From: an archaeon GW2011_AR15
GTDB lineage: Archaea > Nanobdellota > Nanobdellia > Woesearchaeales > GW2011-AR15
NCBI GenBank assembly: GCA_000830295.1
Contig: CP010425.1
Location: 1-35,926, forward strand
Reading direction: 5' to 3'
Length of the DNA stretch: 35,926 nucleotides
This document shows positions 1-35,926 of the stretch, piece by piece. Both the position numbers and the translations under genes were made by a program. Positions within the stretch are counted from its first letter, which is position 1; each line of letters opens with the position of its first letter. The notes beneath the pieces are model-generated. The model saw only the letters and a program-made list of their open reading frames with translations, ran no database searches and was not told the origin of the DNA.

Positions 1-589
1 AAAGATAAATAATGGATATTATAAAAAAGAAGCTGGCATCTTAGGGTACATGCCCAAATCCAAAGGTAGAATTAAATCGCAAAAATATGTTAAAGATTTA
101 CTAACTAAGATTACTAAAAAAAAGACTAAACAAGGAAAAGGTAATCAATTGATTGTTTCTGGAAAAATATATACAACCATAGAGAAGATGTCGGAAGCGT
201 ACACACACTTATATGTTGTAGAAAATACGCTGAGAGATTTAATTAGGAAGGTATTATCTAACGAAGTCGATTGGTGGAAGAATAAAATCCCTCCTGGAAT
301 TCAAAAAGAAGTTGAAGAAACTATCAAAAGAACCCCTTACCACGCAGCCAAGAGAAAAGATGAGTTAGAATATACTCATTTAGGACAATTAAAAGAGATA
401 ATTATTTGCAAAAATAATTGGAATGATTTTACGCCCCATCTAAACAACAAAGATATAACCTCATTTTCAGTATTTATAAACCAAGCAATTGCTTCTAGGA
501 ATGCTATCGGACACTGTATCCCATTAGAAAAACAAGATCTGAAGATTGTTGATGTTAGATTTCAAGATATTCTAAATATGATAAAATAA
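1..589 (+). CDS. HEPN-domain protein (Swt1-like), 5' end outside window
   Basis: Probably a HEPN-fold protein of the Swt1-like type. The C-terminal part carries the R-N-x3-H HEPN signature (RNAIGH, residues 150-155 counted from the ATG at 50), preceded by a typical helical run: ENTLRDLI near 58-65, DWW near 74, a KEIIICKNNW..F block near 115-127. HEPN proteins are often RNases in toxin-antitoxin or defence modules, but no nuclease assay can be inferred here. The frame is open upstream of the ATG at 50 to the window edge and reads like protein (NNGYYKKEAGILGY), so the gene is likely longer and truncated; the ATG at 50 is only an internal candidate start. AT-rich like the rest of the cassette array and followed at 684 by the first recombination-like site. 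Domain call fairly sure; function open. Confidence 0.6.
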   Translation, partial: KINNGYYKKEAGILGYMPKSKGRIKSQKYVKDLLTKITKKKTKQGKGNQLIVSGKIYTTIEKMSEAYTHLYVVENTLRDLIRKVLSNEVDWWKNKIPPGIQKEVEETIKRTPYHAAKRKDELEYTHLGQLKEIIICKNNWNDFTPHLNNKDITSFSVFINQAIASRNAIGHCIPLEKQDLKIVDVRFQDILNMIK

Positions 590-623
590 GCAACCAAAAA
601 CTACGGCACCAATCGGATTCCCA

Positions 624-671
624 CAAAAATTAAGAATTTTTGGGGCACAGAAAATCCCTGATTTTCTCGTG
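624..671. repeat. twin-hairpin dispersed repeat, copy 1
   Basis: Two adjacent hairpins: CAAAAATT/AATTTTTG (624-631 and 635-642, 3-nt loop) and GAAAATC/GATTTTC (650-656 and 660-666) flanked by CAC/GTG. The same layout with the shared string TTTTTGGGGCAC recurs at 24582-24635 between the two tRNA genes, with different loops. Each copy is followed by GC-rich sequence containing CGCTTCGCT. Nature unknown: a structured RNA, a terminator-like element or a small non-autonomous mobile element are all possible. Confidence 0.6.
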
Positions 672-683
672 TTCGGCAGTAAG

Positions 684-775
684 AAAACTTCTCCGTTCGC
701 TTCGCTCACTCCGACCACGCTGCGCTCTCACTCCGCTTCGCTTCGTTCGGGTCGGCAAACAAGAATTAGCCAAAA
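684..775 (+). repeat. cassette recombination-like site 1
   Basis: Starts with AAAACTTCTCCG, contains two copies of a CGTTCGCTTCGCTC-type run and a CCGACC (711-716)/GGTCGG (750-755) stem, and ends in a core GGCAAA-CAAGAA-TTAGCC followed by AAAA (754-775). The core keeps the 6-bp spacer between two arms. Cassette-specific sequence of the YnfA unit starts immediately after it. Confidence 0.6.
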
Positions 776-811
776 TTGAGTTTTCACTTAACAGAAGATG
801 AGGCAATGTTT

Positions 812-1147
812 TTAATGTGGTGCGTAGAAGATTATCAATGCGCCTAGAAGTGCTACTAATGCTCCAATAATTTCGTATCGGTCTGGACTTTTCTTATCTA
901 CAATAAATCCCCAGATGATTGAAGAAATAATAAAAATTCCTCCATACGTTGCGTAAACTCTGCCAAAATGAGCTGGTTGTAGTGTGGGAATTACTCCATA
1001 TACAAAAAGAACTAATCCACCAATCAATCCATATAACCACGTTCTTTTTTCCTTCAGCCATCGCCAGACTAAATATCCTCCTCCAATTTCAAATAGGGCT
1101 GCTGCAAAAAATAGTGCCAATGTTGTAATAATTAGTGTTGATGCCAT
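812..1147 (-). CDS. YnfA/UPF0060 small membrane protein (downstream copy)
   Basis: 111 aa, full length for the YnfA family, four predicted membrane helices, member of the drug/metabolite transporter superfamily. Family signatures visible: [17 protein letters not shown] (about 17-33), a [21 protein letters not shown] block (about 49-70) and a PDRYEIIGA stretch near the end. ATG at 1147 is preceded by GGAGGAAT, a strong ribosome-binding site that lies inside the end of the upstream paralogue, whose stop is at 1132, so the two genes overlap by 16 nt and are probably translationally coupled. Substrate unknown; small multidrug-resistance-like efflux is only an analogy. Part of cassette A. Confidence 0.85.
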
Positions 1148-1500
1148 ATTGATTCCTCCTTTCTTGGCCAGTAGAATATTATGCCAACACCAATAAGTGC
1201 GATGATACCCCCAATAACATCAAACTTGTCTGGCGCAATTCCTTCAAAAATCCATCCCCACAACATTGCCATAACAATGAACACTCCTCCATAAGCAGCA
1301 TAAATTCTATGAAAATGCGATGGCTGAAACGTTGGAACAATTCCATATAAGAATAGTACAAACCCGCCCACAACACCGATCATCCAGCTATAACTTTCTC
1401 GCAGCCATAACCAGACTAAATATCCTCCACCTATCTCGAAAAGTCCAGCTAGGAAAAAGAATAATATTGTTGTAGCAATCTTTTTTGTTTTTTGACGCAT
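1132..1500 (-). CDS. YnfA/UPF0060 small membrane protein (upstream copy)
   Basis: 122 aa, paralogue of the gene at 812-1147 with the same signatures ([38 protein letters not shown]) but with a longer charged N-terminus and a C-terminal tail KEESIWHQH. First gene of a two-gene minus-strand operon. A TATA box TTTATATAAAT at about 1520-1530 sits some 25 nt before the ATG, consistent with leaderless transcription. Divergence between the two copies, with different charge at their ends, suggests they work as an obligate heterodimer as paired SMR transporters do; this is inference from architecture, not shown by sequence. Confidence 0.85.
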
Positions 1501-1556
1501 TGATAATACAAAAGTTTCTATTTATATAAAACATCGCCTTTGATGAACGTGAAAAC

Positions 1557-1644
1557 TCAACTTCTCCGTTCGCTACGCTCACTATGACCTCGCTGCGCTC
1601 TCCTCCCTTCGGTTGTCGGGTCGGCTAACAGGAATTATGCACAA
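1557..1644 (+). repeat. cassette recombination-like site 2
   Basis: Begins TCAACTTCTCCG, then CGTTCGCTACGCTCAC and a GC-rich stretch, and ends with the core GGCTAA-CAGGAA-TTATGC-ACAA (1623-1644). Close in sequence to site 1. The HicAB cassette repeat starts at 1645. Confidence 0.65.
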
Positions 1645-1659
1645 TTGAGTTTTGAGGCA

Positions 1660-1884
1660 CTAAAGAAGTTTAAAGAAATCCTCTCTACTTAACCCAGCTT
1701 GTCTAATAATAGCTCTCAATGTTCCTTTAGCGATTTCTTTATGATTTGGAACAGTCATTCTTCTGAAAGGTTCTTTATTTTGTCTTAGAATAATATGGCT
1801 TCCTGTTTGATGATCTATTTCATAGCCAAATTTTTTAAGAGCTTTAACAACTTCAAGTCCAGAAATAACAGGCAACTTAGGCAT
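1660..1884 (-). CDS. hicA: HicA-type toxin (mRNA interferase)
   Basis: 74 aa, normal HicA length, with the double-stranded RNA-binding-like fold signature: SGLEVVKALKKFGYEIDHQTGSH (8-30) with the catalytic histidine H30 in GSH, then RRMTVPNHKEIAKGTLRAIIRQAGLS. HicA toxins cleave mRNA and are held by HicB. It lies downstream of hicB with an 8-nt overlap (1877-1884), so the antitoxin is made first. The stop codon overlaps the cassette's terminal repeat. Confidence 0.9.
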   Translation of the reverse strand: MPKLPVISGLEVVKALKKFGYEIDHQTGSHIILRQNKEPFRRMTVPNHKEIAKGTLRAIIRQAGLSREDFFKLL

Positions 1885-2089
1885 GAATATCCACTACTTC
1901 TTCATCAATAGATGAAGGTATTGGTTCATTATGCTTTTTTAGGCTTTCCAGATAGCCTTTCATGGCATCTTTTATATTAACTATAGCTTCGCTTCTAGTT
2001 TTACCTTGAGAGATACAACCTGGTAATGTTGGACACTCAGCCACAAAGATACCATTCTCATCTTGTTCTAACATGACTCTAAATTTCAT
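1877..2089 (-). CDS. hicB: HicB-type antitoxin (short form)
   Basis: About 70 aa. Shows the HicB N-terminal partial RNase H-like fold: FRVMLEQDENGIFVAECPTLPGCISQGKTRSEA. It lacks the C-terminal DNA-binding domain found in longer HicB proteins, so autoregulation may need another factor or not occur. The start is chosen at the ATG at 2089 because GGTGA lies 5 nt upstream; a GTG at 2098 in frame overlaps that site and is less likely. A TATA-like TTTATTTAAAG lies at 2122-2132. Pairs with the overlapping hicA. Confidence 0.85.
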   Translation of the reverse strand: MKFRVMLEQDENGIFVAECPTLPGCISQGKTRSEAIVNIKDAMKGYLESLKKHNEPIPSSIDEEVVDIHA

Positions 2090-2147
2090 TATACTCACCT
2101 TTCATAAGAAAAGAAGGACTTCTTTAAATAAATTGTGCCTCAAAACC

Positions 2148-2264
2148 CAACTCTTCGTCGCTTCGCTCCTTGTCCTTTCATCTCTCAACTCGCCAAGAGT
2201 GACTTCACGCAGTTCGTCCTTGGCTCGTTGGAGGAAAGGAGCGCATAACATGAATTATACGCAA
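2148..2264 (+). repeat. cassette recombination-like site 3
   Basis: Starts CAACTCTTCG and ends with the core GCGCATAA-CATGAA-TTATACGC-AA (2241-2264). Inside, CGCTCCTTGTCCT pairs with AGGAAAGGAGCG with one bulge, enclosing a smaller CCAAG/CTTGG hairpin, so a long branched stem can form next to the core. Confidence 0.7.
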
Positions 2265-2282
2265 TTGAAAAAGGGCAAAAAC

Positions 2283-2531
2283 TTACTGTTCATCCTTGTG
2301 ATAGATGTCTAAAAAAATAAGTAACTCTGCTTGTTTATCAAAAGAATAAGAGATTCTGGAAGGGGGCACATATAACTCTCTAGTCCCTTTTCTTCCATAT
2401 CTCATAGGTTTACCAATTTCTGGATTTTCAACTATTTTCTTAATTTGTTTAATTACTCTTTCTTTTAGAGAATTATCTTTAATTTTTGATAATGTCTTAA
2501 TAAAATTTGATTCTCTTTCAATCTCTAGCAT
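2283..2531 (-). CDS. RelE/ParE-superfamily toxin
   Basis: 82 aa, typical RelE-fold length: ESNFIKTLSKIKDNSLKERVIKQIKKIVENPEIGKPMRYGRKGTRELYVPPSRISYSFDKQAELLIFLDIYHKDEQ pattern (helical N-terminus, then basic beta strands RELYV..YRISY-like and a C-terminal FLDIYHKDE strand). RelE toxins usually cleave mRNA on the ribosome; ParE members target gyrase, and the sequence does not settle which. Starts inside the end of the antitoxin gene (7-nt overlap), so the pair is translationally coupled. Confidence 0.85.
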   Translation of the reverse strand: MLEIERESNFIKTLSKIKDNSLKERVIKQIKKIVENPEIGKPMRYGRKGTRELYVPPSRISYSFDKQAELLIFLDIYHKDEQ

Positions 2532-2794
2532 TTTTCAAGCTCTTTAAGAAAATCATCTTTTGATAGAGATTCAAACTTACCATTTTCATACCTTTTCCAA
2601 GCTGCTTCGGTCCTTCTTGCAAATTCCAGATCTTCTTCAAGGTTCTTGTTCAGTTTGCTAGCTTTTTTAATAATTAACTGATCCTTATTCTTTATAACAA
2701 GCAACTTTTCACCTATATTAAACTCAGCTCTAAGATCGTTAGGTATAACAATCTGGCCTTTAGTACTCATTTTTGTGATTCCGACATCTATCAT
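2525..2794 (-). CDS. AbrB/MazE-type antitoxin
   Basis: 89 aa. N-terminal SpoVT/AbrB swapped-hairpin DNA-binding domain: ITKMSTKGQIVIPNDLRAEFNIGEKLLVIKN (about 6-36), followed by a charged helical tail that would wrap the toxin. Ribosome-binding site GGTGAG 4 nt before the ATG at 2794. An 18-bp perfect palindrome directly upstream (2807-2824) next to a TATA-like ATTTAAAT is a likely autoregulatory operator. Confidence 0.85.
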   Translation of the reverse strand: MIDVGITKMSTKGQIVIPNDLRAEFNIGEKLLVIKNKDQLIIKKASKLNKNLEEDLEFARRTEAAWKRYENGKFESLSKDDFLKELEKC

Positions 2795-2806
2795 TTAACT
2801 CACCTA

Positions 2807-2824
2807 AGTAAGAATATTCTTACT
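2807..2824. promoter_or_regulatory. palindromic operator of the AbrB/RelE unit
   Basis: Perfect 18-bp palindrome AGTAAGAATATTCTTACT between the TATA-like ATTTAAAT (about 2828-2835) and the antitoxin ribosome-binding site. Position and symmetry fit binding of the dimeric AbrB-type antitoxin to repress its own promoter. Confidence 0.6.
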
Positions 2825-2856
2825 GATTATTTAAATCTATCGTTTTTGCCCTTTTT

Positions 2857-2928
2857 CAACTCCTGCGAACATTCGCTTGCTGAATGTTCTCGGCCCTTTC
2901 AGAGGCGCATAACATGAATTAGTTTCAA
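2857..2928 (+). repeat. cassette recombination-like site 4
   Basis: Starts TCAACTCCTGCG, carries the hairpin GAACATTC/GAATGTTC with a 7-nt loop, and ends with the core GCGCATAA-CATGAA-TTAGTTTCAA (2905-2928). Confidence 0.65.
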
Positions 2929-2980
2929 TATTACTCAAGCGACCCCCTAGAAAATCTTAACTGTTACCTTTATTGGCAAA

Positions 2981-2988
2981 TTATATAA
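2981..2988 (+). promoter_or_regulatory. TATA box of the PIN toxin gene
   Basis: TTATATAA about 26 nt before the PIN-domain start codon at 3014, the spacing expected for an archaeal promoter giving a very short leader. Confidence 0.5.
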
Positions 2989-3013
2989 ACGATGTAGTCC
3001 TAATCGGTTTCAA

Positions 3014-3430
3014 ATGGCAGAAAAATATCTTATCGATACTTCAATTTGGGTTGACCTTTATGAAGATAGAAAAGGCTACCAGAATGAGCCGTTAGGCGAT
3101 TTTGCTTTCAATCTATTCTTGATGATAAAAACAAAACAGGACAAGATTGCCATTACTGATCTCACCATCAGAGAATTAGAAATGAATTATTCAATGGAAG
3201 AGATAAATGGCATGATGAAGCCTTTCGAAGACATCCTGGAGAAACTAGTTGCTTCTAAAAAACAACGCGATGAGGCTAAACTATTGGCTAAAGAAAGAAA
3301 CGTGCCAAAAGGCGATGCTCTTCATGCAATCCTTGCAAGAGATAACAAATTCATCCTTGTATCAAGAGACAAGCACTTTAGAGAATTAACTAACATTTCA
3401 GAGCATCATAAACCTGAAGAGCTTATCTAA
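3014..3430 (+). CDS. PIN-domain ribonuclease (VapC-like toxin)
   Basis: 138 aa, standard VapC length. The four acidic positions of the PIN active site are visible: D8 in LIDTS, E54 in IRELE, D101 in KGDALHA and D119 in SRDKHF, so it should be a magnesium-dependent RNase. It has its own TATA box. The expected VapB gene is not upstream in the same direction; instead a ribbon-helix-helix gene converges on it and overlaps its 3' end by 8 nt. Active toxin is likely; whether the RHH protein is its antitoxin is inference from being the only other gene in the cassette. Confidence 0.88.
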   Translation: MAEKYLIDTSIWVDLYEDRKGYQNEPLGDFAFNLFLMIKTKQDKIAITDLTIRELEMNYSMEEINGMMKPFEDILEKLVASKKQRDEAKLLAKERNVPKGDALHAILARDNKFILVSRDKHFRELTNISEHHKPEELI

Positions 3431-3683
3431 TCCTTTTATCAATCTCTTCAAAAGCTTTTTCCCTTATTCTTTCAAGCTCTTCATCGCTTGTTTCCTTCTT
3501 TGAAGCACCCTTCAATTTAGAAATCTCCATCATAGCTTCTTTTAATTTGGAAGCTTCCACTTTCTCTCTAAGGGCATTTCTAATGAACTCTGTCCTGCTC
3601 TGGTAGCCTTCTTTTTTCACAATAGTATCTATATTGTTCAGAAAACTATCTTCAAGTTTTAGACTTATCATTTCAGTAGTCAT
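3423..3683 (-). CDS. ribbon-helix-helix (CopG/VapB-like) regulator or antitoxin
   Basis: 86 aa. N-terminal RHH fold: EMISLKLEDSFLNNIDTIVKKEGYQSRTEFIRNALREKV (about 4-42), the classic strand-helix-helix with a G-Y-x-S-R-T-E-F-I turn. The highly charged C-terminal helix could cover the PIN toxin. Directly upstream is a 26-bp near-perfect palindrome that overlaps a TATA box, so it probably represses itself. Convergent to the PIN gene with overlapping 3' ends, which is unusual for a toxin-antitoxin pair and would give antisense overlap of the two messages. Confidence 0.82.
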   Translation of the reverse strand: MTTEMISLKLEDSFLNNIDTIVKKEGYQSRTEFIRNALREKVEASKLKEAMMEISKLKGASKKETSDEELERIREKAFEEIDKRIR

Positions 3684-3709
3684 ATATCTATTGTATATAC
3701 AACAGATAT
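3684..3709. promoter_or_regulatory. operator palindrome of the RHH gene
   Basis: 26-bp inverted repeat (ATATCTATTGTAT and ATACAACAGATAT), 12 of 13 positions symmetrical, directly before the start codon at 3683 and overlapping the minus-strand TATA TTATATAT (about 3705-3712). RHH dimers bind such tandem half-sites, so this is a strong autorepression candidate. Confidence 0.7.
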
Positions 3710-3782
3710 ATAAGCATTTCTATTTTTCTGCCATTCTCTAAGATATAATTGACGCTATAAATCTAACGTAGGGGGGGTCGCT

Positions 3783-3876
3783 TTCCGTCATACTCAAAAA
3801 TTTAATCTCAACAAGTTGAGTTAAATTTTTGGTTTTTCTTCGAAAAACTCGCATAACATGCATGCATTATATTCAA
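3783..3876 (+). repeat. cassette recombination-like site 5 (long spacer)
   Basis: Contains CGTCATACT, then a 17-bp stem (CAAAAATTTAA..CTCAAC / GTTGAG..TTAAATTTTTG, 3795-3831, one bulge) and a second hairpin GTTTTTC/GAAAAAC. The core GCATAA..TTATATTCAA (3851-3876) has a 10-bp spacer CATGCATGCA instead of 6 bp. Confidence 0.6.
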
Positions 3877-3942
3877 TTTTCGTGCATATATTTTTTTAAG
3901 GAGACCCAAAAAGCATACCTTATTTTTAAAGAAATATTCTAA

Positions 3943-4536
3943 TTATTTTTTTGTTCCTTGTATTATATACAAACTCGCTAACGTTGGATCTTGACTTGGA
4001 AATATTCTCTCTCCTTCAATACCCAAGTAATATTCTGTTTTGACTGAGAAATATTTGGCCATTGTCTCCACAATTCCAGATAAATCAGTGTGTCTAATCT
4101 TACTCATATATGAATCAGGATCTTGAGTCCACCTCTTGAAATGCTCTGATTTGGAATTAAGAAGCATTATTACAATTCTGCTATTTGGTCTTAAAACCCT
4201 GGCTGTTTCACGGACAGCTCTTTCATAATTATCAATGAATTGTAAAGATGCCACATAAATAGCAGCGTCAAAACTTGAATCTGAAAAATCCATATGTTCT
4301 GCAGATCCCACCACTGTCCTAATACTATCTGGAGCCCCATTTAAAGCTTCTTCAGAAACATCCAGTCCAGTTACATTATAACCATGCTCTGCTAATCCTC
4401 TTTCTATGATGGCCGGACCGCAACCTACACTTAAAACGTCTTTACAACCTTTTAGGGATTCTAAAAGATAATCCAATTCTTGTTCGAATACTTTTCTCCA
4501 AAATTCAGATTGACATGAGTCTAAATAGCCGGGCAT
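3943..4536 (-). CDS. class I SAM-dependent methyltransferase
   Basis: About 197 aa. Rossmann methyltransferase motifs: motif I VLSVGCGPAIIERGLAEHGY, then GLDVS (acidic residue binding the ribose), and a DSSFDAAIYVASLQFI motif IV region, ending in strands like STLASLYIIQGTKK. Substrate not predictable; the small-molecule/UbiE-like type is closest. The start is placed at the ATG at 4536; a TTG five codons upstream is in frame, but a TATA-like TTTAAATATTATAA at about 4550-4564 would place transcription start close to the ATG. Sole gene of cassette E. Confidence 0.8.
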   Translation of the reverse strand: MPGYLDSCQSEFWRKVFEQELDYLLESLKGCKDVLSVGCGPAIIERGLAEHGYNVTGLDVSEEALNGAPDSIRTVVGSAEHMDFSDSSFDAAIYVASLQFIDNYERAVRETARVLRPNSRIVIMLLNSKSEHFKRWTQDPDSYMSKIRHTDLSGIVETMAKYFSVKTEYYLGIEGERIFPSQDPTLASLYIIQGTKK

Positions 4537-4626
4537 ATCATGAGTTAACAACTTATAATATTTAAATAATTTGATTTTAATTACACATAAAGGCTATAGG
4601 GGTCTCACTGTTTTAAACTATGCACG

Positions 4627-4723
4627 AAAACTCTTCGGGATTTTTTTGCTTCGCAAAAAACTGCCTTGCAGGCTATCCCTCGTCCTCCTTTCAGTCGGGT
4701 CGGTTAACAGTGATTATGCGCAA
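4627..4723 (+). repeat. cassette recombination-like site 6
   Basis: Starts AAAACTCTTCGG. Inside, GGGAT/ATCCC encloses two hairpins (TTTTTTGC/GCAAAAAA at 4642-4660 and GCCT/AGGC at 4663-4673), a three-way-junction layout. Core GGTTAA-CAGTGA-TTATGCG-CAA (4702-4723). Confidence 0.65.
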
Positions 4724-4769
4724 TATTACTCGGGTGGGCTAAGATGTTTAAATAGAAGACAACAAAAAA

Positions 4770-4892
4770 TTATAATTCTCCAATGGCAGTCAAGAGCTTT
4801 TCGTGGCCTTTTACAAGATTCTTAAATCGCTCAATCTCTTCAGATACAATCTCCAATTTTTCCTTATCGTTTGAACTCTCTGATTTTCCCAT
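4770..4892 (-). CDS. 40-aa charged helical protein downstream of Fic/Doc
   Basis: Small ORF MGKSESSNDKEKLEIVSEEI... ending GHEKLLTAIGEL, all helix-forming and highly charged. Its ATG (4892) lies inside the end of the Fic gene, overlapping it by about 29 nt in another frame, which suggests translational coupling. No other partner is in the cassette, so it is a candidate antitoxin or regulatory subunit of the Fic protein. Function unproven; coding status supported by the tight overlap and a clean stop just before the cassette end. Confidence 0.6.
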   Translation of the reverse strand: MGKSESSNDKEKLEIVSEEIERFKNLVKGHEKLLTAIGEL

Positions 4893-5262
4893 TTTTTATC
4901 CACTCCTTTATTTCTTCATCAGTATAATGATTTTCCCTGATGCCAGTCATGACTCTCGCATTTGCTGGGTCATCTTTGATGCCAAGTTTTGCCTTATTTG
5001 ATAAAATAAATTCTTTCATAGTTATAAATGCTGTCCTTCTGTTGCCGCTTGCAAAGGCATGTTTTTGAACTAATCCTTTTAGCAAAATTGCAGCTTTGTC
5101 GTATATATCTCCAACTTTATTTTTGCAATCGTTAAGGACATCATTTATCTTGCTGTAACTCAAAACTTTTGGCTGGTCTGCCTTTTTCACTTTTATGAAC
5201 TGCAAAGCTAAGTAGTTGTATTCTATTATCCTATCCGATGTTGGATAGACTATTTCTGCCAT
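4864..5262 (-). CDS. Fic/Doc-family protein (death-on-curing-like)
   Basis: 132 aa, Doc-like length. The Fic loop reads H68-A-F-A-S-G-N-R-R-T-A: the histidine and GNRRTA anion-binding end are intact, but the acidic residue that binds magnesium in Fic/Doc (D/E at the fifth position) is serine (S72). Fic enzymes AMPylate and Doc phosphorylates EF-Tu; without the acidic residue activity may be changed or lost. Helical context (SYSKINDVLNDCKNKVGDIYDKAAILLKGLVQKHAFASG) matches the Doc fold. A TATA box TTTATATAG lies at about 5286-5294. Followed by the overlapping 40-aa ORF. Confidence 0.85.
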   Translation of the reverse strand: MAEIVYPTSDRIIEYNYLALQFIKVKKADQPKVLSYSKINDVLNDCKNKVGDIYDKAAILLKGLVQKHAFASGNRRTAFITMKEFILSNKAKLGIKDDPANARVMTGIRENHYTDEEIKEWIKNGKIREFKR

Positions 5263-5348
5263 TGAGTATACTATTTAAAAACAACTATATAAATATTGTT
5301 TTTATGAATGTTTGTCGTTCTATGTTTCACTCTATTTTACGCCTACCC

Positions 5349-5401
5349 TGCGTCATACTGTCCGTTCGCTTCGCTCACCGCATAACATGAATTATGTTCA
5401 A
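5349..5401 (+). repeat. cassette recombination-like site 7
   Basis: Shortest site: CGTCATACTGTCCG, CGTTCGCTTCGCTCAC and the core CCGCATAA-CATGAA-TTATGTTCAA (5378-5401). Its right arm TTATGTTCAAT matches the XerD arm of E. coli dif (TTATGTTAAAT) at 10 of 11 bases, and CGCATAA matches the XerC arm. Confidence 0.7.
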
Positions 5402-5500
5402 TTGTGTTTAAGTTCTAAATTACGGTAGCTGGGGGGAGTCCGGGTGCTTCGCACATTCCAAAACAAAACGTTTTTATAGAATCTTTAAAACATATCTGGC

Positions 5501-6232
5501 ATGGCAGAATTGTTATTTTTCCTCTTGGCTTTTGTAGCAGAAGTAATTGGAACTATTGCTGGTTTTGGCTCTTCAACTATATTTTTGCCTCTCGCCCTGT
5601 TTTTTGTAGATTTTAAAACTGCATTAATCCTTGTTGCATTTTTTCACATTTTTGGCAACTTGGGCAGGATAACATTCTTCCGTCATGGGCTTGATAAAAA
5701 ACTAATTCTGGTTTTCGGCGTACCCAGTGTTTTATTAACTGTCTTTGGCGCACTATTGGTAAACTACACCCCGCAGGATATCCTAAAATTTGTTTTGGGC
5801 ATCTTTTTGCTAGTATTCTCCATAACTTCATTGATAAAACCAGATTTAAAATTCAAACCTTCAAGAAAAAATGCGGTCATCGGCGGAGGTTTGTCAGGAT
5901 TTTTGGCAGGTTTAATTGGTACTGGAGGTGCTTTAAGAGGCGCATTTCTGACAGCATTTAACCTAAAAAAAGAGAATTACATAGCGACTGCGGCGGCCAT
6001 CGCACTTGCTGTAGATATAACCAGAATCCCAATCTATTTTGGGAGCGGATTTCTTGGACAACAATTTTATTTGTATCTTCCATTGCTTTTTGTAATTGCC
6101 ATTGCCGGCTCATTTACTGGCAAAAAGATTGTTGATAAAATACCCCAGCAATCATTTAGAAAATTTGTTTTGACAGTAATTGCAATAGTAAGTTTGAAAT
6201 TTATTTATGATGGAATTTTATTCTTTTTGTAG
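5501..6232 (+). CDS. sulfite exporter TauE/SafE (TSUP) family membrane protein
   Basis: 243 aa, about eight membrane helices, normal TSUP length. Two half-repeats each starting with a glycine-rich segment: EVIGTIAGFGSSTIFLPLALFF near the N-terminus and GGLSGFLAGLIGTGGALRGAFLTAF in the middle, the family's internal duplication. Members export sulfite, sulfoacetate or other organic anions; the substrate is not predictable. TATA box TTTTTATAG about 25 nt before the ATG. It is the only cargo of its unit and lies on the plus strand. Confidence 0.88.
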   Translation: MAELLFFLLAFVAEVIGTIAGFGSSTIFLPLALFFVDFKTALILVAFFHIFGNLGRITFFRHGLDKKLILVFGVPSVLLTVFGALLVNYTPQDILKFVLGIFLLVFSITSLIKPDLKFKPSRKNAVIGGGLSGFLAGLIGTGGALRGAFLTAFNLKKENYIATAAAIALAVDITRIPIYFGSGFLGQQFYLYLPLLFVIAIAGSFTGKKIVDKIPQQSFRKFVLTVIAIVSLKFIYDGILFFL

Positions 6233-6334
6233 GCGTTCCACTCTTTTTTTAGAAAAAAGAAACAAAAAATCTGACGCCCCTCTCTCGTCCTTCAGACATA
6301 TACACTCCCTGCGGTCGGATTTATCAGTAATCCA

Positions 6335-6416
6335 AAAACTCTAAAATTTTCCTTCGGAACGTTGCACTAAATTTTAGGTCTTCCCGTTGGTCAGATGAAT
6401 ATAACATGGCTTAAAT
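6335..6416 (+). repeat. degenerate cassette recombination-like site 8
   Basis: AAAACTC start, a CTAAAATTT (6341-6349)/AAATTTTAG (6369-6377) stem as in site 5, and a weak core ATATAA-CATGGC-TTAAAT (6399-6416) that keeps the arm-spacer-arm layout. The last site before core genes; could be the ancestral chromosomal end. Confidence 0.4.
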
Positions 6417-6452
6417 GGCAAGCTTTTTATAATCTCTTTAAATCAATAAACC

Positions 6453-7737
<1,285 letters not shown>

Positions 7738-7761
7738 GGGGAAGCCCCTTAATACATAAAA

Positions 7762-9057
7762 ATGAAAAATAATCTAACCGCTATATCACCTGTTGACGGA
7801 AGATACCAGAAGAAACTAAAAGAATTGTCAGAATACTTCTCAGAATACGCTTTGATAAAAAAAAGGGTTTTTGTCGAGCTGAAGTATCTCAGAGAGCTTG
7901 GCAAGGGGGATTATCTGGATATCCACAAAAAATTCAGCCTGAATGAAGCACAGAAAGTAAAAGAGATTGAGAAAAAGACAAACCATGATATCAAGGCAGT
8001 GGAATATTACATAAAAGAGAGGGTTCCTGAAAAAGTAAGGGAATTCGTGCATTACGGCCTTGCATCCGAGGATGTAAACAATCTTGCCTACAGCCTCCTG
8101 GTAAAAGAGTTTCTTGAAAAAGAGTATTACGGAAAGGCAGAATCACTGCTGAAAAAACTAAAAGAGCTGAGCATGAAAAGCAGGGATGTCGCAATGCTTG
8201 GAAGGACGCACGGCCAGCCTGCTTCCCCAACAACACTCGGAAAAGAATTTTTTGTTTTTTATTCAAGGCTTGAGAAGCAGTATGAAAAATTAAAGCAGGT
8301 AAAGCTTGCAGGCAAATTAAACGGCGCGACAGGAAATTACAATGCGCTGGCATTTTCAGAGCCTGAGAGGGACTGGGTTTCATTCTCAGAAAAATTTATT
8401 CCCGGGCTGGGGCTTGAGCCTAACCTTATAACAACACAGGTAGAGCCGCGGGATGCCCTTGTTGAGCTATTCCAGAATGTGAAAAGGATCAACAACATCC
8501 TCCTTGATATGAACAGGGATTTATGGGCATACATCTCATACGGGTATTTCACGCTGGAAAAAAAAGACTCTGAAACAGGAAGCTCAACAATGCCGCACAA
8601 GATAAACCCGATTGATTTTGAGAATTCTGAAGGCAACATAAAAGTGGCAAATGCCCTGCTGACTGCTTTTGAGGAACTGCAGATCTCAAGGATGCAGAGG
8701 GATTTGTCCGACAGCACAGTCATGAGAAACATCGGGGTCGCATTCTCGCACTCAATCCTGGCTTATATCTCGGCTCTTAAAGGCCTTGAGAAGCTCCGGC
8801 CAGATAAGGCCGCAATAAAAGCAGACCTGGAAAAGCATCCTGAAATCCTGGCAGAGGCTGTGCAGACAGTGCTGAGGAAGCACGGAAAAAAAGACGCATA
8901 TGAGAAATTAAAGGAGCTTTCAAGAGGGAAAAATATCAGCATGGAAAAGCTGAGGGATTTCATAAAAAAGCTTGACATTGAGAAAAAGGACAAAGACAGG
9001 CTTCTGAAGCTGGAGCCGGAAGATTACACCGGGCTGGCTGACAAATTAGTCAAATAG
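7762..9057 (+). CDS. purB: adenylosuccinate lyase
   Basis: Fumarase/aspartase-superfamily lyase that releases fumarate from adenylosuccinate and from SAICAR. 431 aa. Signature SSTMPHKINPIDFENSEGN with the catalytic Ser loop, plus GRTHGQPASPTTLGKE carrying the catalytic His, and the N-terminal SPVDGRYQKK typical of the E. coli-type enzyme. Operon with purA. Its 3' end overlaps the convergent acyltransferase-like gene by 12 nt. Confidence 0.95.
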   Translation: MKNNLTAISPVDGRYQKKLKELSEYFSEYALIKKRVFVELKYLRELGKGDYLDIHKKFSLNEAQKVKEIEKKTNHDIKAVEYYIKERVPEKVREFVHYGLASEDVNNLAYSLLVKEFLEKEYYGKAESLLKKLKELSMKSRDVAMLGRTHGQPASPTTLGKEFFVFYSRLEKQYEKLKQVKLAGKLNGATGNYNALAFSEPERDWVSFSEKFIPGLGLEPNLITTQVEPRDALVELFQNVKRINNILLDMNRDLWAYISYGYFTLEKKDSETGSSTMPHKINPIDFENSEGNIKVANALLTAFEELQISRMQRDLSDSTVMRNIGVAFSHSILAYISALKGLEKLRPDKAAIKADLEKHPEILAEAVQTVLRKHGKKDAYEKLKELSRGKNISMEKLRDFIKKLDIEKKDKDRLLKLEPEDYTGLADKLVK

Positions 9058-10212
9058 GTTCAGGTGGCTGACCATGTCAGCCATGTAATGGATCGGAGAT
9101 GCTTTTTTGAAATCTTCTGTGGCATGGTTTTTCCCGCTTTGGGAGAGGAGGTCATAGTTCTTCCCCTTTATCAGGCCCCATAATCTGTCTTTCCTGATTT
9201 CTTTCCTTATGTAATCCTCATATTGTGCAAATGTCGGGCCGAGCGGCTCTGGATTCCTGTCAATGTAGCGGTATGCATTGTTCAGAAACTCGTGGAGATG
9301 CAATTCAAAGCTCTCAGCTGAGCTAATCCGGGCGTCAATATTAATCCCCCTGGCTTTTAACCTCGGTATAGCCTCTTTAAGCTCTTCCTCCATCTCCCTC
9401 TCATCAAAAAGATTATTGCCGTTAAACTTAGTTACTATATAAGCAGATGCCAGATGATTAAAGCTTACTTTCATTGAAGCTTTTAATACGGACTCAAGCT
9501 CTGATGTCAGGCTTCCTTTCTGCTTATACCTGCCGCTGAAATCTTCTTTTCTGACTATGACAGGGTCGCCTGCAGTCATGCAATACCTATCCTGGAAAAT
9601 ATCATAGCTTAATGAGACGGGGATTATATTGTGGTTTATCTTATCCCCAATCCCGTGCCTTACTGCCCTCTCAAGCCCTATATTGACTTCACCGAATCCG
9701 CTGCTCATCCTTGTCCCTGTGAGCAGAACCAAAACCGCTTTATCGGGGTCAGCGACAAGGCCGTAGAACGCCTCAAGCTGCCTGCGTGTCGTGTTCTCCC
9801 TGTCTATCGGGAAAAGGCCGAGATTCAGCGATAACGGCCTTGCCAGCCTGTAGATCCCTGTGAAGTTCTCTATCTTGCTCATGGTGTATATATATCTGTC
9901 CTGGGGCAGCTGGTTGAGGAATATTATAAGGGCATCTATCTCTTTCAGCCCGAGAATATGGGGTGCGCCTGCTATTTCAACAGCCCCTTCCAGCCTGGGG
10001 TATTCAGATATAGGCTTCAGCTCTGCTTCTTCTCCCCTGTGGAGATATTCCCCGTATAGGCTGCCGTTGGTAAAGTAGTTCTGGTGGTATGCCCTTTCTT
10101 TTGAGAACAGCCACCTGTCAAACTGGCTGAACTCTGTTTTCTTCCTGTTAAGCTGGAAATCAAGGATTGCATCCTCACTGAAAAGGGCTTTTACAGAGTC
10201 AGCTAAAGACAT
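9046..10212 (-). CDS. PlsC-like acyltransferase family protein
   Basis: 388 aa, not a clear named family. The middle resembles glycerolipid acyltransferases: APHILGLKEID (83-93, in the place of motif I), GLFPIDREN (132-140, as the arginine-bearing motif II), LLTGTRMSSGFGEVNIGLERA (163-183, like FPEGTRS..kkG with E replaced by T) and IIPVSLSYD (196-204, like motif IV VPV). The motif I spacing (H-x7-D rather than H-x4-D) and the missing Glu make catalysis uncertain. Such enzymes acylate sn-glycerol phosphates; archaea have ether lipids, so a substrate is not obvious. The C-terminal 180 residues are helical and unrecognised. Call based on motif order only. Confidence 0.5.
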   Translation of the reverse strand: MSLADSVKALFSEDAILDFQLNRKKTEFSQFDRWLFSKERAYHQNYFTNGSLYGEYLHRGEEAELKPISEYPRLEGAVEIAGAPHILGLKEIDALIIFLNQLPQDRYIYTMSKIENFTGIYRLARPLSLNLGLFPIDRENTTRRQLEAFYGLVADPDKAVLVLLTGTRMSSGFGEVNIGLERAVRHGIGDKINHNIIPVSLSYDIFQDRYCMTAGDPVIVRKEDFSGRYKQKGSLTSELESVLKASMKVSFNHLASAYIVTKFNGNNLFDEREMEEELKEAIPRLKARGINIDARISSAESFELHLHEFLNNAYRYIDRNPEPLGPTFAQYEDYIRKEIRKDRLWGLIKGKNYDLLSQSGKNHATEDFKKASPIHYMADMVSHLNLFD

Positions 10213-10244
10213 GCTGTTCTGAGAATAGGCAGCTATATATAAAT

Positions 10245-11666
10245 CTAAACTAAATTAACATCATGCGCATGGCTCTCCTTGAGGCCTGCGGAAGTTATCC
10301 TGACAAATTCCCCTTTTTCCTGGACTTCTTTTATGGTCATCGCGCCGCAGTAGCTCATGCCGGACCTCAGCCCGCCCATAAGCTGGTGGACAATCTCAGA
10401 GACATTTCCCTTGTAAGGCACTGTGGCCTCAACTCCCTCAGGCACAAACTCCATTATTTCTGTGCTCGTCTTTTCCTTTGCATCCCTCCCGAACTTTGCG
10501 CCGAATGACGCCATCCCCCTTATTACCTTGAATTTCTTGCCGTTCTTTATTATCGGATCGCCTGGGCTTTCATCTGTCCCTGCGAGCAGGCTGCCAAGCA
10601 TGACAGTTGATGCTCCTGCGGCAATTGCCTTTGTTATGTCGCCTGAAAATTTTATCCCGCCGTCCGCAATCACAGGAATGCCGTGCTTTGCTGCCTCTTT
10701 TGCGCAGTTCATCACTGCACTCAGCTGAGGGTAGCCGGAACCTGTGACAATCCTTGTCGTGCATATTGAGCCCGGCCCTACTCCCACTTTTACTGCATCC
10801 GCCCCTGCTTCTATAAGATCCTTTGTTCCTTCTGCTGTTGCCACGTTGCCTGCAATTATTTCAATATCCGGGAGTTCTTTTTTTATTTTTTTTAGGACGT
10901 CAATCTCCAGGTCAGAATGCCCATGCGCTATGTCAATCACAAGCACATCAGCCCCTGCCTCAACCAGTTTTTTTGCTCTTTGGATAGCATCTTCCTTCAC
11001 ACCTACTGCCGCCCCGACCATCAGCCTGTCCTTGCTGTCAACTGTTGAATCCGGGTGCTTTGTTTTCCTGTAAATGTCCTTGCCTGTATAAAGGCCGCAT
11101 ATGTTCCAGTCATTATCAACTACAGGCAGCTTTTCAACCTTGCTCTTCATCATCATATTTTTTGCTTCTTCAGGGCTTATCCCTTTTTTCCCCACTACGA
11201 GCTTCTCTTTCGGCGTCATGAGCTCTGAAACTTTTGTGTCAAGAGGCGGCTTGAACCTTATGTCCCTGGCTGTAAGGATTCCTGTAAGCTTCCCTTTGCC
11301 ATCGACAACAAGCAGGCTTGTAATCCCTTTTTCATCCATGATTTCCCTTGCCTCTTCCAGCGTGCTGCTGTATTTCACTATAAGAGGCCTCTCAATAAGT
11401 GCGCTCCTGTATCTTTTAACGCGCTCAACTTCCTTTATCTGCTGCTCAATCGTGTTGAACCTGTGTATTATGCCTATGCCACCAAGCTGGGCTATCTCAA
11501 TAGCCATGCCTGACTCAGTCACAGTGTCCATGTTGGAGCTGACAACAGGAATCTTCAGCTTTATTTTTTTTGTAAGGTATGTTTCTGTAGAAACGTCCTT
11601 TCTTGATTTTATAGGGGAGCGCTTAGGCACAAGAAGAACATCATCATAGCTAAGTCCAAGTTCCAT
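10245..11666 (-). CDS. guaB: IMP dehydrogenase
   Basis: Oxidises IMP to XMP, the committed step to GMP. TIM barrel starting [18 protein letters not shown], interrupted by a CBS domain pair ([36 protein letters not shown], then [17 protein letters not shown]...), catalytic loop [18 protein letters not shown] with the active Cys, and the flap [11 protein letters not shown]. Start placed at 11666, where GGGGT lies 4 nt upstream, rather than five codons earlier. Downstream of cmk with a 32-nt gap: a kefB-cmk-guaB minus-strand operon. With purA/purB nearby, the region holds both branches from IMP. Confidence 0.95.
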
Positions 11667-11698
11667 TTTACCCCGAAGCATAAGCGTAAATCAAGTGG

Positions 11699-12238
11699 CT
11701 ATAAATATTTTTTGTCTTTGATATTTTTGTATATTATGCCAAAAACCTCATCAAGGCCCTTCCCTGTAGTGTCAATAACAAGGTCATAGTTTTTCATGTC
11801 AAGGAAATCAAACCCGTAGAATTTCATCCATCTTTTCCTGTTTGTCTGCTCCCTCTGCCTGATTGATGCAGCTGCTTCCTCAATTGTTCTGTGCGACTCT
11901 GCCTCCCTTGTCTTTGTGATCCTTTTTGCCCTCTCCTCCAGATTGCCGTCAAGGAATATCCTGTATGCATCCGGAATGAAATATGCGCTCAGCCAGGAAT
12001 CAATCACAAAATCCCCCTCTCTCCTGCCTATCTCTCTCTGCCTTTCATCAATCATATTATCGATGCCTGGGTCTGTCTTCTCCAGCTCCCCAAGCTCTGC
12101 TATTGAAATCCCCTTCTTTTTTGCTATCTCTCTCTGTATGTCGCCCATTGAATAATGCCTGTACTTGAGCTTTCCGGCAAGGAGCTTTGCAACAGAACTC
12201 TTTCCCGTGCCCGCTTTCCCTGATATTGCTATTTTCAT
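11699..12238 (-). CDS. cmk: cytidylate kinase, archaeal type
   Basis: 179 aa P-loop kinase converting (d)CMP to (d)CDP. Walker A ISGKAGTGKSSVAKLLA at the N-terminus, then YRHYSMGDIQREIA (CMP-binding region), DNMIDERQREI and FVIDSWLSAYFIPDAYRIFLD, ending in RQREQTNRKRWMKFYGFDFLD, a pattern typical of archaeal Cmk. 25 nt after the antiporter gene and 32 nt before guaB. Confidence 0.88.
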   Translation of the reverse strand: MKIAISGKAGTGKSSVAKLLAGKLKYRHYSMGDIQREIAKKKGISIAELGELEKTDPGIDNMIDERQREIGRREGDFVIDSWLSAYFIPDAYRIFLDGNLEERAKRITKTREAESHRTIEEAAASIRQREQTNRKRWMKFYGFDFLDMKNYDLVIDTTGKGLDEVFGIIYKNIKDKKYL

Positions 12239-12263
12239 AACAAAGAAAAAAAGAAGTTGATAT

Positions 12264-13976
12264 TTAATTCTTTTCTATATGGGGGTGGGTATGGTGCATT
12301 TCCTGCCTCTGCTTAAGGTGGGCAAGATGGCCGACCTTTTCCTTAATGAACTTGTCAAGGTCTGTGCCGTAATTCTCTATAAGTGCTGCAGTATAGTCTC
12401 CGCCAAGGAAATGGGGCATTATAACGTATGTTGCGCCGATATTGTATAGCTTCACTGCATCCTCAATCTGGTGAGCTACTGTAAGAACAATGGCATTTTT
12501 GTTTGCTTTTCTCATTTTGTGGATAAGGAGCGCATTGACTTCCATGTCCGGGATTGTTGAGACAAGAAGCTTTATTTTAGGGAACTTCAACTCATCCAGC
12601 AGTTCATAGTCATCGGCATCTCCGTACCTGCAGTGGATCCCCTTTTTCGCCATCTCAAGCACAGTATCGGGATTATAGTCAATTACCATAAATTTCATTT
12701 TCAGTTTCCTGAACGCCTCAACTATCCTGAGGCCTATCCTGTTGTAGCCGAAAAGCAGGACCTGGTAATTCCCGTCAGGGTCATGGTACCTGTACTCATC
12801 AACTTTCTTTGCTTTTCTCTCAAACACATTAAGGTATTTTGATATTGCCTGAAAAATTTTCTCGCTGTATATTATGAAGTAGCTGCTGCCTGCAATAGTG
12901 ATTATCCCGACCATTGTCATTATGGAAAGCACTCCTGCGCCGAGATAACCAAGATTGACGCCCAGTGCAATTATAATCAGGGAGAACTCGCTTATCTGCG
13001 CAACTGTCAGGCCCGCAAGGAATCCTGTCCTTTTTGTGTAGCCCATCATCCCCATCAGTATCATGACTATCAGAGGGTTTCCTATGAGGACGAAAAAAGA
13101 GAATATCAGTATTGCCGGAAGATAGCGCACAACATCTGATATTACCATCTGTGAGCCTAGCCAGATGAAAAACAGCACAATGAAAAAATCCCTGATATTT
13201 TTTGTCTTTGAGCTTATCTCATACCTGAAAGGCGACATTGCAAGGGTGATTCCAGCCAGCAAGGCTCCTATCTCAATTGAAAAATTTAGATAATAGAATA
13301 AGGATGCTAATGCAAGGCACCAGCCGAGTGAAAATAAAAGCAGCAGCTCTTGAGATTTCGCAACAAGCCCCATTACTTTTGGGAGAATATATTTACCAAA
13401 AAATAAGAACAGTGTTACCAGGCCTATGCCGACAAGAAGGGTAGTGAACAGTATTGACTTAAGGTCCTGGCCTGATGAAAAAGAGGAAACCCCCATGAGT
13501 ATGAACATTGCAACCAGGTCCTGCACAATAAGGAAGCCTATTGATATCCTGGCATAGAGTGATTCAATCTCCCCTTTATCTGAAAGAAGCTTCATTATTA
13601 TAATGGTGCTGCTGAATGTCAGGGCGATTGAAATAAAAAGCGAGGCAACTACTGAGTAGCCCAGGGCCATACTTATGAGAAACCCTATTACTGAAGTGAA
13701 AATTATCTGCCCTATTCCCGTGACAAGCGCTGCCTTTCCTGTCTGGCTGACTATGCGCGGGTTCAGCCCCAGGCCGACCATGAACAGCAGGAAAACAACA
13801 CCAACCTGCCCGAATATTGCAAACGACTCTGTCGATTTGATAAGGCTGAAATAATTGACGAGGATCCCAGTAATGATATAGCCAATAATAAAGGGCTGCT
13901 TCAGAAACATCATAAGTGCTGATATCAGGACTGTAATCCCTATAATCATGCCAAGCTCTATGAGCGCTATCTCCAT
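12264..13976 (-). CDS. CPA2-type cation/proton antiporter with TrkA-N domain (KefB-like)
   Basis: 570 aa. About 12 membrane helices in the first ~390 residues with the CPA2 core (GQVGVVFLLFMVGLGLNP, FSSTIIIMKLLSDKGEI, GFLIVQDLVAMFI, FSIEIGALLAGITLA). C-terminal RCK_N/TrkA-N Rossmann domain from about 405 (YQVLLFGYNRIGLRIVEAF, then MVIDYNPD and RYGDADDYELLDEL), which would bind NAD(H) or another nucleotide and gate the channel. A His-rich tail (HHTHPHIEKN) ends the protein. Exchanges K+ or Na+ for protons; ion not predictable. First of a minus-strand run with cmk and guaB. Confidence 0.88.
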   Translation of the reverse strand: MEIALIELGMIIGITVLISALMMFLKQPFIIGYIITGILVNYFSLIKSTESFAIFGQVGVVFLLFMVGLGLNPRIVSQTGKAALVTGIGQIIFTSVIGFLISMALGYSVVASLFISIALTFSSTIIIMKLLSDKGEIESLYARISIGFLIVQDLVAMFILMGVSSFSSGQDLKSILFTTLLVGIGLVTLFLFFGKYILPKVMGLVAKSQELLLLFSLGWCLALASLFYYLNFSIEIGALLAGITLAMSPFRYEISSKTKNIRDFFIVLFFIWLGSQMVISDVVRYLPAILIFSFFVLIGNPLIVMILMGMMGYTKRTGFLAGLTVAQISEFSLIIIALGVNLGYLGAGVLSIMTMVGIITIAGSSYFIIYSEKIFQAISKYLNVFERKAKKVDEYRYHDPDGNYQVLLFGYNRIGLRIVEAFRKLKMKFMVIDYNPDTVLEMAKKGIHCRYGDADDYELLDELKFPKIKLLVSTIPDMEVNALLIHKMRKANKNAIVLTVAHQIEDAVKLYNIGATYVIMPHFLGGDYTAALIENYGTDLDKFIKEKVGHLAHLKQRQEMHHTHPHIEKN

Positions 13977-14021
13977 GTTTCCCCTCTTTTTATAGAATCA
14001 TGGACAATGTCCTATATAAAT

Positions 14022-14621
14022 TTAATGCCGTGGAATTTTGTATTCGGTGAATTTTTCAGGCACATTATGGTTATAATATCCTGCAGGAGGAAGACCAAAT
14101 CCTATTGCTGCAAACCTGTTTTCTAATTCAATCATCTCATTGTCTGGAACATTCCTCGGGATATAGAGCCTGTTCGGAACTTTCCCTGTAAGAGGAAGTA
14201 TTGTTTCCCAGTCAACTCTTCTCGCATCAAAAGGAATGATGTTTTTGTCAGTGAATTCTTCAGTTTTGAGATTATATTTTTTCTCAACAGCTTTATATGC
14301 TGCCTCATAAAACCAATCAATGCCTTCGGGATGGCAGACAGGGCATGTGATAAATCCAAGTTCTATTACTTTTTCCAGGCCATCATCTCCCACAAACAAC
14401 ATTACCTCACTGTATCCCTTTGGTCCAAGATTCCCGATTTCACAGTTGGGCAGGCCAAATAGCCCTGTGGAAAGTCTGGCGGACCAGATATCTAGATAAT
14501 CCCCCTCATTACGGTATTCTGAGATTTTCATCTCTTCTGGCAGGGTAAGCTCTTTTGCCAATTCAGCAAGTGACAGCTCTTTAAAATGCCCGTTCATAAA
14601 AACAAGATATCCCGACTGCAT
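14022..14621 (-). CDS. conserved-looking protein of unknown function
   Basis: 199 aa, soluble, not recognised. One CPVCHPEG motif near residue 113 could bind a metal with other residues but there is no second CxxC pair. The C-terminus is Pro/Gly/aromatic-rich (FGLPPAGYYNHNVPEKF). 45 nt upstream of the antiporter gene in the same direction, possibly cotranscribed. No membrane segments or signal peptide. Confidence 0.6.
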   Translation of the reverse strand: MQSGYLVFMNGHFKELSLAELAKELTLPEEMKISEYRNEGDYLDIWSARLSTGLFGLPNCEIGNLGPKGYSEVMLFVGDDGLEKVIELGFITCPVCHPEGIDWFYEAAYKAVEKKYNLKTEEFTDKNIIPFDARRVDWETILPLTGKVPNRLYIPRNVPDNEMIELENRFAAIGFGLPPAGYYNHNVPEKFTEYKIPRH

Positions 14622-14710
14622 TATGAACCTGTTTGGATATTGTATATTAAAATCTTTTCAAAACAAAACATATTTAACTTACTCGGAGTTCATATGGCTG
14701 GGTGAGTTAC

Positions 14711-15016
14711 ATGGGAATGCTGAAAGAATTTGCTGAATTCCTCAAAGAATACAAAGTGCTTGGCCTGGCAATAGCTTTCGTGATGGGCGCTGCTGCCACT
14801 ACAATGGTTAAGTCGATGGTTGACAATGTGATAATGCCTATCATAGCCCCGTTTATTCCGGGAGGGGCATGGCAGACTGCAACAGTGACATTAGGACCTG
14901 TTGTAATTAACCTGGGAGCCTTCCTGAGCGATCTTATATATTTTGTAATCATAGCATGGGCCATATTCCTGGTTGCAAAGATGATAATGAAGGAAGAGAA
15001 AGTGAGCAGGAAATAA
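14711..15016 (+). CDS. mscL: large-conductance mechanosensitive channel, MscL family
   Basis: About 101 aa, two membrane helices. The first helix carries LGLAIAFVMGAAATTMVKSMVDNVIMPIIAPF, matching the MscL pore helix (small residues lining the gate, then VDNVIMP). A short loop and a second helix DLIYFVIIAWAIFLVAKMI follow, then a short basic tail. Slightly shorter than bacterial MscL, lacking most of the C-terminal bundle. The start is put at the ATG 14711 because GGGTGA lies 5-6 nt upstream; a GTG within that site is an artefact. Releases turgor on osmotic downshock. Confidence 0.88.
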   Translation: MGMLKEFAEFLKEYKVLGLAIAFVMGAAATTMVKSMVDNVIMPIIAPFIPGGAWQTATVTLGPVVINLGAFLSDLIYFVIIAWAIFLVAKMIMKEEKVSRK

Positions 15017-15017
15017 G

Positions 15018-15500
15018 CTAGGTTGCAAAGATATAATCTTTTTCTTCTTCTATTCTTTTCTTTATATCAAACAATTTCCTTATCTCTGACTCTATGAACT
15101 CCGCTTTTTTTGATTTCTTCAGAAAAGTGAGGATGAAGCTGCTCTTTCCTACTCTTTTTATCTCCTTCAGCCCTTTTTCAATATCCTGAAAATTCTGTAT
15201 TGCTGTTATTGATATCACGTGGTCAAAATAATTATCTGGGTAGGGTATTGATTCTGCAGGCGCCAGCCTGTATTCTATCCTGTCTTTCTGCCTAGCCCTT
15301 TCCAATAATCTGGGCGCCGGATCAATCCCATATCTTTTACAGTCCCATGGCTCTGTTGTCACCCCTGTCCCGCACCCTACATCAAGAAGCCTGTCTGTTT
15401 TTTCAGGCCGGAAGAATGTCTTTATCAGCTCTACCTTTTTCAGCTGCTCCTCTTTATGCAGCTCCTCATATCCTTCTGATATTCCGTCGTAATAGCCCAT
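15018..15500 (-). CDS. small class I SAM methyltransferase
   Basis: 160 aa. Motif I RLLDVGCGTGVTTEPW, ribose-binding acidic residue in YGIDPAPRLLERA, motif IV DNYFDHVISITAIQNF. C-terminus short, ending in a charged helix, so the substrate lid is reduced. Substrate unknown. Ends 1 nt after the convergent mscL stop. Different from the cassette methyltransferase at 3.9 kb and with the base composition of its neighbours. Confidence 0.8.
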   Translation of the reverse strand: MGYYDGISEGYEELHKEEQLKKVELIKTFFRPEKTDRLLDVGCGTGVTTEPWDCKRYGIDPAPRLLERARQKDRIEYRLAPAESIPYPDNYFDHVISITAIQNFQDIEKGLKEIKRVGKSSFILTFLKKSKKAEFIESEIRKLFDIKKRIEEEKDYIFAT

Positions 15501-15534
15501 AAAAGAAAGATATTTATTCCTGGTTTAAAATATT

Positions 15535-16335
15535 ATGCCTATGAAGCAGAAATGCATTGATATCCTTAAGAGATTAACAGGCAAAAAGCATATCTATTTT
15601 ACAGACAGGGGGAACACCTCCCTGCTTCTGGCACTTAAGCTTGCAAAAGAGCTTGGGAAGAAAAAAATATTTACCCAGGACCAGGGCGGCTGGCTCACTT
15701 ATGAGCAGTATATTAAAGAGCAGGGCTTTGAAATGGTCTCCCTTGAGACTGACTACGGGCTTGTAAAGCTGGCGGATCTGGAAAAAAAAGCAGCAGAGGA
15801 CTCTGCACTCCTGATAAATTCAATGCCCGGCTATTTCTGCCTGCAGGAAAACATGGCTGAAATACACAAATTGTTCAGGAAGAAAAAAGCCCTGCTGATA
15901 AACGATGTTTCAGGAAGCATCGGGACAGATGCAGCAAAGCACGGCGACGTCATTGTGGGGAGCTTCGGCAGGTGGAAGCCGGTAAATGCAGAATACGGCG
16001 GTTTTATTGCAGCAGATGAACATGCTGATTTTTTTTCAGGGAACAAAGTTGAAGTTAAAGATTTCTTCAAAGAGCTTTATGAAAAACTCAGCGGGCTTCA
16101 CAAAAGGCTGAAAGAATTTGAAAAAATTTCCGGAAAGATAAAGCACGAGCTGAGGGATTATGACATTATCCACAGAGAGAAAAAAGGGATAAACGTGATT
16201 GTGAAGATGCACGGTCCTGAAGAAGAGGCCGAGATTATAGATTACTGCAAGTACAGGGGATATGATACCACTCTATGCCCCCGCTATATAAGGGTTCTTG
16301 ACGACGCAATAAGTATAGAAATCAAGAGATTATGA
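15535..16335 (+). CDS. PLP-dependent transferase fold, DegT-like (short)
   Basis: 266 aa, shorter than usual DegT/DnrJ or class V aminotransferases (350-400). Features of fold type I: FTDRGNTSLLLALKLAKELGKKKIF (cofactor-binding small-residue turn), ALLINDVSGSIGTD (the Asp that contacts the pyridine nitrogen) and GSFGRWKPVNAEYGGFIA with a lysine in the Schiff-base position. The first helix normally preceding the core and part of the C-terminal domain are missing or trimmed. Could be a sugar or amino-acid aminotransferase; role unknown. A TATA-like element precedes the ATG at leaderless distance. Confidence 0.65.
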   Translation: MPMKQKCIDILKRLTGKKHIYFTDRGNTSLLLALKLAKELGKKKIFTQDQGGWLTYEQYIKEQGFEMVSLETDYGLVKLADLEKKAAEDSALLINSMPGYFCLQENMAEIHKLFRKKKALLINDVSGSIGTDAAKHGDVIVGSFGRWKPVNAEYGGFIAADEHADFFSGNKVEVKDFFKELYEKLSGLHKRLKEFEKISGKIKHELRDYDIIHREKKGINVIVKMHGPEEEAEIIDYCKYRGYDTTLCPRYIRVLDDAISIEIKRL

Positions 16336-16377
16336 GATTACATATGTTTATAAACGAAGTGTATATCCAAAAGCATT

Positions 16378-16737
16378 ATGGCAAGATTTGACCGCGGAAG
16401 CAAGCCGGAGAGGAGAAAACCCAGAGGATTTGGCGGAAGAAGAGAAAGGGATAATGATAGCGACGGCTTTGACAGGCCAAGAGGAGGAAGGCCAGGCGGA
16501 TTTGAAAGAAGAAGCCCAAGGGACAGGGAGATGTATAAGATAATCTGCGACAAGTGCGGCAAGGAATCAGAAGTGCCTTTCAAGCCGACTTCAAGCAAGC
16601 CGATCTACTGCAGGGATTGCTTTAAGAAAGAGGACAGCAGGGAAGGCGGCAGGCCAGGAAGCGGCGGCTCTGCAAAAGAGTTTGATGAGATAAACATGAA
16701 GCTCAACAAGATAATGAAAGCCCTTGACATAGAATAA
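16378..16737 (+). CDS. RG-rich protein with CxxC-x17-CxxC zinc ribbon
   Basis: 119 aa. N-terminal ~50 residues are Arg/Gly/Asp-rich and disordered (RGG-like, e.g. GGRPGGFERRSPRDRE), followed by one zinc ribbon C-DK-C-x17-C-RD-C (about 58-82) and a short coiled tail FDEINMKLNKIMKALDIE. The CxxC-x17-CxxC type is widespread in small-genome archaea and candidate-phyla bacteria; the RGG tail suggests nucleic-acid, probably RNA, binding. TATA box TTTATAAAC about 25 nt before the ATG, so leaderless. Confidence 0.8.
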   Translation: MARFDRGSKPERRKPRGFGGRRERDNDSDGFDRPRGGRPGGFERRSPRDREMYKIICDKCGKESEVPFKPTSSKPIYCRDCFKKEDSREGGRPGSGGSAKEFDEINMKLNKIMKALDIE

Positions 16738-16774
16738 TTAGTTCTAAACCAAATATTTTTATATTCCATTGATT

Positions 16775-17260
16775 ATGTCTGAAGATATGGACTTAACTGC
16801 CTTAGTTCAGGAATATATAGTCTCTGAAGAAAAAGAGCTCAGGGAGCTGAAAGAAAGGCTTTCTGACGTGCCTGTCTCATTTTCCCCCTTTGAAGAATAC
16901 CTAAAAGAGCATAAATGTTTTCTGGATGATCTTAATATAAGGGCAAAGTTTTTTGACCCGCAGATGAGGATCCTGCTTCTTGATGATATGTTTGAATTTG
17001 AGGAAGCAGATGAGATTACAGAGAAAATGGCCCTGCCCTACCCGATTATTACTATAAACGGCCTGTCTGCTTTTGATAATTTTTACAGGACCACAAAGAA
17101 AAAACTGGGAAAGCTTATCCTGCCTGATGAATCAGATGAAACTGCAAAAGTACTGCATAAGCCATACTCAAGCGCTTCTGTAATCCTATACGAGAGAGGC
17201 GACAAGATGCACTATATTGAGGTGCATCTGAACAATAATCCTATCTATTATTCACAATAA
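16775..17260 (+). CDS. protein of unknown function
   Basis: 161 aa acidic soluble protein, not recognised. Helical N-terminal part (LVQEYIVSEEKELRELKERL), then an alternating region ending with VHLNNNPIYYSQ. The start at ATG 16775 is preferred over an upstream TTG because a TATA-like ATATTTTTATATT sits about 20-25 nt before it. No partner gene in the same operon; it stands between the zinc-ribbon gene and a convergent unknown. Confidence 0.6.
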   Translation: MSEDMDLTALVQEYIVSEEKELRELKERLSDVPVSFSPFEEYLKEHKCFLDDLNIRAKFFDPQMRILLLDDMFEFEEADEITEKMALPYPIITINGLSAFDNFYRTTKKKLGKLILPDESDETAKVLHKPYSSASVILYERGDKMHYIEVHLNNNPIYYSQ

Positions 17261-17277
17261 TAACAAAAATAAAAAGA

Positions 17278-18030
17278 TTATTTCTCATACCCCAGTGCAT
17301 CCAGCACTCCGTCAAGAGATGGATTGGCTTTGCTCAGGTGTCTCAGATGCAGCAGAGGCTCGCCTGAATAAAGATAATCTTCCAGCAGCCTGAGTTTTCT
17401 GTTTGCGCCGGGATATTTGGAGACCTGCCTGCTAGCTTCCCATGCATATTTTCTTGCTCTCTTCTCAAGCTCTTCGTATTCTTCATGGTGCTCTTTCAGC
17501 AAAATCCTCAAAGCAGAAAACAGGCTCAGCACAGACTTGCTTCTGTTAAAACTGACATGTGGTTTGTCAAATCCAAGCGCTTGGGTTATGCTATAAGATT
17601 CTGTCTCAACGCATGCCCCTCTCTGTTCTCCATCAATAAGCTCGGGCTCGAGGTGCTGGCCGTATGCCTCAATCTCAATATCCGGAGAAAGACTTCCTAT
17701 CTTTTCAACTGCCTGTTTTATTGTCTCATCTTCCCGCATCCTGTAGTTTACTTCTAAATCCATGACATTATGCCTGTTATCTACTGCAACAATCCTGTCC
17801 ACAAGGTAGTTTTTCAGCTCGTGAAAGAATTTTTCTGCAATTTCCCTGTGTTCCCATTTTGGCCCGACAAAATTTCCCTGCCAGCTGTCATCAACAACAA
17901 CCATCATCCCATCTTCCGCCAGCCTTTTGGCTGAGCTGAGCCATTTCGGAATCTTCTCTTTTATGTGGACATTATATATTCTATCAAAAAACGGGTACAC
18001 CAAAATCTCAATTCTGTTGATTGTTTTCAT
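17278..18030 (-). CDS. protein of unknown function
   Basis: 250 aa. An alpha/beta N-terminal half (RIEILVYPFFDRIYNV, MMVVVDDSWQGNFVG, DRIVAVDNRHNVMDLEVNYR) and a helical C-terminal half (SALRILLKEHHEEYEELEKRARKYAWEAS). Strong ribosome-binding site GGAGG 7 nt before the ATG at 18030. The regular strands with acidic ends suggest a Rossmann-like domain, but no motif assigns a function. Confidence 0.6.
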   Translation of the reverse strand: MKTINRIEILVYPFFDRIYNVHIKEKIPKWLSSAKRLAEDGMMVVVDDSWQGNFVGPKWEHREIAEKFFHELKNYLVDRIVAVDNRHNVMDLEVNYRMREDETIKQAVEKIGSLSPDIEIEAYGQHLEPELIDGEQRGACVETESYSITQALGFDKPHVSFNRSKSVLSLFSALRILLKEHHEEYEELEKRARKYAWEASRQVSKYPGANRKLRLLEDYLYSGEPLLHLRHLSKANPSLDGVLDALGYEK

Positions 18031-18264
18031 TTTTATTCCTCCTGGAAGTTTATAGATAAAAATTCAAAAATCGGTTCAGCAATAACAATGGGAAAGAACT
18101 AGCAACAGCTGTATTTAAAACTGAATAGAATATATCTCAGGTAGTTGTTTTGTAAAATCATAAGAGAGGGTAATGCAGTTATTATATATAAATATTATTA
18201 TTAAGTAGTGAAAATAATTTTAACATCAAGAAAATTTATAAAGATTCTTTATTTTGTTTAAACC
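18031..18264. other. intergenic, no gene seen
   Basis: AT-rich spacer between divergent genes. Contains a TATA box TTTATAAAG at about 18235-18243 for the downstream zinc-ribbon gene and TATATATAAATA-like runs near 18183-18195; no open reading frame, hairpin or repeat of note. Confidence 0.5.
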
Positions 18265-18651
18265 ATGGCACTCAAAATCCCTGACTCAATGGACGAGCTT
18301 GTGTACTGGACTTCCAGGAAGATTGACAGCGGCTATGTGAAAGCATGGGTTGAAAGGGAGAACTGCCCTAAGTGCGAAAAAGGGCTTATGGGCAAGCCTG
18401 TAGTAAAAGGAAAAGTAAAGATAAGGGCTTCTGAATATGTCTGCCCTGAATGCAGCCATACTGTCCCAAAACAGGAATACGAAGATACGCTGACAGCAAG
18501 CATTCTTTATACATGCCCCCACTGCGGGAATAAGGGAGAGGCCCGGGTCCCTTTCAAGAGGAAAAAATACCAGGGAGCTGACGCAATCGTGTTCTCATGC
18601 GGCAAATGCAGTGAGAAGATTCCGATAACAAAGAAACTCAAGGACATCTAA
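18265..18651 (+). CDS. double zinc-ribbon protein
   Basis: 128 aa with four CxxC pairs (CPKC, CPEC, CPHC, CGKC) forming two zinc ribbons, and a conserved-looking opening MALKIPDSMDELVYWTSRKI. Likely binds nucleic acid or acts in transcription/translation; function unknown. Promoter is leaderless-type (TATA about 25 nt upstream). Followed after a separate TATA box by the DUF3467-like gene and tfe, so it belongs to an information-processing neighbourhood. Confidence 0.72.
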   Translation: MALKIPDSMDELVYWTSRKIDSGYVKAWVERENCPKCEKGLMGKPVVKGKVKIRASEYVCPECSHTVPKQEYEDTLTASILYTCPHCGNKGEARVPFKRKKYQGADAIVFSCGKCSEKIPITKKLKDI

Positions 18652-18697
18652 AAGTTTATAAATCTGCTCTGTTTCGCTTTCCTCAGGTGGGGAGTAG

Positions 18698-19048
18698 TTG
18701 AAGGATACCAAGGTTAAATTCGACATTGAGAACGGTCAAAGCTTTTTTGCCGATGAGGTCGGCGTTATCCACAACCCGCTGAAGATAATTCTGGATTTTA
18801 GGAGCATAACTCCGAGAGTTGATGTAAGGAACCAGGAATACCAGACTCTTGTGCTCAGGCACAATGTCATTCTTATGGACCCTTACACTGCAAAGAGCTT
18901 TTTTGATGTGCTGGGAAAGAACATAAAGAACTATGAAAAAGAGTTCGGAAAGATAGAAAAGCCCAGCCAGCTGAAAAAGCTCGAAAAAAAGGCTGCTGTT
19001 AAGTCATCAAAAAAAGGAAACAAGGATTCTCCGACATATTTCGGATAA
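18698..19048 (+). CDS. DUF3467-like protein
   Basis: 116 aa. Matches the DUF3467 pattern: SFFADEVGVIHNPLKIILDFRSITPRV, LVLRHNVILMDPYTAKSFFDVLGKNIKNYEKEFGKI, a small alpha/beta domain, followed by a Lys-rich tail. Starts at TTG 18698 with GGTGGGGAG just upstream; no ATG is available. A TATA box GTTTATAAAT (about 18654-18663) precedes it. Followed 11 nt later by tfe, probably one transcript. Function of the family is not known to me. Confidence 0.7.
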   Translation: MKDTKVKFDIENGQSFFADEVGVIHNPLKIILDFRSITPRVDVRNQEYQTLVLRHNVILMDPYTAKSFFDVLGKNIKNYEKEFGKIEKPSQLKKLEKKAAVKSSKKGNKDSPTYFG

Positions 19049-19059
19049 TGGGTGTTTAA

Positions 19060-19560
19060 ATGAAAGTAACAAAAAAACTTATAAGGGAAGTCATTGGCGA
19101 ATTAGTTGGGCCTGAATATGTTGATGTTGCATTATACCTCCATGGCAAGAAGGATGTCTCAGAGCTTGTCGTTGCAAAAGACCTCAAGATAAGCATCCAG
19201 GAAGCAAGGGCACTTCTGTACAGGCTTTACGAGAGCAATGTGGTTGTCTTTGAGAGAAAAAGAGACAAACACAAGGGATGGCACATAAGCCACTGGGATT
19301 TCCTTGATGCAAATGTCATAAAGCTCTACCAGAGGTCACAGCAGGAAAAGATAGAAGAGCTAAAGACAAGGCTGGAAAGGGAGCAGCAGAACGAATTCTA
19401 CATGTGCAAGTACGCCTGCTCAAGAGTTGAGTTTGACAAGGCAATTGAGCTGAATTTCAAATGCCCTGAATGCGGCACGCTTATGAACCCGCAGGACAAT
19501 TCAAGGACAATAGAAGTCATCAACGGAAGGCTGAAAGAACTAAAAGAGCTTGTCTCTTAA
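19060..19560 (+). CDS. tfe: transcription factor E, alpha subunit
   Basis: 166 aa archaeal TFE (TFIIE-alpha homologue), which helps open the promoter with TBP/TFB and RNA polymerase. N-terminal winged helix with KDVSELVVAKDLKISIQEARALLYRLYESNVVVFERKRDKHKGW, coiled linker, and a C-terminal zinc ribbon with ligands YMCKYAC...FKCPECG (first pair spaced C-x3-C). Diagnostic for Archaea. Its stop overlaps the convergent galE-like gene by 4 nt. Confidence 0.92.
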   Translation: MKVTKKLIREVIGELVGPEYVDVALYLHGKKDVSELVVAKDLKISIQEARALLYRLYESNVVVFERKRDKHKGWHISHWDFLDANVIKLYQRSQQEKIEELKTRLEREQQNEFYMCKYACSRVEFDKAIELNFKCPECGTLMNPQDNSRTIEVINGRLKELKELVS

Positions 19561-20456
19561 TCCTGATACCACAGGGCAGTCTCTTTAATCCCGAGGTAAA
19601 GGGCGTATTTTGGCTTCCACCCTAAAACTGTTTCTGCTTTTGTTATGTCAAGCCTGCTTCTTATTATTTCCCCGGGCTTCTCATCAAGGTATTCGGCTCC
19701 GCCTGTATAGCCTATTATTTTTTTTACCAGGGTGAACAGTTCATTCACTGATGTCTCCGAGGACATGCCTATGTTTATCTCCCCCTCGCCTTTTTCCATT
19801 GCAAGAAGATTGGCTGAAACAACATCTTTTACATATATGTAATCCCTTGTCTGGTTCCCTGTCCCGTATATCCTGGGCTGCTCGCCATTGAGCATTTTGG
19901 ATATGAATATTGATATGACTCCCTCTTTCTGCCTCGGGCCGTAAACATTTGAATACCTTAGTGAGACATAATCAAGCCCGTAGGTCCTGCTGTAGAACTG
20001 CAGGAAAAGCTCTCCTGTGAATTTTGATATGCCGTACGGGGATTTCGGGTCTTTTTTTGAGGATTCCTTTGTAGGAAGCTCAGCATCATCCCCGTATATT
20101 GCTCCTCCGGAAGATATGTTTATGAACTTTCTGACATTATATTTTATTGAATTCTCCAGGAGATTTACCAGGCCGAGTATATTGCTTTTTGCATCCAGGA
20201 CAGGATTCTCAACTGAGATGTTCACATTGGCCTGAGCTGCATGGTGGTTCACGATGTCGAACTTGTGCCTTTCAAAAACCTCCCCCACTCTTTTATCCTC
20301 AACATCCATCTCATAAAGGACTGCATTTGGATTGAGATTTTCTCTTGAGCCTGAGGAAAGGTTGTCTATGACCACAACATTATGCCCTTTTTCTATGAGC
20401 GCATCAACTACATGGCTGCCTATAAAACCGGCCCCACCTGTAACAAGTATATTCAT
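19557..20456 (-). CDS. NAD-dependent nucleotide-sugar epimerase (GalE-like)
   Basis: 299 aa extended short-chain dehydrogenase. N-terminal GGAGFIGSHVVDAL nucleotide-binding loop, VVVIDNLSSG with the acidic discriminator for NAD, HHAAQ, ISSGGAIYGD and the catalytic Y-x3-K in PYGISK, then RYSNVYGPRQ and RDYIYVKDVV. Typical UDP-glucose 4-epimerase architecture, but dehydratases and related epimerases share it, so the sugar is not certain. Confidence 0.88.
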   Translation of the reverse strand: MNILVTGGAGFIGSHVVDALIEKGHNVVVIDNLSSGSRENLNPNAVLYEMDVEDKRVGEVFERHKFDIVNHHAAQANVNISVENPVLDAKSNILGLVNLLENSIKYNVRKFINISSGGAIYGDDAELPTKESSKKDPKSPYGISKFTGELFLQFYSRTYGLDYVSLRYSNVYGPRQKEGVISIFISKMLNGEQPRIYGTGNQTRDYIYVKDVVSANLLAMEKGEGEINIGMSSETSVNELFTLVKKIIGYTGGAEYLDEKPGEIIRSRLDITKAETVLGWKPKYALYLGIKETALWYQD

Positions 20457-20510
20457 GAGAACAAAAGAACCGGTATACTATTTAATTATTTTCTTTTTTA
20501 ATGAGCCGGC

Positions 20511-21515
20511 TTAATGGGGTGCAGCCTCTTTAAGTTCTGATCTGGTTAATATGCTCTCCACAATAAATTCCGGAATTAGTTCGAGGTCTTCAGAATGATA
20601 TATCCCCTGGGCCAGGCCTGCTGCTTTTGTCAGGTCGAACTCTGCTATTTTTAGAGGCTCGCTGGTTCTTTTGCCATTTGGAGCCAGAGTATACTGGGCA
20701 AGCTTCAGCGGGTTCCCTGCTTTATCAGTTTCCAGCTCAGCAAACAGGCCGAAATATGGGTCCGGCTGCACTCTTTCAAGCGTCATTGGATCTATCCTTC
20801 CTGTTTCCCCGAGATTGCCGGGATTGATTGCAAAAGTTCCTTTCCCGCGTGAATTTACATAGTATGCAATGCCTGAGTGATGCCCGGCATGGGCTTTTCC
20901 GAGCGGGCCTTCTTCATGGATGTGCCCGCTGAAGACTGCATTGTATTCATGGCTTTCCAGTATATCTGTTATGTCCGCTCCTGTATTCTCGCCGGCAACA
21001 TTGTCAAGCAGCCCTTTCAGGGGATTGTGGAGCAGCAGGTAATCTGAATCATCCTTTTCTATTCTTAACCTCACCTGCTCTATGTCGTACTCAATAGGCC
21101 TGAATGCCCTTGCAACATTGATATGGGCCGGGAAAGCATCTGCCCCTCCCTGTCCGAAGACAGAAAAGCCGTCCAGTTCAATTTTCCTGTTATGCATAAA
21201 ACTTTCTTCTAATACCTCTGCTGTCTCTTTTGTAGGCTCATAGTTTCCGTAGACAGCATACCATGGAAGGGCTGTGCTGTCAAGTATGGATTTGAATTCA
21301 TGCAGCTGCTTGCCTGTAAATTCAGCCATGCTCTCAAGAAAGCCAGATGGATTAAAAGTGAGTTCAAGCATCCATCTCTTATCATTAAACTGCTTTTCCA
21401 GCAGATCCCCGTTGCACAGGATATATGAATCTTCCCTCCCTCTTACATAATCTGCAAATATCCTTAGGGTATCCGTATCAGAATGGACATCCCCTATAGT
21501 ATATATTGTGGTCAT
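20511..21515 (-). CDS. calcineurin-like metallophosphoesterase
   Basis: 334 aa. Metal-binding motifs in order: GDVHSD (8-13), NGDLLE (35-40), GNYE (in place of GNHE), LLHNPL and FSGHIHE, the standard set for a two-metal phosphoesterase. The C-terminal ~120 residues (NSRGKGTFAINPGNLGE... then a beta-rich part) form an extra domain. The Asn-Tyr-Glu third motif is unusual. Substrate unknown. Confidence 0.85.
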   Translation of the reverse strand: MTTIYTIGDVHSDTDTLRIFADYVRGREDSYILCNGDLLEKQFNDKRWMLELTFNPSGFLESMAEFTGKQLHEFKSILDSTALPWYAVYGNYEPTKETAEVLEESFMHNRKIELDGFSVFGQGGADAFPAHINVARAFRPIEYDIEQVRLRIEKDDSDYLLLHNPLKGLLDNVAGENTGADITDILESHEYNAVFSGHIHEEGPLGKAHAGHHSGIAYYVNSRGKGTFAINPGNLGETGRIDPMTLERVQPDPYFGLFAELETDKAGNPLKLAQYTLAPNGKRTSEPLKIAEFDLTKAAGLAQGIYHSEDLELIPEFIVESILTRSELKEAAPH

Positions 21516-21645
21516 GAAGGCTGCTACATGGGCTTAATTTATAAATATTATCTTTTTTACTACTTAACCATAGTTAAAATAAGTTCCAATTTAGTAATAT
21601 TGATAAAACGAAAGCTTTAAGATTATATACATTATTGGATTGATT

Positions 21646-21672
21646 ATGAAAATTTCTGGGGGTATGGAATGA
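21646..21672 (+). other. 8-codon upstream ORF before the 21669 gene
   Basis: ATG AAA ATT TCT GGG GGT ATG GAA TGA reads MKISGGME and stops with TGA overlapping the next ATG (ATGA). The TATA TTATATAC at 21623-21630 would start transcription near this ATG, while GGGGG inside the uORF acts as the ribosome-binding site for the main gene. May couple translation. Confidence 0.35.
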
Positions 21673-22292
21673 GCGGCGGCGGACACGGTGAGGAAGAGAA
21701 GAAGCCGTCATGGGAGAACCATGAGACTCTGGATGATTTAATTATCGGAAGGCACAAGCTGACAAGGAGAAGCCTTGATTACCTTGAAGGTATGCAGGGG
21801 GAGGTCAAAGCAGAGGTTGCCAAGATATTAAAGAAATATGGCATTTCAGCATTTGAAGTAAAAGGCCATGGTAAAGAAGATGAAATAAAGAAGGCACTTA
21901 ATGATGCCATTGAAAAAAAATTATCGTATGAAAATGAGCTTCATCCTCTTAATCCCTATCTGAAAACCAGCGATCTCAAGAAAGACGAATTTATACAAAG
22001 GCTTATCGATGAGATATTCACCCCTCATAAAAGAGAGATTCTCAATGCTGTAGGTGAGAGAGAATTCATGGATATTTTAAGAGACAGGACACAGAGGCAT
22101 TACAGGAATCTCGAGGAGAAATCCGCCCAGTATATTCTTTCGGATTTTAAGACAACAGATGATAAGCACAGGACAGCTGTTGCAAAATACCTTACAAATG
22201 CAGGGATAAAAGCGAGTGAAAAGGATGTTGGGCTAAGGCCTGATAAGCACCTTTCAGACCTTTACAGACTTGCGCTTACAAAGTATTCCTGA
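21669..22292 (+). CDS. helical protein of unknown function
   Basis: 207 aa, soluble and mostly helical with many charged residues (RRSLDYLEGMQGEVKAEVAKILKKYGI, FIQRLIDEIFTPHKREILNAVGEREFMDILRDRTQRHYRNLEE). Begins with a Gly/His/Glu-rich stretch MSGGGHGEEEKK. Start set at ATG 21669 by GGGGG 8-12 nt upstream. Nothing recognised; ends just before the convergent metG. Confidence 0.6.
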   Translation: MSGGGHGEEEKKPSWENHETLDDLIIGRHKLTRRSLDYLEGMQGEVKAEVAKILKKYGISAFEVKGHGKEDEIKKALNDAIEKKLSYENELHPLNPYLKTSDLKKDEFIQRLIDEIFTPHKREILNAVGEREFMDILRDRTQRHYRNLEEKSAQYILSDFKTTDDKHRTAVAKYLTNAGIKASEKDVGLRPDKHLSDLYRLALTKYS

Positions 22293-22293
22293 G

Positions 22294-24390
22294 TTATCTT
22301 ACTTTCCCTTCCTTTACTTCTGATACTAATTTCTCCTTATCTGTCTGGAGCTGGCTGCCCTTGTAGAGAACCTTGTTTTCCTGCACATAGATGCTGACTT
22401 TCATGAACTCATCAAACTTGACTGTTTTTTTTCCTGTCCCTATGCCTTCTACATACACCTGGTCGCCCGGCTTTGATTTGGGGGCTTCAACCACTCTTAC
22501 TGTCTTGACATCATTTGTCTCTGCTGCCAGCAGCATGCCTTCTGATTTTTCCCCTCTTAAATCTGCATGCTCGAGGTTTGACACCACCACAATATGCTTT
22601 CCCACCAGAATCTGCGGATTTTCATAGAACGGCCTGAGGCCTGCAACTATCTGCCTTGTCTCTTTTCCCAAATCAACATTTATCAGGAGCAGCTTGTCTG
22701 CCTTGTAGTGCTCTGAAACTGACTTGATTTTTGCGACTCTAAGGTTTAATCTTGAAAAAGGCTCTTCAGGCTCTTCTTCTTTTTTCTTCGGGATATCCAG
22801 CTTCAGTTCTTCTATTTTCTTCAGTATTATTTTTGCCTCTCCAATCTTGTGGTTTTCAAGCTTTTTGCTTAAATCTGAAAAATTCTGCTCTTTTATATTG
22901 AGCTGCTTTTCAATCTCCCTTGAAAATTCAGGGAGTATGGGCTTCACAAGTATGCTGAGCGTCTTTACAATATTAACGCAGTCCGTAATCGTTTTGTGCG
23001 TCTCCCCTTTGTTTGTTTTTACCAGCTCCCATGGCTGGTTGTCCTGGAAATACCTGTTCCCCATTGAGCTGATATCAAGTATTATTGAAACTGCCTTCCT
23101 GAAATCAAGGGACTCATACGCTTTGACTGCCTCTCCTGATTTTCTTTCTATCTCTTCAAGAAGCATCCTGTCCCTTATCTTTGATAATTTTGAGTCAAAG
23201 GCCCTGTTCGCAAAGCTGAGTGTCCTGTAGGCAAAATTGGCTATGTTCGCCACAAGCTCATTGTTTATCCTTGCCTTGAAATTCTCTATGTCAAGGTCAA
23301 TGTCTGTCATTGTATGTGTAAGGCTGCCTGCTATATAGTATCTGAAAAACTCCGGCTCTGCGGCTTTCCTGAAATCCTCTGCTGTGAAGAATGTCCCCCT
23401 TGACTTGGACATCTTCTCTTTATTCACATTAAGGAAGCCGTGCACTACAACATTTTCAGGCGGAGTGAAATCTGACCCCATGAGCACCGCCGGCCAGAAC
23501 AGCAGATGGAAATAGATTATGTCTTTTCCTATGAAATGGATTATTTTTGATTCATTCCACTGCTTTTCAGCTTTCTTTAGGTCTCCTTTCAGGTAATTGG
23601 CCAGGCTTGAGATGTAGCCTACAGGAGCGTCCAGCCAGACATAGAAATATTTCTCTTTTTCTCCGGGAATTCTGAACCCGAAATATGGCGCATCCCTTGA
23701 TATGTTCCAGTCCTCAAGCCCCCCTTTGATCCAGTTCAGTATCTGGTTTTTTATCTCGGGCTGGAGATTCTTGTTTCCGCCTATATACTTCTCAAGTTTT
23801 TTTGAAAATGAGCTTAGCTTGAAGAAATAATGGTTTGATTTCTTCCTTACCGGTGTATTTTTGCAGAGCACACAGTAGCTCTGTATAAGGTCAACAGGAG
23901 TGTAGGTTGTGCCGCAGCTCTCGCAGATGTCTCCGTACTGGTCTTTTGCCCCGCACTTGGGGCAGATGCCCTTGACAAACCTGTCAGGCAGGAATCTTTT
24001 GTCATGTTCGCAGTACATCAGCTCAATGTCCTTTGTGTAGATAAGGCCTTTTTCTTTTAATCTGCTGAATATAAGCTCTGTGAAGTGCTGGCTTTCTTTT
24101 GAATGCGTTGTGTAGAATGAATCCTGGCCTATATGATATGCTTCCAGCTCCTGCTTGTGCTTCCTGAACCATTCCTTTATGAACTGTTCAGGCGTCTTTT
24201 TTTCTTTGGCTGCATTGACTTCTATCGGGGTTCCGTGTGTATCATCAGCGCACAGGTAAATCACATCCTTGCCTGCCATTTTAAGAGCACGCACATAGAC
24301 GTCTGTCTGTATGTATTCAACCATGTGGCCTATATGAAGCGGGCCGTTGGCATACGGCAGGGCGCTTGTAACCAGAATCTTCTCTTTCAT
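22294..24390 (-). CDS. metG: methionyl-tRNA synthetase with fused C-terminal tRNA-binding domain
   Basis: 698 aa from ATG 24390. Class I synthetase: HIGH at 19-22 (LPYANGPLHIGH), zinc-knuckle insertion with CEHDKRF..CPKCGAKDQYGDICESC..CVLCKNTP, KMSKSRGTFFT in the middle, then the anticodon-binding helical domain and a C-terminal OB fold (LNLRVAKIKSVSEHYKADKLLLINVDLG ... IVVVSNLEHADLRGEKSEGMLLAA) like the bacterial dimerisation/Trbp111 domain. An in-frame extension upstream would run through the tRNA-Ala gene and is rejected. Convergent with the 21669 gene. Confidence 0.95.
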   Translation of the reverse strand: MKEKILVTSALPYANGPLHIGHMVEYIQTDVYVRALKMAGKDVIYLCADDTHGTPIEVNAAKEKKTPEQFIKEWFRKHKQELEAYHIGQDSFYTTHSKESQHFTELIFSRLKEKGLIYTKDIELMYCEHDKRFLPDRFVKGICPKCGAKDQYGDICESCGTTYTPVDLIQSYCVLCKNTPVRKKSNHYFFKLSSFSKKLEKYIGGNKNLQPEIKNQILNWIKGGLEDWNISRDAPYFGFRIPGEKEKYFYVWLDAPVGYISSLANYLKGDLKKAEKQWNESKIIHFIGKDIIYFHLLFWPAVLMGSDFTPPENVVVHGFLNVNKEKMSKSRGTFFTAEDFRKAAEPEFFRYYIAGSLTHTMTDIDLDIENFKARINNELVANIANFAYRTLSFANRAFDSKLSKIRDRMLLEEIERKSGEAVKAYESLDFRKAVSIILDISSMGNRYFQDNQPWELVKTNKGETHKTITDCVNIVKTLSILVKPILPEFSREIEKQLNIKEQNFSDLSKKLENHKIGEAKIILKKIEELKLDIPKKKEEEPEEPFSRLNLRVAKIKSVSEHYKADKLLLINVDLGKETRQIVAGLRPFYENPQILVGKHIVVVSNLEHADLRGEKSEGMLLAAETNDVKTVRVVEAPKSKPGDQVYVEGIGTGKKTVKFDEFMKVSIYVQENKVLYKGSQLQTDKEKLVSEVKEGKVR

Positions 24391-24489
24391 TCCTGAGAGA
24401 GTAATAACGCAGGATTTAAAAAAGTTGTTGAGCAAAAGAGGGAAATTACAATAAACTATAAAAACTGCTGTCCTTTTCGCAGTCTGAGA

Positions 24490-24564
24490 GGGCTTGTGGC
24501 GTAATCTGGCTATCGCGCCCGACTGGCAGTCGGGAGACTTCGGGTTCAAATCCCGACAAGTCCA
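24490..24564 (+). tRNA. tRNA-Ala (GGC)
   Basis: Full cloverleaf: acceptor GGGCTTG/CAAGTCC with the G3-U70 pair that identifies tRNA-Ala, D arm GCG/CGC, anticodon stem CCCGA/TCGGG with loop CTGGCAG (anticodon GGC), T arm TCGGG-TTCAAAT-CCCGA, discriminator A. No CCA is encoded. Lies about 100 nt before the metG start on the opposite strand. Confidence 0.95.
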
Positions 24565-24581
24565 TCAACCCTTTAAGAAAG

Positions 24582-24635
24582 CCCTAAAAAACCAAAGGTT
24601 TTTGGGGCACGGAAAATCCTATGGATTTTCCAGTG
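24582..24635. repeat. twin-hairpin dispersed repeat, copy 2
   Basis: Hairpins AAAAACC/GGTTTTT with outer CCC/GGG (24582-24607) and GGAAAATCC/GGATTTTCC (24611-24619, 24623-24631) flanked by CAC/GTG. Same layout as 624-671; the second stem is two pairs longer here with both sides changed together. Followed by a CGCTTCGCTT run (24660-24670). Confidence 0.6.
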
Positions 24636-24687
24636 CGTTGACGGAAACGGGTGCGGCGTGCGCTTCGCTTAGCCACACTTGTTAAAT

Positions 24688-24759
24688 GCCTCTGTAGCAT
24701 AGTGGTATTGCGTTGCCTTGGTAAGGCAAAGGTCGAGGGTTCAAATCCCTTCAGAGGCT
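24688..24759 (+). tRNA. tRNA-Thr (GGT)
   Basis: Acceptor GCCTCTG/CAGAGGC, D arm GCA/TGC, anticodon stem TTGCC/GGCAA with loop TTGGTAA (anticodon GGT), T arm GAGGG-TTCAAAT-CCCTT, discriminator U as expected for archaeal tRNA-Thr. No encoded CCA. The 3' end is duplicated at 24831-24847. Confidence 0.95.
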
Positions 24760-24804
24760 TTTTCTTTTTCATAAAAAGTTTGATTGAGGTGGAGAATGAG
24801 GTTG

Positions 24805-24825
24805 ATAAGGGTAGACTACCCTTAT
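24805..24825. repeat. 21-bp palindrome between tRNA-Thr and its 3' copy
   Basis: ATAAGGGTAG-A-CTACCCTTAT: two perfect 10-bp arms around one base. Too tight for an RNA hairpin without unpairing, so a DNA binding site (recombinase, excisionase or repressor) is more natural. Located inside the short interval bounded by the tRNA-Thr 3' repeat. Confidence 0.6.
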
Positions 24826-24830
24826 GTGGG

Positions 24831-24847
24831 AATCCCTTCAGAGGCTT
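24831..24847 (+). repeat. 17-bp copy of the tRNA-Thr 3' end (att-like scar)
   Basis: AATCCCTTCAGAGGCTT is identical to 24744-24760, the T-arm/acceptor end of tRNA-Thr plus one base. Such direct repeats flank elements integrated by tyrosine recombinases into tRNA genes. Only about 70 nt lie between the copies, so any element has been deleted to a stub, or this is an empty minimal scar. Confidence 0.6.
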
Positions 24848-24848
24848 A

Positions 24849-25349
24849 TTATTTATTTCTTTTCAATTCATGCTCGGCAAAGAATGCCAGCTGCTTAGGC
24901 TGGTAGCTTCCCTTGTAGTCAACAAATCCGAGTCTTGATGAGCCTAAGAATACGTAGCGCATCCCAAGATGCACTTGTGACCTGTCTTTTTTCCTAACCA
25001 GCTCCCTGAATTCTTCCCCGGACATTTTAGCCTGCTTCTCGGATTTCCTTAATGCAGGAAGAAAATCCCTCCCGTCTGTTGAGTAGATCCCTACGAGCCT
25101 GTCATCCATAAGATAATAAGCTATCGATGATTCAATGCCGCTTGCATGCTGCACAATGTTCTGGAGGCATTCCTCTATCGGCTGCCTGGAAGGCAGGCTG
25201 TATCCTGAAATCCTTATAATTTCCAGTGTATTGTCCGCTATTTTTTGCAGATCCCTTGCAGCTACTGCTTTCTTTATTCTGTATACCGGTTCAGTATCTC
25301 CTTTCAGAAGCTCTTCTGATGTGATGTATTCAACCAGGTCGGCTATCAT
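24849..25349 (-). CDS. unknown protein with degenerate GHKL-ATPase-like region
   Basis: 166 aa. The central part resembles the N-box of histidine-kinase-type ATPases (IEECLQNIVQHASGIESS, with the E-x4-N-x3-H order) followed by DRLVGIYSTDGRDFLPA in the place of the D-x-G-x-G loop, but the glycines are incomplete, so nucleotide binding is doubtful. Anti-sigma-like or inactive ATPase roles are possible; no partner is adjacent. Its 3' end lies directly beside the tRNA-Thr repeat. Confidence 0.45.
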   Translation of the reverse strand: MIADLVEYITSEELLKGDTEPVYRIKKAVAARDLQKIADNTLEIIRISGYSLPSRQPIEECLQNIVQHASGIESSIAYYLMDDRLVGIYSTDGRDFLPALRKSEKQAKMSGEEFRELVRKKDRSQVHLGMRYVFLGSSRLGFVDYKGSYQPKQLAFFAEHELKRNK

Positions 25350-25454
25350 ATATGGCAGGATAGTTAGAATATATTTAAAACTAATCCATTGGCACTTCTA
25401 TTGCCATAAAATAGACATGGAACATTTTTTTGGGGACAGGGGCAGATACCAAAA

Positions 25455-25472
25455 AGTTTTATATAGTATATA
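25455..25472 (+). promoter_or_regulatory. TATA region of the lipoprotein gene
   Basis: GTTTTATATAGTATATAG about 20-30 nt before the ATG at 25488, leaderless spacing. Confidence 0.45.
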
Positions 25473-25487
25473 GTTCAAGTATAGCCT

Positions 25488-26654
25488 ATGAGGTGGCCGT
25501 CTGTATTTATTCTCTCTATAATTATTCTTGTGTTTATAGCAGGATGCACCCAGGAGACTGCTGATGCTCCTGTAGCAGCCGGCGGACAGGAGATAGAAGA
25601 GCAGGAGGCTCCTCCTGAGTTAAGTGAAGAAGAAAGGCACTGGGAATCACTTTTCAACAAAACATTTTCTGATGTAGACTGCCCTGAAGCTCCAGAGCGC
25701 AATTTTTCAGATGACTATTATACCGGCCCTATGATTGACGCCCATATCCACATAATGAGCCTGCCTGATGGAGCGCCGGGGCAGGACTATGAGGGTGATA
25801 ATCTTGGGATAGAGTTCAGCATGGCTGACTGGGTATGCATGATGGATTACGAGGGCACAAGCAAAGCCCTGGCTTTTTTTCCTGTGTGGGACCCTATACG
25901 AAAAGAATCGCTGGATGTGGTAAAGATGACTATGGAAAAATATCCGGGCCGTTTCATCCCATTTATTATGCCTCCAGATGATGACGGCAGTCCTGATGGC
26001 TCGCCGACAGTGGATGCAGAAACACTGCGGGAGATGCTGGAAGTCTACCCCGGCCTGTTTGAAGGGTATGGTGAAATTGGTCTGTATGCCCGCTCAGGAG
26101 GGGCGCCTGCACTCCCACCGAATTCAGCCAGACTGCTGGAAATTTATCCTATGATTCGCGAGCACAAGCTGGTAGTCTATGTCCACCTTGGGGAAGGCCA
26201 GAAAGCTGCATTTGAGAAAGTGCTGGATGCAAACCCGGATATTACTTTCATCTGGCATGGCGACCAGCTGATAAGCTGCGGGGACTGCGAAAATAATCTC
26301 GATGATGTTGAAGATATCCTTAGTGACCATCCTAATGTTTACTATGGGGTTGATGAATTGTATGGAGATGTATTCCTCATACGCCCCGAAGTCAAGAAAG
26401 AAGAGTTTTTAGCCCATTTTGAGGATTATGAGCCGCTGCTCGAGAAAGACCTGGATACCTGGAAAAGATTTATTGAGCGCCATCCTGACCAGGTCCTCTG
26501 GGATACTGACAGGGGGGTCGGCGCTCCCTGGTCGCTTGACCCTGAAGTGGCCATTGCCCTCAATAATTACTCGCGCTATTTTATAGGGCATCTTGACCCT
26601 GAAGTTCAGGAAAAATATGCTTACAGGAATGCGGAAAAAATATTCTCAGGATAA
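25488..26654 (+). CDS. exported amidohydrolase-like lipoprotein
   Basis: 388 aa. N-terminal lipoprotein signal: hydrophobic run FILSIIILVFIAGC with the lipobox Cys at 20, so probably anchored outside the membrane. The mature part is an amidohydrolase/TIM-barrel metal hydrolase: MIDAHIHIMS (first H-x-H), GYGEIGLYAR, LVVYVHLGEGQ, ITFIWHGDQ and VLWDTDRG with the final Asp. Similar to amidohydrolase-2 (TatD-related) proteins. Substrate unknown; extracellular amidohydrolases are uncommon in this kind of archaeon. The acidic linker after Cys20 is rich in Glu and Ala. Confidence 0.75.
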   Translation: MRWPSVFILSIIILVFIAGCTQETADAPVAAGGQEIEEQEAPPELSEEERHWESLFNKTFSDVDCPEAPERNFSDDYYTGPMIDAHIHIMSLPDGAPGQDYEGDNLGIEFSMADWVCMMDYEGTSKALAFFPVWDPIRKESLDVVKMTMEKYPGRFIPFIMPPDDDGSPDGSPTVDAETLREMLEVYPGLFEGYGEIGLYARSGGAPALPPNSARLLEIYPMIREHKLVVYVHLGEGQKAAFEKVLDANPDITFIWHGDQLISCGDCENNLDDVEDILSDHPNVYYGVDELYGDVFLIRPEVKKEEFLAHFEDYEPLLEKDLDTWKRFIERHPDQVLWDTDRGVGAPWSLDPEVAIALNNYSRYFIGHLDPEVQEKYAYRNAEKIFSG

Positions 26655-26708
26655 AAAGCAGGGTTCTAAATCAAAAAGCTTTAAAATAAGATATTATTAT
26701 AGGTCGAT

Positions 26709-27110
26709 ATGCCGCAGACAGTAACAATTCCTCTTCCGGGAAAGCAACCTGAAAAGTCAGAAGTTCAGGCAGAAATCAGAGATGGCCAGGTATACATAAC
26801 AGGACTGCCTGACGGGCACACTCTTGAATATGTTGCCAGGGATGTTGAAACCAAATCAAAGTTATATGTTGTTCACCGGCCTGAGGAGTTTTCTTTGGAT
26901 GCCTTTAGGCTGCATATAGGAGCAGAAGCAGAATTAGTAGAAGCTCAGGTGCAAAAGGTAAGAAGATATTTTGACGGAGGAACAACACTCATAGATTATA
27001 TTTTAGCAGGCAATCAGGGAGAACTGTATTTCCCGAGTCCAGCATATAAGGATAAAAAACCTAGAGATAGATATCAGGGAAAAACTATAGAATTAGAAAA
27101 ACTAATTTAA
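26709..27110 (+). CDS. beta-rich protein of unknown function
   Basis: 133 aa, no signal or membrane segment, no Cys. Predicted strands alternate through the first half (TVTIPLPG, VYITGLPDGHTLEYVARDVE, KLYVVHRPEEF) and the C-terminus is basic. Not recognised. It ends 10 nt before the end of the convergent regulator gene. Confidence 0.55.
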   Translation: MPQTVTIPLPGKQPEKSEVQAEIRDGQVYITGLPDGHTLEYVARDVETKSKLYVVHRPEEFSLDAFRLHIGAEAELVEAQVQKVRRYFDGGTTLIDYILAGNQGELYFPSPAYKDKKPRDRYQGKTIELEKLI

Positions 27111-27119
27111 AATTATATT

Positions 27120-27527
27120 CTACAACTCCAGCCTATCATCAATCTCTTTGGCAACGTCTCTGAGGCTCTCCATTGTCCTGTAGATGTCGTGCTCAATCTC
27201 TTCCACAAGGTTGGAAAGGCTGTCGACACGGAGCATATACCTGCTCCCCTGGTTTATCACAACGCCTGACTTCATCAGTTTATTCAGGTGGTGGACAACT
27301 GTGCCCCTTGACAGATTAACTTTCTCGGAAATCTCGTCGCTCGTCAGCCCGTCTCCGTGCTTTACTGATCTTAATAAAACTATGGCAGTCCTGAAGCAGC
27401 TCTTATCCTTATCCCTCTCCCCCAATATGCCGAGAGAATCAAAAAACCACTGCAGCTCATCATTCACGTTATCCGCTGCAGGCTTCCTTATCCTGTTGAT
27501 TGTAATCCTGTTGCTCCTGATTATCAT
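27120..27527 (-). CDS. winged-helix (ArsR-like) transcription regulator, candidate heat-shock repressor
   Basis: 135 aa. Central winged helix: SVKHGDGLTSDEISEKVNLSRGTVVHHLNKLMKSGVVINQGSRYMLRV (about 53-100), with the recognition helix SRGTVVHHLNKL, then a C-terminal amphipathic helix that could dimerise. Transcribed divergently from htpX across 153 bp holding two palindromes. Archaeal ArsR-like regulators such as Phr and HSR1 repress heat-shock genes; the position beside htpX, groESL and dnaK suggests the same role, which is inference. Confidence 0.75.
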   Translation of the reverse strand: MIIRSNRITINRIRKPAADNVNDELQWFFDSLGILGERDKDKSCFRTAIVLLRSVKHGDGLTSDEISEKVNLSRGTVVHHLNKLMKSGVVINQGSRYMLRVDSLSNLVEEIEHDIYRTMESLRDVAKEIDDRLEL

Positions 27528-27592
27528 GGCTATAGATTTGCAGCAATAATATATAAACTTTTCCGAAATATTTATAAATTAAATGATTAAAT

Positions 27593-27633
27593 GTTCAACT
27601 TCGTTGAACTAAGCTCAACGAAAACTTTATATA
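27593..27633. promoter_or_regulatory. htpX promoter with overlapping operator palindromes
   Basis: GTTCAAC-TTC-GTTGAAC (27593-27609) overlaps TTCGTTGA-N7-TCAACGAA (27600-27622); both are perfect. The TATA box TTTATATA (27626-27633) follows at once, so a bound repressor would block TBP/TFB. The divergent regulator gene has its own TATA TATATAAA near 27550-27557, with the operator upstream of it. Likely target of the neighbouring winged-helix protein. Confidence 0.6.
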
Positions 27634-27680
27634 GGATTTATGTTTTTACATAGAAAATCGGCATAATTGGGGGTATAACA

Positions 27681-28526
27681 ATGATAAACCAGATAAAAAC
27701 CGTCATGTTATTGGGATTGCTTACAGCATTGCTATTATGGGTAGGCCAGCTGGTGGGAGGAGCATCAGGGCTTACAGCAGCATTTGTAATTGTATTATTG
27801 ATGAACTTCATAATGTACTGGTTCTCTGACAAGATAGTGCTTGCGATGTACAGGGCAAAACCTGCCCATAAGAATTCAGAGCTTTATGCTCTTGTAAAAG
27901 AGACCTCAAAAGAAGCAGGGCTTCCTATGCCAAAAGTATATATGATACCCTCCAACAACCCGAATGCATTTGCAACAGGGAGAAATCCGAAAAACTCTGC
28001 AGTCGCGTGCACAGACGGGATACTTAATTTGCTAAGCAAAGAGGAACTGAAGGGAGTGATTGCACATGAGCTCTCCCATATAAAGAACAGGGACACATTA
28101 ATCACAACAATAGCTGCGACAATAGCAGGAGTGATAGCATATGTGGCAGCAATGGCACGCTGGGCCGCAATATTCGGCGGGTTCGGAGGCAGGGACAGGG
28201 ATGACAATAATATAATCAGCCTTTTGGTGCTTGCAGTACTTACTCCGCTGATTGCAACAATAATCCAGCTTGCGATTTCAAGACAAAGGGAGTATATTGC
28301 TGATGCAACAGCTGCAAAAATAACAAAAAAGCCTGTGCACCTGGCAGATGCCCTCATTAAAATAGAGCAGGGAATCAAGCTTCATCCAATGGCAATGGGA
28401 AGCGAGGCTACAAGCTCATTGTTCATAGCCAACCCATTCAGGGGAGCAGGCCTGCTTAACTTATTTTCAACACACCCTCCTATAAAAGAGAGGGTTGCCA
28501 GATTGAAGGCTATGAAAATTCAGTAA
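27681..28526 (+). CDS. htpX: HtpX membrane protease (M48B)
   Basis: 281 aa zinc metalloprotease that degrades damaged membrane proteins under stress. Two N-terminal membrane helices, catalytic HELSH at 129-133, two more hydrophobic segments after it, and the third zinc ligand in REYIADA. C-terminal THPPIKERVARLKAM is typical. Promoter and operator directly upstream. First gene of the stress run; groES follows after 45 nt. Confidence 0.93.
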   Translation: MINQIKTVMLLGLLTALLLWVGQLVGGASGLTAAFVIVLLMNFIMYWFSDKIVLAMYRAKPAHKNSELYALVKETSKEAGLPMPKVYMIPSNNPNAFATGRNPKNSAVACTDGILNLLSKEELKGVIAHELSHIKNRDTLITTIAATIAGVIAYVAAMARWAAIFGGFGGRDRDDNNIISLLVLAVLTPLIATIIQLAISRQREYIADATAAKITKKPVHLADALIKIEQGIKLHPMAMGSEATSSLFIANPFRGAGLLNLFSTHPPIKERVARLKAMKIQ

Positions 28527-28571
28527 TGTTAACTACAAAATCGAAAAACAATGCGTAAAGGTGATGAAAAA

Positions 28572-28835
28572 ATGAAAATTAAACCATTGGGAGACAGAGT
28601 TTTACTAAAACCAATCGAGGCTGAAGAAAAGACAAAATCAGGCATTTACCTGCCTGAATCAGCAAAGGAAAAGCCTCTGGAGGCAGAAGTTGTTGCAGTT
28701 GGCAAAGGAGAAAAAGTCAATGTCAAGCCAGGCCAGAAGGTAATCTATGAAAGCTTCGGCGGCTCAGAAGTCAGTATCAACGGTGTAAAGCACATAATCC
28801 TGGATGTCAAGGACATCCTTGCAGTTATAGAATAA
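28572..28835 (+). CDS. groES: co-chaperonin GroES
   Basis: 87 aa from ATG 28572, chosen because GGTGAT lies 6 nt upstream; the more upstream ATG would put the Shine-Dalgarno inside the gene. Full GroES pattern: MKIKPLGDRVLLKPIEAEEKTKSGIYLPESAKEK (mobile loop), VVAVGKGEKVNVKPGQKVIYESFGGSEV, ILDVKDILAVIE. Caps the GroEL ring. Bacterial type, paired with group I GroEL downstream. A leader ORF lies between it and groEL. Confidence 0.95.
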   Translation: MKIKPLGDRVLLKPIEAEEKTKSGIYLPESAKEKPLEAEVVAVGKGEKVNVKPGQKVIYESFGGSEVSINGVKHIILDVKDILAVIE

Positions 28836-28845
28836 AAAAATCATG

Positions 28846-30608
<1,763 letters not shown>

Positions 30609-30667
30609 GGTTTTAACTTTTTTATTTTAAGTTATTATGGGGCAATCCCAATAAAACCCCCTGAAAA

Positions 30668-31150
30668 ATGGCAAGGAAAAAAGAAGAGAAAAAGCAGGAA
30701 GAAAAGGTTCAGGAAGCAAAAGAGCTGAGCAAGGATGAAGTAATTGCCGAGCTTACTGACATGCTGAAGAGGACCCAGGCTGAATTCATCAACTACAAGA
30801 ACCGGGTTGAGAAGGAAAATAAAGAAGCCTACGAATACTGTTCAGCAGACCTTGTAAAAAAGCTGCTGCCTGTGCTGGACAGCTTTGAGCTGGCCTTCAA
30901 AAATACCGGAGAAGCCGGGAAATTCAGGCAGGGGATGGAGATGGTGTATGCCCAGCTGGTTGATGTGCTTGAGCATGAGGGACTGAGGAGAATAGATGCA
31001 GAAGGAAAGAAATTCGACCCTTACAGGCACGAGGTGCTGATGAAAGACAAGTCAGACAAGAGCCCTGACATCGTGCTTGAGGAATTCCAGAAAGGCTACA
31101 TGTTCAAGAATAAAGTGGCAAGGCATTCAAAAGTGAAGGTGTCAGAGTGA
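30668..31150 (+). CDS. grpE: nucleotide exchange factor GrpE
   Basis: 160 aa. Charged N-terminal coil (KKEEKKQEEKVQEAKELSKDEV), then the dimerising helix RTQAEFINYKNRVEKENKEAYEY, LLPVLDSFELAF and the beta domain FDPYRHEVLMKDKSDKSPDIVLEEFQKGYMFKNKVARHSKVKVSE. Releases ADP from DnaK, which is encoded 1.8 kb downstream. Its TGA overlaps the GTG start of the next gene by 4 nt. Confidence 0.93.
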   Translation: MARKKEEKKQEEKVQEAKELSKDEVIAELTDMLKRTQAEFINYKNRVEKENKEAYEYCSADLVKKLLPVLDSFELAFKNTGEAGKFRQGMEMVYAQLVDVLEHEGLRRIDAEGKKFDPYRHEVLMKDKSDKSPDIVLEEFQKGYMFKNKVARHSKVKVSE

Positions 31151-31725
31151 AGATAAAATATGATACCGCAAAAGAGCAGGTTTTGAAGCTTGTGCACCCG
31201 TGCAAATGCAGAAAATGCGAGAATCCCTGCAGCTACGGCTCAGGGGCTTTTATCGGGGATGAGGCAGAGAAGCTTGCTGAATTTTTGAAGATAACAAAAA
31301 AAGAGGCAGAGGAAAAATACCTCGAGAAAATAGAGAAATTCAACACGACCTTATGGAGGCCGAAAGTCGAGAGGAAGGAAGGCCTTCCTTTCGGGAAGTG
31401 CATTTTTTTCGACAGCGAAAAGGGATGCACAATACACCAAGTAAAGCCTACTGAATGCAGGCTCGCAATGGGCTGCAAGGATTACGGGGAGGACATCATA
31501 ATCTGGTTCATGATGAACCATTACTTCAACCCTGATGACCCGGAGTCAGTAAGGCAGTACAAAATATATGCAGAATCAGGCGGGAAAATACTGGAGGGCG
31601 CAGAGCCTGAGAAGTTCACTCACACAGTGGCAGAAGATTACAAAGACCTGAAACAGGAAAGGGACTGGGAAAGAATCCTTGGAATAAAAGACGCAGAGGC
31701 AAAAGAAAATGGAAAACGCAAATAA
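31147..31725 (+). CDS. YkgJ/UPF0153-type Cys-cluster metal-binding protein
   Basis: 192 aa. Cys pattern PCKCRKCENPCSYGSG near the N-terminus and CIFFDSEKGCTIHQVKPTECRLAMGC in the middle, which together make the family's zinc/iron-chelating centre. Function uncharacterised in the family as far as I know. GTG start overlaps the grpE stop (GTGA), so translation is coupled to grpE. Next gene starts inside its 3' end. Confidence 0.82.
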   Translation: MKIKYDTAKEQVLKLVHPCKCRKCENPCSYGSGAFIGDEAEKLAEFLKITKKEAEEKYLEKIEKFNTTLWRPKVERKEGLPFGKCIFFDSEKGCTIHQVKPTECRLAMGCKDYGEDIIIWFMMNHYFNPDDPESVRQYKIYAESGGKILEGAEPEKFTHTVAEDYKDLKQERDWERILGIKDAEAKENGKRK

Positions 31726-32017
31726 GCAAAAAATGTACCTCAAGCCAGAAGCCATACTGAAATACCTTATGGGAGAGGAAAAGCTTCACACGCTGATTAC
31801 GACACAGAACACAGAAGTAAACCTGATAACTACAGATCAGAGCCTTTACGAGGCACTTGGAAGCGTTGATGACAGGAGCAAGATAAACCTTAACCTGCTT
31901 GTCAAGCTGCTTGAAGTTGTGAAGATTGTGCCCCATGATGAGATGGCAAAAGAGGAGAGGAAAGTGCTGAGCCCTGAGAGGGCAGAAGAGCTCAGGAAGA
32001 GTGTGGAATGGAAATGA
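31709..32017 (+). CDS. small protein of unknown function in the chaperone cluster
   Basis: 102 aa, overlapping its neighbours on both sides (17 nt and about 4-10 nt), so firmly part of one operon. KYLMGEEKLHTLITTQNTEVNLITTDQSLYEALGSV and a helix NLNLLVKLLEVVKIVP vaguely recall part of a PIN-like fold, but no acidic set is complete. Unknown role. Confidence 0.6.
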   Translation: MENANKQKMYLKPEAILKYLMGEEKLHTLITTQNTEVNLITTDQSLYEALGSVDDRSKINLNLLVKLLEVVKIVPHDEMAKEERKVLSPERAEELRKSVEWK

Positions 32018-32820
32018 AAGAGTTTATACTGGAGGTCGCAAAAGAGGTCGGAGAGCTGGCGATGGAATACCTTGGAAAGGCAAAAGTCTCAGACAAGGGT
32101 CCGAAGGATGTTATAACTGAAGCAGACCTTGCAGTAGAGAAGCTCATAATAAAAAAAATCAGGGAGAAATACCCCGGCCACAATATTGTGGCAGAAGAGT
32201 CCACGAATAAAAATTCAGGCTCAAGATACAGATGGTATATTGACCCTATAGACGGCACCCATAATTACGCGCACGGAGACCCGAATTTCGTGGTTTCAAT
32301 AGGAGTGACCGAAGATGGGGAGCTGAAATATGCGTGCATAAATTTCCCGTACATGAAGGACATGTATTACGCAGAAAAAGGAAAGGGCACAGAGCTCAAC
32401 GGAAAAAAAGTCCGTGTCTCAAGAGCCTCAACACCTGACAGGGCAATGATACAGCTCGGCATAAGCCCGCTGAAGGATGCAATTGATGATTCGCTGAAAT
32501 TGTTCAGGTATTTCACAGTGCACTACCTTAAAGCAAGGGATTACGGGTACACTGCGGGACAGATGGCATTTGTTGCTTCAGGGAAGGCAGACGGCTATCT
32601 GAAGATAGGGCAGCATCCGTGGGATGTTGCTGCAGGAATACTGATTATTGAAGAGGCAGGAGGGAAAGTGACTGATTTCAAAGGGAATAAAATAAAACTA
32701 GGCGGGAAATCAGAGCTTTACAACCTGGTTGCCTCAAACGGCCTGTTACATGATCAGCTACTAAAAGAGCTTGACAGCAAAGAGCTGAAGAGCATTGATA
32801 AAAATAAAACATGGTATTGA
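32008..32820 (+). CDS. inositol monophosphatase-family phosphatase
   Basis: 270 aa. Li-sensitive phosphatase superfamily: E in AEEST, metal site DPIDGTHNYAHGDPNFVVSIGV, and HPWDVAAGILIIEEAGGKVTDFKG. In archaea such enzymes act on inositol phosphate or fructose-1,6-bisphosphate (dual IMPase/FBPase); which one is not shown. The first ATG at 32008 and a second at 32014 (overlapping the previous stop as ATGA) are both plausible starts. Confidence 0.88.
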   Translation: MEMKEFILEVAKEVGELAMEYLGKAKVSDKGPKDVITEADLAVEKLIIKKIREKYPGHNIVAEESTNKNSGSRYRWYIDPIDGTHNYAHGDPNFVVSIGVTEDGELKYACINFPYMKDMYYAEKGKGTELNGKKVRVSRASTPDRAMIQLGISPLKDAIDDSLKLFRYFTVHYLKARDYGYTAGQMAFVASGKADGYLKIGQHPWDVAAGILIIEEAGGKVTDFKGNKIKLGGKSELYNLVASNGLLHDQLLKELDSKELKSIDKNKTWY

Positions 32821-32825
32821 GAAAA

Positions 32826-32947
32826 AACAAGGAGATGATATGAAATGTCAAAAATAATCGGAATGAACCTTTTAAGAAAACGTTCACGAAAACAAATTAA
32901 GGACTACATTGGCAAGCCAAGTAGTCCGAACAAGGAGATGATATGAA
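32826..32947 (+). promoter_or_regulatory. dnaK leader with duplicated gene start and hairpin
   Basis: About 42 bp covering AACAAGGAGATGATATGAA and the first six codons of dnaK occur twice, at 32827-32868 and 32930-32971. Between them lies the hairpin GGACTAC-A-TTGG / CCAA-GTAGTCC (32901-32927), homologous to that before groEL, with CCTTTTAA upstream in both. The opening copy starts a 33-codon ORF that ends TGA one base before the dnaK ATG. Confidence 0.6.
32845..32946 (+). CDS. 33-aa leader peptide upstream of dnaK
   Basis: Begins MSKIIGMN (DnaK begins MSKIIGID), continues with a basic stretch LLRKRSRKQ and ends SSPNKEMI; the SSPN segment also occurs in the groEL leader peptide. Ribosome-binding site AAGGAG. 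Stops TGA-A-ATG at the real dnaK start. Likely regulatory, not a functional protein. Confidence 0.45.
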
Positions 32948-34846
32948 ATGTCAAAAATAATCGGAATAGACCTAGGAACTTCGAACAGCGCAGCCGCTGT
33001 GCTTGAGGCAGGCAGGCCAAAAATAATCCCCTCAGCAGAGGGGACAACACAGTACGGGAAATCCTTCCCGAGCGTAGTTGCCTTCACAAAAGACGGCCAG
33101 CTGCTTGTGGGAGAGCCTGCAAGAAGGCAGGTAGTGAGCAACCCCGAAAGGACAATCACAAAAGCGAAAAGAAAGATGGGAACATCCCACAAGTACAAGA
33201 TAAACGGCAAGGAATACACGCCGCAGGAAATCTCAGCTTTCATACTCCAGAAGATAAAGAAGGATGCTGAAGCTTATCTCGGAACAAAGGTTGAGAAAGC
33301 AGTAATCACTGTGCCTGCTTATTTTGACGACAACCAGAGACAGGCAACAAAGGATGCCGGAAAGATTGCAGGCCTTGATGTTGTAAGAATAATCAACGAG
33401 CCTACTGCGGCATCTCTTGCATACGGGCTTGACAAGGCAAACCATGAGCACAAGATACTTGTGTTTGATTTAGGGGGAGGAACACTTGACGTCACAATCA
33501 TGGAATTCGGCGAGGGTGTCTTTGAAGTCAAGTCAACTTCAGGAGATACGCAGCTCGGAGGAACAGATATGGATGATGCCCTGCTGAACTTCCTTGCTGA
33601 AGAGTTTGAGAAAAAAGAGGGAGTCAACCTGCTCAAGGACCCTGTTGCGACTGAAAGGCTGAAAGAAGCAGCAGAGAAGGCAAAGATAGAGCTTTCAACA
33701 GTTATGGAAACCGATATGAACCTTCCTTTCATAACAGCGACAAACAAGGGGCCGCTGCATTTCAGCAGGAAGCTGAAAAGGTCAGAGCTGGAAAAGATTA
33801 TAGACCCTATTGTAAATAGATGCAGGAAGCCTCTGGAGCAGGCAGTCAAAGATGCCGGCCTGGGCTTCGGCGAAGTTGACAAGGTCATCCTTGTAGGAGG
33901 GCCGACAAGAATGCCTGTTGTGCAGAAATTTGTCGAGGATGCAGTGGGCAAGAAAGTTGAAAGGGGGGTTGACCCTATGGAATGCGTTGCGCAGGGCGCT
34001 GCAATCCAGGCAGGTGTGCTTGCAGGAGATGTCAAGGATGTGCTGCTGCTGGACGTTACTCCGTTGAGCCTTGGAATTGAAACATTAGGCGGGGTATTTA
34101 CAAAGCTGATAGACAGGAACACCACGATCCCCACAAAAAAATCCCAGGTGTTCAGCACAGCTGCTGACAACCAACCTGCCGTAACAATCAGGGTTGGCCA
34201 GGGGGAAAGGCCCATGTTCAATGACAACAAATTGTTAGGGCAGTTTGACCTTGTCGGAATACCTCCTGCGCCAAGAGGCATACCTCAGATTGAGGTTACT
34301 TTTGACATTGACGCAAACGGCATAGTGAATGTCTCTGCAAAAGACCTCGGGACCAAGAAACAGCAGTCAATAAGGATAACTGCCTCAGAGAAACTCAGCG
34401 ATGAGGACATAGAGAGGATGAAGAAAGACGCAGAAGTCCACGCAGAAGAAGACAAGAAAAAGAAAGAAGAGATAGAAACAATCAACCAGGCAGACACTCT
34501 TGTCTATACAACTGAAAAGCTTTTTGAGGATTTCAAGGGAAAAGTCGATGACAAAAGGCTTGAAGACATCAGAAAAGATGTCGATGAGCTGAAGAAGCTT
34601 CTTGAGCCTGAAAAGAAAGACGTTGACGCAGTAAAGAAAAAGCTGGAAGAAGTCAACAAAAAGGTACAGGAAATGAGCACTGAGATGTACCAGAAGGCAG
34701 CTGCAGAGCAGCAGGCTGCTACAGAAGCATCAGCTGAATCTTCAGGGCAGCCGAAAGCAAAAGGCAGGAAAAAAGAGAAGGTTGTCGATGCCGAGGTTGT
34801 TGACGAAGAAGAGGACGAAAAAGAGAAGAAAGGCAAAAAGAGATAA
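32948..34846 (+). CDS. dnaK: Hsp70 chaperone DnaK
   Basis: 632 aa. Starts [20 protein letters not shown] (phosphate-binding loop 1), [65 protein letters not shown], the linker [22 protein letters not shown] and substrate-binding domain, then a Lys/Glu-rich tail ending KKGKKR rather than the usual EVD-type end. Works with GrpE in this cluster; no dnaJ is in the window. Preceded by the leader at 32826-32947; followed by a T-rich stretch that could terminate. Confidence 0.97.
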
Positions 34847-34875
34847 TTTTTTTATTTTCTATTTTTATTCCAAGC
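34847..34875 (+). terminator. T-rich terminator after dnaK
   Basis: AATTTTTTTATTTTCTATTTTTATTCC directly after the stop, the usual archaeal oligo-T termination signal; the next gene has its own TATA-like TTTTTAAATAAC downstream. Confidence 0.45.
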
Positions 34876-34907
34876 AGATTTTTAAATAACTCCCTTCTCC
34901 ACACTGC

Positions 34908-35507
34908 ATGAACAGATATTTCGTAGGGATTGCAGGAGGCTCCGGGAGCGGAAAGTCTACCTTGGCCTATAATCTCCAGAGCAGATACCCTCCAAGAATC
35001 GGAGTCCTGGAATTAGATGATTTCCAGAAAACAAATGAGCTGCTTTCTCTCCTTGAAGGCATGCCAAACCGTGACCATCCGAGCTCTGTGGATTTTGACA
35101 GCCTGATAAGCAGCATTAACCTGCTGAAAAACGGCGAGCCTGTTTCTCTGATGACAAAAAGCCTGCGCCTGAATCCGGGATACGCTAAAGGAGGCTGGAG
35201 GATCCCTTACACAGTCATGCCAAAAGAAATCATGCTTATTGAAGGATACTGTGCATTGTGGCATCCTGAAGTGAGGTCGTCTTTTGATTACAGCATCTTC
35301 CTTGATGCTTCTGAGGAATTGAGGGTCACAAGAAGGAGCTGGAGGACAAAATCCGACTATATTGAGAAAGTCCTGCTGCCCATGCATAACCAATACATAG
35401 AACCCGCGAAAGTGCATGCTGACTTAATTATAAATGTTGATGGGTTAGATGAGGGTTCCCTTGCATCTTTAGTTGAGGAGCATCTTAAAAGCCGGAATAT
35501 ATTATAA
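34908..35507 (+). CDS. P-loop kinase, uridine kinase-like
   Basis: 199 aa. Walker A VGIAGGSGSGKSTLAYNLQ at the N-terminus, VLELDDFQK with an acidic pair, HPSSVDFDSLISSINLLKNGEPV (typical uridine kinase/phosphoribulokinase block), MLIEGYCAL and FLDASEELRVTRRSWR. Most like uridine kinase-family enzymes; pantothenate and phosphoribulo kinases are relatives. TATA-like TTTTTAAATAAC about 25-30 nt upstream. Confidence 0.75.
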   Translation: MNRYFVGIAGGSGSGKSTLAYNLQSRYPPRIGVLELDDFQKTNELLSLLEGMPNRDHPSSVDFDSLISSINLLKNGEPVSLMTKSLRLNPGYAKGGWRIPYTVMPKEIMLIEGYCALWHPEVRSSFDYSIFLDASEELRVTRRSWRTKSDYIEKVLLPMHNQYIEPAKVHADLIINVDGLDEGSLASLVEEHLKSRNIL

Positions 35508-35552
35508 GCCATAAGGACAACATAAATAAATCCCCCAGTTTTCTTTCCCCAT

Positions 35553-35926
35553 ATGGAAGACATTCTTCTCGTGGATGAGGATGACAACATAATCGGGAAA
35601 GAAGAAAAGCTCAGCGCCCATAAATCAGGGAAATTGCACAGGGCATTCTCTGTTTTTGTGTTCAACTCAAAAAAAGAGCTTCTTATACAAAAAAGAGCAC
35701 AGGGCAAGTATCATTCAGCCGGCCTGTGGTCCAACACCTGCTGCAGCCATCCGGTTACTGAGGACACTAAAAAAGAGGCTGAAGAAAGGCTAAAAGAGGA
35801 GATGGGGTTCAGCTGTGAGCTGGAGGAATTATTCAGCTTCATATATGAAATAGAGTTTAAGAACGGGTTAAAAGAGCATGAGTTTGACCATGTCTTTAAG
35901 GGAAAATATAACGGGCCTGTAATGCC
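35553..35926 (+). CDS. idi: isopentenyl-diphosphate delta-isomerase type I, 3' end outside window
   Basis: First ~124 residues of a Nudix-type (type I) IPP isomerase: HRAFSVFVFNSKKELLIQKRA, WSNTCCSHP with the catalytic Cys at about 64 (C63 next to it is extra), and the Nudix-like AEERLKEEMGFSCELEELFSFIYE. Interconverts IPP and DMAPP for isoprenoid lipid synthesis. Most archaea use the unrelated FMN-dependent type II enzyme, so this form is notable. Cut by the right edge. Confidence 0.88.
   Translation, partial: MEDILLVDEDDNIIGKEEKLSAHKSGKLHRAFSVFVFNSKKELLIQKRAQGKYHSAGLWSNTCCSHPVTEDTKKEAEERLKEEMGFSCELEELFSFIYEIEFKNGLKEHEFDHVFKGKYNGPVM

Follow-up and report, generated by a model that had tools for sequence, protein, structure and literature searches.

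A conserved inverted repeat beside a winged-helix regulator gene as the candidate operator of a chaperone regulon in Woesearchaeales

What purpose is served by the inverted repeats lying between a winged-helix regulator gene and htpX in a woesearchaeotal archaeon, and how far does their influence extend into the chaperone genes that follow? The question arises from a window of 35,926 nucleotides (the whole stretch of DNA that was analysed) from the genome of archaeon GW2011_AR15, which consists of one contig of 1,157,690 bases. A gap of 153 bp separates the minus-strand regulator gene from htpX, and the two repeats are found within it. Our main reading, to which we give a probability of about 80%, is that the site is the operator of the divergent winged-helix protein; judging from the sequence, this protein would bind there, repress transcription and respond to heat, as a repressor of the heat-shock (protein-stress) genes. 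The features of the gap and its left flank are:

27120-27527, minus strand: winged-helix regulator, 135 aa (Pfam HTH_24/HTH_5; orthologues; model pLDDT 89.8)
27550-27557, minus strand: TATA box of the promoter that serves the regulator gene, facing away from P1 (transcript predicted to be leaderless)
27563-27570, plus strand: BRE-like CCGAAATA directly 5' of the P1 TATA box (sequence)
27571-27579, plus strand: P1 TATA box TTTATAAAT, rightward (TATA register across loci; predicted start about 27601)
27583-27599, no strand: putative second, degenerate operator copy, 20 bp upstream (6/10 half-site bases; enrichment at offset -20)
27593-27609, no strand: first inverted repeat of the original prediction, equal to the right half of the degenerate site plus the left half of the primary site
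27600-27622, no strand: second inverted repeat of the original prediction, TTCGTTGA-N7-TCAACGAA, equal to the operator plus three flanking bases per side
27603-27619, no strand: primary candidate operator GTTGAACTAAGCTCAAC (GTTGA-N7-TCAAC; conservation, genome scans)
27626-27633, plus strand: P2 TATA box TTTATATA, just 3' of the operator (TATA pattern; predicted start about 27656)

The original prediction described overlapping perfect palindromes. Both repeats are indeed exact where it placed them, the first as GTTCAAC-N3-GTTGAAC, but their spacers make them interrupted inverted repeats. On composition statistics alone the case for them is modest and not compelling: dinucleotide shuffling of the 153-bp gap yields arms of at least 8 in 262 of 2000 trials (in 6 of 2000 when at least three G/C are demanded in the arm), the whole window contains 14 inverted repeats with such arms, and the full repeat pattern with up to three mismatches occurs once in the window against 0.14 expected. 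It is conservation in relatives that lifts the repeat far above chance. Reading the regulator-adjacent gaps of relatives gave a common core, GTTGA-N7-TCAAC with a TTAA-like centre, from which the pattern searched exactly below was refined as GTTGANNTAANNTCAAC.

In its own genome of 1.16 Mb this refined pattern has a single exact match, the window site, and across 60 genomes of relatives (own included) it matches 63 places in 47 genomes, versus 3 for the reversed control. The 62 of these places whose surroundings were fetched form our defining set, the window being the 63rd. A chaperone or regulator gene stands downstream in 53 of the 62, the targets being mainly grpE-dnaK, hsp20 and groES-groEL; Cdc48 is downstream in two more, and the other seven have no such gene, six of them lying inside open frames. 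The core GTTGA-N7-TCAAC with one mismatch occurs at 48 places of the own genome versus 14 for the control, and the refined pattern with up to two mismatches gives 53 hits versus 27, with all five near matches whose contexts were read inside open frames. The exact core occurs six times in the own genome; besides the window, four places are inside open frames, and for one, at 1040578, no open frame of 100 aa lies closer than 400 bp. The 17 bases of this last place (G000:C1:1040578-1040594, GTTGATATCTTTTCAAC) recur in another genome (G002:C4) and perhaps belong to a conserved RNA gene. Another isolated observation is a site GTTGATATAACTTCAAC at position 2543 of locus L122, right after a TATA box and before a 98-codon open frame without a Pfam match, which may be chance or a new target.

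The association holds in genomes that played no part in defining the pattern. Genomes beyond the first 60 contribute 113 listed places, of which 94 are found a short way upstream of grpE-dnaK, hsp20, groES-groEL, htpX or the regulator gene (88 before a chaperone or protease gene, six before the regulator alone). Targets were called by translated BLAST within 450 bp, a procedure that misses those that are distant or diverged. Of the 19 unassigned places, 17 are inside long open frames. When the centre of the site matches the consensus [CT][TC]TAA[AG]N, all hold-out places are assigned (79/79), and so are the 46 such places of the defining set: 43 by BLAST, two by Cdc48 and one (L150) with grpE at 604 bp from the site. 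A motif that was widespread and unrelated to stress genes had been foreseen as the outcome fatal to the original prediction, and the motif is neither. On this sequence evidence, GTTGA-N7-TCAAC at 27603-27619 is a conserved operator, presumably bound by a protein.

Which protein binds it? In a phylum sample of 279 genomes, the pattern is present in 121 and the regulator, found by profile, in 179; the pattern occurs in 111 of the 179 genomes with the regulator versus 10 of the 100 without it (Fisher 2e-18), and within the order alone in 98/143 versus 4/23 (p 4e-6), values that overstate independence since the sampled genomes are related. The 68 regulator-bearing genomes without an exact match count against our reading, but may reflect degenerate sites or broken assemblies. 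Of the ten regulator-less genomes with the pattern, four have the site before a chaperone gene and the rest have it in open frames. It could be argued that the operator belongs to some other DNA-binding protein, the neighbouring regulator being only linked to it, as four genomes (G045, G191, G262 and G289) keep a true-looking site without a detected regulator; yet the site of G262 is at a contig end, where the regulator may simply be missing, and the strong co-occurrence, the adjacency of gene and site and the invariance of the recognition helix make this quite improbable. The winged-helix protein encoded next to the site is thus the binder that we favor.

This protein scores above the Pfam cut-offs of HTH_24 (32.6 bits) and HTH_5 (31.7 bits), which places it among winged-helix proteins of the ArsR/HTH_24 type. 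It comprises a conserved N-terminal part, the winged helix-turn-helix (residues 43-99) and a C-terminal helix (104-132), and its structural model (mean pLDDT as listed above) shows the winged fold followed by this long helix, which is likely to be a dimerization element. Of the 60 genomes in the relatives set, the own genome among them, 50 have an orthologue; G001, a genome of the window's genus, carries the same gene. Of the relatives with a name among the loci, the nearest is a Candidatus Woesearchaeota MAG contig (L035, JAMPXQ010000018.1), whose protein is 67% identical. Across 31 homologues the recognition-helix region, L-S/T-R-G/A-T-V-V-H-H, is nearly invariant. Most of these aligned homologues also have, by eye, a cysteine in a KSCFR-like motif, for which a redox role is possible. 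A stress gene (hsp20, htpX, groES/groEL, grpE/dnaK or cdc48) lies within about 1.5 kb in 23 of 30 regulator loci, own included, and seven have none within 1.5 kb. The homologue of a Bathyarchaeota locus (L036) has two Hsp20 genes and a thermosome gene as neighbours; in the same locus (1684-2950) a second ArsR-type regulator gene adjoins an Hsp20 gene, possibly a further heat-shock regulator. In the window, a plus-strand open frame of 133 aa without a Pfam match (26709-27110) ends just before the regulator gene. The proposal that the winged-helix protein represses the stress cluster was already part of the original prediction, and the link between motif and chaperones, the co-occurrence and the single site in the own genome make it likely.

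The second repeat had been taken as a sign that the regulator switches between two bound states, the overlapping repeats being alternative dimer sites. Indeed, the window has an exact TCAAC-N3-GTTGA, and in 13 of 46 loci the upstream half retains no fewer than four of its five bases. Nevertheless, a different arrangement is recovered when half-site scores are averaged over offsets: the mean at -20 is 4.96/10 versus 2.75 (z 4.9, 46 loci), and in the hold-out 4.85 versus 2.74 (z 5.1, 82 loci), the next best offsets reaching only z 2.0 and 2.3 respectively. The left half (-20) and the right half (-8) are each enriched, and loci with a poor right half have a left half of equal quality. This fits a complete second site arranged like the first and argues against switching, as does the fact that the N3 arrangement reverses the orientation of the halves. 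We consider switching very unlikely and read the upstream repeat as one half of a second 17-bp site, degenerate and placed two helical turns before the primary one. In the window the right half of this putative copy, TCAAC, is perfect and the left half poor, and the look of overlapping palindromes arises because the perfect half adjoins the primary site. Some loci have two exact sites, spaced 22, 23 or 44 bp.

The promoters tell on which side of the start the operator would act. When loci are read in the direction of the target gene, 40 of 51 carry a TATA box beginning 29-36 bp ahead of the operator, compared with a mean of 3 and a maximum of 9 in shuffles; the hold-out shows this register in 67 of 87 loci, its shuffles giving a mean of 5 and a maximum of 11. 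The original prediction had the repeats just upstream of the htpX TATA box; that box (P2) is present, but P1, on the other side of the operator, is the rightward TATA box conserved across the order. In archaea, the usual distance from TATA box to start places the P1 start near 27601, so that, given the TATA register, the operator is predicted to cover about +1 to +18. An operator over a start predicted in this manner should serve for steric repression, in the way reported for Phr. A box of the P2 type, at +21 to +26 of the operator, is found in 11 of 51 loci (the window and ten others), where the operator touches the BRE; the same protein could conceivably bind upstream of this BRE and activate, for example by recruiting TFB to P2. 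Against such activation, which we hold to be unlikely, stand the absence of P2 from most loci and the fact that the conserved promoter is P1, its predicted start lying under the operator. Where the regulator and its target diverge from one operator, both TATA boxes are in register in 41 of 76 loci; 25 of these 41 have a spacing of 14 bp, and the window has one of 13 bp. The two promoters stand back to back, with space for two BREs and no more.

Another reading would be an RNA thermometer, the repeat working as a hairpin in the 5' leader. The P1 leader does fold into the 8-bp hairpin, but the z of its fold energy is only -1.4, and the core faces the gene in one direction at 34 of 50 loci and in the other at 16; the half-sites are also conserved in sequence and do not covary, a comparison limited by the selection of loci through exact half-sites. 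We find this reading barely credible and retain that of a DNA operator.

The genes downstream of the operator are:

27681-28526, plus strand: htpX, membrane metalloprotease (Peptidase_M48, Pfam)
28551-28835, plus strand: groES (Cpn10, Pfam)
28944-30608, plus strand: groEL (Cpn60, Pfam)
30668-31150, plus strand: grpE (Pfam)
31147-31725, plus strand: CxxCxxCC-domain protein, within the run (Pfam)
32008-32820, plus strand: inositol monophosphatase family, within the run (Pfam)
32948-34846, plus strand: dnaK (HSP70, Pfam)

As the original prediction correctly stated, the motif is absent before groES, grpE and dnaK in the window, and it offered leader hairpins or read-through from htpX to account for their control. 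A simple pattern search of the gaps from htpX to dnaK yields no TATA box pointing rightward; the only two such boxes found near the cluster both adjoin the operator. One operator therefore probably governs the whole run htpX-groES-groEL-grpE-...-dnaK; this anatomy speaks for read-through into groES, grpE and dnaK (and likewise groEL). Leader hairpins, for which there is little support, would be superfluous. Bacterial group I chaperonins and DnaK-DnaJ-GrpE are reported in many Woesearchaeota (PMC8204110). In close relatives hsp20 stands between the operator and htpX; since the own genome yields no HSP20 match, it seems that hsp20 was lost here and the operator kept before htpX. The own-genome Cdc48 gene is present and has no operator nearby (best score 6/10), a point against our reading. 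A short open frame (28844-28965) between groES and groEL has its own ribosome-binding-like site and begins, like GroEL, with MAAKQI. It contains a near-perfect hairpin, GGACTAC...GTAGTCC, and resembles a partial duplication of the start of groEL.

We propose that in unstressed cells a regulator dimer would occupy GTTGA-N7-TCAAC over the P1 start site, where a second dimer, on the degenerate copy 20 bp further upstream (roughly two turns of the helix), would probably assist it. The bound repressor would keep RNA polymerase away from the TBP/TFB complex at the P1 TATA box and would also abut the BRE of P2. Upon stress it would be released, and the chaperone genes would be switched on as one run; the signal could be heat or misfolded protein, through thermal instability of the repressor or its titration by a chaperone, both being possible. 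We lean, by a small measure, toward a broader proposal: that an undescribed archaeal repressor family, separate from Phr and HSR1, runs much of the protein-rescue set (GroES/GroEL, DnaK/GrpE and HtpX of bacterial type, and the archaeal Hsp20 and Cdc48) of a DPANN class through a fixed module, its regulon having shrunk to one operator in the own genome. The module would consist of back-to-back promoters, with TATA boxes mostly 13-16 bp apart and room for just two BREs, and of a tandem pair of dimer sites, spaced by 20 bp and covering the start of the target.

How does this compare with known systems? To our knowledge very few such archaeal regulators are known, and the organisms of this group have apparently not been grown. 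Among openly licensed PMC papers, none announced a heat-shock regulator of Woesearchaeota or other DPANN in its title or the start of its abstract, which is weak evidence of novelty. The best structure match by sequence profile is ST1889 of Sulfolobus tokodaii (2d1h), an Lrs14/Sta1-like winged-helix protein (E 1e-7) for which we found no heat-shock role here, and the Sta1/Lrs14 NCBIfam scores of the regulator are weak, far below the curated cut-offs. The fold search returned general winged-helix matches only; Phr and HSR1 are not among them, which excludes neither, and at E up to 10 no chain named Phr appears among the best 60 of 66 matches listed.

Only Phr and HSR1 are named as archaeal heat-shock regulators in the available part of a review (PMC9133787), and both also appear as such in a second source (PMC10653856). 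In these texts, the Phr site of Pyrococcus furiosus overlaps the transcription start, with targets including hsp20 and an AAA+ ATPase (PMC9133787; PMC10653856), and binding stops polymerase from joining the TBP/TFB complex, through the boxes TTTA (-10), TGGTAA (start) and AAAA (+10) (PMC9133787). Our candidate would resemble Phr as an archaeal heat-shock repressor with hsp20 and an AAA+ ATPase among its targets and with a site overlapping the start, an overlap predicted here from TATA spacing, but differs in its GTTGA-N7-TCAAC site (TGGTAA is absent at 27590-27622) and in including groES-groEL and grpE-dnaK among its targets. HSR1 of Archaeoglobus fulgidus has a palindromic site, CTAAC-N5-GTTAG, with hsp20 downstream in the same operon (PMC9133787). 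The likeness would lie in an archaeal heat-shock regulator with a palindromic site linked to hsp20; the HSR1 site is absent from 27528-27680, and whereas HSR1 has hsp20 in its own operon, the target here is divergent and the own genome without an HSP20 match. The bacterial HrcA-CIRCE system, in which one inverted repeat precedes the groESL and grpE-dnaK operons with the repressor gene beside them, is similar in having an inverted repeat before chaperone operons and an adjoining repressor gene. Still, the CIRCE sequence differs from GTTGA-N7-TCAAC, the HrcA family model is absent from the Pfam matches of the regulator, and the promoter here is archaeal. The regulator family seems undescribed in the papers searched, its operator being unlike the Phr, HSR1 and HrcA sites, and site and gene order set it apart from Phr and HSR1. 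If our reading is true, a question that is directly testable in vitro, it would add to Phr and HSR1 a third, widespread family of archaeal heat-shock regulators with a defined operator, make the regulon predictable in uncultured genomes, and show how bacterial-type chaperones are wired to an archaeal promoter and repressor.
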